DNA of 64,000 bases from Oryzomicrobium sp. Lineage in GTDB: Bacteria > Pseudomonadota > Gammaproteobacteria > Burkholderiales > Rhodocyclaceae. The translations under genes were made by a program, and so were the position numbers. Below, in pieces: positions 1 to 64,000 of the stretch. The stretch spans positions 124,001 to 188,000 of the forward strand of contig NZ_JAJTBG010000003.1 in the NCBI RefSeq assembly GCF_021287045.1. Reading direction: 5' to 3'. The notes beneath the pieces are model-generated. The model saw only the letters and a program-made list of their open reading frames with translations, was not told where the DNA came from and ran no database searches. The stretch's first letter is position 1; each line of letters begins with the position of its first letter.

Positions 1-178
1 ACCGTCCCCCCCGCTTCACAGGCCGGCATGGGCTTGAGCCAACTCCGGCCATTGTCCCACGAGGGCCGGTTTTCCCCTTTCGGCCCAGGCAGGCGGCAGC
101 GCAACCACCGGCGCCAACGACAACCACCGATCACGACCGCCCCGCCCATCCACGGCGCCGGGCCGTCGCCCCCCGCTC

Positions 179-1369
179 ATGACGACCCGCTCCTGCTCCT
201 GCCGTTCCTCTCCTGCCGCCCTGGCGCTCGCCGCGGCCCTCCCCCTGCTCGCCGCCTGCGGCAAGGAGCCCCCCGCCGCGCCGCCCCCCGCGCCGGAAGC
301 GGTGGTGATCGTCGCCACGCCCCGGCCCGAGTCCCTGACCACCCAGTTGCCCGGCCGGCTGGAAGCCTTCCGCAGCGCCGAGGTGCGCGCCCGGGTGGCA
401 GGCATCGTCATCGAGCGGCGCTACCAGGAAGGCCAGGACGTACGCGAGGGCGAGGTGCTCTTCCGCATCGATCCCAAGCCCCTTCAGGCGACCCTGGACG
501 CCGCCCGGGGCGCCCTGGCCCGGGCCGAGGCCGAGCACGCCGCCGCCTCCGACCAGTTGGCCCGCTACAAGGACCTGGTGGCGGAACGGGCGATCAGCGA
601 GCGGGACCATATCGAAGCCGTGGCGGCCGAATCCCGCAGCCGGGCCGACGTGGCCTCGGCCCGGGCCGAACTGCGCCGCGCCGAGCTCAACCTGGGCTAC
701 GCCAGCGTCACCGCCCCCATCGCCGGCCGGGCCCGTCGCGCCCTGGTGACCGAGGGTGCCCTGGTGGGCCAGGACGCGCCGACGCCCCTGACCCGCATCG
801 AGCAGATCGATCCGATCTACGTCAATTTCTCCCGACCCGCCAGCGAGGTGTTCGCCCTGCAACGGGATATCCAGGCCGGCCGCATCGCCGGGCCGGACAA
901 GTCCGGCGCCCTGCCGGTGCGCCTGGTGCTACCCGACGGACGGCCCTACGGCCACGAGGGCAAGCTGCTCTTTGCCGACCTGGCGGTGGACCCGGGCACC
1001 GACAGCATCGCCATGCGCGCCCTCTTCCCCAACCCGGAACGGCAACTGTTGCCCGGCGCCTACGTGGAGGTGCACTTAAGCAGCGCGGTCGATCCCGGCG
1101 TGGTACGCATCCCCCGGGAAGCCCTGCTGCGCGGCGCCACCGGCGCCAGCGTGCGCACGGTGGACACCCAGGGCAAGGTGGCCGACGTCCCGGTGCGGGC
1201 CGAGCGCATGGACGGCCGCGACTGGCTGGTGACCGAGGGCCTGCGCGGCGGCGAACGGGTGATCGTGCAGAACGCCGCCCAGTTCGCCCCGGGCAGCCAG
1301 GCCGCCGCCCGCCCCCTGGGGGCCAAGGACACGCCGTCCCCGGCCGCCTCCACCGCGGAGGCGCGCTGA
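179..1369 (+). CDS. RND efflux periplasmic adaptor (membrane fusion lipoprotein)
   Basis: Periplasmic adaptor of a tripartite RND drug efflux pump; it bridges the inner-membrane pump and the outer-membrane channel encoded directly downstream. The 396-residue protein starts with a lipoprotein signal ending in the lipobox LLAAC (Cys about residue 26), so it should be a lipid-anchored MexA/AcrA/MexE-type adaptor. A barrel-sandwich half (LPGRLEAFRSAEVRARVAG) is followed by an alpha-hairpin rich in Ala, Arg and Glu (about residues 100-165), the second lipoyl half and the beta-barrel domain. The chosen ATG places the signal peptide at the extreme N-terminus; no strong Shine-Dalgarno sequence is visible. 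Its stop is immediately followed by the pump ATG. The substrate cannot be inferred, and no regulator of the pump lies in the window. Bases 1-178 hold nothing I can support. Confidence 0.93.
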   Translation: MTTRSCSCRSSPAALALAAALPLLAACGKEPPAAPPPAPEAVVIVATPRPESLTTQLPGRLEAFRSAEVRARVAGIVIERRYQEGQDVREGEVLFRIDPKPLQATLDAARGALARAEAEHAAASDQLARYKDLVAERAISERDHIEAVAAESRSRADVASARAELRRAELNLGYASVTAPIAGRARRALVTEGALVGQDAPTPLTRIEQIDPIYVNFSRPASEVFALQRDIQAGRIAGPDKSGALPVRLVLPDGRPYGHEGKLLFADLAVDPGTDSIAMRALFPNPERQLLPGAYVEVHLSSAVDPGVVRIPREALLRGATGASVRTVDTQGKVADVPVRAERMDGRDWLVTEGLRGGERVIVQNAAQFAPGSQAAARPLGAKDTPSPAASTAEAR

Positions 1370-4300
1370 ATGGCCCATTTCTTCATCGACCGGCCGGTCT
1401 TCGCCTGGGTCATTGCCCTCCTCATCTCCCTGGCCGGGGTGCTGGCGATCCGGGGCCTGCCCGTGGCCCAGTACCCCAACATCGCCCCGCCGGTGGTCAG
1501 CGTCTCGGCCACCTACCCGGGGGCCTCGGCCAAGGTGGTGGAAGAAGCCGTCACCACCCTGATCGAGCGCGAAATGAACGGCGCCCCGGGGCTGATGTAC
1601 ACCTCCACCACCAGCAGCAGCGGCGGCGCCTACATCAACCTGACTTTCCGCCAGGGAGTTAGCCCGGACCTGGCGGCGGTGGAAGTGCAGAACCGCCTCA
1701 AGTCGGTGGAGCCGCGCCTGCCCGAAACGGTGCGCCGCTACGGCATCCAGGTGGAGCGGGCGGCAGACAACATCCAGATGGTGGTCAGCCTTTCCTCCAA
1801 CCGCCCCGACATCGACGAGGTGGACCTGGGCGAGCTGTCCTCGGCCAAGATCCTGCAAGTGCTGCGCCGGGTGCCCGGGGTAGGCCAGGTGGCCTTCTGG
1901 GGCGCAGAAAAGGCCATGCGCATCTGGCCCGACCCGGAGCGCCTGACCGCCCTGGACCTGACCGCCTCCGACATCGCCGCCAAGATCCGCAGCTACAACG
2001 CCCGGGTCACCGTCGGCGACCTGGGGGCGAACAACGTCCCGGCCTCGGCGCCGATCAATGCCAGCCTGGTATCCGACAGCCAGCTCACCACCCCCGAGGC
2101 CTTCGGCGCCATTCCCCTGCGGGTGCGGGCCGACGGTTCCGCCGTATTGCTGCGCGACGTGGCCCGGGTCGAGCTGGGGGCCAGCGACTACGCCTTCTCG
2201 TCCCGGGTCAACGGCCGCCCGGCCACCGCCCTGGGCATCAAGCTCGCCGCCGGCTCCAACGCCGTGGCGGTGGCCGGCGAGATCCGCCGCATCATGGACG
2301 AGCAGGCCAAACTGCTGCCGCCGGGGGTCGAATACCAGATTCCCTACGAGACCTCGTCCTTCGTCGAGATCTCGATCCGCAAGGTAGTCACCACACTGCT
2401 CGAAGCGGTGGCCCTGGTGTTCGCCGTGATGTACCTGTTCATGCAGAGCGTGCGCGCCACCCTGATCCCCACCCTGGTGGTGCCGGTGGCCCTGCTCGGC
2501 ACCTTCGCCGTGCTGTTCGGCCTGGGCTACTCGATCAACGTGCTGACCATGTTCGGCATGGTGCTGGCCATCGGCATCCTGGTGGACGACGCCATCGTGG
2601 TGGTGGAGAACACCGAGCGGATCATGGTCGAGGAAGGGCTGCCCCCCTACCGGGCCACGGTCAAGGCCATGGGCCAGATCAGCGGCGCCATCGTCGGCAT
2701 CACCGTGGTGCTGGTGTCCGTGTTCGTGCCCATGGCCTTCTTCCCCGGCGCCGTGGGCAACATCTACCGCCAGTTCGCCGTGACCCTGGCGGTGTCGATC
2801 GGCTTCTCGGCCTTCCTCGCCCTGTCGCTGACCCCGGCCCTGTGCGCCACCCTGCTCAAGCCCGTGGATGCGGAACACCAGGAGAAGCGCGGCTTCTTCG
2901 GCTGGTTCAACCGCAGCTTCCGCCACGGCACCGAGCGCTACGGCCGCGCCGTGGGCGGCATCCTGCGCCGTCCGGCGCGGGGCATGGCGGCCTATGCCGC
3001 CATCGTCGCCGCCGTGGCCTTGGCCTTCTGGCAGCTGCCCACCGCCTTCCTGCCCGACGAGGACCAGGGCAACTTCATGGTGATGCTGGCCGAGCCCCAG
3101 GGCGCCACCCTGTACGAGGCCATGAACGCCCTGGGCGAAGTCGAAACCTACCTGCTGGAAAAGGAACCGGTGAAGTACGCCTTCGCTCTGGGCGGCTTCA
3201 ACAACTTCGGCTCCGGCCCGGGCGGCGGCATGGTCTTCGTCACCCTCAAGGACTGGAGCGAGCGCGGCGGCAAGGAATCCCAGGTCCAGGCCATCGTCGA
3301 CCGCATCAACGCCCACTTCGCCGGCCGCCCCGACCGGCTGGTGCTGGCCATGAACAGCCCGGCCCTGCCGGAACTAGGCTCGTCCGGCGGCTTCGACCTG
3401 CGCCTGCAGGACCGCAACGGCGTCGGCCGGGACACCATGGTCGAGGCGCGCAATGCCCTGATCAAGGCCGCCGCCGGCGATCCGGCCCTGAGCAACGTCA
3501 TCTACGCCGGCCAGGTGGACATCCCCCAGGTGGCCATCGACATCGACCGCAAGAAGATGGAAACCATGGGCATCAGCCTGGACGAGGTGAACGCCACCCT
3601 GGCCACCATGTTCGGCTCGGACTACGTGGGCGACTTCATGCACGGCTCCCAGGTGCGCAAGGTGATCGTCCAGGCCGACGGCCGCTACCGTGTTTCCCCG
3701 GACGACCTCAACCGGCTGCGGGTGCGCAACTCCGCCGGCGAGCTGGTGCCCCTGTCCACCTTCATCCGCTTCGCCTGGCGGGTGGGGCCGCCCCAGTTGA
3801 CCCGCTACAACGGCTACCCGTCGTTCACCATCAACGGCAATGCCGCGCCGGGCCACAGCAGCGGCGAGGCCATGGCGCGCATGGCCGCCCTGGTGGGTGA
3901 ATTGCCTGCCGGCGTCGGCTTCGAATGGACCGGCCAGTCCTACGAGGAAGTGCAGTCCGGCAAGCAGGCGCCGCTGCTCTTCGCCCTCTCCATCCTGGTG
4001 GTGTTCCTCGCCTTGGCCGCTCTCTACGAGAGCTGGGCGATCCCGGCCGCGGTGATGCTGGTGGTACCCCTGGGGGTGATCGGCGCCCTGCTCGCCGTGA
4101 TGCTGCGCGACATGCCCAACGACATCTACTTCAAGGTCGGCCTGATCGCCACGGTGGGCCTCTCGGCCAAGAACGCCATCCTCATCGTCGAAGTGGCCAA
4201 GGACCTCTACCGGGACGGCATGGGCCTGTTCGAAGCGTCCCTGAAAGCGGCCAGGCTGCGCCTGCGCCCCATCGTCATGACCTCCCTGGCCTTCGGCTTC

Positions 4301-4507
4301 GGCGTCGTCCCGCTGGCTCTGGCCACGGGGGCCGCCTCCGGCGCCCAGACGGCCATCGGCACGGCGGTGCTGGGCGGCATCGTCACCGCCACCGTGCTGG
4401 CGGTGTTCCTGGTGCCCCTGTTCTTCTACCTGATCAACCTGCTCATCGCCCGGCGGCAGGGCCAGCGCGCCGCCCCCGCCCAGCCGGCCACCGAGACCGA
4501 ATCATGA
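1370..4507 (+). CDS. RND multidrug efflux pump, HAE1 (AcrB/MexF) family
   Basis: Inner-membrane proton-driven efflux pump, 1045 residues, the usual family length. The N-terminus MAHFFIDRPVFAWVIALL is the classic HAE1 start. The proton-relay aspartates are seen as a D-D pair at residues 406-407 in GILVDDAIVVVENTERIM, and the TM10 lysine at about residue 934 in GLSAKNAILIVEVAK. Two large periplasmic loops lie between TM1-TM2 and TM7-TM8. The ATG begins directly after the adaptor stop, and its own stop overlaps the start of the outer-membrane factor by four bases (ATGA), so the three genes form one operon. A MexF/AcrB-like multidrug role is established for the family; the substrates here are unknown. 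Confidence 0.96.
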   Translation: MAHFFIDRPVFAWVIALLISLAGVLAIRGLPVAQYPNIAPPVVSVSATYPGASAKVVEEAVTTLIEREMNGAPGLMYTSTTSSSGGAYINLTFRQGVSPDLAAVEVQNRLKSVEPRLPETVRRYGIQVERAADNIQMVVSLSSNRPDIDEVDLGELSSAKILQVLRRVPGVGQVAFWGAEKAMRIWPDPERLTALDLTASDIAAKIRSYNARVTVGDLGANNVPASAPINASLVSDSQLTTPEAFGAIPLRVRADGSAVLLRDVARVELGASDYAFSSRVNGRPATALGIKLAAGSNAVAVAGEIRRIMDEQAKLLPPGVEYQIPYETSSFVEISIRKVVTTLLEAVALVFAVMYLFMQSVRATLIPTLVVPVALLGTFAVLFGLGYSINVLTMFGMVLAIGILVDDAIVVVENTERIMVEEGLPPYRATVKAMGQISGAIVGITVVLVSVFVPMAFFPGAVGNIYRQFAVTLAVSIGFSAFLALSLTPALCATLLKPVDAEHQEKRGFFGWFNRSFRHGTERYGRAVGGILRRPARGMAAYAAIVAAVALAFWQLPTAFLPDEDQGNFMVMLAEPQGATLYEAMNALGEVETYLLEKEPVKYAFALGGFNNFGSGPGGGMVFVTLKDWSERGGKESQVQAIVDRINAHFAGRPDRLVLAMNSPALPELGSSGGFDLRLQDRNGVGRDTMVEARNALIKAAAGDPALSNVIYAGQVDIPQVAIDIDRKKMETMGISLDEVNATLATMFGSDYVGDFMHGSQVRKVIVQADGRYRVSPDDLNRLRVRNSAGELVPLSTFIRFAWRVGPPQLTRYNGYPSFTINGNAAPGHSSGEAMARMAALVGELPAGVGFEWTGQSYEEVQSGKQAPLLFALSILVVFLALAALYESWAIPAAVMLVVPLGVIGALLAVMLRDMPNDIYFKVGLIATVGLSAKNAILIVEVAKDLYRDGMGLFEASLKAARLRLRPIVMTSLAFGFGVVPLALATGAASGAQTAIGTAVLGGIVTATVLAVFLVPLFFYLINLLIARRQGQRAAPAQPATETES

Positions 4508-5943
4508 TGCGCCCACCTTTTCCCCGCCGGAGTCCGGCCGCCGTTCTGGCGGCCGCCCTGCTCGCCAGCGCCTGCACCCTGGCCCCGGTGTACGAGCGCC
4601 CGGCCGCCCCGATCCCCACCGCCTATCCGGCGGACGCCCCCGCTGTCAGCACTGCTGCCGGCACGGCTGACAATGGGGCCCGGGCGCCGGAAGACTGGAG
4701 CCAGGCCTTCCTCGACCCGCGCCTGCGCCAACTAGTAGTCAAGGCCCTGGAACGCAACCGGGATCTGCGCCTGGCCGCCCTGCGCATCGAGGAGGCCCGC
4801 GCCCTCTACGCCATTCAGGCCAGCGCCAGCCTGCCGTCCATCGACGCCAGCGGCAGCCTGACCCGAGGCCGGGCGCCCCTGCCCTCTGCCCAGGGCGGCG
4901 GTAGCGCCTTCGGCCAGGAATACCGGGCCGCCGTCGGGGTAAGCGCCTTCGAACTCGACTTCTTCGGCCGGGTGCGCAGCCTCAACCAGGCAATGCTGGC
5001 CGAATACCTGGCCACCGAGGAAGCCCGCCGCGCCGCCCAGGTGGCCCTGGTGGCCGAAGTGGCCACGGTCTACGCCGGCCACCTGGCCCTGGCGGAGCAG
5101 GCCGACCTGGCCGGTCAGGCCCTGGAATCCCGGGAGGCGGCCCTGAAGATCGCCCGCGCCCGCCACGCCCGGGGGCTGGCCAGCGCCATCGAACTGAGCA
5201 GCGCCGAGACCCAGGCGGAAACCGCCCGGGCCGCCCTGGCCGAGCGGGAGCGGCTGCGCCGCCAGGCCCTGCACGCCTTGCAACTGCTGGTGGGCGACTT
5301 CGACGAACGGCTGGCGCCCCAGGCCCGCCTCGACGACCTGAAACTGCTGCCCCTGGCCGCCGGCCTGCCCGCCGACCTGCTCGAACGCCGTCCCGACATC
5401 CGCCAGGCCGAACAGCGCCTGCGTGGGGCCAACGCCAACATCGGCGCCGCCCGGGCCGCCTTCTTCCCCAGCGTCCAGCTCACCGGCGAGGCCGGCACCG
5501 CCAGCCCTGGTTTCGCCGGCCTGTTCGACGCCGGCACCCGGCTGTGGTCCTTCGCCCCCCGCATCACCCTGCCGATCTTCGCCGGCGGCCGCAACAAGGC
5601 CAGCCTGGACCTGGCCGAGGTGCGCAAGGACATGGCCGTGGTGGCCTACGAGCAGGCCATCCAGACCGCCTTCCGTGAGGTGGCCGACGCCCTGGCCGCC
5701 CGGGAGCAATTGGCGGTGCAATGGCAGGCCCAGCGCCGGATCGCCGCCGGCGAGCGGGAACGCCTGCGCCTGGCCCAGCGCCGCCACGAGAAGGGCGTGG
5801 CCGGCTACCTGGAAGTCCTGGACGCCCAGCGCAGCCAGTTCGAATCCGAGCAGGCCCTGGTAGACGTGCGGCGCCTGGTCGTCGCCAACGACGTGACCCT
5901 GTTCCGCGCCCTGGGGGGCGGATGGTCCACAGCGGAGCGGTGA
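4504..5943 (+). CDS. Outer-membrane efflux channel lipoprotein (NodT/OprM family)
   Basis: Outer-membrane factor that completes the RND pump, 479 residues. The N-terminus is a lipoprotein signal with lipobox LLASAC, followed by the family sequence TLAPVYERP. Two repeated OEP domains are visible, including LLERRPDIRQAEQRLRGANANIGAARAAFFPSV typical of NodT/OprM proteins. I start it at the ATG overlapping the pump stop (ATGA); a second ATG follows immediately, so the true start could be three bases later. The long upstream in-frame extension has no signal sequence and lies within the pump gene. TolC-like trimer assembly is family knowledge. Confidence 0.93.
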   Translation: MMRPPFPRRSPAAVLAAALLASACTLAPVYERPAAPIPTAYPADAPAVSTAAGTADNGARAPEDWSQAFLDPRLRQLVVKALERNRDLRLAALRIEEARALYAIQASASLPSIDASGSLTRGRAPLPSAQGGGSAFGQEYRAAVGVSAFELDFFGRVRSLNQAMLAEYLATEEARRAAQVALVAEVATVYAGHLALAEQADLAGQALESREAALKIARARHARGLASAIELSSAETQAETARAALAERERLRRQALHALQLLVGDFDERLAPQARLDDLKLLPLAAGLPADLLERRPDIRQAEQRLRGANANIGAARAAFFPSVQLTGEAGTASPGFAGLFDAGTRLWSFAPRITLPIFAGGRNKASLDLAEVRKDMAVVAYEQAIQTAFREVADALAAREQLAVQWQAQRRIAAGERERLRLAQRRHEKGVAGYLEVLDAQRSQFESEQALVDVRRLVVANDVTLFRALGGGWSTAER

Positions 5944-6053
5944 TTCCCCGGCCGCCACCGAAACCTGGCCCCAGCCCCAACCCCAGTGCCCGGCGCCATG
6001 TCGGCGGCAACGCCCCCATCCCCAGCCGGGCGCTCCCGGCTTAGAATCGGGGC

Positions 6054-7646
6054 ATGGCATCCCCCTCCTCCCGCCTCCTGCTCGCTTCCAGCGCCCTGCG
6101 CCGGCTGGAAGCCGCCCACGCCGGCCAGCCCTTGATGGTCCGGGCCGGTGAGGCTGCCGCCCGCTGGGCCGAGAACCTGCGCATCGACGACGCCCGGCCG
6201 GTGCTGGTGCTGGCCGGCCCCGGCAACAACGGGGGCGACGCCTTCGTCTGCGCCACCCGTCTCAAGCAGGCGGACATCGAAGTGACGCTCGTCTCCCGGG
6301 CCGATCCCGCCCGGCTGTCCCCCGACGCCTCAGCCGCCCGCCAGGGCTGGCTGGATGCGGGCGGCGCCATCACCAACGACATTCCCGCCAATACCCCCGA
6401 CACTGCCGGCCCGGCCTGGGGCCTGATCGTGGATGGCCTGTTCGGCATCGGCCTGGCCCGGGACCTGGGCGCCCCTTACGCCTGCTGGAGCGCCGAAGCA
6501 CGGCGCCTGGCGGAGCGGGATCGGTGCCCGGTGCTGGCCCTGGACGTGCCCTCCGGGCTGGATGCCGATACCGGCCGGGCCTGGGGCGGGGCGCTGCGGG
6601 CCACCCACACCCTCACCTTCCTGGCCGACAAGCCCGGGCTGCACACCGCCGACGGGCCGGACCTGGGCGGCGAGGTGCGGGTGGCGGACCTGGGCGTGGC
6701 CCCTACCGGCGACGCCCTTGCCCCGGCAAGCGCACACGATCTGCCCCCGGGCCGCCTGCTGGCCCCTGCCGACTTCGCCCCCTGGCTCCTCCCCCGGGAC
6801 AAGAACAGCCACAAGGGCCGCCACGGCAACGCCGGCATCCTGGGGGGCGCCCCGGGCATGGTCGGGGCGGCACTGCTGGCCGGCCGGGCCGCCTTGTTCC
6901 TCGGCGCCGGACGGACCCTGGTGGGCATCGTCGATCCCCAGGGCCCGGCCCTGGACCCGGCCCATCCGGAACTCATGCTGCGCCGGGGCGCGGCCCTGCT
7001 CGGCGAACCCCTCTCGGCCCTGGCCGTGGGGCCGGGGCTGGGGCAGAGCGACGATGCCCGGGTCGCCCTGGCGGCCGCCCTGGCCCTGCCCATGCCCCTG
7101 GTGCTCGACGCCGACGCCCTCAACCTGATCGCCCAGGATGGTGACCTGGCCCGCCGGACCACGACCCGGGCCGGCGCCACCACCACCATCATCACCCCCC
7201 ATCCAGCCGAGGCGGCCCGTTTACTTGCCACCACCACCGCCGCCGTCCAGGCCGACCGCATTGCCGCCGCCCGAGACCTGGCAGCCCGCTTCAACGCCCA
7301 TGTGGCGCTGAAGGGCTGCGGCACGGTGCTGGCCCATCCGCCCGGCAGCGCCACCGCAGACCCGGACGGCCTACCCACCGCTTGGGCGATCAACCCGAGC
7401 GGCAACCCGGGCATGTCCACCGCCGGCATGGGCGACCTGCTCACCGGTATCGTCACCGCCCTGCTCGCCCAAGGCTGGCCCCCGGGGCCGGCCGTGGAAG
7501 CGGCGGTGCACCTGCACGGCGCCGCCGCCGACGCCCTGGTGGCCGCCGGCACTGGCCCGGTGGGCCTGACCGCCGGCGAGACCATCCCCGCCGCCCGGGC
7601 CCTGCTCAACCGCTGGATCGCCCGCCGGGGCCGCCCGGAAGGGTGA
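6054..7646 (+). CDS. nnr: Bifunctional NAD(P)HX epimerase / ADP-dependent NAD(P)HX dehydratase
   Basis: Metabolite-repair enzyme that restores hydrated NADH and NADPH: the N-terminal YjeF_N domain epimerises the R and S forms, and the C-terminal ribokinase-like domain dehydrates the S form using ADP. 530 residues, the usual size of the fused protein. The epimerase half shows GPGNNGGDAFVCA and PSGLDADTG. The dehydratase half shows KNSHKGRHGNAGILGGAPGM, VLDADALNL and the nucleotide-binding NPSGNPGMSTAGMGDLLTGI near the C-terminus. A possible -10 element (TAGAAT) lies about 12 bases before the ATG, which suggests a short leader. It stands alone between the efflux operon and a DMT transporter, with no operon partner that bears on its function. 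Confidence 0.95.
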   Translation: MASPSSRLLLASSALRRLEAAHAGQPLMVRAGEAAARWAENLRIDDARPVLVLAGPGNNGGDAFVCATRLKQADIEVTLVSRADPARLSPDASAARQGWLDAGGAITNDIPANTPDTAGPAWGLIVDGLFGIGLARDLGAPYACWSAEARRLAERDRCPVLALDVPSGLDADTGRAWGGALRATHTLTFLADKPGLHTADGPDLGGEVRVADLGVAPTGDALAPASAHDLPPGRLLAPADFAPWLLPRDKNSHKGRHGNAGILGGAPGMVGAALLAGRAALFLGAGRTLVGIVDPQGPALDPAHPELMLRRGAALLGEPLSALAVGPGLGQSDDARVALAAALALPMPLVLDADALNLIAQDGDLARRTTTRAGATTTIITPHPAEAARLLATTTAAVQADRIAAARDLAARFNAHVALKGCGTVLAHPPGSATADPDGLPTAWAINPSGNPGMSTAGMGDLLTGIVTALLAQGWPPGPAVEAAVHLHGAAADALVAAGTGPVGLTAGETIPAARALLNRWIARRGRPEG

Positions 7647-7687
7647 CCCGGCGCCCGCTCACGCCACGACAAACAACAACGATATCC

Positions 7688-8563
7688 ATGCCCCCAACCC
7701 ACAATCCCCTGCGCGGCATCGCCCTGATGGTCTGCGCCACCCTCTGTTTCGCCCTTCTCGACGTCACCTCCAAGACCCTGGCCAAGACCTTCGAGGTGCC
7801 CCTGCTGGTCTGGATTCGCTACCTGGTGCACTGCCTGTTCATGGTGGCGGTGCTCGGCCCGCGCATGGGCCGGGGCCTGGTGGCCACCACCCGGCCGGCC
7901 CGCCAGATCGTCCGCGCCGTGCTGCTGGTGGGCGTCACCGGCTTCGCCATGGCCGCCTTTCGGGTGATGCCCCTGGCCGAAACCACCGCCATCATCTTCA
8001 TCACCCCGCTGCTGGTGGCCCTCTTGGCCGGCCCCTGGCTCAAGGAGAAGATGACGCCCCGGCGCTGGGCCATCGTCGCCGCCGGATTCGTCGGCGTCCT
8101 GCTGATCGCCCGCCCCGGGCCGGCGGTCAACGCCGAGGGCATCGGCTGGGCCCTGGCCTGCGCCGCCTGCTACGCGGTGTACCAGATCCTCACCCGCCAG
8201 CTCTCGCCCACCGAGAACACCCTGACCATGCTCTTTTACACCGCCCTGGCCGGCACGGTGACCATGACCCTGGCCCTGCCCCTGTTCTGGGGCGGCCCCC
8301 TGCCCACCCCGGGCCAGGCCGGGCTGATGGCGACCATGGGCATGTGGGGCGGCACCGGCCATCTGCTGCTCATCTCGGCCTTCCGCCACGCCCCGGCCAC
8401 CACCCTGTCGCCCTTCCTCTACGTGCAGCTGTTCTGGGCCACCGCCCTGGGGGCCATCGTGTTCGGGCACCTGCCGGATTCCCTGGCCTTCACCGGCATG
8501 GCCGTCATCGTCGCCAGCGGCGTCGCCCTGGGGCTGGCGGAACGCCGCCCGGCCCGGGCATGA
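7688..8563 (+). CDS. DMT superfamily transporter (EamA domains)
   Basis: Inner-membrane transporter with two EamA repeats and about ten hydrophobic helices in 291 residues, the usual length. The N-terminal repeat begins NPLRGIALMVCATLCFALLDVTSK, typical of the RhaT/EamA group; the second repeat begins near GIGWALACAACYAVYQILTRQLS. Substrate unknown; the family exports amino acids, purines and other small metabolites. The ATG at 7688 is chosen because the protein then starts right before the first helix; the upstream frame extension lies inside nnr. Its stop overlaps the tamA start by four bases (ATGA), which suggests translational coupling but not a shared function. Confidence 0.9.
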   Translation: MPPTHNPLRGIALMVCATLCFALLDVTSKTLAKTFEVPLLVWIRYLVHCLFMVAVLGPRMGRGLVATTRPARQIVRAVLLVGVTGFAMAAFRVMPLAETTAIIFITPLLVALLAGPWLKEKMTPRRWAIVAAGFVGVLLIARPGPAVNAEGIGWALACAACYAVYQILTRQLSPTENTLTMLFYTALAGTVTMTLALPLFWGGPLPTPGQAGLMATMGMWGGTGHLLLISAFRHAPATTLSPFLYVQLFWATALGAIVFGHLPDSLAFTGMAVIVASGVALGLAERRPARA

Positions 8564-10392
8564 GCCGCCGCGCCATGGGGCCGCGCCGCATCGCCCCCCG
8601 CCAGGCCCTGGCGACCGCCCGGGGCATGGCCTTGTGTTTGGCGCTGGGCCTGCCGCTTTACCTGGCTCCGGCCGGCCCGGCCATCGCCGCCCCGGCCTAC
8701 CGCCTGACCCTGGAAGGCAGCGCCGAGGACCGGGCTAGCGCCGACGCGGTGCTGCGCCCCCTCCTCGACAAGTATTTCGACCCGGAACTGCCGGCGGACG
8801 CCGCCCCGGCCGAGCGCCGCGAGCTGCTGCTGCGCGAGGCGCGCCGCCGTCTGCCCGGCCTGCTCGCCACCGAAGGTTATTTCTCGCCCCGCCTGGGGGG
8901 CGCCCAAACCGCGGACGACGACGGCGCCCCGGCCCTGGTGCTCGACCCCGGCCCTCGTACCCAAGTCGCCGAAGTGAGCATCGATTTCGACGGCGCCGAC
9001 CTGCCTCCCGAACGCCAGACCGCCCTGCGCGCCGCCTGGAAGCTGCCGGCGGGCCGCCCCTTCCGCAGCGCCGATTGGGAATCGGCCAAGGCCGCCCTGC
9101 TCACCGCCTTCACCACCGAGGACTACGCCGGGGCCCAGTTGCGCGACAGCCGGGCCGAGGTGGACCCGGACACCGCCACGGCACGCCTCGCCGTGACCCT
9201 GGCCCCGGGGGCGCGCTACGTCCTCGGCCCCCTGCAAATCGACGGCCTGGAGCGCTACGACGAAGCACTGATCGCCCGCTACAACCGCACCGTGCATCCG
9301 GGCCAGCCCTACCGGGAGGCGGACCTGATCGCCTTGCAGACCGCCCTCCAGTCCACCCCCTACTTCTCCTCGGCCAACGTGGAGCTGGTCAACGCCGAGG
9401 CCGTCACTGGCGCGGACGGCACCGTCACCGCCCCGGTGCGCCTGACGGTGCGGGAACGGGCCGCCCACCGCATCAGCACCGGCGCCGGCTACAGCTCCAA
9501 CACCGGCGCCCGGGTGGAACTGGGCTACCGCAGTGCCGACCTGTTCTCCCGGGCCTGGGAACTGTCCTCCGGCGTGCGCCTGGAAGAAAAGCGCCAGACC
9601 GCCTACGCCGACGTCTTCCTGCCGCCCCACGACAACGGCGCCCGGGACAGCGTGGGCGGTGTCTACGACGCCTCCGACATCCAGGGCATGAAGCTCACCC
9701 GGGACGCCCTGGGGGTGGTGCGCACCCAGCTGCGCGGCTCCATCGAGATGCGCCTGTCCCTCAACTACCAGATCGAGCAGCGCAAGATCGAAGGGGAGCC
9801 CACCACCGAGCTCCACGCCCTGACCCCCAACGTCCAGTACACCTGGCGCACCGTGGACAACCTGCTCGACCCCCGCTCCGGCCTGGTGGCCCAGGCCCAG
9901 GCGGGGGGCGCCGCCAAGGGGGTGCTGGCCGACCAGAATTTCCTGCGCCTGCAAGGCCGGACCACGGTCTACTTCCCGGTAGGCCGGCGCGACGTGCTCT
10001 CCCTGCGCGGCGAGCTGGGGGCCACCCTGGCCCCGTCCCGGGACGGCATTCCCCAGGACTACCTGTTCCGCACCGGCGGCACCGGCTCGGTGCGCGGCTA
10101 CACCTACCAGAGCCTGGGGGTGAAGGAAGGCAACGCCGTGGTGGGCGGCCGCTACCTGGCCGTGGTGTCGGGGGAATACACCCACTGGATCGACGACAGC
10201 CCCTGGGGCGTCGCCGCCTTCGTGGACGCCGGCAATGCCAGCGACGAGCCGGCCAAGTGGAGCAGCCTGGCGGTGGGCTACGGCCTGGGCGCCCGCTGGA
10301 AGAGCCCCGCCGGCCCCCTGGCGGTGGACCTGGCCTACGGCGAGCGCACCAAGGAAATCCAGCTGCACTTCTCCGTTGCCATTCCCTTCTGA
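8560..10392 (+). CDS. tamA: TamA, BamA-like outer-membrane translocation and assembly protein
   Basis: Outer-membrane subunit of the TAM complex, which helps insert autotransporters and other outer-membrane proteins and is implicated in phospholipid transfer to the outer membrane. 610 residues: an N-terminal signal-like segment (about residues 20-45, ending PAIAA), POTRA domains (for example GPRTQVAEVSIDFDGADLPPERQ and ARYVLGPLQIDGLERYDEALI) and a C-terminal Omp85 barrel with the conserved loop-6 region FRTGGTGSVRGYTYQSLG. It ends in a beta signal, HFSVAIPF, with terminal Phe. The ATG overlaps the preceding transporter stop. tamB follows 52 bases downstream, the usual tamA-tamB order. Confidence 0.95.
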   Translation: MSRRAMGPRRIAPRQALATARGMALCLALGLPLYLAPAGPAIAAPAYRLTLEGSAEDRASADAVLRPLLDKYFDPELPADAAPAERRELLLREARRRLPGLLATEGYFSPRLGGAQTADDDGAPALVLDPGPRTQVAEVSIDFDGADLPPERQTALRAAWKLPAGRPFRSADWESAKAALLTAFTTEDYAGAQLRDSRAEVDPDTATARLAVTLAPGARYVLGPLQIDGLERYDEALIARYNRTVHPGQPYREADLIALQTALQSTPYFSSANVELVNAEAVTGADGTVTAPVRLTVRERAAHRISTGAGYSSNTGARVELGYRSADLFSRAWELSSGVRLEEKRQTAYADVFLPPHDNGARDSVGGVYDASDIQGMKLTRDALGVVRTQLRGSIEMRLSLNYQIEQRKIEGEPTTELHALTPNVQYTWRTVDNLLDPRSGLVAQAQAGGAAKGVLADQNFLRLQGRTTVYFPVGRRDVLSLRGELGATLAPSRDGIPQDYLFRTGGTGSVRGYTYQSLGVKEGNAVVGGRYLAVVSGEYTHWIDDSPWGVAAFVDAGNASDEPAKWSSLAVGYGLGARWKSPAGPLAVDLAYGERTKEIQLHFSVAIPF

Positions 10393-10444
10393 GGCCCCTT
10401 CTGAGGCCGACCGTTTCTTGCCGACCCACCACGCGCAACGTCCC

Positions 10445-13400
10445 ATGACCGAATCCGCTGCTCCCGCTGCTCCCACCACTCCGCCATCCTCCCCCACGCC
10501 GCCGCGCCGCTGGCGCCGGATGGCCCTGGCCATGGCTGCCGCCCTGGCCGGCCTGGGCGGCACCGCGGTCTGGCTGGTGGGCAGCGAAAGCGGGCTGCGC
10601 GCCGCCCTGGCCCTGGCCGAAACGGCCAGCGGCGGCATGATCCGGGCCGAGGGCATCCAAGGGCGGCTGTGGGACGAGCTGTCCATCGCCCGGCTCGACA
10701 TCGACGCCGGCCCGGCCGGCCCGCGCATCCGCATCGACGACGCGGCCCTGGCCTGGACCCCGGCGGCCCTGCTGTCGGGCCGACTGGACGTCGCCCGCCT
10801 GGCGGCGGCCCGGGTCCAGATCGCCAGCGCCCCGAGCGACGAACCCGCCACCCCGCCCGCCGACCTGCGCTTGCCCCTGGCGGTGCACATCGGCGACGCC
10901 CGGGTCGATCAGCTGATCCTGCGCACTCTGCCGGCGCCCCAGGGGGCCGCTGACGGCCAGCCCGCGAACAGTGCGGTCCCGGACCTCGACACCTTGCCCG
11001 AAACCCTGCGCCTGTCCGCCCTGGCGGCCCGGCTGGAGAGCGACGGCCGCCATCACCGCCTGGACGGCCTCGCCGCCACCTGGGAAAAGATCCGCCTCAG
11101 CGGCGAGGCCCGCCTCGACGGCGCCGCCCTGGATGGAGCGGAAGCGGTGCTCGCCTCGCTTCGGGCCAGCGGCAGCGCCGAGGGCCGGGACTTCCAGGTG
11201 GAGGCCCAGGCCAAGGGCCCCCTCGCCGCCCTCCAGATCAACGCCCAAGCCAGCGCCGCCGCGCTAGCGGCTGCCCAAGCCGTACCGGACATCAGTCAAA
11301 CGAATGGGCAGACGGCCAAGTCCGGCCACGGCCAGGCCATGGCCACCACCCGCACCGCCAAACCCGCCACCGCGCCCCTGCGCGGCACCCTCGCCGCCAC
11401 CCTGGCGCCCTTCGCCCCCTGGCCCGTCCCCGCGGCCCAGGCCCGCATCGCCGGCCTGGACCCGGCCGCCTGGGCCACCGGCGCCCCCCAGGCCAGCCTG
11501 GACCTGGAATTGCGGGTGAGCAGCGAAGCCGGTGAAGGCGGCGCCCCCCACGCCCGGCTCGACGTCGCCAACGCCCGCCCCGGCCCCCTGGACCAGGACC
11601 GCCTGCCCCTGGCCGGCCTGACCCTGACGGTACGTCCCGAGGCTGCTCAGGCCACCTCGGCCACCCCGACCACCAAATCCGCCGGCACCGCCCCGGCCAA
11701 GCCCTCCGACCGGGCCGCCGCCAGCCCCCTGCCGCCCCTGGCCCTGAGCCTGGACGCCCGCCTGGCCGATGGCGGCACGGAGAAAGGAATGAAAGGAACG
11801 GCGGGCACGCTCCACGGCCAGGGCACCCTGCGGGACGGCACCCTGGTCGCCACCCTGGCCCTGGCCGGAGTCGATGCCCACGCCCTGCACCGCGGCGCCC
11901 AGGCCACCCGGGTGGACGGCACCCTGGCCGTGACGGCGGATGCCGCCCGGCAGCGCCTCAAGGCCGCCCTGGAAAACCGTCTCGCCCCCCGGGTGACCCT
12001 GGACGCCGACCTGACCCGGGAAGGCCAGCGCCTCACCCTGCACCAGGCCCGCCTGGGCGAAGCCGGAGCGAAGGAGGCCCTGCTGGAGGCCAGCGGCAGC
12101 CTTGATCTGGGCGCTGCCAACACTACAAGCGCCGCCGCCTTCACGGTGGACGGCCGCACCCGGGGCTTGGACCTGTCCCGCTTCGCCAAGGCGCCGCCGA
12201 CCCGTCTTTCCGCCACCCTCAAGGCCAGCGGCCAGCTCGGCAGCGGCCCGGCCCTGCCCCGGGTGGATCTCGCCTACCACCTCGCCGACAGCCGCATCAA
12301 CGGCCAGCCCGCCGCCGGCGAAGGCCACTTGTCCCTGGCCGGCGCCCGCCTCATGGATGCCGACCTGGGCCTGGACCTGGGGGGCAACAACCTGGCCGCC
12401 AAGGGCCGCTTCGGCGCCCCCGGCGACCGCCTCGCCTTCACCCTGGCCGCCCCCCACCTCGACCCGGTGCTGGGCGCCCTGGGCTTGAGCGGCAGCCTCA
12501 CCGCCCAAGGCGAACTGACCGGCACCCTGGCCGACCCGGGCGGCCGCCTCGCCCTGGCCACGCCGCGCCTCGGCCTGCCCGGCGGAATCGCGGTGAACGG
12601 CCTGGACGCCCGCCTGGCCCTGGGCCCCGGTCCGGATGGCGAAGCCAGCGCCCGGGTCCAGTTGAAGCGCCTGACCCAGGGCAGCGCCGCCCTGGCCCGG
12701 GACGCGGACCTCCAGGTGGCCGGCTCCAAGCGCCGCCAGGATTGGACCTTGCGCGCCACCCTGGCCGAAGATCAAGGACTGGCGCGGACTTTAGCCCTGT
12801 CCGCCAGCGGCGGCCTGGCCGCGCCGGACAAGAATGGCGCAGGCCGGCAGAACCAGGACGGCCCGCGCTGGGTCGGCCGCCTCACCGCCCTGGAGCTGGG
12901 CGGCGACGTCCCCCTGCGCCTCGCCCAGCACGCCAGCCTGGACCTCTCGGCCCAGCGGGTGCTGCTGGCCGACGCCCGCATCCAGGGCGGTGGCCGTGAT
13001 GGCACTGGCAACGACGCCGGCAAGGATTCCCCCTGGCGCCTGGCCATCGACATCCTGGACTGGCAGGCCGCCTCCGCTGCCGGCAATGGACGGGGCAACG
13101 GCCGTGCCACCCCGCCCCGCCTCGTCACCCGGGGCGAACTGCGCGGCCTGCCGGTGCGCCTCTTCCTGCCCGAGGCCGGACGGGCTTCCACCCTCACCCT
13201 GGGCGGCCGCTGGTCCCTGGACCTGGGGGAGAACGCCAACGGCGAGGCGAGCCTGGGCCGGGAACAGGGGGACCTGCTGTTCGGCGAACGGGGCGCTCAA
13301 TCCCAATCCCTGGGCCTCACCGCCCTGGCGCTCAACGTCCGCCTCGACCAGGGCCGCGCCCGCCTGACCCTGGACGCCCGGGGCGCCCGCCTGGGCACCC

Positions 13401-14956
13401 TGGCCGGCGACGTCCGCGCCCAACTGCTGCGCGGCCCGGATGTGGCGGGCCAGCCCGGTCTAGCCGGCTGGACCCTGGCCCGCCAGGCTCCACTGGCCGG
13501 CGACGTCCGGCTGGAGATGCCCGACCTGGCCTGGCTCGGCCCCGTCGCCTACCCGGGCCTGACCACCGGCGGCACCCTTGGCGCCCGGCTGCAACTGGCC
13601 GGCAGCGCCGCCGCCCCCCTGCTCACCGGCGAGGCCCGGGGCGACAAGCTGGGCCTGCGCCTAGCCGACCTGGGCCTCAATCTGGCCAACGGCACCCTGG
13701 ACGCCCGGCTGGCCGAGGGCCACCTGCGCCTGACCCGGCTGCATTTCGATTCCCTACCCGGCGAGACGCCCCGGGAGGTGCGCCTCAAGGAACTGTTCGA
13801 CGGCCGCCCCGGGGCGGTGGACGTGAGCGGCGACCTGGACCTCAAGGCCGGCGCCTCGTCGGTGGCCTGGTCCCTGGACCGCTTCACCCCGCTGCAACGG
13901 CGCAACCGCTGGCTGATGGCCTCGGGCCGGGGCCAGGTGCGGGTGGCCGACAACCGGCTGGAGGTGGCCGGCGAGATCAAGGCCGACGGCGCCTTCCTCG
14001 GCCTGCCCGACCTGGGGGCGCCGAGCCTGCCCGACGACGTGGTGATCAAGGGCAAGGAGGCCCCGCCGGACGCCCGCCTGCGCCTCACCCATCTCGACCT
14101 GGGGCTGAACCTGGGGCCGCGCTTCTTCTTCAAGGGCGCCGGGCTGGAAAGCCGGCTGGCCGGGGAACTGCGCCTCACCACCCGGGACGACGGCGCCCTG
14201 CGCGCCAACGGCACCATCCGCACCGCCGACGGCATCTTCGATGCCTACGGCACCCGGCTGGCCATCGAGCGCGGCATCGTCAGCTTCCAGGGCCCGCCGG
14301 CCCGGCCCAGCCTCAACATCCGCGCCCTGCGCCGGGGCCTGCCGGTGGAGGCCGGGGTGGACGTGACCGGCACGGTGGACCGGCCCCTGGTCAAGCTGGT
14401 GTCGGTGCCGGAAGTGCCGGAAGCCGAAAAGCTCTCCTGGATGGTCCTGGGCAAGGGGCCGGGAGAGGCCGGCGGGGCCGACCCGGGCCTGCTGCTGTCC
14501 GCCGCCTCGGCCCTGTTCGGCAGCGAGGACAGCACCACCAAGCGCATCCAGGAAGCCTTCGGCATCGACGAAATCTCCTTCCGCGACGGCACCCTGGACG
14601 GCAGCGGCGGCCCCACCGCCACCAGTCGGGTGGCCGGCGGCCAGGGCTTTTCCGGCAGCGGTACCGGTTCCAGCACCAGCGGCAGCCAGGTGCTCACCGT
14701 CGGCAAGCGCATTTCCGCCAACGCCACCCTGGCCTACGAGCAATCCATGTCGTCGGTGGCCGCCCAGGCCGGCAGTGTGATCCGCCTGACGGTTGAGCTG
14801 ACCCGGCGCCTCTCGGTGGTGGCCCGGGCCGGCACCGACAACGCCCTTGACCTGCAGTACACCTTCAGCTTCGGCCGCAGCGGCAAGGCCCAGGCCCGCC
14901 AGGATGCCCGCGCCGCCCGGGAGGCCGGCGCCACTCCGGCCCCCGCCACGCCTTGA
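10445..14956 (+). CDS. tamB: TamB, translocation and assembly module inner-membrane subunit
   Basis: Very long bridge-like protein of the TAM complex, 1503 residues. One signal-anchor helix is visible (about residues 24-42, MALAMAAALAGLGGTAVWLV). A long repetitive beta-rich region follows, and the C-terminal DUF490/TamB domain (about residues 1150-1490) holds GTIRTADGIFDAYGTRLAIE and ALRRGLPVEAGVDVTGTVDRP. It ends with an amphipathic strand segment LDLQYTFSFGRSGKAQARQ that should contact TamA. The start is the ATG preceding the short Pro/Thr/Ser-rich cytoplasmic leader; the in-frame extension upstream overlaps tamA and is not used. Family role: AsmA-like lipid or OMP transport between membranes. 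Confidence 0.95.
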   Translation: MTESAAPAAPTTPPSSPTPPRRWRRMALAMAAALAGLGGTAVWLVGSESGLRAALALAETASGGMIRAEGIQGRLWDELSIARLDIDAGPAGPRIRIDDAALAWTPAALLSGRLDVARLAAARVQIASAPSDEPATPPADLRLPLAVHIGDARVDQLILRTLPAPQGAADGQPANSAVPDLDTLPETLRLSALAARLESDGRHHRLDGLAATWEKIRLSGEARLDGAALDGAEAVLASLRASGSAEGRDFQVEAQAKGPLAALQINAQASAAALAAAQAVPDISQTNGQTAKSGHGQAMATTRTAKPATAPLRGTLAATLAPFAPWPVPAAQARIAGLDPAAWATGAPQASLDLELRVSSEAGEGGAPHARLDVANARPGPLDQDRLPLAGLTLTVRPEAAQATSATPTTKSAGTAPAKPSDRAAASPLPPLALSLDARLADGGTEKGMKGTAGTLHGQGTLRDGTLVATLALAGVDAHALHRGAQATRVDGTLAVTADAARQRLKAALENRLAPRVTLDADLTREGQRLTLHQARLGEAGAKEALLEASGSLDLGAANTTSAAAFTVDGRTRGLDLSRFAKAPPTRLSATLKASGQLGSGPALPRVDLAYHLADSRINGQPAAGEGHLSLAGARLMDADLGLDLGGNNLAAKGRFGAPGDRLAFTLAAPHLDPVLGALGLSGSLTAQGELTGTLADPGGRLALATPRLGLPGGIAVNGLDARLALGPGPDGEASARVQLKRLTQGSAALARDADLQVAGSKRRQDWTLRATLAEDQGLARTLALSASGGLAAPDKNGAGRQNQDGPRWVGRLTALELGGDVPLRLAQHASLDLSAQRVLLADARIQGGGRDGTGNDAGKDSPWRLAIDILDWQAASAAGNGRGNGRATPPRLVTRGELRGLPVRLFLPEAGRASTLTLGGRWSLDLGENANGEASLGREQGDLLFGERGAQSQSLGLTALALNVRLDQGRARLTLDARGARLGTLAGDVRAQLLRGPDVAGQPGLAGWTLARQAPLAGDVRLEMPDLAWLGPVAYPGLTTGGTLGARLQLAGSAAAPLLTGEARGDKLGLRLADLGLNLANGTLDARLAEGHLRLTRLHFDSLPGETPREVRLKELFDGRPGAVDVSGDLDLKAGASSVAWSLDRFTPLQRRNRWLMASGRGQVRVADNRLEVAGEIKADGAFLGLPDLGAPSLPDDVVIKGKEAPPDARLRLTHLDLGLNLGPRFFFKGAGLESRLAGELRLTTRDDGALRANGTIRTADGIFDAYGTRLAIERGIVSFQGPPARPSLNIRALRRGLPVEAGVDVTGTVDRPLVKLVSVPEVPEAEKLSWMVLGKGPGEAGGADPGLLLSAASALFGSEDSTTKRIQEAFGIDEISFRDGTLDGSGGPTATSRVAGGQGFSGSGTGSSTSGSQVLTVGKRISANATLAYEQSMSSVAAQAGSVIRLTVELTRRLSVVARAGTDNALDLQYTFSFGRSGKAQARQDARAAREAGATPAPATP

Positions 14957-14982
14957 GAGCAGAGCCACCGGAAGAACGCCCC

Positions 14983-15312
14983 ATGCACTACCTGTACTTG
15001 GCCCTGGCCATCGTCACCGAGGTGATCGCCACCTCCCTGATGCCCCTAACGGAGGGCTTCACCCGCCTCTGGCCGTCCCTGGCGGTGGCCGTGGGCTACG
15101 GAGTGGCCTTCTACTGCCTGTCCCTGACCCTGAAGGCCCTGCCCATCGGCGTGATCTACGCCATCTGGTCCGGCGCCGGCATCGCCCTGATCGCCATCGT
15201 CGGCGCGGTGTTCTTCAAGCAGTCCCTGGATACCCCGGCCCTGATCGGCATCGGCCTGATCGTCGCCGGGGTGCTGGTGCTCAACCTGTTTTCCAAGACG
15301 CTGCCGCACTGA
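14983..15312 (+). CDS. Small multidrug resistance (SMR/EmrE-type) transporter
   Basis: 109-residue four-helix proton/cation antiporter. The essential membrane glutamate of the family is seen at residue 13 (IVTEVIATSLM), followed by GFTRLWPS and the conserved IYAIWSGAGIALIAIVG. The start MHYLYLALAIV is chosen because SMR proteins begin directly at TM1. The residues after the glutamate (SLMPLTEGF) differ slightly from the more common SLKxSxGF, a minor deviation. Only 26 bases separate it from tamB, so it may be read through from that transcript. Quaternary cation or guanidinium-type substrates are possible but cannot be assigned. A single gene implies a homodimer. Confidence 0.9.
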   Translation: MHYLYLALAIVTEVIATSLMPLTEGFTRLWPSLAVAVGYGVAFYCLSLTLKALPIGVIYAIWSGAGIALIAIVGAVFFKQSLDTPALIGIGLIVAGVLVLNLFSKTLPH

Positions 15313-15359
15313 AGAAGGAGGCCAGCCGGTTTCCCGCGTTCGTCGTCCCCTGGACCGCA

Positions 15360-15626
15360 TCAGGTATCGGGGCTGTCCTCGTAGGTTTTTCGCACCCGGC
15401 GCCAGGGAGCGGTATCGAAGGGTTTCAAGCCGAGCCCTGCGGCCTTTGCCGAATAACCTCCAATAGCCGCTATGGGCAACCCGATTGCGAGAGCAGCCAA
15501 TTTAAGGAAATAAGTCTCGGCGAAATGAAACCCGGCCCAAGCGATTGCCGAACCACAAAGAACAAGCAACCCCTCAAAACCACTCGTCAGGTTCCCATCC
15601 CGAACGAACCAGTTTTTCCACTTCAT
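15360..15626 (-). CDS. Small two-helix membrane protein of unknown function
   Basis: 88 residues, not recognised. Two hydrophobic segments are visible, about residues 18-42 (GLLVLCGSAIAWAGFHF) and 43-62 (LKLAALAIGLPIAAIGG), followed by a basic/acidic tail ending RVRKTYEDSPDT. The ATG overlaps the stop of the upstream hydrolase gene by four bases, which supports translation and co-transcription. Base composition here is lower in GC than in its neighbours. It could be an inner-membrane accessory of the hydrolase, but nothing in the sequence shows this. It is the only credible coding frame between the SMR gene and the hydrolase. Confidence 0.6.
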   Translation of the reverse strand: MKWKNWFVRDGNLTSGFEGLLVLCGSAIAWAGFHFAETYFLKLAALAIGLPIAAIGGYSAKAAGLGLKPFDTAPWRRVRKTYEDSPDT

Positions 15627-16642
15627 CGCAACTCCAAGCGCTTCGCTACCGCAGCATCCAGCGAGGAAAGGAAAGCATCCACCCGGGCCGTGTAGTCCCC
15701 CGGCGTGCCCAGCTCCTCGTTGATCTGCTTGTGGCTCCTGGCCTGTTCCGCCACCTCGGCTCGCACTCCGAGGGCCTGGGCGCGGCGGGCGAAGTCGTGG
15801 GCCTGGGCGCAGGGCTGGTCCGGGCGGATGCTGGAGCAGACCAGCAACAGGGGCGGCGCGCCGGCGACGAGGGCCTGGGTTGGCGAGACGGCCCGCCAGT
15901 AGGCCGGATCGGCCCCGAAGGCGGCGTCGTAGAAGCGGTAGTGGCGCGCGGCCATGATCCGTTCCACGTCCAGCGCGGCGCTGTCCAGGGAGACGGTGCC
16001 GAGCCAGGGACGGGCTCCGGCCTTTTCCGCCAGGGCGGGGGCCGCGCCGAGCAGGGCCGCCAGGTGGGCGCCGGCGGAATGGCCCATCAGCGCCACCTTG
16101 GCCGGATCGCCGCCCCAGCCGGCGGCCTTGGCCTGCACCGCCGCCAGGGCCCGGGCCACGTCACTGGCCTGTTGCAACGGATCGGCCTGGGGCAGCAGGC
16201 GGTAATTGACCGAGACGAAGACGAAACCCCTCGGCACCCAGTGGGCCACCTTGTTCGCCACCACGCCCCGGGCACCCTTGTCGCCGATCCGCCAGGCGCC
16301 GCCATGGACCATCACCAGCACCGGCGCGCCCTCGCCCCGGGCGGGGCGGTAGACGTCGAAGCGCTGGCGCGGGTCCGGGCCGTAGGCCACGTCGGCGATG
16401 CGTACCACGCCTGCCGGCAGCTCGGCATTCCCGGCCGGTCGGCCGTCGTCGCCGTTCAGTTCGTCCGTGGGAGCCTCCGTCCCCTGGGCCTGGGCGGCAC
16501 GGCGGGCCTCGATGCGATCGCGCAGGGGACCGGCGGCGGCCGGCAGCGCCAGGGCCAACGCCATGCCGAGGATGGCGAAGCGGCTTGAAGCGGAACGCAA
16601 TGCCGGGCGGAGGAAACGGCGGCGGGCCGGGGGAGCGGACAT
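15623..16642 (-). CDS. Alpha/beta hydrolase (esterase/lipase, HSL/BD-FAE-like)
   Basis: Predicted secreted carboxylesterase-type hydrolase of about 339 residues. The oxyanion-hole motif HGGAW (VLVMVHGGAWRIGDKG) and the nucleophile elbow GHSAG (VALMGHSAGAHLAAL) are present, with a likely catalytic His in ARSHKQINEELG near the C-terminus. An N-terminal hydrophobic segment, SSRFAILGMALALALPAAAG, looks like a signal peptide, so a periplasmic location is likely. Start choice is uncertain: ATG codons lie at 16642 and 16648, with a further in-frame upstream start at 16705; I use the one closest to the signal peptide. The stop overlaps the downstream small membrane protein. The family acts on short-chain esters or kynurenine formamide; the substrate here is unknown. 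Confidence 0.85.
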   Translation of the reverse strand: MSAPPARRRFLRPALRSASSRFAILGMALALALPAAAGPLRDRIEARRAAQAQGTEAPTDELNGDDGRPAGNAELPAGVVRIADVAYGPDPRQRFDVYRPARGEGAPVLVMVHGGAWRIGDKGARGVVANKVAHWVPRGFVFVSVNYRLLPQADPLQQASDVARALAAVQAKAAGWGGDPAKVALMGHSAGAHLAALLGAAPALAEKAGARPWLGTVSLDSAALDVERIMAARHYRFYDAAFGADPAYWRAVSPTQALVAGAPPLLLVCSSIRPDQPCAQAHDFARRAQALGVRAEVAEQARSHKQINEELGTPGDYTARVDAFLSSLDAAVAKRLELR

Positions 16643-16787
16643 GGGCATCCGCAACCCGGGCGACGCACACGGCAATAGTGCGGAATGGACAGAGCGGGCC
16701 GGCATGGCGATCCCCGAAAGACAATGTTTCCGGATGGTGCCGTCCCCGCCCTGTCATGACAAGCGGGCCCCGGGCTTGCCAGGAGCA

Positions 16788-16816
16788 TCAAAAAGAAGCG
16801 CCCCGTAGTGAGGCGC
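16788..16816 (-). terminator. Rho-independent terminator after the indolepyruvate oxidoreductase
   Basis: Read on the minus strand, GCGCC and GGCGC arms close a nine-base loop and are followed by TTCTTTTT. It lies about 130 bases beyond the stop of the gene at 16945-20541. The rest of the stretch 16649-16944 holds only the upstream region of the hydrolase gene; I see no gene there. Confidence 0.6.
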
Positions 16817-16944
16817 AAGAAGGGGCAACGCAATCGGAGAACGCTCCGCCCACCCAACAGATGTGGCGGAGCGATAAGAGCGCGGAACGAATCAACCCAG
16901 CCGGACAGCCCCAGTGGAGCCGGCAAGCGCCGCCCACATCGGCG

Positions 16945-19900
16945 TCACACCGCGGTATGGGCCGGCCGGACTCCCGGCGCCGATTCGTCCGATTTTGCCC
17001 AACGGGCCAGCAGCTCGGCGCGGCGGGCCTCGTAGGCAGCCATGGCGGCGGCCTTCACCGGGCCGAAGCCGCGCACCTCGTCGGCCAGGCTTGCCAGTTC
17101 CACCGCCAGGCCGTGGCGCGCCGGGGTCAGGCCGGCGGCCAGGGCCGTGACCATGGCGGCGTAGTCCTCGGCCAGGCGCCGCTCGGCCCGGCGCTCGGCG
17201 CTGTAACCGAAGGGGTCGAAGGCGGTGCCGCGCAGGCGGCGCAGCCGGGCCAGCCAGCCCATGGCGGTGAGCATCCAGGGGCCGAACTTGTGCTTGCGCG
17301 GCCGGCCGGTGGCCGGGTCGTGACGGGAGAAGAGCGGCGGAGCGAGCCACAGGGACACCTTGTCGGCCTGGGCGAACTGGCGCGCCAGGGCGGCCTTGAA
17401 GGCCGGATCGGCGTAGAGGCGGGCCACCTCGTACTCGTCCTTGTAGGCCATCAACCGGTAGGCCCCCTGGGCCACGGCCCGGGTCAGCACCTCCTGGCCG
17501 GGGGCGTGGCGTTCCTCGGCGGCCCGCACCCGGGCCACCAGGGCCTGGTAGCGCGCAGCGTAGGCAGCGTCCTGGTAGGCGGCCAGGTCTTCGGCGCGGC
17601 GGGCGATCAGGGCATCCAGATCGGCGGGCAACTGATCGGCCGAATCCGCGCCTTCCGCGATACGCGCCAGCCATTCGGGGGCCGCGGCGGCGATGCGGCC
17701 CCAGGCGAAGGCCCGCTTGTTGAGGGCCACGGCGGCGCCGTTGCGCTCGATGGCGCCCTCGATGGCCGCCCGGCTCAGTGGCACCAGGCCCCGCTGCCAG
17801 GCGAAGCCGAGCATCAGGGTGTGGGCGGTGACCGTGTCGCCGAACAGGCGCTGGGCCAGGGTGCCGGCGTTCACCGTGTGGAAGCGGGCCGGGTCGCAGC
17901 GGCGGCGCACCCGCTCGACCATCAGGTCGATGGGCAGGCTGGCGTCGCGCTGGGCCACCACGTCGGCGGTGGGGTTGCCGTCCAGGTTGAGCACCGCCCC
18001 GGTGCGCCCGGCGCTGAGGCGCTCAAGCGAATCGGCGGCGGCGGACACCACCAGGTCGGCCCCGAGCAGCAGGTCGGCGGCGGCCGGGCCGATGCGGGCG
18101 GCGTGGATGTCATTAGGCGCCGGGGCGAGGCGCACCTGGCTGACCACGGCGCCGTTCTTTTGCGCCAGGCCGGTGAAGTCGAGCACCGAGGCACCGCGCC
18201 CGTCGAGGAAGGCCGCCGCGCCGAGCATGGCGCCCATGGTCAGCACGCCGGAGCCGCCGATGCCGGTGACGTAGATGTTGAACGGCTCATCGGCCCCCAG
18301 GGCGGGCACACTGGGCTCGCCCAGACCGGCCAAGGCCTGGGCCTCAATGGCCTGGAGGCGGGCGTCGTCGGGCTTGCGCAGGGCCACGCCCTCGATCTCG
18401 ACAAAGCTCGGGCAAAAGCCCTTGGTGCAGGAGAAATCCTTGTTGCAGGCGCTCTGGTTGATCTGGCGCTTGCGCCCGAAGGGGGTTTCCAGGGGCTCCA
18501 CGGCGATGCAGTTGGACTGCACCGAGCAGTCGCCGCAGCCCTCGCACACCCGAGGGTTGATGAACAGGCGGCGGTCCGGGTCGGGGAAGTCGCCACGCTT
18601 GCGCCGGCGGCGCTTTTCCGCGGCGCAGGTCTGCTCATAGACGATGGCGCTCACCCCGGCCACCTGGCGCAGTTCGCGCTGCACCGCGTCCAGAGAGTAC
18701 CGCCCATGAACGCTGACGCCCGGGGCCAGGTCGGCGCGGCCGGTCCAGCTGGCCGGATCGTCGGACACCAGGGCGATGCGCCCCACCCCTTCGGCGTGGA
18801 GCTGGCGGGTGATGCGCGCCGGGTCGATGCCGCCCTCGGCGGGCTGGCCGCCGGTCATGGCCACGGCGTCGTTGTAGAGGATCTTGTAGGTGATGTTGGT
18901 GCCGGCGGCCACGGCGGCGCGGATCGCCAGCAGGCCCGAGTGCTGGTAGGTACCGTCCCCCAGGTTCTGGAAGATGTGGCCGGTGGCCGAGAACGGCGCG
19001 GCGCCGATCCACTGGGCCCCCTCTCCGCCCATCTGGCTGAAGGTGCGGGTCTTGAGTTCGGGCTGGGACAGGGCCATCACGTGGCAGCCGATGCCGCCGC
19101 CGGCAATGGACCCGTCCGGCGTCTTGGTCGAGGTGTTGTGGGGGCAGCCGGAGCAGAAGTACGGACGGCGGGCCGGCACCGGGGCCGACACCGCTTCCTG
19201 AGCCACCTGCTGCAAGGGCACCACCGCACCGATCAGGGACGGGGGCGCCACCCGGGCTTCCCAGGCGGCCAGGCGCTCGGCCAGGAGCGGCCCCTGGCCG
19301 GCCAGGGCCGCGGCGCGGCGCGCCAGGGCGCGGGCCACCTGCAACGGGGTGAATTCGGACACTTCCGCGAGCAGGGCCGCGCCCCGGTCGTCCTGTTTGC
19401 CGGTGACCCGGGGGCGGCGGCCGTCGGGCTGGTGGTAGAGGGCCTCCTTGATCTGGGCCTCGACGATGGCCCGCTTTTCCTCGATCACCAGCAGCTCTTC
19501 GTGCCCCTCGGCGAAGGCCAACAGGCCGGCGGTTTCCAGGGGCCAGCTCATGGCCACCTTGTAGAGCGAGACACCCAGGGCGGCCAGGTCGGTGGGGGTC
19601 AGGCCCAGGTCGGCCACGGCCTGCATCAGATCCTGGTGGGCCTTGCCGACGGTGACGATGCCCAGGCGGCGCACCGGGGCGGCCACCACGGTCCGGTCCA
19701 GGCCGTTGGCCCGGGCCCAGGCCCGGGCGGCAGGCAGGCGCTCCTCGATCAAGCGGCGCTCCAGTTCAGCGCGCTGGGCCGGCCAGGCCAAGGCCGGGTC
19801 CCAGTTGAGGCCGTGGGCGGGCACGGTGAAATCGGCGGGAGTGACGAACGCCGGCAGCGGGCCCAGATCCACCGTGGCGGCGGTCTCGATCACCTCGGCG

Positions 19901-20541
19901 ATGGTCTTCAAGCCGACCCACAGGCCGCAGTAGCGCGACAGGGCGATGCCGGCCAGCCCCAGGGAAATCACCTCGGCCACGCTGGCCGGCTGCAACACCG
20001 GGATCGACGCCGACTGGAAGATGCCGTCGGTCTGGTGCGGGTACATGGACGACTGGGCGGCGTGGTCGTCGCCGGAAATGGCCAGCACGCCGCCCAGGGG
20101 TGAGGTGCCGAGCATGTTGGCGGTGCGGAACACATCGCCGCTGCGATCCACCCCCGGGCCCTTGCCGTACCACAGGCCGAACACCCCATCGACGGTAGTC
20201 GGGCCATAGGCCCGGTGCATCTGGGCGCCCCACAGGGCGGTGGCGGCCAGATCCTCGTTGAGGCCGGGCTGGAAGGTGATGTCGTGGGCGGCGAGCTGGC
20301 GCGAGGCCTTCCACAGCTGCTGGTCGTAGGCCCCCAGGGGCGAGCCCCGGTAGCCAGAGATCAGCCCCGCCGTGTTCAGCCCCTGGGCCCGGTCGAGCTG
20401 GCGTTGCAGCATGGGCAGGCGCACCAGGGCCTGGATGCCGGTGAGGAACTGGCGTTCTGCGCCGGCAGGGGAGTCCAGGGCTGCGGGAACGCTGCGCGGG
20501 ATGGGGTTGGGGGTGCGGAAGGGCTGGTCGTTCGCGCTCAC
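16945..20541 (-). CDS. Indolepyruvate ferredoxin oxidoreductase, fused alpha-beta (IorA-IorB)
   Basis: 1198-residue fused 2-oxoacid:ferredoxin oxidoreductase, the length usual for proteobacterial forms. It should oxidatively decarboxylate aryl pyruvates from Trp, Phe and Tyr to aryl-acetyl-CoA with TPP and Fe-S clusters. The N-terminal pyrimidine-binding part includes LISGYRGSPLGAYDQQLW. The TPP-binding region is around GDGTYQHSGLL to ILYNDAVAMTGGQP. A ferredoxin-like Cys set is seen in CEGCGDCSVQSNC, with further Cys in NKDFSCTKGFC. The IorB-like domain carries YVTGIGGSGVLTMG. The ATG at 20541 is followed by a typical N-terminus MSANDQPFRTPNP. It is transcribed divergently from an Lrp-type regulator, a common arrangement for this family. 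Phenylacetate or indoleacetate degradation is inferred, not shown. Confidence 0.9.
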   Translation of the reverse strand: MSANDQPFRTPNPIPRSVPAALDSPAGAERQFLTGIQALVRLPMLQRQLDRAQGLNTAGLISGYRGSPLGAYDQQLWKASRQLAAHDITFQPGLNEDLAATALWGAQMHRAYGPTTVDGVFGLWYGKGPGVDRSGDVFRTANMLGTSPLGGVLAISGDDHAAQSSMYPHQTDGIFQSASIPVLQPASVAEVISLGLAGIALSRYCGLWVGLKTIAEVIETAATVDLGPLPAFVTPADFTVPAHGLNWDPALAWPAQRAELERRLIEERLPAARAWARANGLDRTVVAAPVRRLGIVTVGKAHQDLMQAVADLGLTPTDLAALGVSLYKVAMSWPLETAGLLAFAEGHEELLVIEEKRAIVEAQIKEALYHQPDGRRPRVTGKQDDRGAALLAEVSEFTPLQVARALARRAAALAGQGPLLAERLAAWEARVAPPSLIGAVVPLQQVAQEAVSAPVPARRPYFCSGCPHNTSTKTPDGSIAGGGIGCHVMALSQPELKTRTFSQMGGEGAQWIGAAPFSATGHIFQNLGDGTYQHSGLLAIRAAVAAGTNITYKILYNDAVAMTGGQPAEGGIDPARITRQLHAEGVGRIALVSDDPASWTGRADLAPGVSVHGRYSLDAVQRELRQVAGVSAIVYEQTCAAEKRRRRKRGDFPDPDRRLFINPRVCEGCGDCSVQSNCIAVEPLETPFGRKRQINQSACNKDFSCTKGFCPSFVEIEGVALRKPDDARLQAIEAQALAGLGEPSVPALGADEPFNIYVTGIGGSGVLTMGAMLGAAAFLDGRGASVLDFTGLAQKNGAVVSQVRLAPAPNDIHAARIGPAAADLLLGADLVVSAAADSLERLSAGRTGAVLNLDGNPTADVVAQRDASLPIDLMVERVRRRCDPARFHTVNAGTLAQRLFGDTVTAHTLMLGFAWQRGLVPLSRAAIEGAIERNGAAVALNKRAFAWGRIAAAAPEWLARIAEGADSADQLPADLDALIARRAEDLAAYQDAAYAARYQALVARVRAAEERHAPGQEVLTRAVAQGAYRLMAYKDEYEVARLYADPAFKAALARQFAQADKVSLWLAPPLFSRHDPATGRPRKHKFGPWMLTAMGWLARLRRLRGTAFDPFGYSAERRAERRLAEDYAAMVTALAAGLTPARHGLAVELASLADEVRGFGPVKAAAMAAYEARRAELLARWAKSDESAPGVRPAHTAV

Positions 20542-20607
20542 GGGGTGTCTCCACGACTGTCAGTGTTGTTGTGGAGAGGAATTATGGTTTTCCCTCGTTA
20601 GCATTTG

Positions 20608-20658
20608 CGACCAAAACGGACTGCACTAACCACAAGTTTTAGGTCGTTTGCACTACCA
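20608..20658. promoter_or_regulatory. Candidate Lrp-type operator between iorAB and its regulator
   Basis: In the 165-base divergent intergenic region, CGACCAAAAC (20608-20617) faces its near-exact inverted copy GTTTTAGGTCG (20636-20646). A direct repeat TGCACTA(A)CCA occurs at 20622 and 20649, 27 bases apart. Spaced, degenerate half-sites are typical of AsnC/Lrp regulators. The assignment is inference from position and symmetry. Confidence 0.5.
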
Positions 20659-20706
20659 TTATCGGATCATTAGTCTTTTCCGCCCAAACCGGCGCCAAAC
20701 ACCACC

Positions 20707-21168
20707 ATGAACGACCTCGACCGCACCGACCTCAAGATCCTCCGCGAACTGGCCCAGGACGGCCGGCTAGGCTGGCGCGAGCTGGCCGAGCGCATCAACC
20801 TGACCCTCACCCCGACCCTGCGCCGGGTGCGCCGGCTGGAGGACGAGGGCTACATCCAGGGCTACGCCGCCCGGCTGGACGAAGGCCGCCTGGCCGGGCG
20901 CATGATCGCCTTCGTCTCGGTGACCCTGGCCAGCCAGGCCGAGGACGTGATCAGCCGCTTCGAGGAACAGATCGCCCTGGCCCCCGAGGTGATGAGCTGC
21001 TTTCTCATGACCGGCGACGCCGACTACAGCCTGCGGGTGGTAGTGCGCGACCTGGACGATTACCACCAGTTCCTCACCCGCACCCTGACCCGCATCCCCG
21101 GCGTAGCTCACATCAAGTCGAGCTTCGCCCTCAAGTCGATCCTGCAACGCAACGCGCCGCCGCTGTGA
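20707..21168 (+). CDS. Lrp/AsnC family transcriptional regulator
   Basis: 153-residue feast/famine regulator. The N-terminal HTH begins LDRTDLKILRELAQDGRLGWRELAERINLTLTPTLRRVRRLEDEGYI. The C-terminal RAM/effector domain follows (about residues 65-148), with GDADYSLRVVVRDLDDYHQFLTRTL. It lies head-to-head with the indolepyruvate oxidoreductase and probably controls it in response to an aromatic amino acid or its keto acid; that is inference from position. The ATG at 20707 immediately precedes the HTH. It is convergent with tsdA across a shared hairpin. Confidence 0.92.
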   Translation: MNDLDRTDLKILRELAQDGRLGWRELAERINLTLTPTLRRVRRLEDEGYIQGYAARLDEGRLAGRMIAFVSVTLASQAEDVISRFEEQIALAPEVMSCFLMTGDADYSLRVVVRDLDDYHQFLTRTLTRIPGVAHIKSSFALKSILQRNAPPL

Positions 21169-21217
21169 CTGCTTTGTGACTGCTGCCAGCGGCGCTGCCG
21201 GAGCGGCGCCAAACAAA

Positions 21218-21247
21218 ACCGCCCGGGCGCTTGCGCGGCCGGGCGGT
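21218..21247. terminator. Shared hairpin terminator between lrp-type gene and tsdA
   Basis: ACCGCCCGG (21218-21226) and CCGGGCGGT (21239-21247) form a perfect nine-base stem. On the minus strand it is followed by TTTTGTTT, favouring termination of tsdBA; on the plus strand TTGTTCC follows. Confidence 0.75.
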
Positions 21248-21270
21248 TGTTCCTGGGCGGGACGGGAGGC

Positions 21271-22206
21271 TTACTTCACGCCCTGGCCCAGCAGGGTGCC
21301 GTTGACCGTCACCCCGTAGAGGTTGACCCCGTCGTCGGCGTGGTAGCGCTTGCGGGTTTCCTCGATGCTGCCGTTGACCAGGCGCGGGTCCTGGGGGCGC
21401 TCGTGGGAATTGATGAAGGCGGCCACGTCCCAGGCGTCCTGGTCCGAGAGGGTTTCGCCGCGGCCCAGGGGCATGTTGTGCTGGATGAAGCCGGCGGCGG
21501 TGTTGATGCGGTGCATGCCGGCGCCCCAGTTGTAGGAATCCTTGCCCCACAGCGGCGGGAACACCGAGGTCACGCCGACCTTCTTGCCCTCGCCGTTGTC
21601 GCCGTGGCAGATGGCGCACTGCTTCTCGTACACCACCTTGCCCCGGCCGATGTCGTAGCCCCCCTTGGGCGGCGGCGGCTCGTCGAAGCCCCGGCCCGGC
21701 AGGGCCTTGCCGATGGGGGCGTTGGTGGACATCCAGTAGGCGTAGGCGGTCAGGGCGGTGAGGACCTCGCTGTCGGCGGCGGGCGGCTTGCCGTTCATGC
21801 TGAACTGGAAGCAGCCCTGCATGCGCTCGACGAAGGTGTTCACCTTGTTGTTCTTCTTGCGGTAGGCCGGATACATCGGGTAGGCGGCCCACAGGGGCGC
21901 CGAGTTGGCCTTGCGGCCCCGGTCGATGTGGCAGTTGACGCAGTTCATCTCGTTGCCGACGTACTGGGGCGCCAGGGCCTTGGTGTTCATGAACAGGTCC
22001 TGGCCGCGCCGCACCAGCTCGCCAAAGGCGTTATTGGGAATCTCGCCCTCGGCGGGGGGCTGGAAATACTTGGTGCCGGAAACCTTCTTCGGCGCCTTGG
22101 GCAGCTGGGTCTGGTCATCCAGGCGGGCGGTGTCGACGGCCATGGCGCCGCTGGCCATGAGCAGCGGCAGGAGCAGGACCGCCAGGCGGACGGAAATCGT
22201 GGTCAT
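21271..22206 (-). CDS. tsdA: TsdA-type diheme cytochrome c (thiosulfate dehydrogenase / tetrathionate reductase)
   Basis: Periplasmic diheme cytochrome of 311 residues with a cleavable signal (about residues 1-23, ending GAMA). Heme 1 is bound by CVNCH (89-93). The family's unusual cysteine axial ligand is seen as Cys132 in MQGCFQFSMNGK, and the surrounding SAPLWAAYPMYPAYR is typical of TsdA. Heme 2 is bound by CAICH (197-201) with probable axial Met245 in QHNMPLGRG. TsdA interconverts thiosulfate and tetrathionate. The residue before the axial Met is Asn, whereas the well-studied Allochromatium enzyme has a ligand-switching Lys there. The start ATG at 22206 precedes the signal peptide. It follows tsdB by 37 bases on the same strand and is convergent with the Lrp-type gene. 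Confidence 0.85.
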   Translation of the reverse strand: MTTISVRLAVLLLPLLMASGAMAVDTARLDDQTQLPKAPKKVSGTKYFQPPAEGEIPNNAFGELVRRGQDLFMNTKALAPQYVGNEMNCVNCHIDRGRKANSAPLWAAYPMYPAYRKKNNKVNTFVERMQGCFQFSMNGKPPAADSEVLTALTAYAYWMSTNAPIGKALPGRGFDEPPPPKGGYDIGRGKVVYEKQCAICHGDNGEGKKVGVTSVFPPLWGKDSYNWGAGMHRINTAAGFIQHNMPLGRGETLSDQDAWDVAAFINSHERPQDPRLVNGSIEETRKRYHADDGVNLYGVTVNGTLLGQGVK

Positions 22207-22243
22207 GGAATGCAAATCCTCAGGGTGACGGGCCGGGGGCGGT

Positions 22244-22978
22244 TCAGCGCAGGCGGTGCTGGGTTTCGTCGAAGGGCTCTTTCGAGTCCCCCAGGCTGCC
22301 GAAGTACTCGGCCACGGCCTTGATCTCGGCATCGCTCAGGTCCACGGCGATGTGCTGCATGAGGCCGTTCGGGTCGTTGCGGCGGGTGGGCGCCACGGCG
22401 GGGATTGCCTTGGCCTTCTTCGTCGCGGCCACGGCCTTCTCGCCGCGCCAGGCCTTGAGCTGGGCCTCGATGTACTCGGCGGACTGGCCGGCCAGGGGCG
22501 GGAAATGGCTGCCCACGCCGACGCCGGCGGGGCCGTGGCACAGGGTGCATTCGGGCACGTTGCGGTCCCACAGGCCGCGCAGGGCGATCCAGGCGCCGCT
22601 GCCTTCGACGGGACGGCCGCCCGGGGTGGCCTGGACGTTGACCTTGGGGCGCTGGGCGTAGGCCTTGGCCACGGCGGCCACTTCCTCGTCGGTCAGGGCC
22701 GAGGCGATCGGCTGCATGATCGGGTTTTGCCGGCTGCCGGACTTGAAGTCGCGCAGTTGCTTGGCGAGGTAATCCTCGGGCAGGCCGGACAGGCGGGGAA
22801 AGCCCCCGGCCATGCCCTTGCCGTCGGCGCCATGGCAGGTGATGCAGGGCATGGCCGCCGGATTGGCGCCGCCCTTTTGCATGATCGCCTCGCCATCGGC
22901 CGCCAGGGCCGGCAACGGCAGGGACAACAGGACGCCGCACAGCAGCGCCAGACGGCGGCTCGGGCCAAAATCTCGCAT
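22244..22978 (-). CDS. tsdB: TsdB-type diheme cytochrome c4
   Basis: Periplasmic c4-like diheme cytochrome, 244 residues, the probable electron partner of TsdA. A signal peptide spans about residues 1-27 (ending ALA). Two cytochrome c lobes are seen: CITCH at 45-49 with likely Met ligand in NPIMQPIA, and CTLCH at 144-148 with likely Met in NGLMQHIA. The ATG at 22978 is chosen over an in-frame GTG nine bases upstream because GGAG lies eight bases before it. The pair tsdB-tsdA in this order is a known arrangement; the c4 fold alone would also suit other electron-transfer roles. Confidence 0.83.
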   Translation of the reverse strand: MRDFGPSRRLALLCGVLLSLPLPALAADGEAIMQKGGANPAAMPCITCHGADGKGMAGGFPRLSGLPEDYLAKQLRDFKSGSRQNPIMQPIASALTDEEVAAVAKAYAQRPKVNVQATPGGRPVEGSGAWIALRGLWDRNVPECTLCHGPAGVGVGSHFPPLAGQSAEYIEAQLKAWRGEKAVAATKKAKAIPAVAPTRRNDPNGLMQHIAVDLSDAEIKAVAEYFGSLGDSKEPFDETQHRLR

Positions 22979-23321
22979 GGGTGACACTCCGGATCGCGTT
23001 AGCGGAACAATGGGTTAGCCGATAATCATCACTCGACTATAGATATATAATTATATAGAAGCCATTGCATCGCGCCAAACAATCCTGCCCACAGCCTGAC
23101 ATACAGGTAGTCGCTGCCGGGGAAAAGCCCAGGCAATGGGAGTGCTGCGAAAGCTGCCGGCAAATCATCCGGGGCGCGCTCGTTCTCCGCGCATCCTCCA
23201 TATCGCCCCCACGGCAAGCGCCAGCCCCACGGGCGCTTGCTAGACGCCCAGGCGGGTTTCATCCCATTGCGCCCAAAGGCAGCCGGCGGCCGCGGCGATT
23301 CGGAAGGTGCGGCAAGCCGCC
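22979..23321. promoter_or_regulatory. Upstream region of tsdBA with an AT-rich palindrome
   Basis: No gene is credible here. On an otherwise GC-rich background there is a short, extremely AT-rich block (about 23037-23060). It contains the perfect palindrome TATATAATTATATA (23044-23057) and, on the minus strand, TATAGT and TATAAT -10-like hexamers about 60-70 bases before tsdB. It is probably the tsdB promoter with an UP-like or intrinsically bent element. No clear -35 was identified. Confidence 0.45.
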
Positions 23322-23528
23322 CTATTCGAGCCGGAAGCCGATCTTCACCCGTACCTGGAAGTGCCCTACCTTTCCGTCCTGGATGTGGCCGCGGGTTTCC
23401 ATCACCTCGAACCAGTCCAGGTGGCGCAGGGTCTTGGCCGCCTCAGAAATGGCGTTGCGGATGGCCTCGTCGCTGCTGGTGGGGGACGAGCCGACGATTT
23501 CGAGGATCTTGTAGGTATGGGCGGTCAT
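23322..23528 (-). CDS. Dodecin family flavin-binding protein
   Basis: 68-residue protein matching the dodecin fold: [28 protein letters not shown], then a helix containing [21 protein letters not shown] and a final strand [15 protein letters not shown]. Dodecins form hollow dodecamers that store or buffer flavins, or CoA in some bacteria. The Trp40-type flavin-stacking residue is present in DWFEV. The ATG at 23528 gives the standard dodecin length; an in-frame upstream ATG would add an unlikely 18-residue leader. It lies alone between tsdB and a DMT transporter gene on the same strand. Confidence 0.9.
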
Positions 23529-23769
23529 GGCGGGCGCTCCTCCGGCGAATGAAAAGGGTCGCCGGCGCTGCCCGAGGTCCATATCGCTTCGCCCCGGGCC
23601 GCCCGCGACCCTTTCAGCATAGGTGTCGCCCGGGGGCTTGCAACCCGGGCCGCGACGCGAAGCCTTCGGCCTGCCTCCGCCGCCGAGAGTTGAAAGGAGC
23701 CGAAGCTGCCCGCCGGCCGCCCTCCCCCATTCCGCCTATCCGGCCATGGCGCCGGATGTCACGCCTTGC

Positions 23770-24693
23770 CTACGCCCGGTGCCCCTTGCCCACCGCCGCC
23801 GCCCGCTTGCTGGCGGCCCAGCCGAGCAGGGACAGGAGCAGCAGGCCGCCGCCGATGAGCAGGATGCCCGTCACTTCCAGGGCTTTGAACTCCTCGCCCA
23901 GGGTGAGCCGGGACGAGAGGATGGCCACCACCGGGGTGCCCAGCACCGACAGGCTGGCCTCCCAGGCCGGCACCCGGTCCAGGATGTAGCTCCACAGCCA
24001 CCAGCACATGCCGGTGCTGACCACCGAGATGAAGGCGAGCAGGCCGATGAAGTGAGGCTCCCACGCCGTGGCCCGCTCCGGCACCAGGTTGGCCAGGACG
24101 ATCAGGGGAATCGCCCCCAGGGCCATCTGCCAGGCGGTGAGGGTGAACAGGTCCACCGGCACCTTGGAGCGCAGGCGCTTGATCAGGATCGACCCGGTAG
24201 CCCAGCACAGGGCCGCCATCACGCCGAGGAACTTGCTGAACAGGCTGGTGTGCATGTCCCAGGGCTCGATGATCAGGATCAGCCCGGTGAGAGTGGCGGC
24301 CGCCGCCAGCCATTGGCCGCCGCGCACCCGCTCCCCCAGGATCAGCCAGGCCATCAGCAGGGTCCAGATCGGCATGGTGAAGATCAGCACCGCCGTCTTG
24401 CCCGGCCCGCCTTCCACCAGCGCCCAGGTCTGAAAGACCATGAAGCCGGCCACCTGGGTCAGGGCGATGGCGATGGTGGCCTTGGGCGCCTGTAGCTTCA
24501 TCGGCTTGCCCAGCAGCTTGAGCACCACGAACAGGGCGATGGCCCCGCCGACGCAGCGCTCGGCGGCGAAGGCGAAGGGTGGCGCGTAAGCCAGGCTCTG
24601 CTTGGAGAGCACCCAGGTGTAGCCCCAGATCAGGGACAGGGTCGCCAGGGCCAGGGTGGGCAGCCAGCGGCGCAGGAAGGGAGGCAAGGTCAT
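23770..24693 (-). CDS. DMT superfamily transporter (EamA domains)
   Basis: 307-residue inner-membrane transporter with two EamA repeats and about ten helices, starting MTLPPFLRRWLPTLALATLSLIWGYTWVLSKQSLAYAPP. The motif WGYTWVLSKQSL and GVMAALCWATGSILIKRL mark the two repeats. It ends in a short basic tail. It is likely an exporter of amino acids or similar metabolites, with no substrate evident. It is more like the YdcZ-independent RhaT/EamA group than the SMR gene at 15.0 kb. Neighbouring genes on the same strand (dodecin downstream, ArsC-like upstream) are too far apart to form an obvious operon. Confidence 0.9.
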   Translation of the reverse strand: MTLPPFLRRWLPTLALATLSLIWGYTWVLSKQSLAYAPPFAFAAERCVGGAIALFVVLKLLGKPMKLQAPKATIAIALTQVAGFMVFQTWALVEGGPGKTAVLIFTMPIWTLLMAWLILGERVRGGQWLAAAATLTGLILIIEPWDMHTSLFSKFLGVMAALCWATGSILIKRLRSKVPVDLFTLTAWQMALGAIPLIVLANLVPERATAWEPHFIGLLAFISVVSTGMCWWLWSYILDRVPAWEASLSVLGTPVVAILSSRLTLGEEFKALEVTGILLIGGGLLLLSLLGWAASKRAAAVGKGHRA

Positions 24694-25094
24694 GACGTTT
24701 CATCCGGAAGGCACGGCAGGGGTAAAAGCCGTGCCACGCCCGCCTGCCGCGCCGGCCCGGATAGGGCCGCCGCAACGGAGCGGGCAACACAGGAAAACCA
24801 CCGGGGGACGGCCCTCGGCGCACTACTTACGATGCAGGGCACAGGACACAGGGCGCACCACCCGGCGGTGGAAAAAAACAGGTTGGTAAAGCCAATGCGG
24901 GAAGGTGTTGAGCGGCGGCAGCCGGGCGGGGCGGAAACCGCAGCCACCCCGTTGCGGCCGGACTCTGCCCCTTTCTCACTGGACCGCCCTACCCTCCTGC
25001 CGCCTCCCAGCCGCGCCGCCCTGTCGCGCCGGGCAGCGGCGAGGGGGAGAAACGGTTGCAGCGAGGGAAGGACTGAAAAAGCCGGACGCAGCGC
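24694..25094. other. 401-base stretch without a supportable gene
   Basis: Between the ArsC-like gene and the DMT transporter gene, both on the minus strand. The reading frames present are GC-driven and lack start signals or domain-like sequence. It presumably carries the transporter promoter, but I could not identify a convincing -35/-10 pair or terminator. Confidence 0.5.
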
Positions 25095-25457
25095 CTAGAG
25101 CAGTTCCAGCACCCGCTCCGGCGGGCGGCCGATCACGGCCTTGCCGCCATGGACGAAGATAGGCCGCTCGATCAGGCGCGGATGGGCCGCCAGGGCGGCG
25201 ACCAACTGGGCCCGGGACAGGGACGGATCGGCCAGGTTCAGCTCGGCATATTCGGCCTCGCCGGTGCGCATCAGGCCACGGGGATCGGCCAGGCCCAACT
25301 GGGTGAGCAAGGTCTCGATCTCGGCGGCGCTGGGCGGAGTTTCCAAGTAGGCCACCACCTGGGGGGCGATGCCCTTCTCCTGGAGCAATTCCAGGGCGCC
25401 CCGGGACTTGGAGCAGCGGGGGTTGTGGTAGAGGACAGAGGTAGCGGAGGTAGTCAT
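25095..25457 (-). CDS. arsC: ArsC-family reductase (glutaredoxin-dependent arsenate reductase type)
   Basis: 120-residue thioredoxin-fold protein of the ArsC/Spx superfamily. The N-terminal SVLYHNPRCSKSRGALELLQEKG carries the catalytic Cys (residue 15) followed by S-K-S-R. The C-terminal LIERPIFVHGGKAVIGRPPERVLELL holds the R-P and G-R-P motif that binds arsenate. Classic ArsC would reduce arsenate with glutaredoxin and glutathione. No arsR, arsB or acr3 lies nearby, so a general YffB/ArsC-like role remains possible. The ATG at 25457 gives the standard start; the upstream frame extension is not credible. Confidence 0.85.
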   Translation of the reverse strand: MTTSATSVLYHNPRCSKSRGALELLQEKGIAPQVVAYLETPPSAAEIETLLTQLGLADPRGLMRTGEAEYAELNLADPSLSRAQLVAALAAHPRLIERPIFVHGGKAVIGRPPERVLELL

Positions 25458-25580
25458 GGGCCGGAAGTATACCCCCGCCCCTGCCGGCGCCGGCCCCGTT
25501 CCCCCCGGCGCCAACAACGCCTGGCTCTGGCGGAAAGCCGGAGCCAATGCCCGGTGAATGACCCGCCAACAACGGCCAAG

Positions 25581-25680
25581 CCATCGTCAACCGCGATGGC
25601 TGATTTTGACCCCTTCTAAACACTAGAACTGGCGCGGAGTTTGGAGGGGGCTAAAAACTGCCATCGCGGTTGATGATGGC
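25581..25680. repeat. Long imperfect inverted repeat carrying a dispersed repeat core
   Basis: CCATCGTCAACCGCGATGGC (25581-25600) is matched by GCCATCGCGGTTGATGATGG (25660-25679) as an inverted copy with one mismatch. The pairing continues imperfectly inwards through TTTTGACCCC and GGGGGCTAAAA. The apex holds ACTGGCGCGGAGTTTGG (25628-25644), which is the core also found at 38931-39000 and 41112-41180. It lies in the 256-base gap between the ArsC-like gene and the YdcZ-type gene. It resembles a small palindromic mobile repeat (REP or MITE-like); no coding potential. Confidence 0.75.
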
Positions 25681-25713
25681 TGGATGGGGTACCTGCGGCC
25701 CATGGGGGCACCG

Positions 25714-26166
25714 TCAGGCCCGAATCAAAACCACGCCAAGGATCAGGCACGCCGCACCGGCCATCCGGATCGCGGTCGCCGGCTGTTGCGGGATGCCCAG
25801 AATGCCGAAGTGGTCGAACGCCAGGGAGCCGATCATCTGCCCCACCACGATCAGGGCCAGGGTCGTCGCCGCACCCAGCCGGGGGACCATGAGGATGGCG
25901 ATGCCGATGAAGAGCGCGCCGAACAGGCCGCCGGTCCAGGAGGTCCAGGGGGCGGTGCCGGTGAAGGATTCGGTGAAGCGCGGCCCGGGGGCGACGAGGG
26001 CGACTGCGAGCATCGCCACCAAGCCGACCAGATAGCTGACGGAGCCGGCCCACCAGGGGGAACCAAGATGGGCGCGGAGGTTGGCGTTGAGCACCTGCTG
26101 CAACGCCACGCTGGCGCCCGCGAGCACCACCAGCAGGTAGGACAGGGTGAGGACATGGGGGGACAT
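25714..26166 (-). CDS. YdcZ-type (DUF606) DMT family membrane protein
   Basis: 150-residue, five-helix integral membrane protein of the YdcZ/DUF606 branch of the DMT superfamily. The N-terminus is LSYLLVVLAGASVALQQVLNANLRAHLGSPWWAGSVSYLVG, typical of this family, with a second characteristic segment LIVVGQMIGSLAFDHFGILGIPQQP. Such half-size proteins are thought to dimerise; the substrate is unknown. It is divergent from a LysR-type gene 95 bases away, which probably controls it. Confidence 0.88.
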   Translation of the reverse strand: MSPHVLTLSYLLVVLAGASVALQQVLNANLRAHLGSPWWAGSVSYLVGLVAMLAVALVAPGPRFTESFTGTAPWTSWTGGLFGALFIGIAILMVPRLGAATTLALIVVGQMIGSLAFDHFGILGIPQQPATAIRMAGAACLILGVVLIRA

Positions 26167-26260
26167 CGGCAGCTCCAGAAAGGCGTTGGGTGTTTCATTC
26201 TGTGGAGCGGCGCGCTATAAGACAAATGCCATATTTTCCAATCACCCATCTCGTTTCGGC

Positions 26261-27145
26261 ATGCCAAGCTTTCGACAAATCCACTACTTCCTGGCCGTGG
26301 CCGACCTGGGCGGCTTCACCCAGGCGGCGGCCGGGCTATTCATCGCCCAGTCCGCATTGAGCCGGCAAATCGCCCAACTGGAAGAGGAACTGGGTTTCGC
26401 CCTGTTCGAGCGCGAACCGCGCGGCGTGCGACTCACCCCCGCCGGCGCGGTTTACCGGGACCGGGTTGCGACCATTCCCAAGACCTTGGCCGCGGCGGCG
26501 GAAGAAGGCCAGCAGCTGGCCCGTGGCGAATCTGGGGTGCTGCGGCTGTTGCACTCCAGCACGATTCCGGCGACGAGCCTAATGCCGGTGCTCGACCGGT
26601 TCGCCGCCGCCTGCCCCAAAGCCCGGATCGACCTGGACCGGGCGTCGTCCGAAGAACAGGTTTCGCTGGTCGCCAACGGCAATGCCGACGTGGGCGTGAT
26701 CCGCCTCCCCGTACTGCGGCGGGATGCGCGGGTCCGCTTTGTCGAGTTGCAGCCCGAGCGGCTGTGGGTGGCCTGCCCCAACGACCACCCGATGGCGAAG
26801 CAGGCGAGCGTCACCGTCGCCAGCTTGCAAGAGGAACTGTTCGTCTCCGCGGTTTACCGCGAGCACGGCGGCCTGGCCCGCGTCGTCACCGATCTGTGCC
26901 TGAAGCAGGGATTTGTCCCCAAGACGGCCCGGATCGTCTCGCCCAAGACCTCGATGCTCAATCTCGTGGCGGCCAAGCGCGGAATCGCCATCGTTCCCGA
27001 GCGGATGACAACCCTGGGGGGTGTGGGAATCGCCTACGTCCCATTGAGCGACGACGACGCCCAGTCGGTGTGCGCCCTGGTGCTTCCCCTTCAACCCACG
27101 GTGCTCGGGCAGACCTTTGCCGATATCCAGTTGGCGGTGGATTGA
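26261..27145 (+). CDS. LysR family transcriptional regulator
   Basis: 294-residue LTTR: N-terminal HTH FRQIHYFLAVADLGGFTQAAAGLFIAQSALSRQIAQLEEELGFALFERE, linker, and periplasmic-binding-like effector domain (about residues 90-290). The ATG at 26261 gives the standard start just before the HTH. It is divergently transcribed from the YdcZ-type transporter, the usual LTTR target arrangement. The intervening sequence contains ATAAG and ATAT half-sites but no clear T-N11-A dyad that I would defend. The effector is unknown. It is followed by a strong hairpin terminator. Confidence 0.92.
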   Translation: MPSFRQIHYFLAVADLGGFTQAAAGLFIAQSALSRQIAQLEEELGFALFEREPRGVRLTPAGAVYRDRVATIPKTLAAAAEEGQQLARGESGVLRLLHSSTIPATSLMPVLDRFAAACPKARIDLDRASSEEQVSLVANGNADVGVIRLPVLRRDARVRFVELQPERLWVACPNDHPMAKQASVTVASLQEELFVSAVYREHGGLARVVTDLCLKQGFVPKTARIVSPKTSMLNLVAAKRGIAIVPERMTTLGGVGIAYVPLSDDDAQSVCALVLPLQPTVLGQTFADIQLAVD

Positions 27146-27183
27146 TCTACCGCCAACTAACGGTTGCCGGCACCACCAATGCC

Positions 27184-27208
27184 AAACCCCGCGCCTAGCG
27201 CGGGGTTT
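27184..27208 (+). terminator. Hairpin terminator after the LysR gene
   Basis: AAACCCCGCG and CGCGGGGTTT form a perfect ten-base stem around a CCTAG loop, 39 bases past the LysR stop. The left side with two preceding bases (CCAAACCCCGCGCC) coincides with the start of the dispersed repeat seen at 38931. Confidence 0.8.
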
Positions 27209-27231
27209 GAAGGCATCGTCCATTGTCGTGC

Positions 27232-27298
27232 CCGGTGAATACCGGTGAATACCGGGGCATTCCGGGCAGCCCCGGCTCCGGCATCCGCCGGAGCCGGG
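27232..27298. terminator. Tandem 10-bp repeat and hairpin between convergent genes
   Basis: CCGGTGAATA occurs twice in tandem (27232-27251). It is followed by a hairpin whose arms CCCGGCTCCGGC (27271-27282) and GCCGGAGCCGGG (27287-27298) surround a four-base loop, immediately before the stop of the gene at 27303. It probably ends the minus-strand transcript, though no T-run is obvious. Confidence 0.55.
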
Positions 27299-27302
27299 CC
27301 GA

Positions 27303-27941
27303 TCAGTAACCGGCAGTAAAACGGCGGCGCGAATGGGCCGGAGTTTCCACCTCGTCGAGCATGGCCACCGCGTAGTCCTCCACCGAAATCTCGCTCTTGC
27401 CCTCGGCATTGGTCAGCAGCTGGTCGGTGCCCAGGCGGAACTTGCCGGTGCGCTGGCCCGGGGCGATCAGGGCCGAGGGGCTGAGCATGGTCCAGTTCAG
27501 GTCCGGTTCCTGGCGCAGCAGCTTGAGCACTTCCCGTGCGCCTTCGGCGGTGCCCTTCCACTGCGCGGGGAATTCCGGGGTATCGAGTAGTTGCAGGCCC
27601 GGGGCCACTTCCAGGCTGCCGGCGCCGCCGACGATGAGGAAGCGGGGCACGCCAGCCTGCTTGACGGCGGCGACGATGGACTTCACCCCCGCCACGTAAT
27701 AGCCATAGACGTCGCTCTGGGCATGGCCGCTGAAGGCGCTGATCACCACCTGGTGGCCGGCCAGCAGGCCCGCCAGGGCAGCGGTGTCGTTCACGTCCGC
27801 CTTGATGGCGGTGAGGTTGGCCTTGGGCGCCAGCTTTTCCGGGTGGCCCACCAGGGCGGTGACCTGATGGCCCCGGGCCAGGGCCTCGTTGAGCAGGTTG
27901 GAACCGATGAAGCCGGTGGCGCCGATGAGTGCGATTTTCAT
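27303..27941 (-). CDS. NAD(P)H-binding protein (atypical SDR, YwnB/NmrA-like)
   Basis: 212-residue Rossmann-fold protein starting MKIALIGATGFIGSNLLNEALARGHQVTALVG, with the atypical-SDR nucleotide motif GATGFIG at residues 7-13. A later RFLIVGGAGSLEVAPG segment and SALIAPGQRTGKFRLGTDQLL are typical of the NAD(P)H-binding YwnB/Rrf2-associated family. No full YxxxK catalytic pair is evident, so it may act as a redox sensor or an isoflavone-reductase-like enzyme. The ATG is at 27941; a longer frame extension upstream runs into the operator and LysR region and is rejected. It is divergent from a LysR gene at 28071, which likely controls it. Confidence 0.85.
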   Translation of the reverse strand: MKIALIGATGFIGSNLLNEALARGHQVTALVGHPEKLAPKANLTAIKADVNDTAALAGLLAGHQVVISAFSGHAQSDVYGYYVAGVKSIVAAVKQAGVPRFLIVGGAGSLEVAPGLQLLDTPEFPAQWKGTAEGAREVLKLLRQEPDLNWTMLSPSALIAPGQRTGKFRLGTDQLLTNAEGKSEISVEDYAVAMLDEVETPAHSRRRFTAGY

Positions 27942-28037
27942 GAACGTATCTCCGTCAGATTTGATCCGGGTCCCGGCATCCGCGCCGGAACGACATGGCG
28001 GCATGATGGACCGATTGATTGAGCGGATAAATCCTAC

Positions 28038-28062
28038 AATCGATGAATCATTGTTATCGATT
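28038..28062. promoter_or_regulatory. Candidate LysR operator (AATCGAT-N11-ATCGATT)
   Basis: Perfect seven-base inverted repeat AATCGAT (28038-28044) and ATCGATT (28056-28062) with an 11-base spacer, nine bases before the LysR ATG and about 100 bases before the divergent NAD(P)H-binding gene. The AT-rich dyad stands out in GC-rich DNA and fits an LTTR recognition site and autoregulation. Confidence 0.65.
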
Positions 28063-28070
28063 AATTGACT

Positions 28071-28982
28071 ATGAACCGGGAACTCCACGGCAACCTGGAC
28101 CGCCTGCTGGTCTTTGCCGCCGTCGCCGAAACCGGCAGCTTCACCGCCGCCGCCGAACGGCTCGGCATCACCAAGGCCCACGCCAGCCTCCAGATCGGCC
28201 GCCTCGAAGCCCAACTGGGCACCACCCTGTTCACCCGCACCACCCGCCGGGTGCGCCTCACCGACGCCGGCCAGGCCCTCTTCGAGCGCACCGCCCCGGC
28301 CCTGGACACCCTGGGCGACGCCTTCCACGGCGCCGGCAGCAGCGAAGGCGGCCTCTCCGGCACCCTGCGCCTCACCGCCCCGGTGGGCCACGCCACCCAA
28401 TCCGTGGCCCCGGCCCTGGCCGAATTCGCTGCTCTACACCCCGCTCTACAGTTCGAGCTGTACACCGGCGACCGGGTTCTCAATCTGGTGGAAGAAGGCA
28501 TCGACCTGGCGATCCGCCTCGGCGAACTGCGGGACTCGTCCCTGCGTGCCATCCGCCTCGGCGGCTTCGACCAGATCGCCGTCGCCGCCCCCGACTACCT
28601 GGCCCGCAAGGGCACGCCGCAAACGCCGGACGACCTGGCCGACCACGACTGGATCGGCTTCACCCTGCTGCGCGCACCGCTCACCTGGACCTTCACCCGC
28701 CCCGGCAGCGAACCCCGCACCGTGCGCATGAAAGCCCGCATCCGCGTCGACTCCAGCGCTGCCCTCCTCGCCCTTCTGCAACGGGGCGCCGGGGTTTCAG
28801 TGCTGGATCAGTTCAGCACCGCCGACGCCCTACGCGACGGCCGCCTGGTGCGGGTGCTGCCGGACTGGTCACTGCCAGCGGGCGGCGTGTACGCCGTGCT
28901 CCCGCCCGGGCCCCACGTGCCCGCGTACGTGCGGGCGTTTGTGGAGTTTTATCGGGGGTTTGTGGGGAGGGGGGAGGTTTGA
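28071..28982 (+). CDS. LysR family transcriptional regulator
   Basis: 303-residue LTTR of the DmlR/PtxR-like subgroup: HTH LDRLLVFAAVAETGSFTAAAERLGITKAHASLQIGRLEAQLGTTLFTRTTRRVRLTDAG, then an effector domain with FELYTGDRVLNLVEEGIDLAIRLGEL. The ATG at 28071 is preferred to an in-frame TTG six bases upstream. It is divergent from the NAD(P)H-binding protein gene with a dyad operator between them. It is the last typical high-GC gene before the low-GC Gabija island. Confidence 0.93.
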   Translation: MNRELHGNLDRLLVFAAVAETGSFTAAAERLGITKAHASLQIGRLEAQLGTTLFTRTTRRVRLTDAGQALFERTAPALDTLGDAFHGAGSSEGGLSGTLRLTAPVGHATQSVAPALAEFAALHPALQFELYTGDRVLNLVEEGIDLAIRLGELRDSSLRAIRLGGFDQIAVAAPDYLARKGTPQTPDDLADHDWIGFTLLRAPLTWTFTRPGSEPRTVRMKARIRVDSSAALLALLQRGAGVSVLDQFSTADALRDGRLVRVLPDWSLPAGGVYAVLPPGPHVPAYVRAFVEFYRGFVGRGEV

Positions 28983-28995
28983 GGGGCGGCTTGTC

Positions 28996-29039
28996 GGCCG
29001 AAGCAGTCATTCCCTGATGCAAATGACAACGACTGCTTT
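28996..29039 (-). repeat. Palindromic element at the left edge of the Gabija island
   Basis: Read on the minus strand: AAAGCAGTC, a region containing GTTGTCATTTGCATC, then GACTGCTTCGGCC. The arms AAGCAGTC (29001-29008) and GACTGCTT (29031-29038) are perfect inverted copies. The element is related base by base to the one at 32853-32896, which lies in the opposite orientation. It begins 14 bases after the LysR stop. Confidence 0.6.
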
Positions 29040-29167
29040 ACACAAAAATTCAACCCTCAATATTCTGACCGGAGCGCGATTACAACGCCACCAATGAGAC
29101 AATTCCAATGGCAAGAACGATAACAACAGGTTTTTCAACTGATCGACTAAACCATTTGGGATGAGCA

Positions 29168-31102
29168 ATGAAGCTTCAAACGATCCGACTATCGAACTTC
29201 CAGTCTTTTGGTGAAACTCCAACCGAAATCGCGCTTGAAGACATCACCTACCTTATTGGGCCCAATGGATCGGGAAAAACAGCTGCGCTTCAAGCCTTGT
29301 GTCGGCTCTTCTCCTTTGATCCATCAGTGCGCCGAATCCTGCGCTCGGACTTTCATGTCCCATTCAACGAGAAGGCACCTCCGTCAGAGCGTCAACTATG
29401 GATCGAGGCCGACTTTCTGTTCCCGGAACTTAGCGACGACGAAGACAACAGCACGGTTGCGCCTCATTTCGGCCACATGCGCCTCGACGAAGTCGAGGGC
29501 ACGCCGCGAGTGCGTTTCCGCCTCAACGCCACCATGGGGTTGGATGGGGACATAGAGGAAAGCATGGTCTATGTGTTGGACATCAATGCTGATGGCACGC
29601 CACTGACTACCGCTCAAGTTCCCCGATCTGAACGCAACCATATCCAAGTCCACTACCTGCCCGCACGCCGTGATCCTGCTGATCACATTGCATATGGCGC
29701 GAATGCTCTGCTTGGGCGAATGCTGCGTGCGGTGAACTGGGATGCAGAGCGAAGTGTCATCAAGGGCCTGACCGATCAAATCAGCGACAGCTTGGCGGCC
29801 AACCCGTCAATCAATGCGTTCAGCACAAGCTTAAAAACGGCATGGGGCGCTTTGCATAAAGGCAGCTTCTTTGCCGACCCAAAGCTCACTTTTGTAGCGT
29901 CTGAGATCGAGGCCTTGTTACGGCACATGTCGGTGTCTTTCACCCCTGGCCATGATGAGCAGCTGGTCGATTTCTCGCGACTGAGCGACGGCCAGAAGTC
30001 GATGCTGTATCTGTCGCTCGTGCTGTCATCGCAAGCCATCGGTCGCGCTGTCCTGGCTGAAGATGACGATTCATTCGACGCAGACAAGCTGCGCCCCCCC
30101 GTGTTTACGGTGGTGGCGGTCGAAGAGCCAGAAAACAGCCTCTCACCCCACTACCTTGGGCGGATCGTCAATGCGCTCAACGAGATGACCAGCCATGGCG
30201 ATGCACAAGCACTGATCGCGACACACGCGCCGTCGATGCTTCGGCGGGTCGCCCCAGAACGTATCCGCTACCTGCGACTGGCCCAGGAGCGAACATCGCG
30301 CGTCACGCATATCCAGCTGCCAGATGCCGCGGATGATGCACACAAGTTTGTTCGTGAGGCGGTGCAGGCCTTTCCAGAAGTCTATTTCTCCCGCTTGGTA
30401 GTTCTGGGAGAAGGTGACAGTGAAGAAATTGTGCTTCCACGTCTTCTTCAAGCGAAAGGAGCGTCGGTTGATGAGTCAGCAGTCACCATCGCGCCCCTGG
30501 GGGGGCGGCACGTCAACCACTTCTGGCGCCTTCTGTCCGCACTAGGCATTCCATACCTAACGCTCCTCGATCTAGATACAGCACGTTTTCAAGGCGGCTG
30601 GGGAAGGATTAAATACGCAGTCAAAAATAAAGAGATCTTCGATCCTAGGTGGATATCGAGTTTTCCTGGAATGGATCAGGCTTCTATCCCCGATTGGAAT
30701 AATGACACTTACAAGTTGCTGAGTCCGACGTTGCCTGTTCTTTATTGCAACCACTTGGCGAACTTAGAGCGTGGCGGTGTCTTTTTTTCTTACCCAATGG
30801 ATCTGGATTTCGCAATGTTGCTTGCGTACCAAGATGCCTATGGTGTTGAGAGAGAAAGGCCCGACGATTTAACGATCAAGGCCGTCCTTGGCAAGAGCCA
30901 TCACGACGCAAGCCAATACAGCGAAGACGCACAGCAACTGTTCAGCACTTACCACCGCAGCTTCAAGCTGGGCAGCAAACCGGCTGCACACATTGAAGCA
31001 CTCGCCAAGCTCAGCGATGCAGATTTACTCGCGAATATGCCCGAATCACTCGGACGCTTGGCGGATGCCGTCATTGCCAAACTCGCGGAGTTGCCGGAGT
31101 GA
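29168..31102 (+). CDS. gajA: GajA: Gabija OLD-family ATPase-TOPRIM endonuclease
   Basis: Nuclease subunit of the Gabija anti-phage system, 644 residues. The N-terminal ABC-type ATPase has Walker A GPNGSGKT (31-38), signature LSDGQ (272-276), Walker B VVAVEEPE (315-322) and H-loop ATHAPS (351-356). The TOPRIM domain has the metal-binding Glu415 in LGEGDSEE and the D-x-D pair 468/470 in LLDLDTAR. In characterised Gabija, GajA is a sequence-specific DNA nickase whose activity is repressed by nucleotides and released on NTP depletion by phage. The ATG at 29168 opens directly into KLQTIRLSNFQSFG, the usual start for OLD proteins. The gene is visibly lower in GC than its flanks. Its stop overlaps the gajB GTG by four bases. 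Confidence 0.9.
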   Translation: MKLQTIRLSNFQSFGETPTEIALEDITYLIGPNGSGKTAALQALCRLFSFDPSVRRILRSDFHVPFNEKAPPSERQLWIEADFLFPELSDDEDNSTVAPHFGHMRLDEVEGTPRVRFRLNATMGLDGDIEESMVYVLDINADGTPLTTAQVPRSERNHIQVHYLPARRDPADHIAYGANALLGRMLRAVNWDAERSVIKGLTDQISDSLAANPSINAFSTSLKTAWGALHKGSFFADPKLTFVASEIEALLRHMSVSFTPGHDEQLVDFSRLSDGQKSMLYLSLVLSSQAIGRAVLAEDDDSFDADKLRPPVFTVVAVEEPENSLSPHYLGRIVNALNEMTSHGDAQALIATHAPSMLRRVAPERIRYLRLAQERTSRVTHIQLPDAADDAHKFVREAVQAFPEVYFSRLVVLGEGDSEEIVLPRLLQAKGASVDESAVTIAPLGGRHVNHFWRLLSALGIPYLTLLDLDTARFQGGWGRIKYAVKNKEIFDPRWISSFPGMDQASIPDWNNDTYKLLSPTLPVLYCNHLANLERGGVFFSYPMDLDFAMLLAYQDAYGVERERPDDLTIKAVLGKSHHDASQYSEDAQQLFSTYHRSFKLGSKPAAHIEALAKLSDADLLANMPESLGRLADAVIAKLAELPE

Positions 31103-32778
31103 TTACGGTCGATGCCTGGAAGCCTGCGGATGGGCTGACCCTGGAACCGAATGCACTACTCGCAGCCAAGGAGCAGGCGCGCAGTCTCGCGCTGACAGCA
31201 GGACCAGGTGCGGGAAAAACTGAAATGCTTGCGCAGCGGGCAGACTTCCTGCTGCGCACTGGCACCTGTCGCTATCCCAAACGAATTCTTGCCATTTCGT
31301 TCAAGGTTGATGCCAGCAGCAACCTGAAAGAGCGGGTCAAGCGGCGCTGTGGCTCAGAGCTTGCCACGCGGTTTGACAGCTATACCTTCCACGCATTTGC
31401 CAAGCGCATCATCGATCGTTTCCGTCCTGTGCTGACGGGCGAGTATGCGCTGGATGTTGGGTACAAAATTGTGGATCGGAAGCCTGGTTCGTCACGGACC
31501 TCGATCGAGTTTTCCGATCTGGTGCCGTTGGCGATCAAGATTCTACGGATGTCCGCAATGGCGCGGAACGCCATCCGCCAAACCTACAGCGACGTTTTTC
31601 TCGACGAATTCCAGGACTGCACCAATCTGCAGTACGAACTGCTCAAGTTCGCATTTCAAGGCACCAGTATTCGACTTACTGCTGTAGGAGATACCAAGCA
31701 GAAGATCATGGGTTGGGCAGGGGCTATGGACGGCATCTTTCAGGCTTTCGTTGCCGACTTTGCTGCCGCCCCGCTCAATATGTACCGGAACTTTCGCTCT
31801 CAGCCGCGACTGCTGCGCCTGCAGAACGAGATCATTCGCAGACTCGACCCTTCATCCGTCATGCCTGATGAGCTGCTTGCCGGCGACGAAGGCGAAGTGT
31901 TCGCGTGGCGCTTCGAAGACAGTCGTAAGGAGGCGGACTACCTCGCAGACTTGATTGAACGCTGGATAAAGACCGAGCAGTTGCCGCCTGCGGAGATTGC
32001 GGTCCTGATTCGTAATCAGCTCGACCTGTACGCTGATCATCTGATGGCTGCACTGGAGGCACGTGGCATTCCCTTCCGTAACGAGCAGCAGATGCAGGAC
32101 ATCACGGTCGAGCCAGCTGCACGTTTGATCGTGGACTATCTGTCCTGCCTCTATGGTCAGCGCGAGCCCAAGGCATGGATTCGACTCATGAACCAGCTAA
32201 TCCCGTTTGCTGATGAAGAGATTCAGTCGAACGCACGCAAGGACCTTGATCGGCTCGTCAAGCAGCAACGAAAAGAAATAGTCATTGCCGAGCTGTTCGA
32301 TGAGCCCTTTTCCGGCTGGTGGGAGTTTGTTCGAGCATTCCTGAAGCAAGTCAGTATCGAAACACTGGTGTCGCTTTCCCCGAACTACGAGTCGCACGAT
32401 CGGTTGCAAGAGGTGATTCGTGAGACCAAGGCCAGGATCGAGGAATTGCTAAAGCTGGAGCCTGACTTGCCCAAAGCCCTCGAGCGCTTCTCAGACGACC
32501 AAGCAGTACGAATTCTGACCATTCATAAGAGCAAGGGCCTTGAGTTTGATTCGGTCATCATCATGGCCGTGGAAAACGAAATTTTCTTTGGCAACCAAGA
32601 TGAAAGTCGCTGTGCCTATTTCGTCGGGGTTTCGCGTGCCAAGAGGCAGCTAATTCTTACCTATGCCAACCAACGAGAGCACCCCGCCAACGCAAACAAT
32701 TGGCGAGTCAATCGCACCCCCCAAACAGAATACTTTGGTTATGCAATGCCATTTGTGAGTAAAGAAACTGGCCGATGA
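31099..32778 (+). CDS. gajB: GajB: Gabija UvrD-like helicase
   Basis: SF1A helicase partner of GajA, 559 residues. Motif I AGPGAGKT at 34-41, motif II VFLDEFQD ending at 173, motif III GDTKQKIMGWAGA (197-209), motif V TIHKSKGLEFDSVIIM and motif VI YFVGVSRAKRQLILTYAN near residue 520. The start is GTG, overlapping the gajA stop (GTGA). OLD-family nucleases next to UvrD-like helicases (class 2 OLD) are the defining Gabija pair. GajB is reported to act on DNA ends or ssDNA exposed during phage replication and to deplete nucleotides, which activates GajA. GC content is low as in gajA, supporting joint horizontal acquisition. Confidence 0.9.
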   Translation: MITVDAWKPADGLTLEPNALLAAKEQARSLALTAGPGAGKTEMLAQRADFLLRTGTCRYPKRILAISFKVDASSNLKERVKRRCGSELATRFDSYTFHAFAKRIIDRFRPVLTGEYALDVGYKIVDRKPGSSRTSIEFSDLVPLAIKILRMSAMARNAIRQTYSDVFLDEFQDCTNLQYELLKFAFQGTSIRLTAVGDTKQKIMGWAGAMDGIFQAFVADFAAAPLNMYRNFRSQPRLLRLQNEIIRRLDPSSVMPDELLAGDEGEVFAWRFEDSRKEADYLADLIERWIKTEQLPPAEIAVLIRNQLDLYADHLMAALEARGIPFRNEQQMQDITVEPAARLIVDYLSCLYGQREPKAWIRLMNQLIPFADEEIQSNARKDLDRLVKQQRKEIVIAELFDEPFSGWWEFVRAFLKQVSIETLVSLSPNYESHDRLQEVIRETKARIEELLKLEPDLPKALERFSDDQAVRILTIHKSKGLEFDSVIIMAVENEIFFGNQDESRCAYFVGVSRAKRQLILTYANQREHPANANNWRVNRTPQTEYFGYAMPFVSKETGR

Positions 32779-32836
32779 CATTGAACGCTACGTCAGCCTG
32801 GAACACCTCAAACCAGGTGAGTTGTACATCGGGCGT
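32759..32836 (+). pseudogene. Remnant of a type I restriction specificity (HsdS-like) gene
   Basis: Overlapping and following the gajB stop, a short open frame reads KKLADDIERYVSLEHL then KPGELYIGR. This strongly resembles the conserved start of HsdS target-recognition domains (pattern ERYVGLEH...PG.L.I.R). The frame begins right after a TGA and soon loses resemblance, so only some 26 codons survive. It suggests that a type I restriction-modification locus once stood here, or that gajAB was inserted into one. Identification rests on recall of the motif, not a search. Confidence 0.4.
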
Positions 32837-32852
32837 ATCTTGATTTCTGTGC

Positions 32853-32896
32853 AAAGCAGCCAGTTGCCGTTGCATCGACGACTGGCTACTTTGGCC
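32853..32896 (+). repeat. Palindromic element at the right edge of the Gabija island
   Basis: AAAGCAGCCAGT (32853-32864) and ACTGGCTACTTT (32881-32892) pair with one mismatch around a 16-base centre that includes GTTGCATC, followed by GGCC. The same order (AAAGCAG, GTTG, TGCATC, CTGCTT, GGCC) appears on the minus strand at 28996-29039, so the two elements bracket gajAB as inverted copies. Confidence 0.6.
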
Positions 32897-32946
32897 AAAT
32901 AACAGCCTGTAAGCACAACTTTTACAAAGCAAAACGCCGGGTGCTC

Positions 32947-34965
<2,019 letters not shown>

Positions 34966-35108
34966 TTCTTGTCTCCAACGTTCTTATGGTGTGGTGCTGC
35001 GGCCGGCGGAAACGACGACAGGGAATAAGCGAACGGCGGGGACGGCGGCCGGCGCGCCGCCCCGGGGTGCTCAACGGCGCAAGCGCCCGGCGACTCGGGG
35101 CTTGGCGC

Positions 35109-35516
35109 TCAAGCCGTAAACAGATTGCGCAGTTCGTCGGGAATGGGGGCGGACTTGCCGGTGGCGGTATCCATCCACACCACCTTGGATTCGCCGGTGG
35201 CGTAGAGGGTTTCATCGCCCTTGATGCGCAGTTCGTACCAGGTCATGACGCTGGAGCGGCCCGGGTCGCCGGCGTAGAGTTTGACCTCCACGGTGCCCGG
35301 GTAGGTGAGCGGGGCGAGGAAGGTGCAGTTGGCGGTGATCACCACCGGGGCCGATCCCTTGGGCAGGACCTTGTAGCCCAGGGCTTCGAGCCATTCGACC
35401 CGGGCCTGCTCCATGTAGCGGAAGTAGATGGTGTTGTTGACGTGCTGATAAGCGTCCATGTCACCCCACCGGATGGGGATCTCGGTGGTGAGGACGAGTT
35501 TCTTCAAAGTCTCCAT
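35109..35516 (-). CDS. Hotdog-fold acyl-CoA thioesterase (4HBT/YbgC-like)
   Basis: 135-residue hotdog thioesterase. The catalytic-loop motif is IPIRWGDMDAYQHVNNTIYFRYMEQARVEWL, with the nucleophilic Asp and the H-V-N-N signature of 4-hydroxybenzoyl-CoA/YbgC-type enzymes. Later GRSSVMTWYELRI and YATGESKVVWMD are typical strand segments. It probably hydrolyses short or medium acyl-CoA. It is divergent from the ETF-quinone oxidoreductase gene and shares its intergenic TetR-type operator, which suggests a link to fatty-acid oxidation. The ATG at 35516 gives the usual family length. Confidence 0.88.
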   Translation of the reverse strand: METLKKLVLTTEIPIRWGDMDAYQHVNNTIYFRYMEQARVEWLEALGYKVLPKGSAPVVITANCTFLAPLTYPGTVEVKLYAGDPGRSSVMTWYELRIKGDETLYATGESKVVWMDTATGKSAPIPDELRNLFTA

Positions 35517-35549
35517 AATGGCGCGTTTTCCTTTGGTCGAGCCGCCCCC

Positions 35550-35600
35550 TTGGTCTTGGGAGCGAAATGTTTATAATGGCCGACCATACGATAGCGTATT
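35550..35600 (+). promoter_or_regulatory. Promoter and TetR-type operator of the ETF-quinone oxidoreductase gene
   Basis: A perfect -10 hexamer TATAAT (35572-35577) with a weak -35 (TTGGTC, 35550-35555, 16-base spacer) is followed seven bases later by CATACGATAGCGTATT (35585-35600). This is an ATAC-N6-GTAT palindrome matching the two operators at 60317-60354 beside the tetR gene. A repressor bound there would block initiation. The distance to the ATG leaves a leader of about 140 bases. Confidence 0.7.
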
Positions 35601-35722
35601 GAACCAAAACCCACAATCGGCGGGGCCTGAGCGGCGTTTCAGGGGGAGCCCGGGCAGCAGCCCGGGGCGCACCGGCCGCTAAGAACAACACCGCACACAC
35701 CACCACGGAAAGGACAGCAGGT

Positions 35723-37369
35723 ATGGAACGGGAATCGATGGAATTCGACGTCGTGATCGTGGGGGGCGGCCCGGCGGGTCTGGGCGCTGCGATCCGTCTC
35801 AAGCAACTGGCCGCCGAAAAGGGCCAGGACGTTTCAGTCTGTCTGATCGAAAAGGGTGCCGAGGTCGGCGCCCACATCCTTTCCGGCGCGGTGATGGACC
35901 CCCGGGCCCTGACCGAGCTGATCCCGGACTGGAAGGAACAGGGCGCGCCGCTCAACGCCCCGGTGTCGGAAGACCGCTTCTACATCCTGTCGGAAACCGG
36001 CGCCACCAAGGTGCCCAATTCCCTGCTGCCCGGCTGTTTCCATAACGAGGGCAACTACGTCATCTCCCTGGCCAACGTGTGCCGCTGGCTGGGCCAGCAG
36101 GCCGAAGCCCTGGGCGTGGAAATCTACCCGGGCTTCGCCGGCGCCGAGGTGGTGTACAACGACGACGGTTCGGTGAAGGGCGTGGCCACCGGCGACATGG
36201 GCGTGCTCAAGGACGGCTCCCACGGCCCGGCCTACCAGCCCGGCATGGAACTGCACGGCAAGTACGTGCTGTTTGCCGAGGGCTGCCGCGGCCAACTGGG
36301 CAAGGAACTGGAAGCCAAGTTCAACCTGCGCGACGGCGTGGAGCCCCAGCAGTACGGCATCGGCATCAAGGAACTGTGGGAGATCAAGCCCGAGAACCAC
36401 CAGCTCGGCCTGGTGGTGCACACCGGCGGCTGGCCCATGGACAACGCCACCTACGGCGGCGGCTTCCTCTACCACCTGGAAAACAATCAGGTGGCGGTGG
36501 GCTACGTGGTCGGCCTGGGTTATGAAAACCCGTTCCTGTCGCCCTTCGAGGAATTCCAGCGCTTCAAGACCCACCCCACCATCCGTGGCTTCTTCGACGG
36601 CGCCAAGCGGGTGGCCTACGGCGCCCGCGCCATCGCCGCCGGCGGCCTACAATCCCTGCCCAAGCTGGTGTTCCCGGGCGGCGCCCTGATCGGCTGCGAC
36701 GCCGGCTTCCTCAATGGCTCGCGCATCAAGGGTTCCCACTGCGCCATCAAGTCCGGCGCCCTGGCCGCCGAAGCCGCCTTCGAGGCCCTGGCCGCCGGCC
36801 GCAGCAGCGACGAGCTGGCCGCCTACCCGGAAGCCTTCCAGAAGTCCTGGCTGTACGAGGAGCTGTACCGCGCCCGCAACTTCAAGCCGGCCATGAGCAA
36901 GGGCCTGTGGACCGGCGCCCTGCTGTTCGGCATCGACCAGAAGCTGTTCGGCGGCAAGGCCCCCTGGACCCTGCACCACAGCGGCCCGGACCACGCCAAG
37001 CTGAAGAAGGCCTCCGAGTGCCAGCCGATCGACTACCCCAAGCCCGATGGCGTGCTGACCTTCGACCGGCTGTCCTCGGTGTTCCTCTCCAACACCAACC
37101 ACGAGGAAGACCAGCCCTGCCACCTGCGCCTGACCAATCCGGCAGTGGCCATCGAGGTCAATCTGGCCCTCTACGACGCCCCCGAGCAGCGCTACTGTCC
37201 GGCCGGGGTGTACGAGATCGTGCGCGAGGCCGACGGTTCCAATCCGCGCTTGCAGATCAATGCCCAGAACTGCGTGCACTGCAAGACCTGCGACATCAAG
37301 GACCCGACCCAGAACATCACCTGGGTCGCCCCCCAGGGCGGCGAAGGGCCGGTCTATCCCAACATGTGA
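35723..37369 (+). CDS. Electron transfer flavoprotein-ubiquinone oxidoreductase
   Basis: 548-residue membrane-associated FAD/4Fe-4S enzyme that passes electrons from reduced ETF to ubiquinone. FAD-binding motif VVIVGGGPAGLGAAIRL near residues 10-26, GAHILSGAVMDP, the quinone-site region, FPGGALIGCDAGFLNGSRIKGSHCAIKSG, and the C-terminal 4Fe-4S ligands in CPAGVYEIV and CVHCKTCDIKDPTQNITW. The length matches the family. The ATG at 35723 is preceded by AAAGGA; a second in-frame Met five codons later is possible. The substrate ETF is encoded 23 kb away (58.5-60.2 kb) and a matching TetR operator occurs in both places. It ends in a strong intrinsic terminator. Confidence 0.95.
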   Translation: MERESMEFDVVIVGGGPAGLGAAIRLKQLAAEKGQDVSVCLIEKGAEVGAHILSGAVMDPRALTELIPDWKEQGAPLNAPVSEDRFYILSETGATKVPNSLLPGCFHNEGNYVISLANVCRWLGQQAEALGVEIYPGFAGAEVVYNDDGSVKGVATGDMGVLKDGSHGPAYQPGMELHGKYVLFAEGCRGQLGKELEAKFNLRDGVEPQQYGIGIKELWEIKPENHQLGLVVHTGGWPMDNATYGGGFLYHLENNQVAVGYVVGLGYENPFLSPFEEFQRFKTHPTIRGFFDGAKRVAYGARAIAAGGLQSLPKLVFPGGALIGCDAGFLNGSRIKGSHCAIKSGALAAEAAFEALAAGRSSDELAAYPEAFQKSWLYEELYRARNFKPAMSKGLWTGALLFGIDQKLFGGKAPWTLHHSGPDHAKLKKASECQPIDYPKPDGVLTFDRLSSVFLSNTNHEEDQPCHLRLTNPAVAIEVNLALYDAPEQRYCPAGVYEIVREADGSNPRLQINAQNCVHCKTCDIKDPTQNITWVAPQGGEGPVYPNM

Positions 37370-37430
37370 GCAGGCTTCGCCCCCGGGCTGACCCCGTGTC
37401 ACCCGGGTGGCACAGAGCTGCAATAAAATT

Positions 37431-37458
37431 GCCGTCCTTTCGAGGACGGCTTTTTTTT
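37431..37458 (+). terminator. Intrinsic terminator after the ETF-quinone oxidoreductase gene
   Basis: GCCGTCCT and AGGACGGC close on a TTCG tetraloop (37431-37450), followed by eight T residues. This is a textbook rho-independent terminator. It ends only five bases before the ATG of the porin gene. Confidence 0.9.
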
Positions 37459-37463
37459 CGACG

Positions 37464-38849
37464 ATGACCCTCCTGCGACAGCGCTGCCGGCGGCTCCCGG
37501 CACGCCTCTTCCCGACCTTGCTGCTCGGCGCCCTGGCCGCCGGCCCCGCCTGGGCCCAGCGCGCCCCGGTCGTCCAGCCGTCCCCGGAGGCCGGCAGCAG
37601 CGCCGTGCCCGAAGCCTGGAACGCCTACGTCCAGACCACCTACATCTGGCAGAAGAAGTGGGCCTTTCCCGCCGCCTACAGCGGCACCAACAGCCTGCGT
37701 CCCAACGCCGAAAAGAGCTATTCCTTCACGGCCACCGCCTTCCTCGGGCTACGCCTGTGGCAAGGGGCCGAGTTCTACTACAACCCGGAGGCGGCCCAGG
37801 GCGTGCCTCTGTCGGGCCTGCTCGGCCTGGGGGGCATGACCAACGGCGAGATGGCGCGCACCACCGGCCCGACCCTGGTCGGCTACAACGCCCGGGCCTT
37901 CCTGCGCCAGACCATCGACCTGGGCGGCGAAACCGCCGCCGTGGCTTCGGAGGCCAATCAACTGGCCGGCAACGTCGCTTCCCGGCGGATGGTGGTCACC
38001 GTCGGCAAGGTGGCCATGGGCGACATTTTCGACGAGAACCGTTACGCCCACGACCCACGCAACGATTTCATGAACTGGGCGATCATCACCCACGGTGCCT
38101 ACGACTACGCCGCTGACGCCCGGGGCTACAGCCTGGGCTTCGCCGCCGAATACTTCGACCCGGCCGGCTGGGCGATCCGCGCCGGCCGTTTTGCCATGCC
38201 CAAGGAATCGAACGGCCTGCCCCTGGACCCCAGCCTGACCCGCCAGCACGGCGACCAGGTGGAGCTGGAAATCAACCACGGCCTGTTCGGGCGGCCCGGC
38301 ACGGTGAGGTTTCTCGCCTTCCGCAACAAGGCCGGCATGGGCAGCTTCCGCGCCTCCCTCGACCTGGCCGCCGCCACCGGCACCACGCCGGACCTGGCCC
38401 TGACCCGGCAGACCCGCTACAAGACCGGCTTCGGCATCAACATCGAGCAGCCCATCAGCGACGAGCTGGGTGCCTTCTTCCGCGGCAGTTGGGCCGACGG
38501 CAAATCGGAAACCTTCTCCTACGCCGAGATCGACAATTCCATCGCCGGCGGCATCGTGCTCCAAGGCAACCGCTGGGGCCGGGCCAACGACCGCATCGGC
38601 GCGGCCCTGGTGCGCAACGGCCTGTCCAGGGACCGGCGCGATTACCTGGCCGCCGGCGGCCTGGGCTTCTTCCTCGGCGACGGGGCCCTCAACTACCGGC
38701 CCGAGCAGATTCTGGAAACCTTCTATGCCGCCCAGCTGTGCAAGGGCTTTACCGTCAGCCTCAACTACCAGTACATCCGCAACCCGGCCTACAACGCCGA
38801 CCGGGGCCCGGTGAACGTGGCGGCGATCCGCCTCCACGCCGAATACTGA
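37464..38849 (+). CDS. OprB-family carbohydrate-selective porin
   Basis: 461-residue outer-membrane beta-barrel. A signal peptide is followed by a cut after GPAWA (about residue 31). The OprB domain shows WQGAEFYYNPEAAQGVPLSGLLGLGG, AFLRQTIDLGGE, VVTVGKVAMGDIFDENRYAHDPRNDFMNWAI and YDYAADARGYSLG, then VNVAAIRLHAEY at the C-terminus with a terminal aromatic residue. It probably forms a channel for sugars or other small solutes. The ATG at 37464 puts the signal peptide first, but it lies immediately after the preceding terminator, so how the gene gets its transcript and ribosome-binding site is not obvious. A GC-rich hairpin without a T-run (38857-38876) follows the stop. Confidence 0.87.
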   Translation: MTLLRQRCRRLPARLFPTLLLGALAAGPAWAQRAPVVQPSPEAGSSAVPEAWNAYVQTTYIWQKKWAFPAAYSGTNSLRPNAEKSYSFTATAFLGLRLWQGAEFYYNPEAAQGVPLSGLLGLGGMTNGEMARTTGPTLVGYNARAFLRQTIDLGGETAAVASEANQLAGNVASRRMVVTVGKVAMGDIFDENRYAHDPRNDFMNWAIITHGAYDYAADARGYSLGFAAEYFDPAGWAIRAGRFAMPKESNGLPLDPSLTRQHGDQVELEINHGLFGRPGTVRFLAFRNKAGMGSFRASLDLAAATGTTPDLALTRQTRYKTGFGINIEQPISDELGAFFRGSWADGKSETFSYAEIDNSIAGGIVLQGNRWGRANDRIGAALVRNGLSRDRRDYLAAGGLGFFLGDGALNYRPEQILETFYAAQLCKGFTVSLNYQYIRNPAYNADRGPVNVAAIRLHAEY

Positions 38850-39191
38850 GGGGCGACGCCCGCTCTCAGGCGGGCGCGCTCCGGACACCCAGCGGGCGCC
38901 CGGCCAACGGGCCACAGAAAATCCGGCCCCGGCCAAACCCCGCGCCAGTCCTTGCGTTCCAGGCATGGCCGGCGGAACACAACGACTGGCGCGGCTTTTC
39001 AGGGACACCCGTTGAAGCGCCGCGCCCTGTCTAGGGTTCAGCCCCCTGCCCTACCCGGCTCGATCACTGCCAGCAGCGCCTGCCCTGGCGGCCCATACCA
39101 CCCCCACCCCCACGCCCGGCAACCGGCCACGCAGCGCCACACAGCGCCGGCCGGGGCCGTTGGGGAAGGCTGGGCGTGGGACCGGCAGGCA
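38850..39191. other. 342-base convergent intergenic region with a dispersed repeat
   Basis: Lies between the porin and ABC-F gene stops. It holds the hairpin CGCCCGC/GCGGGCG (38857-38876) and the palindromic repeat at 38931-39000. No credible gene was seen. Confidence 0.5.
38931..39000. repeat. Dispersed palindromic repeat, copy 2
   Basis: Begins GGCCAAACCCCGCGCCAGT (38931-38949) and ends with the inverted half ACTGGCGCGG (38985-38994). The left half differs by one base in 17 from the reverse complement of the core at 25628-25644 and by one from the copy at 41112. About 70 bases long; no coding potential. Confidence 0.65.
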
Positions 39192-40859
39192 TCACTTGCG
39201 CGTCTGCGCTGCCTCTTCCCGGGCCCGCTTGGCCTCGTCGAGCAGGTAGCGCTGGTAATCCTCCAGGTCGCCGTCGAAGGGCCCGACGCCGCCTCGGGAG
39301 ACCAGCCAGAATTCGTCGCACACGGCGCGCAGCAGAGCCCGGTCGTGGCTGACCAGCATCACCGTGCCTTCGAATTCGTTGAGGGCAACGCCGAGGGCCT
39401 CCCGGGTGGCCAGGTCCAGGTGGTTGGTCGGTTCGTCGAGCAGCAGCAGGTTGGGCCGCTGCCACACGAGCATGCACAGCACCAGGCGGGCCTTTTCGCC
39501 GCCGCTCATGGTGCCCACGGCCTGCTTGACCATGTCGCCGCTGAAATTGAAGGTGCCGAGGAAGTTGCGCAGCTCCTGCTCGCGCCCGGCCACCGGGCCA
39601 CGGCCGGCGGCGATGGCTTCCTTGGCCAGGCGGGTCATGTGCTCCAGGGGCGTGTCTTGGGGCCGCAGCACGTCCAGTTCCTGCTGGGCGAAGTAGCCGA
39701 TGTTGAGGCCCTTGCCTTCGGTGACTTCGCCGCTGATCGGTTGCAGGGCCCGGGCGATGGTCTTCACCAGGGTGGACTTGCCCTGGCCGTTGGCGCCGAG
39801 GATGCCGATGCGCTGACCGGCGTGCACCGAGCGGTTGATGCCGCGCACGATCACCGTCGGCGGCGTGCCGGCCGGGGCGTCGTCCGGCGGCGGGTAGCCG
39901 ATCACGGTGTCGATCATCGACAGCATCGGGTTGGGCAGGTTGTCCGGCTCCTGGAATTCGAAGGTGAATTCGGCATCGGCCAGCACCGGAGCGATCTTCT
40001 CCATGCGCTCCAGGGCCTTGACCCGGCTCTGGGCCTGCTTGGCCTTGCTGGCCTTGGCCTTGAAGCGGTTGATGAAGGATTGCAGGTGGGCGATCTTGTC
40101 CGCCTGGCGGGCCATGGCGGCCTGCTGCAACACCATCTGCTCGGCACGCATGTCCTCGAACTTGCTGTAGTTGCCGCCGTAGCGCACCAGCTTGGCGTTG
40201 TCGATGTGCAGGGTGACCTGGGTGATGGCGTCGAGGAATTCCCGGTCGTGGCTGATCATGATCAGGGTGCCCGGGTAGCGCTTCAGCCAGGCTTCCAGCC
40301 AGACCAGGGCGTCCAGGTCCAGGTGGTTGGTGGGCTCGTCGAGGAGCAGGATGTCCGACGGGCACATCAGCGCCCGGGCCAGTTGCAGGCGCATCCGCCA
40401 GCCGCCGGAAAAGCTGTCCACCGGGTTGTTCAGTTCCGAGACCTTGAAGCCCAGGCCGAGGATGAGGGACTGGGCGCGGGATTCGGCGTCGTTCTCGCCG
40501 GCGTCGTAGAGGGCCATGTAGGCCTCGGCCATGCGCATGCCGTCCTCGCTGGCCTCGGCGGCCTGGACCTCGTTGCGGGCGGCGAGCAGCGCCGTGTCGC
40601 CGTCGATGACGAAGTCGGTGGCGCCCTGGTCGGTCTCCGGCATGTCCTGGGCCACCTGGGCCATGCGCCACTGGCGCGGGATGGCATAGTCGCCGCCATC
40701 CTCGTGCAGGGTGCCGTTGAGCAGGGCGAACAGGGTCGATTTGCCGGCGCCATTGCGCCCGACCAGGCCGACCTTCTCGCCCGGGTTGAGGACGACGGAG
40801 GCCTTGTCCAGCACCACTTTGGAGCCGCGGCGCAGGGTGACGTTCTTGAGGGTGATCAT
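39192..40859 (-). CDS. ABC-F family ATPase (YheS-like)
   Basis: 555-residue soluble tandem-ATPase of the ABC-F class, which acts on ribosomes rather than in transport. First ATPase: Walker A GRNGAGKST (about 34-42), signature SGGWRMRLQLARAL, Walker B ILLLDEPTNHLD. Second: GANGQGKST, SGGEKARLVLC, LLLLDEPTNHLD. A charged inter-domain linker of about 80 residues contains INRFKAKASKAKQAQSRVKALERM. The ATG at 40859 is chosen because MITLKNVTLRRGSKVV is the family start; an in-frame upstream extension is not protein-like. The C-terminal coiled-coil extension found in longer YheS proteins (over 600 residues) is absent or very short (KRAREEAAQTRK). Confidence 0.92.
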   Translation of the reverse strand: MITLKNVTLRRGSKVVLDKASVVLNPGEKVGLVGRNGAGKSTLFALLNGTLHEDGGDYAIPRQWRMAQVAQDMPETDQGATDFVIDGDTALLAARNEVQAAEASEDGMRMAEAYMALYDAGENDAESRAQSLILGLGFKVSELNNPVDSFSGGWRMRLQLARALMCPSDILLLDEPTNHLDLDALVWLEAWLKRYPGTLIMISHDREFLDAITQVTLHIDNAKLVRYGGNYSKFEDMRAEQMVLQQAAMARQADKIAHLQSFINRFKAKASKAKQAQSRVKALERMEKIAPVLADAEFTFEFQEPDNLPNPMLSMIDTVIGYPPPDDAPAGTPPTVIVRGINRSVHAGQRIGILGANGQGKSTLVKTIARALQPISGEVTEGKGLNIGYFAQQELDVLRPQDTPLEHMTRLAKEAIAAGRGPVAGREQELRNFLGTFNFSGDMVKQAVGTMSGGEKARLVLCMLVWQRPNLLLLDEPTNHLDLATREALGVALNEFEGTVMLVSHDRALLRAVCDEFWLVSRGGVGPFDGDLEDYQRYLLDEAKRAREEAAQTRK

Positions 40860-41276
40860 GAGCGGAACATTCGGGAAGGCCGAGCATGATAGCCACCTTG
40901 GCCTGCCCAGTCCCGCGCGGCAACGATAAACACGCTTTTTTGCCGCCGGGACGCCGGATCGGGGCAGTGCCGGACGGGGGTAAAACAGGCCCGCGCACTT
41001 GCGCCGGCTGGTTCCGATGGCTGCCCCAGTTGGTCGACCCAGTTGGCCGCCCTGGTCGCTGCCACAGGCGGCACGCTCCAGGTAAAAACACGTCGCTACC
41101 GGAGAGCCCCTGGCCAAACCCCTCGCCAGTCCTTGATCTTCAGGCCATCCCTATGGAGATCGGCCACTGGCGCGGAGTTCCACACCCACCCGGTGGAAAG
41201 TGGCGCCCCGCCTTGTGATTGGCGCAGGCCGTTGCAGCTTCCCGGTCGCAGCGTCCTGGCTAGAGTTGCGGCGGTC
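40860..41276. other. 417-base intergenic region with a dispersed repeat
   Basis: Lies between the ABC-F gene start and the SRPBCC gene stop. It contains the palindromic repeat at 41112-41180 and, overlapping its right end, a hairpin TTCCAC/GTGGAA (41178-41198). No credible gene; the ABC-F promoter must lie in the left part, but I could not place it. Confidence 0.5.
41112..41180. repeat. Dispersed palindromic repeat, copy 3
   Basis: Starts GGCCAAACCCCTCGCCAGT (41112-41130), continues CCTTG as in the copy at 38931, and ends with the inverted half ACTGGCGCGGAGTT (41166-41179). Within it GATCT and AGATC form an inner dyad. The right half is identical over 14 bases to the core at 25628. Confidence 0.65.
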
Positions 41277-41753
41277 CTAACCTTCGTCGGGAATTTCCGG
41301 CTCCACCAGTTGGGCAAGCTGCTGCAAGGATTCCTGCCAGCCCAGGTAGCACATCTCGGCGGGGATCACCGCCGGCACGCCGGCCTGTTCGATGTTCACC
41401 TCGGTGCCGCAGAGCACCGCCCGCAGGTCGATGGTCACCGTCATTTCCCCGGGCATGTTGGGGTCGTCGAAGCGGTCGGTGTAGCGCACCCGGGTGGGGG
41501 GTGTCAGCTCCACGTAGCGGCCGGCGAAGGAATGGCTCTTGCCGCTGCCGAAGTTGGTGAACGACATGCGGTAGCCGCCGCCGACCCGGGCATCCATGTC
41601 GTGCACCTGGCCGGTGAAACCATGGGGCGGCAGCCACTTGGCCATGGCGGCGGGATCGAGAAAGGCCCGGTAGATGCGCTCGGGCGGTGCGCGCAGCACC
41701 CGGTGCAGGCGGATGGTGGTGGTGGCGTTAGTAGTGTTGCTGGTGGCAGGCAT
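41277..41753 (-). CDS. SRPBCC (AHSA1-like) domain protein
   Basis: 158-residue START/Bet v1-like protein: IRLHRVLRAPPERIYRAFLDPAAMAKWLPPHGFTGQVHDMDARVGGGYRMSF is the typical AHSA1 N-terminal pattern, followed by TRVRYTDRFDDPNMPGEMTVTIDL and a C-terminal helix GWQESLQQLAQLVE. Such proteins bind hydrophobic ligands or act as accessory or toxin-tolerance proteins; no specific role is evident. An AGGAGG ribosome-binding site lies about ten bases before the ATG at 41753. Usually an ArsR-type gene sits beside AHSA1 genes; none is seen here. Confidence 0.88.
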   Translation of the reverse strand: MPATSNTTNATTTIRLHRVLRAPPERIYRAFLDPAAMAKWLPPHGFTGQVHDMDARVGGGYRMSFTNFGSGKSHSFAGRYVELTPPTRVRYTDRFDDPNMPGEMTVTIDLRAVLCGTEVNIEQAGVPAVIPAEMCYLGWQESLQQLAQLVEPEIPDEG

Positions 41754-42025
41754 GGGCGGTTCCTCCTGGGGTCGAGGGATGCGCCGTCAGGCAAAAGCGG
41801 ATCGCCGGGCCGGGCGCAGAGACGGCCTCCCCGGGGGGCGGGCACCCGGGAACCCGTCTGACCAGGGTAGACGACCCAGGTCGATCCGGAAATCCGGCGC
41901 GGCTGGCGCCCCCCGGCCCTCGGGTCGTATGGCGTTATCCGGGTCGTTGCGCCACGGCTCCCCCGGCCGTTTTGCGGCCCCCTGACCGCACCCGCCCGGC
42001 AGCGCGGGCGACGACCCAGGCCGGG

Positions 42026-42778
42026 TCAGTCGGAAAAGCCGCCTTCCAGGCCCGCCGCCCCCCAGCGCAGCAGCGCCAGGGCCGGATCGGCCAGGTCGGC
42101 GGCACGCAGCGGGCGGAACGTGCACACCGCTGGCAGGGGCAGGGCGCCAGCGGCCTCCCTCCCCTCTGCTCCCCGGTCCGCGCCAGACAGGGGCTCCAGG
42201 CGCAGCCACAGGCTGCGCGGCTCGGGCAGTTCGTCCACCCAGCCCCACAGCACGCCGGCGGCGGGTGCGCCGGTACAGGCCAGCGCCAGGGTCTGCAACG
42301 GGTCGGTGCCGGCGACGAAGCTGCCGTCGCCCTGCCAGCCCAGGGTCCGGGCCAGGGCGGCGAGGGTCTGGCTGGGCAGGGTCTGCATGAAGGTGAAGGG
42401 CAGCACCCAGCCTTGGGCGAATTGTCCCAAACCGACGCCGATGGCCGCGGCGCAGCCACGCTCGCTGCCGATCCGCAGCCAGGCGTCGGGGGGCAGCAAA
42501 ACGGGAGGGCGGGCGGGGGATGCCGGCGACAGGACGCCGGCCGAAGCGCCGCCGTCCTGGGCCGTGGCACGGACCGTCTCTGCCGAATCCAGCCCATTCG
42601 CCACGTCCGCCAGGCATTCCAGAGCGCCGTAGAGGGCCAGTTCGGTCCACGTTCCCAGGCGGCGCGGGCGCTGGCCGAGGCGGGCCACCAGGCGCTCGTG
42701 CCAATCCGCCGGCAGGCCGACGCTGCGGCCGGTGACCTGCCACAGCCGATTGACGGGAGGCGTGCGGTTGGCGCTCAT
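42026..42778 (-). CDS. Beta-ketoacyl synthase-like N-terminal domain protein (chain-length-factor-like)
   Basis: 250-residue protein resembling the stand-alone ketoacyl-synthase N-terminal domain of chain-length-factor-like proteins in aryl-polyene and flexirubin loci. Family-like segments are AAIGVGLGQFAQGWVLPFTFMQTLPSQTLAALARTLGW and DPLQTLALACTGAPAAGVLWGWVDEL. No ketosynthase active-site motif is seen, so it is probably non-catalytic. Last gene of the nine-gene operon; its ATG overlaps the ketosynthase stop by four bases. A partnership with the adjacent ketosynthase, as in KS-CLF pairs, is likely but inferred. No gene follows for 247 bases (41754-42025 gap upstream of SRPBCC). Confidence 0.72.
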   Translation of the reverse strand: MSANRTPPVNRLWQVTGRSVGLPADWHERLVARLGQRPRRLGTWTELALYGALECLADVANGLDSAETVRATAQDGGASAGVLSPASPARPPVLLPPDAWLRIGSERGCAAAIGVGLGQFAQGWVLPFTFMQTLPSQTLAALARTLGWQGDGSFVAGTDPLQTLALACTGAPAAGVLWGWVDELPEPRSLWLRLEPLSGADRGAEGREAAGALPLPAVCTFRPLRAADLADPALALLRWGAAGLEGGFSD

Positions 42779-43989
42779 TGCGCCGCCTCCCGGCCATCCA
42801 AGTCTTCCAACACCAGAGCAGCGTGGCCGCCGCCAAAGCCGAGGATCAGGGCCAGCACGGTGCGCGGCGGCGCCGCCAGGGGCGTGGTGCCGTCGGCCAG
42901 GGCCATGCGCAGCGCGGGATCGAGGGACCAGTCCCGGGGGGGCTGCACGCCCGCTTCCAGGCAGGCCGTGAGCAACGCCAGCTCGGCGGCGCCGGAGGCG
43001 CCCAGGGTGTGGCCCAGGGCGGCCTTGAGGGTCACCAGGGGCGGCAGGGAGGCGAAGCGCTCGGCCAGCACGGCGGCTTCCACCGCGTCGTTGCCCGGAC
43101 TGCCGGCGGCCTGGACCTTGACCAGGCCGACGTCGGCGGCTTGCCGGCCGGCCTCGGCCAGGGCGGTATCAATGGCGCGGGCGATGGCCGGGGCCACGGC
43201 GCCGGCCGGGTCGCTGCCATCCACCACCCCTGCCAGTCCGGCCACCGCCCAACGCGCCCCGGGGGGCGCGTGGCGGGTCAGGCGCAGGGCGGCCACCGCC
43301 TCCCCCAGCACCAGGCCGTCCCGCGCCGCGCCAAAGGGCCGCGCCGCCTCCGGCGAGAGCAGCTGCATGGCGGCAAAGCTGGCCAGGGTGAAGCGGTTGG
43401 ACAGCTCGACTCCGAGCACCAGGGCCGAATCCCAGGGGCCGTCGGTCAGCATGTCCCGGGCGGCGGCCAGGGCGTTCATCGCCGAGGTGCAGGCGGTGGA
43501 TACCGCGAACACCGGCCCCTGCCAGTCGAGCCAGGCGGCGATGCGCCGGGTGAAATCGGTGCAGTCGGTGGACGGGTAATCGGCCAGGGCCTCCACCGCC
43601 CCCACGTCGTTGGACGACGAGGCCACGAACAGGGGGCCGGAGCGGTCGGCGGCGAGGTTGCCGGCATCGGCCTGCTTCTCTGCCTGCTCCACGGCCCGGC
43701 GCACCAGCTCCCGGGCGCGTTCGTACCAGGCCTCCATATTGCCGCTGGGCGCGGAAGGCGCCACCTCGGCCGGGATACCCCGGTAGGGCCAGGATTCGGC
43801 GTCGCTCCCCTCCCCCAGGGTCACCCGGACGGTGGCCGCCCCCACGGGGGAAGCACCGGCGGCCAGGGTGTCCAGGGCGGCGGCCAGGCTCCCGCCGAGG
43901 CAGGACACCAGGCCCCGGCCGGCGAGGTACACCGGGGGGCGGCGGGAAACGCCGGGGGAAACGGAAGGATCGGGCAGCGCGGCGGCCAT
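42775..43989 (-). CDS. Beta-ketoacyl-ACP synthase (FabF-like) with an altered active site
   Basis: 404-residue thiolase-fold ketosynthase. The active-site Cys167 is in VSTACTSAMNAL, and Lys322 and His327 are in LKAALGHTLGASGAAEL. The first catalytic His, normally in HGTGTP, is missing: the corresponding segment reads VQAAGSPGNDAVE (292-304), two residues shorter with Ala in the His position. This should impair malonyl decarboxylation if the alignment is right, so the enzyme may act as an acyl-transferring or partner-dependent synthase. The ATG at 43989 precedes a short disordered leader and RRPPVYLAGRGLVSCLG. It is flanked by the ACP gene (22-base gap) and the CLF-like gene (four-base overlap). 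Confidence 0.82.
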   Translation of the reverse strand: MAAALPDPSVSPGVSRRPPVYLAGRGLVSCLGGSLAAALDTLAAGASPVGAATVRVTLGEGSDAESWPYRGIPAEVAPSAPSGNMEAWYERARELVRRAVEQAEKQADAGNLAADRSGPLFVASSSNDVGAVEALADYPSTDCTDFTRRIAAWLDWQGPVFAVSTACTSAMNALAAARDMLTDGPWDSALVLGVELSNRFTLASFAAMQLLSPEAARPFGAARDGLVLGEAVAALRLTRHAPPGARWAVAGLAGVVDGSDPAGAVAPAIARAIDTALAEAGRQAADVGLVKVQAAGSPGNDAVEAAVLAERFASLPPLVTLKAALGHTLGASGAAELALLTACLEAGVQPPRDWSLDPALRMALADGTTPLAAPPRTVLALILGFGGGHAALVLEDLDGREAAQ

Positions 43990-44011
43990 GCGGAAAGAGG
44001 CGCGGCCGGGG

Positions 44012-44311
44012 TCAGGCGACCGGAGCGACCGGGGCGGCCGCCAGGCGGGCCTCGGCCAGCCGGACGGTGAGGTGCTCGGCCAGGGTGGCGAGGCAGGCCA
44101 GGGCGCGGCGGGTTTCCTTGCTGTCGGCCATGCGAACGCCATAGCGGCGCTGGATCGCCATGGAGATCTGCAAGGCGTCGAGGGAATCGAGCTGGAGGCG
44201 CGATTCCGGGCCGAACAGGATTTCGTCCGAAGCGATGCCGCCGGCGGGTTCGTCCTTGTCCGCGGCGTCCAGCACCAGGGTCTTGAGTTCGTCGATGAGG
44301 GCTGCGTTCAT
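44012..44311 (-). CDS. Acyl carrier protein
   Basis: 99-residue ACP with the phosphopantetheine attachment Ser43 in LQLDSLDALQISMAIQRRYG. The DEILFGPESRLQLDSLD context is typical of dedicated secondary-metabolite ACPs, as is the slightly extended Ala/Val-rich C-terminus. It should carry the acyl chain for the neighbouring ketosynthases and present it to the BtrH-type acyltransferase. The start overlaps the ABC permease stop by four bases. No phosphopantetheinyl transferase lies in the window. Confidence 0.9.
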   Translation of the reverse strand: MNAALIDELKTLVLDAADKDEPAGGIASDEILFGPESRLQLDSLDALQISMAIQRRYGVRMADSKETRRALACLATLAEHLTVRLAEARLAAAPVAPVA

Positions 44312-45489
44312 GACAGGGTCTTCCGGGAGAAGAGCAGGCGCGCCGCCGCCAGCATGGCCGCGGCGAAGGCGAACAGGATGGCGGCCTGGGGCAGCACCTG
44401 GGCCGGGCCGCCGCCCCGCACCAGCACGCCCACCAGGCCGTCCAGGGCCCAGTTCATGGGCGACAGGGCGGCCACCCGCTGCATGGCGGCGGGCATGATG
44501 AAGGTGGGCACCATGATGCCGCCCACCGCCGCCATGAGGATGTTGATGACCGGGCCGATGGCGTTGGCCTGGGCGTGGCTGCGCACCAGGCAGGCGACGC
44601 ACAGGGCCAGGCCCACGGCGGCGGCGCTGATGGCGGCCAGCACCAGCAGCAGGGCCAGGGGGTCGATCCCGGCCAGGGACAGGCCATCGCCGCCCAGAAG
44701 AGGCATCAGCCATACCCCCACGGCCAGCATCAGGGCGGCCTGGACGCCGTTCACGATGAAATAGGGAATGGCCTTGGCCGCCACCTGGACGCCATCCGGC
44801 ACCCCCAAGGCGGACAGGCGCGCCAGGGTGCCGTCGCTCCGCTCCTGCACCAGCAGGTTGGCCATGGCCGCCACCACGAAGAACATGCCGAAGATCAGCC
44901 AGGCCGGCACGTTGTGCTGCACGGCGGACAGGCGCAGGCCCTGGGGGCCGCCGCTGCGCTCGCTGGCGATGAAGCGCCCGATGTCCGCCGCCCCGGCCGG
45001 AGCCAGGCCCATGAAGCGCTCCATGAGGAACAGGGCGCGCACCTCCCCCACCAGGGCCGACAGCTGGGCGGCGGTGACGCGCTGCACGCCGCCGTCCATG
45101 CCCGGCTCCACCACCAGCCGCAGGGGCGGGGCCGAGGGGGCCTGGGGCGCCGACAGGGCGTCGGAAAAACCCGCTTCCAGCACCAGCACGTACTTGAGGT
45201 TGGGCGCCCCTTGGCCGCCTTGGGAGGAGAGCGCCACCCGCCAGTCCGCCGGCAAGGGCCGGGGGGTGCCGTGCTCTTCCTGCCAGCGCTCGACGAAGCG
45301 GGTCGCCGCCGGCCCGTCGTCGTGCTGGGCGATGGCGTAGGCCAGGGTGTCGGCTGGCGGGTTGTAGGCGTTCTTGAGGGCCAGGGACATCACCACGATG
45401 AACACCAGGGGCATCAGGAACAGGGCCCCCAGGCCGTGCAGGTCGCGGCTCAGGGCGAGGAATTCCTTGCGGATCAGGGCGGCCAGCAT
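44308..45489 (-). CDS. ABC-2 type transporter permease
   Basis: 393-residue ABC-2 permease: N-terminal LIRKEFLALSRDLHGLGALFLMPLVFIVVMSLALKNAY with TM1, a periplasmic domain of about 150 residues, then five or so helices including NVPAWLIFGMFFVVAAMANLLVQERSDGTLARLSALGVP, the classic ABC-2 signature. It pairs with the ATPase gene one base upstream, whose product should power it. The location inside a lipid or polyketide-type biosynthetic operon suggests export of the product across the inner membrane. Confidence 0.9.
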   Translation of the reverse strand: MLAALIRKEFLALSRDLHGLGALFLMPLVFIVVMSLALKNAYNPPADTLAYAIAQHDDGPAATRFVERWQEEHGTPRPLPADWRVALSSQGGQGAPNLKYVLVLEAGFSDALSAPQAPSAPPLRLVVEPGMDGGVQRVTAAQLSALVGEVRALFLMERFMGLAPAGAADIGRFIASERSGGPQGLRLSAVQHNVPAWLIFGMFFVVAAMANLLVQERSDGTLARLSALGVPDGVQVAAKAIPYFIVNGVQAALMLAVGVWLMPLLGGDGLSLAGIDPLALLLVLAAISAAAVGLALCVACLVRSHAQANAIGPVINILMAAVGGIMVPTFIMPAAMQRVAALSPMNWALDGLVGVLVRGGGPAQVLPQAAILFAFAAAMLAAARLLFSRKTLS

Positions 45490-45490
45490 G

Positions 45491-46420
45491 TCAGTCGCGC
45501 AGGGTGCGCTGGGTCAGGTCGAGGAACAGCTGTTCCAGGGAGCACTCGCCGTAGCGGGCGCGGCGCACCGTACCGCCGGCAGCGGCCACGGCGGCCAGGG
45601 CCGGGGCCGGGTCGCCGTCGGCCAGCAGGTCCACCACCACGCCGCTCCCCTCTTCCCGCGCCGTGCCGAAGGGCGCCAGGACGGCGGCCAGGGCGGTCCG
45701 TTCCAGGCCGTCGGCCTCGACGCGCAGCTGGCGGGCGCCCTCGGCGTGCAGGTCGGCCAGGGGGGCGTCGCGCAGCACCCGGCCGTGGTCGACGATGACC
45801 ACCCGGTCGGCGATAGCCTCGATCTCGTCCATGTAGTGGGAGGTGTAGATGATCGCCGCGCCGCCGTCGGCCAGGCGGCGCACGGCATCGAGCAGGAAGG
45901 CCCGGGACTGGGGGTCCACGCCGACGGTGGGCTCGTCGAGGACGATCAGCTCCGGCTCGGGCAACAGGGCAATGGCCAGGTTGAGGCGGCGCTTGAGCCC
46001 GCCGGAAAGGCGCGCCGCCCGTTGGCCGGCGAAGCGTTCCAGCTGGGCGAAGGCCAGGCAGGCGGCGGCCCGTTCCCGGGCCTTGGCGCCGTGCAGGCGG
46101 GCGGCACCGGCGAAGCAGGCCAGGTTTTCGGCCACGGTCAGGGCGGGGAAGAAGGCGTATTCCTGGGGCGCCACGGCGATGCGGGTGGGGGCCTGGCGGC
46201 GCACCTCGGCAAGGGACACGCCGTCGATGGCGATCGCCCCCTGCTGGATCGGCAGCTGGCCGGACAGGTGGGAGATCAGGGTGGTTTTGCCCGCGCCGTT
46301 GGGGCCGAGCAGGCCCAGCACCGCGCCCCGCCCGGCGGCCAGGGACACCCCGGCCAGAGCCGGCTCGGCAGCGCCGGGATAGCGGTAGGCCAGGTCGCGG
46401 ACTTCCAGCATGGACGGCAT
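45491..46420 (-). CDS. ABC transporter ATP-binding protein
   Basis: 309-residue ATPase for the adjacent ABC-2 permease. Walker A LLGPNGAGKTTLISHLSGQ (about 36-54), signature RLSGGLKRRLNLAIALL, Walker B ELIVLDEPTVGVDPQSR, H-loop IIYTSHYMDEIEAIADRV. A C-terminal domain of about 90 residues follows, as in DrrA/CcmA-like drug and lipid exporters. The start could be the first Met or the one three codons later. It lies 20 bases after the BtrH-type gene and one base before the permease. Confidence 0.93.
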   Translation of the reverse strand: MPSMLEVRDLAYRYPGAAEPALAGVSLAAGRGAVLGLLGPNGAGKTTLISHLSGQLPIQQGAIAIDGVSLAEVRRQAPTRIAVAPQEYAFFPALTVAENLACFAGAARLHGAKARERAAACLAFAQLERFAGQRAARLSGGLKRRLNLAIALLPEPELIVLDEPTVGVDPQSRAFLLDAVRRLADGGAAIIYTSHYMDEIEAIADRVVIVDHGRVLRDAPLADLHAEGARQLRVEADGLERTALAAVLAPFGTAREEGSGVVVDLLADGDPAPALAAVAAAGGTVRRARYGECSLEQLFLDLTQRTLRD

Positions 46421-46440
46421 CGGAAGGCTCGCCCCGGCGC

Positions 46441-47466
46441 TCAGAGGGCGCCGCGCAGGTCGCGGAAGAAGGCGGTTTCCCGTTCCGCCTGCTCGCGCAG
46501 CAGTGCTGCCAGGGCGGACGGATCGAGGGTTTCCCGGCCCTTGAGCATGCGCGCGGCGCGCAGGGCAAAGACGCGCCAGTGGTCGCCGATGGTCAGCAGC
46601 CGCGCCGAGAACTCGGCCAGCACCGGCTTATCGCACAGCTCGGCGGCTTCCTGGAGGAAAGCGGCGTAGAGGAAGCGGAAGCCGGCGCCGCCGGTGCCGA
46701 TCTCTTCCTGCATACGCACCACGTGGCCGACGAAGGCGGCGCTGGCCGGGGCCTGGGGATCGAGGGCGGCGATGCGCTTGGCCAGCAGGCCCATGGCCCG
46801 CACCCCGACGATGGGCACCGGCGCCAGCATGGCGCGGGCGGTGCGGCGGATGGCGGCGAGCACGGCCTGGGGATCGACCCCATCGCGCTCCACACCCAGC
46901 ACCCGGTAGAGCAGGCCCTTGGGCGCCAGCAGGCCCTTGGCGAAGCGGGCCCGGGCCAGATCGGCCCGGGAGCAACGCTGGGGCGTCTCGAATACCGGGT
47001 CGCTGATCAGGTAGTCGTCCCCTTCCCGACCGATCACCAGCAGGTTGTGGCCGTTGAAGTGGAAGCGCATGTCCTCGGGGAAGTAGGACAGCCAGAACAC
47101 CGAGGTTTGCAGCCCCACCACCTCGCCGGCGTCGAGCAACTGGTCGAGGCGTGCCTGGCCCGCTTCCGGGCGGCGGAAGGTCTCGAAAGAGAGCTTCAGC
47201 CCCAGGGGCTTGGCCAGGCCGCGGATGATGGCCCGGGGCGGCATGCGGTAGGCGATCAGGGGCAGGCCCTGGAGCTTGACGAAGGGCAGGTAGGCGAAGG
47301 CCAGGGCGCCGGACAGGCCGAAGGCCATGGCCTCCGACAGGGGCAGGCCGGCGTGGCTGACCAGGGTCGAGATGGCGCCGCTCTCGCAGTGGGCGGCGTG
47401 GCGGTGCTGGAAGGCGGCGGAGGTTTCTGCGGAAGATTCGGCGGAGGTGGGCAGCGCGGCGTTCAT
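46441..47466 (-). CDS. BtrH N-terminal domain protein, probable acyl-ACP acyltransferase
   Basis: 341 residues. The N-terminal half matches the papain-like BtrH domain: nucleophile Cys27 in HAAHCESGAISTLVSHAGLPLSEAMAFGLSG, likely catalytic His140 in FNGHNLLVIGREGDDYLISDP and Asp156 in the same segment. BtrH itself moves an acyl chain from an ACP to an aminoglycoside in butirosin biosynthesis. The C-terminal half (about residues 190-341) fits the helical DUF4872-type domain found with it. Here it probably transfers the ACP-bound product to an amine or hydroxyl acceptor. The ATG overlaps the upstream HTH-like gene stop by four bases. Confidence 0.82.
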   Translation of the reverse strand: MNAALPTSAESSAETSAAFQHRHAAHCESGAISTLVSHAGLPLSEAMAFGLSGALAFAYLPFVKLQGLPLIAYRMPPRAIIRGLAKPLGLKLSFETFRRPEAGQARLDQLLDAGEVVGLQTSVFWLSYFPEDMRFHFNGHNLLVIGREGDDYLISDPVFETPQRCSRADLARARFAKGLLAPKGLLYRVLGVERDGVDPQAVLAAIRRTARAMLAPVPIVGVRAMGLLAKRIAALDPQAPASAAFVGHVVRMQEEIGTGGAGFRFLYAAFLQEAAELCDKPVLAEFSARLLTIGDHWRVFALRAARMLKGRETLDPSALAALLREQAERETAFFRDLRGAL

Positions 47467-47858
47467 GGCAGGCGGGTCAGTTGGTCCACGGTCAGGCCCA
47501 GGGCGTCGGCGTAGCGGGCCAGCAGGGCGGGCTTGAGGCGGGCGAACACCGCCGGGCGCAGGTGGCGGCGCACCCGCCAGCGCCACAGGCCGCTGGCCTG
47601 GGCGAGCAGGGCCAGGTCCATGCGCCGGGCGTACATCCAGTACTCCAGGGGCGAGGCCGTCCCGGCGGCGACCCTGGCCCGGGCCTCATCGGCCTGCTGG
47701 CGCAGGGCGTCCACCGCCTGGAGGGTGACGATCTCTTCTACTTCCCAGCCTTGCGACGGGGCGGTGACGATGCGCCCCTGGGCGTCCCGGGCGTAGAGGG
47801 CCTTGCGCAGCCCGGCGTGGGTGCGGTTGCCTTCCTGGGGGACCTGGTCGAATTCCAT
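47463..47858 (-). CDS. Small protein with a C-terminal HTH-like region
   Basis: 131 residues, not recognised with certainty. The N-terminal part MEFDQVPQEGNRTHAGLRKALYARDAQGRIV resembles a short regulatory or ACP-contact domain. The C-terminal part (about 70-131), with SPLEYWMYARRMDLALLAQASGLWRWRVRRHLRP and LLARYADALGLTVDQLTRLP, has the spacing of a Cro/XRE-like helix-turn-helix. It sits in the middle of the biosynthetic operon with a one-base overlap (TGATG) to the KASIII gene and four bases to the BtrH gene. It may be an operon-specific regulator or a structural partner; function unknown. Confidence 0.7.
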   Translation of the reverse strand: MEFDQVPQEGNRTHAGLRKALYARDAQGRIVTAPSQGWEVEEIVTLQAVDALRQQADEARARVAAGTASPLEYWMYARRMDLALLAQASGLWRWRVRRHLRPAVFARLKPALLARYADALGLTVDQLTRLP

Positions 47859-48991
47859 CAGACCGCTTCCAGGTACACGAAACCGCAGGAGAAGCGGCCG
47901 CTTTCCGGCACGTACATGAGGATGCGCTGCCCCTTTTCGATGCGGCCGCTCTTGAACAGCTCGTCGAGCATGATGTAGGGCGAGGCGGAGCCGGTGTTGC
48001 CTTTGTCCGACAGGTTGGTGAACCAGCGCTCCCGGGGCACCGGCAGGCCGATTTCGACCAGGCGCCGCTCCAGTTCGTCGGCGAAGAACCAGGACGACAT
48101 GTGGGGCAGGAACCAGTCGATGCCGTCCGCCGTCAGGCCGCGCTTGGCGGCGATGGCGGCCAGGGGCTCGGCGAAGGTGGCGGTGCCGATGTTGTCGTTG
48201 AGCAGGCGCACGTCCTGCTTCACGGCGAAGATCGACTGGGCGCCCCAGGCATCCGCCGAATAGCGCAGCCAGCCCTTGAGGCCGCCGTCGGCGGTCTTGT
48301 CGGCGCCGGCGTACATGCAGGCGGGCAGCTGGTGGGCCGCCGACGACAGGTCGATCCAGTGGATGCGCAGGGACAGGGGCCCCCGGGGCTGGTTTTCCAA
48401 CAGCATGGCGCCGGCACCGTCGGAGAGCATCCAGCGCAGGAAATCCTTTTCGAAGGCCAGCTCGGGGCGCTCTTCCAGGGCCGCCACCTTGTGCTCGGCC
48501 TCGGCGTCGAACAGCTGGGCACGCAGCAGGGGCGAGGCCAGCTCGGAGCCGGTGGCCACGGCACGGCGCGCCTCGCCGGCGCGGATCGCCAGCCAGGCGT
48601 GCTTGAGGGCGGCGGTGCCGGCCAGGCAGATGCCGGCGCAGGAGACCACTTCCAGGCGCGGCCATTTCAGCTCGCCATGCACCATCACCCCGTGGTTGGG
48701 CATCAACTGGTCGGGCAGCGTGGTACCGGTGGCCAGCACGTCCACCTGCCCCGTGTCGCCCAGGCCCTCGATGGCGCGCACGGTGAGCTGGGCATTGGTC
48801 ATGGCCGGCTCGCCGGTGGCCCGGTCGATGGCGTAGTGGCGGCTCTTGATGCCGTTGCTACGCAAGACGACGCGCCGGGCCCGGGAAGGCTTGCCGCCAA
48901 CCATGCCGAGCACCTTCTCGATCTCGTCGTTGGACACCGGATCGAACGGCAGGTAGGCGGCGGTGCGGGTGATGAAGACGTCAGTGCTCAT
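47858..48991 (-). CDS. Beta-ketoacyl-ACP synthase III-like (DarB-type)
   Basis: 377-residue KASIII-fold condensing enzyme. All three catalytic residues are visible: Cys118 in VVSCAGICLAGTAAL, His297 in WFLPHMSSWF, Asn332 in SDKGNTGSASP. The N-terminus VFITRTAAYLPFDPVSNDEIEKVLGMVGGKPSRARRVVLRSNGI and the Met-Pro-Asn-His region (LMPNHGVMVHGEL) resemble the ketosynthases paired with DarA in dialkylresorcinol loci. Those DarB enzymes join two fatty-acyl-derived chains head to head. It overlaps the DarA-like gene by 11 bases and the HTH-like gene by one. The exact product is not predictable from sequence. Confidence 0.85.
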   Translation of the reverse strand: MSTDVFITRTAAYLPFDPVSNDEIEKVLGMVGGKPSRARRVVLRSNGIKSRHYAIDRATGEPAMTNAQLTVRAIEGLGDTGQVDVLATGTTLPDQLMPNHGVMVHGELKWPRLEVVSCAGICLAGTAALKHAWLAIRAGEARRAVATGSELASPLLRAQLFDAEAEHKVAALEERPELAFEKDFLRWMLSDGAGAMLLENQPRGPLSLRIHWIDLSSAAHQLPACMYAGADKTADGGLKGWLRYSADAWGAQSIFAVKQDVRLLNDNIGTATFAEPLAAIAAKRGLTADGIDWFLPHMSSWFFADELERRLVEIGLPVPRERWFTNLSDKGNTGSASPYIMLDELFKSGRIEKGQRILMYVPESGRFSCGFVYLEAV

Positions 48992-49982
48992 ACAGGGAAA
49001 GGCGCTCCCGGCCGGAACCGGAGGGTTGCTCGAAATGGGTTTTGAGGGCGCCCAGGCGGCGGCGCAGCAGGGGACGCAACAGGGTCTGGACAGTCAGGCT
49101 GAGGGGCACCACGGCGATGATCGCCGCGATCAGGAAGGCCACGTAGGCGGCCAGGGCCGGCACACGCCGCGCCGCGCCCGGGGGGCCGATCCAGCGCAGC
49201 AGTTTGCCCCAGACGAAGAAGCTGCGGGTGCCCACCTTCTCGCTGGCAAGCAGGCGCGGATCGACCGTCACCGCCCCCAGGCCGGCAAGCAGCGGCCCCC
49301 TGCCCTGCTCCCCATCCCGGTCGAGGGCCTCGGCCAGGGCATGGCCGAAGCGGGCGGCCCCGGCGATGGTGGCGGCGTCGATGCCGGCAGGGGGCAGGCC
49401 CAGCCAGGCGTCGCGCCGGCCGGTGAGCATCCAGCGCGGCGTGGTAACGAGGGTGGCCAGGGTCGGCCCCGGGTCGGTGAAAGCCACATGATCGATCAGG
49501 CGGGCGCCCAGGGCGGCGAGGCGGGCCTTCATCTTCTCCTGGGCAAGCAGCCACATGTTGCGGCAGGCCACCACGGTGACCACCGGCTTGCCGGCCAGCA
49601 GCCGGGCCGCCAGGGGATCGGCGAGAAAACCTTGGATCGGCAAGGACGGGGCCAGGAACCACACCTGGTAGGGCAGGATCACCAGGTCGAAATCCTCGTC
49701 GCCGGTGAGCCCGAGCGGAGCAAGCCGGGGGGGAACCTGGTGGGCGCTTTCGGGGAAAGCGTCGAGAAAGCGGAAAAACGGCCAGGGAAACGGGTAATCG
49801 GCTTCCGGACGCAGTTTTTCCACATGAACGTCGATACGGCCGTTTTCCAGCAAGGGCGCCACGATCTGCCGGGTGATCGCCGACAGCTGGCCGCTCTGAG
49901 AATACTCCACCACCAGCACCCGCTTGCGCGGGGCGCCCGGACCGGGGCGAGTGACAGGAGCATGGGGCGGAAGTGCGGCCAC
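48981..49982 (-). CDS. darA: DarA-like dialkylresorcinol condensing enzyme
   Basis: About 333 residues. It opens with a flavodoxin-like strand and loop, RVLVVEYSQSGQLSAITRQIVAP, followed by FPWPFFRFLDAFPESAHQVP, LVILPYQVWFLAPSLPIQGFL and PVVTVVACRNMWLLAQEKMKARL. I recognise these as the conserved blocks of DarA proteins from Bacteroidetes and proteobacterial resorcinol/flexirubin loci. Two C-terminal hydrophobic segments (AYVAFLIAAIIAVVPLSLTV) suggest membrane attachment. The start is unclear: the first credible codon is a GTG at 49982; an upstream TTG at 50039 overlaps a terminator stem. It is the first gene of the nine-gene operon. Dar proteins make 2,5-dialkylresorcinols with a DarB ketosynthase; that chemistry is inferred here. 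Confidence 0.82.
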   Translation of the reverse strand: MAALPPHAPVTRPGPGAPRKRVLVVEYSQSGQLSAITRQIVAPLLENGRIDVHVEKLRPEADYPFPWPFFRFLDAFPESAHQVPPRLAPLGLTGDEDFDLVILPYQVWFLAPSLPIQGFLADPLAARLLAGKPVVTVVACRNMWLLAQEKMKARLAALGARLIDHVAFTDPGPTLATLVTTPRWMLTGRRDAWLGLPPAGIDAATIAGAARFGHALAEALDRDGEQGRGPLLAGLGAVTVDPRLLASEKVGTRSFFVWGKLLRWIGPPGAARRVPALAAYVAFLIAAIIAVVPLSLTVQTLLRPLLRRRLGALKTHFEQPSGSGRERLSLYEH

Positions 49983-50038
49983 GGAAAATGAAGGATGGGA
50001 AAAGGTTATTTTTTCGGCATTTTGGGAACGCCGACGCA

Positions 50039-50082
50039 AAAGAGCCGGAAGTCTAGCATTTCTGCTTGTCTTCCGGCTCTTT
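50039..50082 (-). terminator. Terminator between fpr and the Dar-like operon
   Basis: AAAGAGCCGGAAG (50039-50051) and CTTCCGGCTCTTT (50070-50082) form a 13-base perfect stem with an 18-base loop. On the minus strand the stem runs into TTTTG. It follows the fpr stop by about 110 bases and precedes the DarA-like start, so it should insulate the operon from fpr transcription. Confidence 0.75.
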
Positions 50083-50191
50083 GGGAACCATTCGCAAACG
50101 CATCAAAGCTGCGCAAACGACGGTCCGGCCAGCACTTCCGGCATTCGCGCCGCAGCCGGCTGCCAGGGCAACCCGGCGCGGCCCGGGGCGC

Positions 50192-50965
50192 TTACTTCTC
50201 GACGAAGGCGCGCTCGATCACGTAGTGGCCCGGGTTGTTGTTGCGCGATTCCTCGAAGCCGCGGGAATCGAGCATGGCGCACAGGTCCTTGAGCATCGCG
50301 GGGCTGCCGCACAGCATGACCCGGTCGTCGTCTAGGTTCATGGGGGGCAGACCGATGTCCTCGAACAGCTTGCCGGTCTCGATCAGGTCGGTGATACGGC
50401 CCTGGTTGCGGAACTCTTCGCGGGTGACGGTGGGGTAGTAGATCAACTTCTCGGTCACTTCCTCGCCGAAGAACTCGTTCTGCTGCAGGTCGCCGTCGAT
50501 GAAGTCGCCGTAGGCCAGTTCGCTCACGTAGCGCACGCCGTGCACCAGGATGACCTTCTCGTAGCGCTCGTAGACCTGGGGGTCCTTGATGATGCTCATG
50601 AAGGGGGCCAGGCCGGTGCCGGTGGACAGCAGGTAGAGGTGCTTGCCTGGCAGCAGGTTGTCCATGATCAGGGTGCCGGTGGGCTTGCGGCTGACCAGCA
50701 CTTCGTCGCCGACCTTGAGATGTTGCAGGCGGGAGGTCAGGGGGCCGTTGGGGACCTTGATGGAGAAGAATTCGAGGTGCTCGTCGTAGTTGGCGCTGAC
50801 GATGCTGTAGGCCCGCATCAGCGGCTTGCCGTCGACCTGGAGGCCGATCATGACGAAGTGGCCGTTCTCGAAGCGGAGGCCGGCATCGCGGGTGGTGGTG
50901 AAGCTGAAGAGGGTATCGTTCCAGTGATGGACGGACAGGACGCGCTCGGTGGAGATGTTCGACAT
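50192..50965 (-). CDS. fpr: Ferredoxin-NADP reductase
   Basis: 257-residue FAD enzyme of the bacterial FPR class that exchanges electrons between NADPH and ferredoxin or flavodoxin. FAD-binding motif RAYSIVSANYDEHLEFFSIKVPNGPLTS (about 52-80), NADP-binding STGTGLAPFMSIIKD, VMLCGSPAMLKDL, and the C-terminal RAFVEK tail that stacks on FAD in this subclass. The ATG at 50965 gives MSNISTERVLSVHHWNDTLFSF, the family start; a longer in-frame extension is rejected. A FNR-type box lies about 160 bases upstream. A single gene that ends before a strong terminator. Confidence 0.94.
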   Translation of the reverse strand: MSNISTERVLSVHHWNDTLFSFTTTRDAGLRFENGHFVMIGLQVDGKPLMRAYSIVSANYDEHLEFFSIKVPNGPLTSRLQHLKVGDEVLVSRKPTGTLIMDNLLPGKHLYLLSTGTGLAPFMSIIKDPQVYERYEKVILVHGVRYVSELAYGDFIDGDLQQNEFFGEEVTEKLIYYPTVTREEFRNQGRITDLIETGKLFEDIGLPPMNLDDDRVMLCGSPAMLKDLCAMLDSRGFEESRNNNPGHYVIERAFVEK

Positions 50966-51465
50966 GGCTAAAAAGGAATAAGCAAGCCGCAAATACAGGC
51001 GAATGAGAAAAATTCGCAGCGAGTCTAGCACTTTTTGCTGACCTCGTGCTGCTCCGGTTTTCCACAAGCCTTTGAGCTTAAAAGAGAAAACCCCGTAAAC
51101 GCCAAGGTTTTTCAGGGGTTTATTGATTTTTATCAGGGAATTGCCACCGGCGTATTCCCAGTCCCCACCCCAGTCCGGCGGCGCGAAAACCCCGAGTTAC
51201 GGCGGTTGCCGAATGCCCCCCTCTCCCATCAGCGCCTCGCCTCACCCGAAGCGGCGCAAGCCAAACTGGTGCGTTCCCGAGTTCCGGCACCAAACCGGGG
51301 CGGAAGCACCGCTTCAGGCCGCCGTCAGGCAAGAACCCGAAAAAACCCAGCAGAAACAAGGCCGCATCCCGCCGCAGGTCTGCCATGCGCGCCCATCAGC
51401 CATGCCGCATTTCCCATGGCACGCCCCTTGCAAAACCAAGGGTGCCCCACTCACGACACCACGCC
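50966..51465. promoter_or_regulatory. 500-base divergent intergenic region between fpr and the EAL/GGDEF gene
   Basis: No credible gene. It contains an AT-rich hairpin AAACCCC (51088-51094) with GGGGTTT (51115-51121), directly followed by the FNR-like box at 51123-51136. The right part (51140-51465) is GC-rich with no recognisable signal. Confidence 0.5.
51123..51136. promoter_or_regulatory. FNR/Anr-type box
   Basis: TTGATTTTTATCAG matches the FNR consensus TTGAT-N4-ATCAA at nine of ten positions. It stands out in GC-rich sequence between fpr and a c-di-GMP protein, so either or both could respond to oxygen. The assignment is from consensus matching only. Confidence 0.55.
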
Positions 51466-53880
51466 ATGCACCTCCTGCTCAAATACGACGGCCAGTACGC
51501 CCCTCCCCTCTGGCAAGCCCTCGGGGCCGAACATTCCGCCCCCCACGTCTGGCGCTTCACTCTGCCCGACGCTCCTTCCCTGGACGGGCTGATGGAAACC
51601 CTGGCCGCCGAGACCAACCAGTACATCCTGCAACAGACCTTCGCCCTGATCCACGGCACGGGAGCGCCGCCCACCTCCCCCGGCGACGTGCTCGGGCGCA
51701 TCACGCCGTTCAACACCCTCTATGCCCGGCGCCTTCATTCCTGGTTGGAAGGGGATCTGGCCCCCTACATCCGCATGCACTTCCAGCCCCTGGTGGATCT
51801 GGCCCAGGGCGGCGAGATCTTCGCCTTCGAGGCCCTGTGCCGGTTGCAGGACCCCCAGGGCCGGCTGCTCTCGGGGGCCGATGCCTTTCGCCTGGCCGCC
51901 CAGCTGCAACGGGAGGCGGACCTGGACCTGGAATGCCAGCGCCTGGCCTTGGCCGCCAAGGCCGGCGCCATCCCCGCCGACAAGCTGCTGTTCATCAACG
52001 TGCTGCCGCGCAACCTGATGCACCAGGGCTGGATGAACAGCCTGTCCGAATCCCTGGAGCATCTGGGCATCGACCGGCGCCAAGTGGTGATCGAGGTGGT
52101 GGAATCGGAACGGGCCGATCCGGCCATGCTGGCGCAAAGCTGCGACGCCCTGCGCACCCGGGGGTTTCGCATCGCCCTGGACGACATGGGCTCGGGCTTC
52201 AACGGCCTGTCCACCCTGGCGGCGGTGCGCGCCGACTTCATCAAGGTGGACCGGGCCATCGTGCACGGCGCCCAGGGCAGCAAGGTGCGCTCGGTACTGC
52301 TGGAGGCCATCGTCTCCATGGCCCAGCGCCTGGGGGCCACGGTCATCGCCGAGGGGCTGGAACGGGCCGAGGACATCACCTTCGTGCGCGACATGGGCAT
52401 CGGCTACGCCCAGGGCTACTACTTCGCCCCGCCCCGGGCCGAAGTCATCACCGCGGTGACGCCCCTGCCGGGCCTCGACGAATCCTGCCTGTCCCGGGCC
52501 AAGGACCGCTTCGCCCTCACCGACCTGATGGACCCCGGGGTGGCGGTGGAGATTCAGGAGCCCCTGGAGGCGGTGCGCCGCCTGTTCGCCGACAACCCGT
52601 CCCTGGCCCTGGCCGTGGTCACCGACGACGCCCAGCCGATCGGCCTGGTGCGGCGCGGCCGGGTGCTCTCCAGCCATGCCAGCAAGACCCTGGGCAAACT
52701 CTCCGAGCCCCTGGCCCGCTCTCTGCCCAGCCGGCTCACCTCGGCAGCCCTGGCCCGGGTGCTGTACCACGACCGCAAGGACGCCGATCCCTGGGTGGTG
52801 ACCTCGCCCGACGGCCGCTACCAGGGGATGATCCACCCCATGACCCTGATCGCCCAATTGCTGGCGCGGCGCGAGAACGGCAACAACCTGCATCCGCTTT
52901 CCCAACTGCCCACCGGCCCCAGCCTGCGCCTGACCCTGGACAGCCGGCTAGCCCAGGGCCAGGAGCTGTGCCTGGTGTACATCGACCTGGACAACTTCAA
53001 GGCCTACAACGACCGCTACGGCTTCATCCGCGGCGACGCCATGATCCGCTCCCTGGCCGAGCTGCTGCGCTACCGCTTCGGCCAGCGCAAGGATTGCCTG
53101 CTCGGTCACATCGGCGGCGATGATTTCGTGCTCATCCAGGAACGCATGCCCGCCGGCCTGGTGCCGGAACTGCTCGACATCATGAGCCAGTTCCACGCCA
53201 TCGCCGCCCACCTCTACGACCACGACGACGTGGCCCGGGGCCACTTCGTCACCGAGGACGGCAGCGCCTACCCGATCGCCAGCATGTCGGTGGCGGTGGT
53301 CACCGGCCTGGGGCCGGACGGAACGCCCCTGCCCAGTTCCCTGGCCGCCGCCGAGCGGGCCGCCGCCCTGAAGAAGATCGGCAAGGTGGCCGAAGGCAGC
53401 GTGGTAGTGGTGGACGGCACCCCGCCCGCCCTGCACCGGGAGAGCCCCCACGCCGCCCTGCGCGACTGGACCGACTCGGCCCTGGAAGCCCTCCGCGCCC
53501 TGGAGGAGGCGCCCCGGAGCAAGGACCCCCATGCACTGGACCTGGCCTTCCGCACCTCGCCCTACTTCGAGATGGTGTTCGAGTTGGACGGCGCGGGCAT
53601 GCAGCGCTACCCCAACTGGATCAATCCGGAGATGTACGGCCGCATCAAGGCCGGCGGCATGGGCGCCGACCGCTCCGCCCAGGCCTATTTCGCCGAGGTG
53701 CGGGACACCGGGCGGCCCTTCGTCTCGCCCATCTACCTGTCCACCGCCAGCGAGGATTTCTGCCTGACCCTGGCCGTGCCCCTGGCGGACGGCCAGGGGC
53801 GTTTCGACGGGGCGCTGGTGGCCGACATCAACATCGGCGCCCTGGCCGCCCTGCTGCGTCGGGAGGCCGCGCCAGCCTGA
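51466..53880 (+). CDS. EAL-CBS-GGDEF-PDC cyclic-di-GMP protein
   Basis: 804-residue multidomain protein, no signal peptide. EAL phosphodiesterase domain about residues 100-345: FEALCRL (EAL at 122-124), FINVLPRN, IEVVESE, DDMGSGFNGLSTL, FIKVDRAIV, IAEGLER and a final GYYFAPP, so the metal and catalytic residues look complete. A CBS-like pair follows (about 350-470; ADNPSLALAVVTDDAQPIGLVRR). The GGDEF domain (about 500-650) has GGDDF at 550-554 with RYGFIRGDAMIRSLAELL. The C-terminal 115 residues (YFEMVFELDGAGMQRYPNWINPEM) form a PDC/Cache-like sensor, unusually placed at the C-terminus and presumably cytoplasmic. Degradation of c-di-GMP is the likely main activity; cyclase activity is uncertain because of GGDDF. 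Confidence 0.88.
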   Translation: MHLLLKYDGQYAPPLWQALGAEHSAPHVWRFTLPDAPSLDGLMETLAAETNQYILQQTFALIHGTGAPPTSPGDVLGRITPFNTLYARRLHSWLEGDLAPYIRMHFQPLVDLAQGGEIFAFEALCRLQDPQGRLLSGADAFRLAAQLQREADLDLECQRLALAAKAGAIPADKLLFINVLPRNLMHQGWMNSLSESLEHLGIDRRQVVIEVVESERADPAMLAQSCDALRTRGFRIALDDMGSGFNGLSTLAAVRADFIKVDRAIVHGAQGSKVRSVLLEAIVSMAQRLGATVIAEGLERAEDITFVRDMGIGYAQGYYFAPPRAEVITAVTPLPGLDESCLSRAKDRFALTDLMDPGVAVEIQEPLEAVRRLFADNPSLALAVVTDDAQPIGLVRRGRVLSSHASKTLGKLSEPLARSLPSRLTSAALARVLYHDRKDADPWVVTSPDGRYQGMIHPMTLIAQLLARRENGNNLHPLSQLPTGPSLRLTLDSRLAQGQELCLVYIDLDNFKAYNDRYGFIRGDAMIRSLAELLRYRFGQRKDCLLGHIGGDDFVLIQERMPAGLVPELLDIMSQFHAIAAHLYDHDDVARGHFVTEDGSAYPIASMSVAVVTGLGPDGTPLPSSLAAAERAAALKKIGKVAEGSVVVVDGTPPALHRESPHAALRDWTDSALEALRALEEAPRSKDPHALDLAFRTSPYFEMVFELDGAGMQRYPNWINPEMYGRIKAGGMGADRSAQAYFAEVRDTGRPFVSPIYLSTASEDFCLTLAVPLADGQGRFDGALVADINIGALAALLRREAAPA

Positions 53881-53912
53881 AGGCTGCCCGGCCGGGCGAA
53901 CGCCCCGCCAGC

Positions 53913-53936
53913 GCCCGGGGAGGCGCCTCCCCGGGC
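53913..53936. terminator. Shared palindromic terminator between convergent genes
   Basis: A perfect 24-base palindrome with 12-base arms GCCCGGGGAGGC and GCCTCCCCGGGC, between the stop of the EAL/GGDEF gene and the stop of the chemoreceptor gene. Confidence 0.7.
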
Positions 53937-53943
53937 ATTCCGT

Positions 53944-55530
53944 TTATTGCAGGGCGGTCTCCAGGTGCCGCAGCAGGTCCTTCAGTTCCCGGGCGGTGGC
54001 ATACAGGCGCTGCACCCCGCCCCCCACGTTGTCGGTGGATTCCACGCTCTGGTTGGCCGCCTGGGCGATCCGCTCCATGCTCACCGCCACGTCGTGGGAC
54101 GCCTGGGACTGCTGGGTGAGCATGTGGGAAACGTCGTCGGCCATGCCCAGGCACTTGTCGGTGGCAATGACGATGGAATCAAGACTGCGGCTACTTTCCT
54201 CGATCACCGCCGTGCCCGTGGTGACTTCCGCCGCGGTGTTCTGCATGGTCTGGACCGCACTGTGGGAGCGCTGGGTGATCTCGCTCACCACCGTGGAAAT
54301 CTCGGCGGTGCTGCTGGTGGTGCGCTCCGACAGCTTGCGCACCTCGTCCGCCACCACGGCGAAGCCCCGCCCATGCTCACCGGCCCGGGCCGCCTCGATG
54401 GCGGCGTTGAGGGCCAGCAGGTTGGTCTGTTCGGCGATGTCCTTGATGATGGTGGTGATGTGGCCGATGCGCTCCACATGCTGGTGCATGCCGTTCATTT
54501 CACCCAGGGCCCGTTCCACGATATCCACGATGCGCTGGGTGCCCTCGATGCTCAGGCCCATCTTGGACTTGCCCTGCTGGGCGATTTCCTGGGCCTGCTG
54601 GGTGGCCGCCACGTTCTGCTGGGTGAATTCGGAGACTTCCTGAATGGAGACGCTCATTTCCTCCAGGGCACTGCCGATCTCCTCGACGCTGGCGCTCTGC
54701 TCGTTGGCGCTCTGCACCAGCTTTTGCATCTCCGCATCCAGGGCCTCGGCCCGGGCCTCCACTTCCTGGGACGAAAGCAGCACGTCGGCAAACATGGCGC
54801 GCAGGTGGATGCGTAAGGATTCGAGCTGTAGTTGGAGGCCCAGACGGTCGTTGCCATGGAGCAGGCTCTCGTGCAGACGCCCCTCGTCAATGGCGAGAAT
54901 GCCCTGGCGCACCCAGCGGATGGGCGCAAAGACGTTGCTGCGCAACCAGAGCATCTGGCCGGCCAACAGCACCGCCGCCACGACCGCCAGCTCCAGGCCC
55001 GGAAACCCGCCGAGCCACCCCCCGGCCAGGGCGAAAAGCCCGCTGAGAACGCTCAGGACGCAGGTCAGCCGCCCCGGGCGCACGCTCCGCCCCACCTTGG
55101 CGGTGACGGGAAAAGCGCTCTGCTTGCCCCGGATCGCCGAGTAGAGGGCGTCGGCCTTGGCCACCTCTTCCCGCCTGGGGGTATTGCGCACTGACATGTA
55201 GCCCACCGGCACGCCGTTTTCGGTGACGGGGGTGACGTAGGCCTCGACCCAGTAGAAGTCACCGTTCTTGCAGCGGTTCTTCACCAGGCCCCGCCAGGGT
55301 AGCCCGGCCTTGAGGGTCTTCCACAGGTCGTCGAAGGCCTCCGGCGGCATGTCCGGGTGGCGCACGATGTTGTGACTGGCTCCCAGGAGTTCTTCCCGGG
55401 TGAAACCGCTGATATTGACGAATGAAGCGTTGGCGTAGGTGATGCGCCCCTTCAGGTCGGTCTTGGTGACGATCGGCTTGCCCGGCTCAAGGAAACGCTC
55501 ATGAGCCGTCACGGGTAAATTGACCTTCAT
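53944..55530 (-). CDS. PAS-domain methyl-accepting chemotaxis protein (Aer-like)
   Basis: 528-residue energy/redox taxis receptor. N-terminal PAS domain (about 1-120) with [47 protein letters not shown] and [18 protein letters not shown], the Aer-type FAD-PAS pattern. Two membrane spans follow (about 155-205) with hardly any periplasmic loop, then a HAMP-like segment and a signalling domain whose tip is [38 protein letters not shown]. It should sense intracellular redox or respiratory state and signal to CheA via CheW. The ATG at 55530 gives [25 protein letters not shown], matching its paralogue at 62000. The C-terminus lacks a CheR-tether pentapeptide. Confidence 0.93.
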
Positions 55531-55856
55531 GCGTAGCCCCCATATCAGTCCGCGTGGTTGTCGATCCGTTGCGGTCGATCTTTCTGGGGACCCGGGCAGA
55601 CGTTGCACCGGTACTGCGCGCCACCGTTCTCGCCTCTTCATGGCCTTCCTGCTGCCACCTGGGCCAGTCATTGCCGCCTGCGGGTCCGACACATGCCGCG
55701 ATTCCAGGAGAAATTCCCTGGTGCCGTCATGGACAAGCCAATGGCATTGGAGTTCATGCCCTACAAATATTTTTTGAGCAAAATCAAGCCTGAAACAGAC
55801 CTTCCGGAAAACTGACCGATAGCGCGCACCATTCCGGGCAGCCCGCGAACGGGCAA
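55531..55856. other. Intergenic region upstream of the PAS chemoreceptor
   Basis: About 325 bases between the chemoreceptor start and the acyl-CoA dehydrogenase terminator. It is lower in GC near 55740-55815. I saw no gene and no convincing sigma-28 or sigma-70 promoter. Confidence 0.45.
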
Positions 55857-55891
55857 GAAAAAGCCCCGGCACCTTGCGGTGCCGGGGCTTT
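55857..55891 (-). terminator. Intrinsic terminator of the etf/acyl-CoA dehydrogenase transcript
   Basis: AAAGCCCCGGCACC (55860-55873) and GGTGCCGGGGCTTT (55878-55891) form a 14-base perfect stem with a TTGC loop. On the minus strand it continues into TTTTTC. It lies about 30 bases past the acyl-CoA dehydrogenase stop. Confidence 0.9.
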
Positions 55892-55922
55892 CCAGACATT
55901 ACTGCCGGGCGATGCGGATCGC

Positions 55923-57716
55923 TTAGAACTGATCCTCGGCCAGGGCCATCGTACCGCTCGCGCCGGCCACGATGCTCTCGGCCAGGCCGTCGGCCTGGGT
56001 GAGGATGTGGTCGGCGTAGAAGCGGGTGGTGATGACCTTGGCGGCGTAGAACGGATCGGCGTCACCGCCGTCGATCTTGGCCTGGGCGATCAGGGCCGCC
56101 CGAGCCATCTGCCAGCCGCCGGCGACGATGCCGGTGAGCTTGAGGAAGGGTACCGAGCCGGCGTGGGCCGCCTTGATGTCGCTGCCGTAGGTGGCGACCA
56201 TGTACTCGGAGGCCTTGGCCAGGGCGGCAACGCCGTCGGCCAGGCGGGCACGGATCACAGCGAACTGCTCGCCCTTGGCCTCGGCCAGCTTGCCCAGGGT
56301 CTGTTGCATCAGACCGAGCACGGCCTTCATGGTGGCGCCGCCTTCCCGGGCCATCTTGCGGCCGATCAGGTCGTTGGCCTGGATGGCGGTGGTGCCTTCG
56401 TAGATGGCGGTGATGCGGGCATCGCGCAGGTGCTGGGCGGCGCCGGTTTCCTCGATGAAGCCCATGCCGCCGTGCACCTGCACGCCGGTGGAGGCGATCT
56501 CGATCGACTGCTCGGTGCTCCAGCCCTTGACCACTGGGATCATCAGGTCGGCGAAGGCCTGGTTCTTGGCCCGCTCGACCTCGTCCGGATGGTGCTTGGC
56601 GGCATCCATGGCGGCGGCGACCACGTAGGCCAGGGCGCGCATGGCCTCGGTCTGGGAACGCATGTTCATGAGCATGCGGCGCACGTCCGGGTGCTTGATG
56701 ATGGCGACCTTGGGACCGCCGCGCACACCCACCTCGGTGCCCTGGATGCGTTCCTTGGCGTAGTCGCGGGCGCGCTGGTAGGCGCGCTCGGCCAGGGCCA
56801 CGCCTTCCATGCCCACGGCGAAGCGGGCGGCGTTCATCATGATGAACATGTATTCCAGACCACGGTTTTCCTGGCCGACCAGGTAACCGATGGCGCCGCC
56901 GTTGTCGCCGAAGGCCATCACGGCGGTGGGGCTGGCGTGGATGCCGAGCTTGTGCTCGATGGACACGCAGTAGGCGTCGTTGCGCTCGCCCAGGCTGCCG
57001 TCGGCGTTGACCATGAACTTGGGCACGACGAACAGGGAGATGCCCTTCACGCCTTCGGGGGCGTCGGGCAGGCGGGCCAGCACCAGGTGCACGGTGTTGG
57101 ACACCATGTCGTGGTCGCCGTAGGTGATGAAGATCTTCTGGCCGAACACCTTGTAGGTGCCGTTGCCCTGGGGCTCAGCGCGGGTGCGCACGGCGGCCAG
57201 GTCGGAACCGGCGTTGGGCTCGGTCAGGTTCATGGTGCCGGTCCATTCGCCGGTCACCATCTTCGGCACGTAGCGCTGCTTGAGCTCGTCGGAGCCGGCC
57301 ACCAGCAGGGCCTCGATGGCGCCCTGGGTGAGCATGGGGCACAGGGAGAAGGCCATGTTGGCCGACTTCCACATCTCGTTGACCGGGGTGGAGATGATCT
57401 TGGGCAGGCCCTGGCCGCCGAATTCGGGGTCACAGGCCAGGGCGGTCCAGCCGTTCTCGGCGAACTGCTGGTAGGCGGCCTTGAAGCCGGCCGGCATGGT
57501 CACGGCGTTGTTGGCCCATTTGGCGCCTTCCTGGTCGCCGCTGTAGTTGAGGGGCGACAGGACATTGCCGGCGAACTTGGACGCTTCGTCGAGGATGGCA
57601 TCGGCCAGGTCGGCGGTCGCTTCTTCGCAGCCGGGCAGCTGGGCAACCTGCTCCAGACCGGCCAGTTCCTGCATCACGAACTGCATTTCGCGAAGGGGGG
57701 CGATGTATTCAGCCAT
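55923..57716 (-). CDS. Acyl-CoA dehydrogenase (long form, DmdC/AcdA-like)
   Basis: 597-residue FAD acyl-CoA dehydrogenase of the long class with an extra C-terminal domain. FAD/substrate motifs: [73 protein letters not shown], where the Glu in YEGTTAIQ is the catalytic-base region. The N-terminus [21 protein letters not shown] is typical of this class. It should start a round of beta-oxidation and reduce ETF encoded just upstream. AAGGAG lies close before the ATG. The substrate may be a medium or long acyl-CoA or methylmercaptopropionyl-CoA; sequence alone does not decide. Confidence 0.93.
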
Positions 57717-57777
57717 GGAAAGCTCTCCTTAATGGTGGATGCGTTGATTTGAGCAAGCGAACTACGGTCGTTCTGTT

Positions 57778-58443
57778 TTATTTTTTGGCCAGGTACTGGG
57801 CATCGTCGAACAGCGACACCCATTCGGGCCGGTAGATCACCATCAGGGTCACCACCATCCCGGCCAGCCATCCCTCAGAAAAGCCAAGCAGCAAAAAGTA
57901 CGGCAGGTAATCCTCGAACAGCGTGCCGAAGGGGTAGAGCCCCGCACTGCCGAGGGCCAGCAGGACGGTCAGGCCGGTGAGGAACACCACCAGGGCCGAA
58001 CCGAAGAATCCGTTGGCGAAGATGAAGACGAAGACGTTTTTGGGCAGGTAGCGGTCCCCCAGCCGGAACAGCCCCCAGCTGAGGCCCACCGGCAGGGCCA
58101 CCATGAGCAGCGCATTGAGGCCGAAGGCCTCCCACCCGGCACTGCCGTTGAGCGTCACCGCCGCCAGCACCGCGGTCAACCCGAGGAAAGCCAGGTTCGG
58201 CCCCACCTCCAGGGTGAACACCATGGCGCCGAGCAGGTGCAGGGACAGGCCGGGAAGCACCCCGGCCTTGAGGCTCCACAACAGCGTCAGGGCGACGATG
58301 GAGCCGAGCCAGACATTGCTCAACCCACCGTCGGTGAGACGCCGCCACGGCGCCCAGCGCAGCGCCCCGGCCAGAATCAGCGCGAACAGCCCCCAGCCGG
58401 CGCCGATCCAGGCGCTGCCGAGAAGGCCGTCCGGCAGGTTCAT
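57778..58443 (-). CDS. CbiM-like ECF transporter permease, stand-alone
   Basis: 221-residue, six- to seven-helix membrane protein of the CbiM/NikM family. The N-terminus reads [17 protein letters not shown] in place of the MHIPDG/MHIMEG of metal-transporting CbiM and NikM; the metal-liganding His2 is replaced by Asn. The central [41 protein letters not shown] fits the family. No CbiN, CbiQ or CbiO gene is nearby. It lies between etfA (17 bases away) and the acyl-CoA dehydrogenase (61 bases). Cobalt or nickel transport is therefore doubtful; a lone ECF-type membrane protein of unknown ligand is the safer call. Confidence 0.8.
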
Positions 58444-58460
58444 GGCCGGGGGCGGGCCGC

Positions 58461-59396
58461 TCAGAGGGCGGCGGTGAGCTGGGGCACGGCCTCGAAGAGG
58501 TCGGCCACCAGACCGTAGTCGGCCACCTGGAAGATCGGCGCTTCCGGATCCTTGTTGATCGCCACGATCACCTTGGAATCCTTCATGCCGGCCAAGTGCT
58601 GGATCGCGCCGGAGATGCCGACGGCGATGTACAGCTCGGGGGCGACGATCTTGCCGGTCTGGCCCACCTGGTAGTCGTTGGGCACGAAGCCCGCGTCCAC
58701 CGCGGCGCGGGAAGCGCCCAGGGCGGCGCCCAGCTTGTCGGCCAGGGGCTCGAGCAGGGCCTTGTAGTTGTCGCCGTTGCCGACGCCGCGGCCGCCGGAG
58801 ACGATCACCTTGGCGGCGGTCAGCTCGGGGCGCTCGGACTTGGTGATCTCGCGACCCACCAGCTTGCTCTTGCCGAAGTCGGCAGCAGCGGCCACCGGCG
58901 CCACGCTGGCGGCACCGCCGTCGGCGGCAGCGTCGAAGGCGGTGGTACGGACGGTGATGACCTTCACCGCGTCGGCGGACTTGACCGTGGCCAGGGCGTT
59001 GCCGGCGTAGATCGGGCGGACGAAGGTGTCGGCGCCTTCAACACCGACGATGTCGGAGATCTGGGCCACGTCGAGCAGGGCGGCAACGCGCGGCAGGGCG
59101 TTCTTGCCGTTGGCGGTGGCGGGGGCCAGCACGTGGCTGTAGCCGCCGGCCTTGGCTACGTCGACGATCAGGGCGGCCAGGTTCTCGGCGGTCTGGTCGC
59201 CGTAGTGGGCGGCGTCGGCCAGCTTCACCTGGGCCACGCCGGCCAGCTTGGCGGCCTGGTCGGCCACGGCGGCGCAACCGGCACCGGCTACCAGCACGTG
59301 GATGTCGCCGCCGATCTTGGCGGCAGCCGTCACCGCATTGCGGGTGGCGGCCTTGAGTTGGGCGTTGTCGTGTTCGGCAATAACGAGAATGGCCAT
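58461..59396 (-). CDS. etfA: Electron transfer flavoprotein subunit alpha
   Basis: 311-residue ETF alpha: N-terminal domain [38 protein letters not shown] and the C-terminal FAD-binding domain with [105 protein letters not shown]. It accepts electrons from acyl-CoA dehydrogenases and delivers them to the ETF-quinone oxidoreductase encoded at 35.7 kb. It begins immediately next to the etfB stop. Confidence 0.97.
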
Positions 59397-60158
59397 TTAG
59401 ATCACCTTCGCTTCGTTCTTGAGCTTTTCCACCAGCTGGGCCACGTCGGCCACCATCACGCCGGCTTGGCGCTTGGCCGGCTCGGCGACCTTGACGGTGG
59501 TCAGGCGGGGGGCCACATCGACGCCCAGGTCGGCCGGCTTGACGGTGTCGAGCGGCTTCTTCTTGGCCTTCATGATGTTGGGCAGGGTGGCGTAGCGCGG
59601 CTCGTTCAGGCGCAGGTCGGTGGAGATCACCGCCGGCAGGCTGACTTCCAGGGTTTCCAGGCCGCCGTCCACTTCGCGGGTCACGGTGGCCTTGTCGCCG
59701 GCCACCACGACCTTGGAGGCGAAGGTGGCTTGCGGCCAGTTGGCCAGGGCGGCGAGCATCTGACCGACCTGGTTGGCGTCGTCGTCGATGGCCTGCTTGC
59801 CGCAGATCACCAGTTGGGGCTGTTCCTTGTCGGCCAGGGCCTTGAGCAGCTTGGCCACGGCCAGGGGCTGCAGGGTCTCGGCTTCTTCGGCGCTGGTTTC
59901 GATCAGGATCGCCCGGTCGGCACCGATGGCCAGGGCCGCGCGCAGGGTTTCCTGGCAGGCGGCGGCGCCGGCGGAGACGGCCACCACTTCGGTGGCGATG
60001 CCGGCTTCCTTGAGCCGTACCGCTTCTTCAACGGCGATTTCGTCGAAGGGGTTCATCGACATTTTCACGTTGGCGATATCCACGCCCGTGCCGTCGCTCT
60101 TGACCCGCACCTTGACGTTGTAATCCACCACTCGCTTGACTGGTACCAGGATCTTCAA
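59397..60158 (-). CDS. etfB: Electron transfer flavoprotein subunit beta
   Basis: 253-residue ETF beta: [54 protein letters not shown]-binding [35 protein letters not shown], and [23 protein letters not shown], the family signature. The start is a TTG at 60158, chosen because GAGGAG lies six bases upstream (60165-60170) and the protein then has the standard beginning; the longer frame would add 16 unlikely residues. First gene of etfB-etfA-CbiM-like-acyl-CoA dehydrogenase. It is divergent from tetR with two operator palindromes between. Confidence 0.96.
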
Positions 60159-60282
60159 GACTTTCTCCTCACAAGTGTCCTCTGTCCGAGGGAAACATGA
60201 GCGCACATGCTACGCCGGCGCACGCCCCTTTGCATGCCCCGCCGCCGGGCGGAGCATTCCGCAGCGCCCGCCCCGCCGCGGT

Positions 60283-60354
60283 TTGACAGCGAATGGGGCA
60301 CCCCGGACAATAAGCCCATACCTTGCGGTATGGATTCGCATACGGTACCGTATG
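60283..60354 (+). promoter_or_regulatory. tetR promoter with two TetR-type operators, shared with etfB
   Basis: -35 TTGACA (60283-60288), 17-base spacer, -10 GACAAT (60306-60311). Five bases later comes CATACCTTGCGGTATG (60317-60332), then CATACGGTACCGTATG (60339-60354), the second a perfect palindrome. Both are CATAC-N6-GTATG with centres 22 bases apart, and they cover the predicted start site. A third copy is at 35585-35600. The 307-base region 60159-60465 holds no other supportable feature; the etfB promoter on the opposite strand was not located. Confidence 0.75.
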
Positions 60355-60465
60355 GAAAAAAACGCGTCAAGCCGTCGTCCCGCCCGGGTTTCCAGGCGCA
60401 AGGCCGGCCAAGCGCATCGCACCGCCACGGCGCTGCCCCCTCCCCCAACACTTTCGGGACCCGCC

Positions 60466-61089
60466 ATGCCCCAGGAACGCGTCAAAACCCGTACCTCGCT
60501 GGACCGCAGCGACTGGATTCACGCCGCCCTCGACGTCCTGGCCGACAAGGGCCTGGACGGCCTGCGCGTGGAAGTGCTGGCAAAAGCCTTCGGCGTCACC
60601 AAGGGCAGCTTCTACTGGCACTTCAAGGACCGCCAGGACCTGCTTTCCGCCGTCCTCACCCTGTGGAAGGAAGGACGGATCAAGGACATCATCAAGCAGA
60701 CCACCGCCGCTCCCGGCCGCACCCTGCCCCAGATCTACCACGTCATCGAGGTGTACTCGGCGGCCCGCAGCCGCAAGGGGATGAACATCGAGCTGGCGAT
60801 CCGCGACTGGGCCCGGCGCGATCCCGAAGCCGCCGCCGTGGTCGAAGAAGTGGACCGCTGGCGCCTCGAATGCGCCAGCCGCCTGTTCATCGAATGCGGC
60901 CTGCCGGAAAAGGAAGCCAAGAGCCGCAGCCTGCTGCTCTACGCCTACGTCTTCGGCCAGAGCCTGATGGTGTTCGACCAATACGACGCCGACGTGCCCA
61001 GCCTGCAAAGTTGGATCGCCGACGTCATCACCCTCCCCACCCCCCCGGCGTTCCCCGCCGGCAACGCCGTTCCGGCCACCCAATCATGA
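60466..61089 (+). CDS. TetR family regulator, probable fatty-acid oxidation repressor
   Basis: 207-residue TetR protein: N-terminal [51 protein letters not shown] at about residues 16-64, then a helical ligand domain with [36 protein letters not shown]. The ATG at 60466 places the HTH near the N-terminus; an in-frame ATG at 60352 lies inside the second operator and is less likely. It lies divergent to etfBA with operators between, and its stop overlaps the LOG gene start (ATGA). A FadP/PsrA-like role with acyl-CoA as inducer is inferred from context. Confidence 0.88.
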
Positions 61090-61682
61090 CCACGCCCCTC
61101 ACCCACGTCTGCGTCTACTGCGGCTCCAACACCGGCACCCGCCCCGAATACGCCGAGGCCGCCCAGCAGCTGGGCCGCCTGCTGGCCGAGCGGAGCCTGA
61201 CCCTGGTCTATGGCGGTGGCAACATCGGCCTGATGGGCATCGTCGCCGACACCACCCTGGCCGCCGGCGGCCGGGTCGAGGGCATCATTCCCCAGGCCCT
61301 GGTGGACAAGGAAGTGGCCCACCTGGGGCTGACCGAACTGGTCACCGTGGCCAACATGCACGAGCGCAAGCTGGAGATGGCCAACCGGGCCGGCGCCTTC
61401 ATCGCCCTGCCTGGCGGCATCGGCACCCTGGAAGAGCTGTTCGAGGTGTGGACCTGGCTGCAACTGGGCTTTCACGCCAAGCCCGTGGCCCTGCTCAATA
61501 CCGCCGGCTACTACGACCACCTGCTCAAGTTCATCGACCATCAGGTGGATGAGCGCTTCCTCAAGCCGCACCAGCGCGACCTGCTCCAGGTGAGCGCCGA
61601 TCCGGCCGCCCTGCTCGACCGGATCGCCAGCTACCAGCCCGAAGCGGGCGACAAATGGTATTCGCGCCGCAATCTCGCCTGA
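61086..61682 (+). CDS. LOG family protein (cytokinin-type nucleoside 5'-monophosphate phosphoribohydrolase)
   Basis: 198-residue Rossmann-like enzyme: [15 protein letters not shown] near the N-terminus, [67 protein letters not shown] with the P-G-G-x-G-T-x-x-E motif. LOG enzymes cleave ribose 5-phosphate from nucleotide monophosphates. Translationally coupled to tetR by a four-base overlap, although no functional link is evident. The length is typical of bacterial type I LOG proteins. Confidence 0.93.
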
Positions 61683-61999
61683 ATCTCGCCGAAAACCGAC
61701 GCCAGCTGCGCATTCCGCCCCTGACAGTGGCGGACGAAACGGGAACAAAGGCCAAACCTGTCCGGTTTTTCTATACGTAACCCCCGCCGGATCGCAAGCA
61801 TCCGCGCGGCGCCATAGCGAAAATGGCGACAAATTTATTTTGTTGCGTATAATATTTCATTGATATTTCAGATCAGCCTCAAAGCTGTCGAAAACATCAA
61901 TAAAAATGCTTGAAAAATAAGAGCCGGCAGCAATGACCGGACAGCAGCGGCACGCTCAAGCAGCGCCGTTCCGCCCACCCCCCGCGAGACAAACACCCC
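61683..61999 (+). promoter_or_regulatory. AT-rich upstream region of the second PAS chemoreceptor
   Basis: 317 bases without a gene. GC drops sharply at about 61825-61925. A perfect -10 hexamer TATAAT (61848-61853) is present with only a weak -35 candidate about 18 bases upstream. No sigma-28 match was convincing. Confidence 0.45.
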
Positions 62000-63592
62000 A
62001 TGAAGGCCAACCTCCCCGTCACCGGGGTCGAGCGCATGCTCGACCCCGGGCGCCCGATCGTCACCAAGACCGACACCAAAGGCCGCATCACCTACGCCAA
62101 CGATGCCTTCGTGCAGATCAGCGGCTTTTCCGCCGCCGAACTGATTGGCCAGAACCACAACGTGGTGCGCCACCCAGACATGCCGCCGGAAGCCTTCGCC
62201 GACCTGTGGAGCACCGTCCAGGCCGGCCTGGCCTGGCGGGGTCTGGTCAAGAACCGCTGCAAGAACGGCGACCACTACTGGGTCGACGCCTACGTCACCC
62301 CCATCACCGAGGACGGCCACGCCGTCGGCTACATGTCGGTGCGCTCCCGCCCTTCCGCCGAGAATGTGCGGGCGGCGGAAAGCCTTTACGACGCCGTGCG
62401 CCGCCAGCAGGCCACCCTGCCCGCCACCGCCCGGCAGCGCCACCGCCTGTCGATCAAGCAATCCCTGCTGGCCTTTTCCGTGGCCTTGATCGCCCTGCCC
62501 CTGGCCGCCACCCAGGTGCCGGCCCCCTGGCTGCTCACCGTGCTGGCCGGCAACACCCTGCTCGCCCTGGCTTTTGCCGCCTGGCTGTTGAGCAACGTGC
62601 GCCTGCCCCTCAAGCAGGCCAACGCCATCATCCGGGAACTGAGCGAGGGCCGGCTCAACGCCGCCTTCGCGCCGCAGCACCGCTTCAAGCTCAACCGCCT
62701 GACCATGCGCCTGCAATCCCTGCGGGTGCATCTGCGCGCCATCTTCGCCGACGTGCTGGCCCATAGCCGGCAGGTGGAAGAAGAAGCCCATTCGATCCAG
62801 GCCCAGATGGCGTGCATCACCACCACGGCCCGGGAACAGGCCGGCCACGTGGAATCGGTGAGCGCCTCCATGGAACAACTGGCGGTGGCCTCGGCGGACA
62901 TCGCCGGCCACGCCGGCACCGGCTTCAGCCTGGCGGAACAGGCCCTGGCCGAGGTAGGCCACGGCCAGGCACAGATGGCCGAAACCCGGACCCTGTCACA
63001 CCAGGTGCTGGCAGTGGTCGGTTCCCTGCACGGCCAGCTCGAACGCCTGGGCCAGTCGGTGGGCCAGATCGGCTCCCTGAGCAACACCATCCGGGAGATC
63101 GCCGACCAGACCAATCTGCTCGCCCTCAACGCCAGCATCGAGGCCGCCCGGGCCGGCGAGGCGGGGCGCGGCTTTGCCGTGGTGGCCGACGAGGTGCGCA
63201 AGCTGGCCGAACGCACCGGGGATTGCACCGGCGACATCGCCGCCACCCTGGTGGATATCGGCCGGGAATCCCAGGCCGCCCTGGACACCATGGACGAAGC
63301 CGCCACCCGGATCGAGCAGAGCGGCAGCCAGATCGAACGCTGCGACCAGAGCCTGGCCGCCATCCGCCAGGCCAGCGAATCGGCCCGCCGGGCCAGCGAG
63401 GAAATCCGCACCATGCTGGAGCAGCAGGCCAGCCTGACGGAGAACGTGGCCCAGACCCTGGAGCGTTTCCGCCAGAACCTGGAACAGGGGGTGGAGGACG
63501 TGGAAAAGGTGGGGGCCTCGGTGGAGGTTCTGACCCGCACCGCGGACGAGCAATACCAGCTGGTGCGCCACCTGGAAGGCCGGCTGGGCTGA
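62000..63592 (+). CDS. PAS-domain methyl-accepting chemotaxis protein (Aer-like)
   Basis: 530-residue paralogue of the receptor at 53944-55530. The PAS domain reads [47 protein letters not shown] and [22 protein letters not shown], nearly identical in pattern. Two hydrophobic spans at about 155-200 ([19 protein letters not shown] and [20 protein letters not shown]) are followed by a linker and a signalling tip [43 protein letters not shown]. The tip has Ser where most receptors have Ala (LNASIEAA). It is likely a redox or energy sensor. The ATG at 62000 aligns with its paralogue. A hairpin terminator follows. Confidence 0.93.
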
Positions 63593-63612
63593 TTCCGCCC
63601 GGCGTCCTCACG

Positions 63613-63633
63613 GGCCGCCTGCGGGCGGCCTTT
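63613..63633 (+). terminator. Hairpin terminator after the PAS chemoreceptor
   Basis: GGCCGCC (63613-63619) and GGCGGCC (63624-63630) form a perfect seven-base stem followed by TTT, 20 bases past the stop. Confidence 0.65.
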
Positions 63634-63690
63634 GCATTCATGGGTAGAGCGAACGGCCGGCGATGGGATCGCGGGCCGAACGCCCGGCGC

Positions 63691-64000
63691 CTATCCCTTG
63701 CGCGACTGGAGCAGCTGAAACACCCGGTCGAGCAGTTCGGTGCCCTGGGCCAGGGCATCCTCGTCGATGCCAGCGAGCAGGTCCCGGCTGAAGGCATCGA
63801 GTTCCTGTTGCAAGCCTTCGGTCAGGATCAATCCTTCGGCGGTCAGGGTCAGGAGCTTGCTGCGCCGGTCCTTGGGATCGGTGCTGCGGACGACCCAGCC
63901 CTGCCCTTCCAGGCGGTCGAGCAGGCGCACCAGGGTCGGCCCCTCGATGGCCAGGCGCCCAGCCAGCTCGGTCTGGTTCATCGGCTCGGCCCGGTTGCGC
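63691..64000 (-). CDS. MarR family transcriptional regulator (5' end outside window)
   Basis: The visible C-terminal part of a MarR/SlyA-type regulator, at least 102 residues. MNQTELAGRLAIEGPTLVRLLDRLEGQGWVVRSTDPKDRRSKLLTLTAEG is the recognition helix and wing of the family; the frame stays open to the window edge (RNRAEP before it). The N-terminal dimerisation helices and start codon lie beyond 64000. An internal Met at 63981 is not the real start because it falls just before the recognition helix. Target unknown. Confidence 0.88.
   Translation of the reverse strand, partial: RNRAEPMNQTELAGRLAIEGPTLVRLLDRLEGQGWVVRSTDPKDRRSKLLTLTAEGLILTEGLQQELDAFSRDLLAGIDEDALAQGTELLDRVFQLLQSRKG

Follow-up and report, generated by a model that had tools for sequence, protein, structure and literature searches.

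The closest known counterpart of the locus reported here is the dar cluster of Azoarcus sp. BH72 (azo0283-azo0293), which, in the accessible portion of PMC3949708, consists of darK, darJ, darC, darI, darH (PilT), darG (PHD), darF, darE, darD, darB, and darA, with darJ labeled as a ketosynthase, darC as an acyl carrier protein (ACP), darI as a permease, darF as an ATPase, and darE as BtrH-like. The same excerpts state that this cluster supplies the dialkylresorcinol (DAR) of arcuflavin, a yellow pigment, that other loci make its xanthomonadin-like aryl polyene, and that the ester link between resorcinol and polyene is the authors' prediction from mass spectra (PMC3949708). The BH72 polyene genes are split between two mutually unlinked loci, and disrupting a gene in either one by insertion eliminated the pigment; the polyene starter is 3-hydroxybenzoate provided by a chorismatase, and an ammonia lyase is not required (PMC3949708, as excerpted).

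Two further systems share the DarA and DarB chemistry. The Bacteroidetes flexirubin clusters also yield a DarA/DarB resorcinol esterified to an aryl polyene, and the accessible part of the flexirubin paper derives the polyene from tyrosine via an ammonia lyase and proposes FlxW, a ligase-like protein, for the ester join (PMC3992019). Pseudomonas chlororaphis, in contrast, makes free 2-hexyl-5-propylresorcinol from darABC-SR, in which darS and darR encode AraC/XylS-type regulators, and the accessible text makes no mention of darD, darE, darF, darI, darJ, or darK (PMC6403133). Open-access titles and abstract openings yielded no assignment of the ester-forming enzyme, and no test of DarE, DarJ, or DarK was found in the accessible portions of the arcuflavin, flexirubin, and P. 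chlororaphis resorcinol literature.

Here, we analyzed a 64,000-nucleotide stretch of Oryzomicrobium sp. DNA (the window) and propose, on the basis of gene content and gene order, that it carries the dar operon of an arcuflavin-type pathway, a reading to which we give a probability of about 90%.

A compact nine-gene operon

The window contains nine minus-strand open reading frames (ORFs) that form one compact operon in the order darA-B-D-E-F-I-C-J-K (Table 1), with a content that the family matches show to be no product of chance. Successive genes are separated, in the order of transcription, by -11, -1, -4, +20, +1, -4, +22, and -4 bases, confirming the tight packing on one strand described in the initial annotation. 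For darA, the GTG start at 49982 was adopted, and GTG 49919 and TTG 50039 are also open; the choice leaves the gaps unaffected.

Table 1. Features of the dar operon in the window, listed in the order of transcription
Gene and product	Position	Strand	Basis
darA, DAR aromatase homologue (start unsure)	48981..49982	-	Synteny, 43-64% identity to relatives; role from the accessible Table 1 of PMC3949708
darB, StlD/DarB-family ketosynthase (DAR cyclase)	47858..48991	-	NF005293, 580 bits (cut-off 450)
darD (NCBIfam: DarG)	47463..47858	-	NF053536, 173 bits (cut-off 70)
darE (NCBIfam: DarH), BtrH-type acyltransferase	46441..47466	-	NF053550, 460 bits (cut-off 300); BtrH_N, DUF4872
darF, ABC transporter ATPase	45491..46420	-	PF00005, 106 bits (cut-off 25)
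darI, ABC-2 type permease	44308..45489	-	PF12698 and PF01061 above cut-off
darC, acyl carrier protein	44012..44311	-	PF00550 (PP-binding), 21.3 bits (cut-off 20.8)
darJ, divergent FabF/ApeO-type ketosynthase, Gln293 at the HGTGT His position	42775..43989	-	PF00109 and PF02801 above cut-off
darK, predicted ApeC-like chain-length-factor fold	42026..42778	-	AlphaFold2 model, PDB fold match

Comparison through Table 1 of PMC3949708 shows that all nine genes occur in BH72 in identical order; BH72 differs by two extra genes, annotated PHD and PilT, which separate the gene for the ATPase from that for the permease. The products were recognized with Pfam (BtrH_N, DUF4872, ABC_tran, ABC2_membrane, PP-binding, ketoacyl-synt, and ACP_syn_III_C above cut-off) and NCBIfam, and the dedicated ACP, BtrH-type acyltransferase, and ABC-2 transporter that had been proposed for one operon all pass such cut-offs. 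Most of the other domain names proposed earlier also hold, apart from "HTH" for the third gene, which finds neither family nor fold support. DarD passes the DarG_fam model and has no Pfam match; beside this, NCBIfam gave a second DarG model and one match below cut-off, its AlphaFold2 model is poor (pLDDT 61), and a PDB fold search with that model returned no match at E <= 0.001. The nomenclatures clash at this point, as NCBIfam DarG and DarH correspond by position to BH72 darD and darE.

The DAR-type head-to-head lipid pathway of the initial annotation is upheld, and DarB passes the StlD/DarB model. DarA has no match in Pfam or NCBIfam; it was compared with eight syntenic relatives, and its N-terminal SQ-GQL motif is conserved. 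Against the narrower exception model NF053539 (dialkylresorcinol DarB), DarB scored 479.7 bits, below the cut-off of 550. Active-site residues were counted in the window and 91 loci, minus sequences without a match or below a length limit, and these 91-locus counts include one place twice, as L028 and L048 are apparently one record (identical DarB and, in both, a contig of 351,821 bases). On this basis, DarB residues Cys122, His297, and Asn332 are conserved in 90/90 sequences and DarC Ser43 in 79/79; NCBIfam ACP models matched DarC below cut-off only.

Polyene and chorismatase loci elsewhere in the genome

The lack of aryl-polyene genes beside the operon had been taken in the initial annotation as a sign that the set may define a separate, polyene-free pathway, in which DarA and DarB would make a resorcinol, DarE would transfer it to an acceptor of another kind, and export would fall to the ABC transporter. 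This reading draws on the compactness of an operon that has its own ACP, transferase, and transporter and no polyene gene inside. The annotation had also named polyene genes elsewhere in the genome as the finding that would speak against it, and such genes are, to judge from the sequence, present. A search of the genome with PF13723 (Ketoacyl-synt_2), a family of polyene chain-length factors, gave one match (G000:C6:201327-201833, 80.6 bits, cut-off 25), which lies in a polyene locus at ~198.6-213.8 kb of the same contig, C6. In order, the stretch holds an antiporter-like ORF, a ketoreductase, a dehydratase-like ORF, the PF13723 protein, a ketosynthase, and a methyltransferase-like ORF, then a polysaccharide deacetylase-like protein, a hydrolase-like ORF, an MMPL-type exporter, a LolA-like protein, and an acyltransferase-like protein, and then a FabZ-like dehydratase, an AMP-ligase-like protein, a membrane protein, an ACP, and a second ketosynthase. 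The first ketosynthase reaches 563 bits to PRK09185 (cut-off 407); of ten proteins compared with NCBIfam, the ketoreductase, this ketosynthase, and the ACP score above the curated cut-off and the other seven below, and the remaining labels are readings from sequence or synteny. In its predicted gene content the locus resembles the arc genes of Table 1 in the accessible part of PMC3949708.

A second locus on C6 (~45.6-50.7 kb) carries a match to the chorismatase family PF21168 (FkbO_Hyg5-like_N; 47212-47601, 136 bits, cut-off 27), placed at the family level and possibly of the XanB2 type, together with ORFs read from the sequence as a halogenase-like flavoprotein, an acyltransferase-like protein, and a glycosyltransferase-like protein. 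The presence of a chorismatase match is a point of difference from flexirubin biosynthesis, which starts from tyrosine by way of an ammonia lyase. As in BH72, the polyene genes are located outside the dar cluster. The arrangement differs in that one BH72 polyene locus (azo0253-0264) lies, by its locus tags, ~20 genes from dar, whereas the polyene genes found here are on another contig, the majority grouped in a single locus and the chorismatase in a separate one. Because this genome holds polyene loci of its own, we reject the polyene-free pathway as extremely unlikely; the nine-gene set is, moreover, already published for BH72 (PMC3949708, in its accessible portion), a precedent that also stands against it.

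Co-occurrence of dar and polyene genes

Of the order, 399 genomes were screened: 12 exceeded the cut-off for DarE (NF053550), and these same 12 exceeded that for DarB (NF005293). PF13723 was above cut-off in 127 of the 399, including all 12 dar-positive genomes, an overlap again at odds with a polyene-free pathway and expected by chance under free draws at 7e-7, a figure that ignores the kinship of the genomes. Within the window's own family, PF13723 is present in 6/6 dar-positive and 0/7 dar-negative genomes.

A wider scan of named genomes confirmed 551 stretches with DarB, of which the best 80 were used, and the resulting set of loci therefore leans to close relatives. Within these best 80 of 551, the nine-gene order occurs in 41, darA-B-D-E with darJ on the opposite strand in 21 (18 Pseudomonas, one Thiopseudomonas, one Porticoccaceae, and one Pseudomaricurvus), and the other 18 are arranged differently or truncated at a contig end. 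Genomes for 50 of these best 80 loci were searched in full for PF13723, which was present in 49; the genome in which it was not found is a 2.0-Mb draft (G432). The dar genes of some relatives lie inside polyene loci, contrary to what a separate pathway would suggest: 7 of 91 dar loci have at least three polyene genes (at least 35% identity) within the fetched stretch, and the dar genes of L029 and L062 have polyene genes to their left and right. In L029, ten of the C6 polyene genes have relatives (39-67% identity) around the dar genes.

DarE in relation to resorcinol and polyene formation

DarE was missing near DarB in five loci of the best 80 of the 551 DarB stretches (L073, L076, L077, L099, and L102). 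When DarE was sought across the entire genomes behind these five loci and behind L072 and L094, seven in all, it turned up for L076, L072, and L094, and none was detectable in the genomes of L073, L077, L099, and L102. These four are two Pseudomonas, a Brenneria, and a draft gammaproteobacterium; darA adjoins darB in three of the four, and no darA was found in the Brenneria stretch. Since four genomes have DarB without DarE, and a resorcinol is formed elsewhere from darABC with two regulators or from darA and darB, resorcinol synthesis probably does not require DarE. Joining and transport would therefore remain for DarE and its companions.

We also asked whether PF13723 could indicate ester formation and rejected this, as all four DarE-less genomes carry PF13723 as well. 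The domain therefore marks polyene capacity, which by itself does not entail DarE. This point can be claimed by the polyene-free pathway too, since DarE and the polyene need not work together where PF13723 is present and DarE absent.

The same genomes bear on another reading, namely that the product of the operon is a free dialkylresorcinol, like that of P. chlororaphis, and that the extra genes only aid its supply or export. It is in line with the formation of resorcinol in a heterologous host by DarA and DarB of Chitinophaga (accessible part of PMC3992019) and with the release of the P. chlororaphis resorcinol from the cell (accessible part of PMC6403133). However, DAR was undetectable in BH72 extracts (PMC3949708, as excerpted), and the P. 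chlororaphis cluster is given as darABC with darS and darR (PMC6403133, as excerpted), which, together with the four DarB genomes without DarE, argues against a general role of the extra genes in making resorcinols. We consider a free resorcinol as the end product very unlikely and retain the arcuflavin-type pathway.

DarE itself matches the NCBIfam model DarH_acyl. Its residues Cys27, His140, and Asp156 are conserved in 87/87 sequences, and we assign them as the putative catalytic triad. Searching PDB sequences with an alignment of DarE gave eight weak matches (best E 0.026) to designed and other short chains, which we attribute to chance.

The DarJ-DarK pair

Because DarJ has ketosynthase residues and the DarK model matches the fold of ApeC, DarJ-DarK looks like a divergent aryl-polyene-type ketosynthase-chain length factor (KS-CLF) pair. 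The KS-CLF-like pair of the initial annotation is thereby upheld, the KS through its Pfam families and the CLF label through the predicted fold. DarJ residues Cys167, Lys322, and His327 are conserved in 78/78 sequences. In a PDB search with the DarJ profile, which also held the polyene ketosynthase of the same genome, 6qsp_A was the second-best match. DarK has no Pfam or NCBIfam family match, and PF13723 gave no match at E <= 1 in 12 DarK sequences. Its AlphaFold2 model (pLDDT 75) has as its best PDB fold match 6qsp_B, ApeC, the CLF that partners the aryl-polyene ketosynthase (E 9e-5, TM 0.40/0.42, 16% identity), and there is no Cys among the invariant DarK columns. When the profiles of DarK and the polyene CLF were compared, the match (probability 20%, E 0.001) was too weak to stand alone. 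Compared with ApeO-ApeC (PDB 6qsp), the pair differs in that DarK does not match PF13723 and in that DarJ of the window lineage has Gln at the HGTGT histidine position.

In ketosynthases, loss of the HGTGT histidine accompanies loss of chain elongation. At this position (residue 293), DarJ has Gln in 47/78 sequences, including the window, and His in 31/78, the His type being found mainly in Pseudomonas, Azoarcus and Zoogloeaceae relatives, and the genus g51; the polyene ketosynthase of the same genome keeps the histidine. A tentative hypothesis, which we hold to be possible but rather unlikely, is that DarJ-DarK of the window lineage ceased elongation and would form, with DarE and DarC, a dedicated machine that esterifies the finished polyene to the resorcinol. 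The DarJ proteins that have this histidine argue against elongation having been lost in general.

Proposed pathway

As judged from gene content, the operon belongs to a cluster already described, and its partner genes lie at other places in the genome. In the scheme that we propose, (i) DarB would condense two intermediates of fatty acid metabolism and (ii) DarA would aromatize the product to a 2,5-dialkylresorcinol, as reported for their homologues; (iii) enzymes encoded on C6 would build a polyene acid from 3-hydroxybenzoate, as reported for BH72; and (iv) the two halves would be joined by an ester, as deduced from mass spectra in BH72. DarC, DarE, and DarJ-DarK may carry and transfer an acyl chain at the joining stage, and DarF-DarI may transport the pigment or one of its precursors through the inner membrane; we infer the roles of DarC, DarD, DarE, DarF, DarI, DarJ, and DarK in this scheme. 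DarE, DarJ-DarK, and DarC are hence our candidates for the ester-forming step. Our analysis adds one more betaproteobacterial genome to a known pigment pathway, of which the nine-gene set recurs in many relatives and an opposite-strand version in Pseudomonas and kin.

Evolutionary history of the operon

In the DarB tree, the window sequence belongs to a clade of 33 rows (support 100/100) that takes in Variovorax, Sphaerotilaceae, and Gallionellaceae but none of the five genomes of the window's own family in the tree. The same clade also contains rows from Zoogloea, Uliginosibacterium, and other Rhodocyclales. Of 13 genomes searched for a flanking housekeeping protein, 11 have it; its identity is 78-80% in three genomes of the same family and 64-66% in Variovorax, Rhizobacter, and Caldimonas. 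DarB shows the reverse, with 59-62% identity in those same-family genomes and 73-74% in Variovorax, Rhizobacter, and Caldimonas. To judge from these sequences, the operon has likely moved horizontally.

History and rearrangement of the dar operon

The tree neighbours of the window DarB (StlD/DarB ketosynthase) are Variovorax, Sphaerotilaceae, Gallionellaceae and some Rhodocyclales, with same-family genomes falling elsewhere, whereas a flanking housekeeping protein has its nearest relatives, among the genomes searched, in same-family genomes. As judged from these differing nearest relatives, horizontal movement of the dar operon is therefore likely.

In two genomes of genus g51 (loci L025 and L026), darE-F-I and darC-J-K lie on opposite strands, separated by some kilobases, and darB stands about 15 kb from darE. 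The operon is thus broken up there, yet these genes are retained.

Locus L035, from another genome, carries a Phd-like and a PIN-like ORF, labelled from sequence, between the ABC ATPase and permease genes (darF and darI), the same place as the PHD and PilT genes in the arcuflavin cluster of Azoarcus sp. BH72, as listed in Table 1 of PMC3949708. Since L035 alone among 48 loci measured (one record being counted twice) has a darF-darI gap above 400 bases, the pair looks like an insertion rather than pathway genes.

Features of the dar loci
Feature	Sequence	Positions	Remark
dar operon	window	42026-49982	minus strand
Flanking housekeeping protein	window	35741-37369	
darJ, residue 293	window	42775-43989	HGTGT position
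Phd-like ORF + PIN-like ORF	L035	7541-8350	between darF and darI

DarJ and DarE homologues

At the HGTGT position, DarJ homologues carry Gln in 47 of 78 and His in 31.

No DarB above cut-off was found in two genomes of genus g29 (loci L036 and L037). Both encode a distant DarE-like protein (61-68 bits, under cut-off) whose gene adjoins a ketoreductase-like gene, and a match to PF13723, our marker of polyene capacity, lies elsewhere in these genomes.
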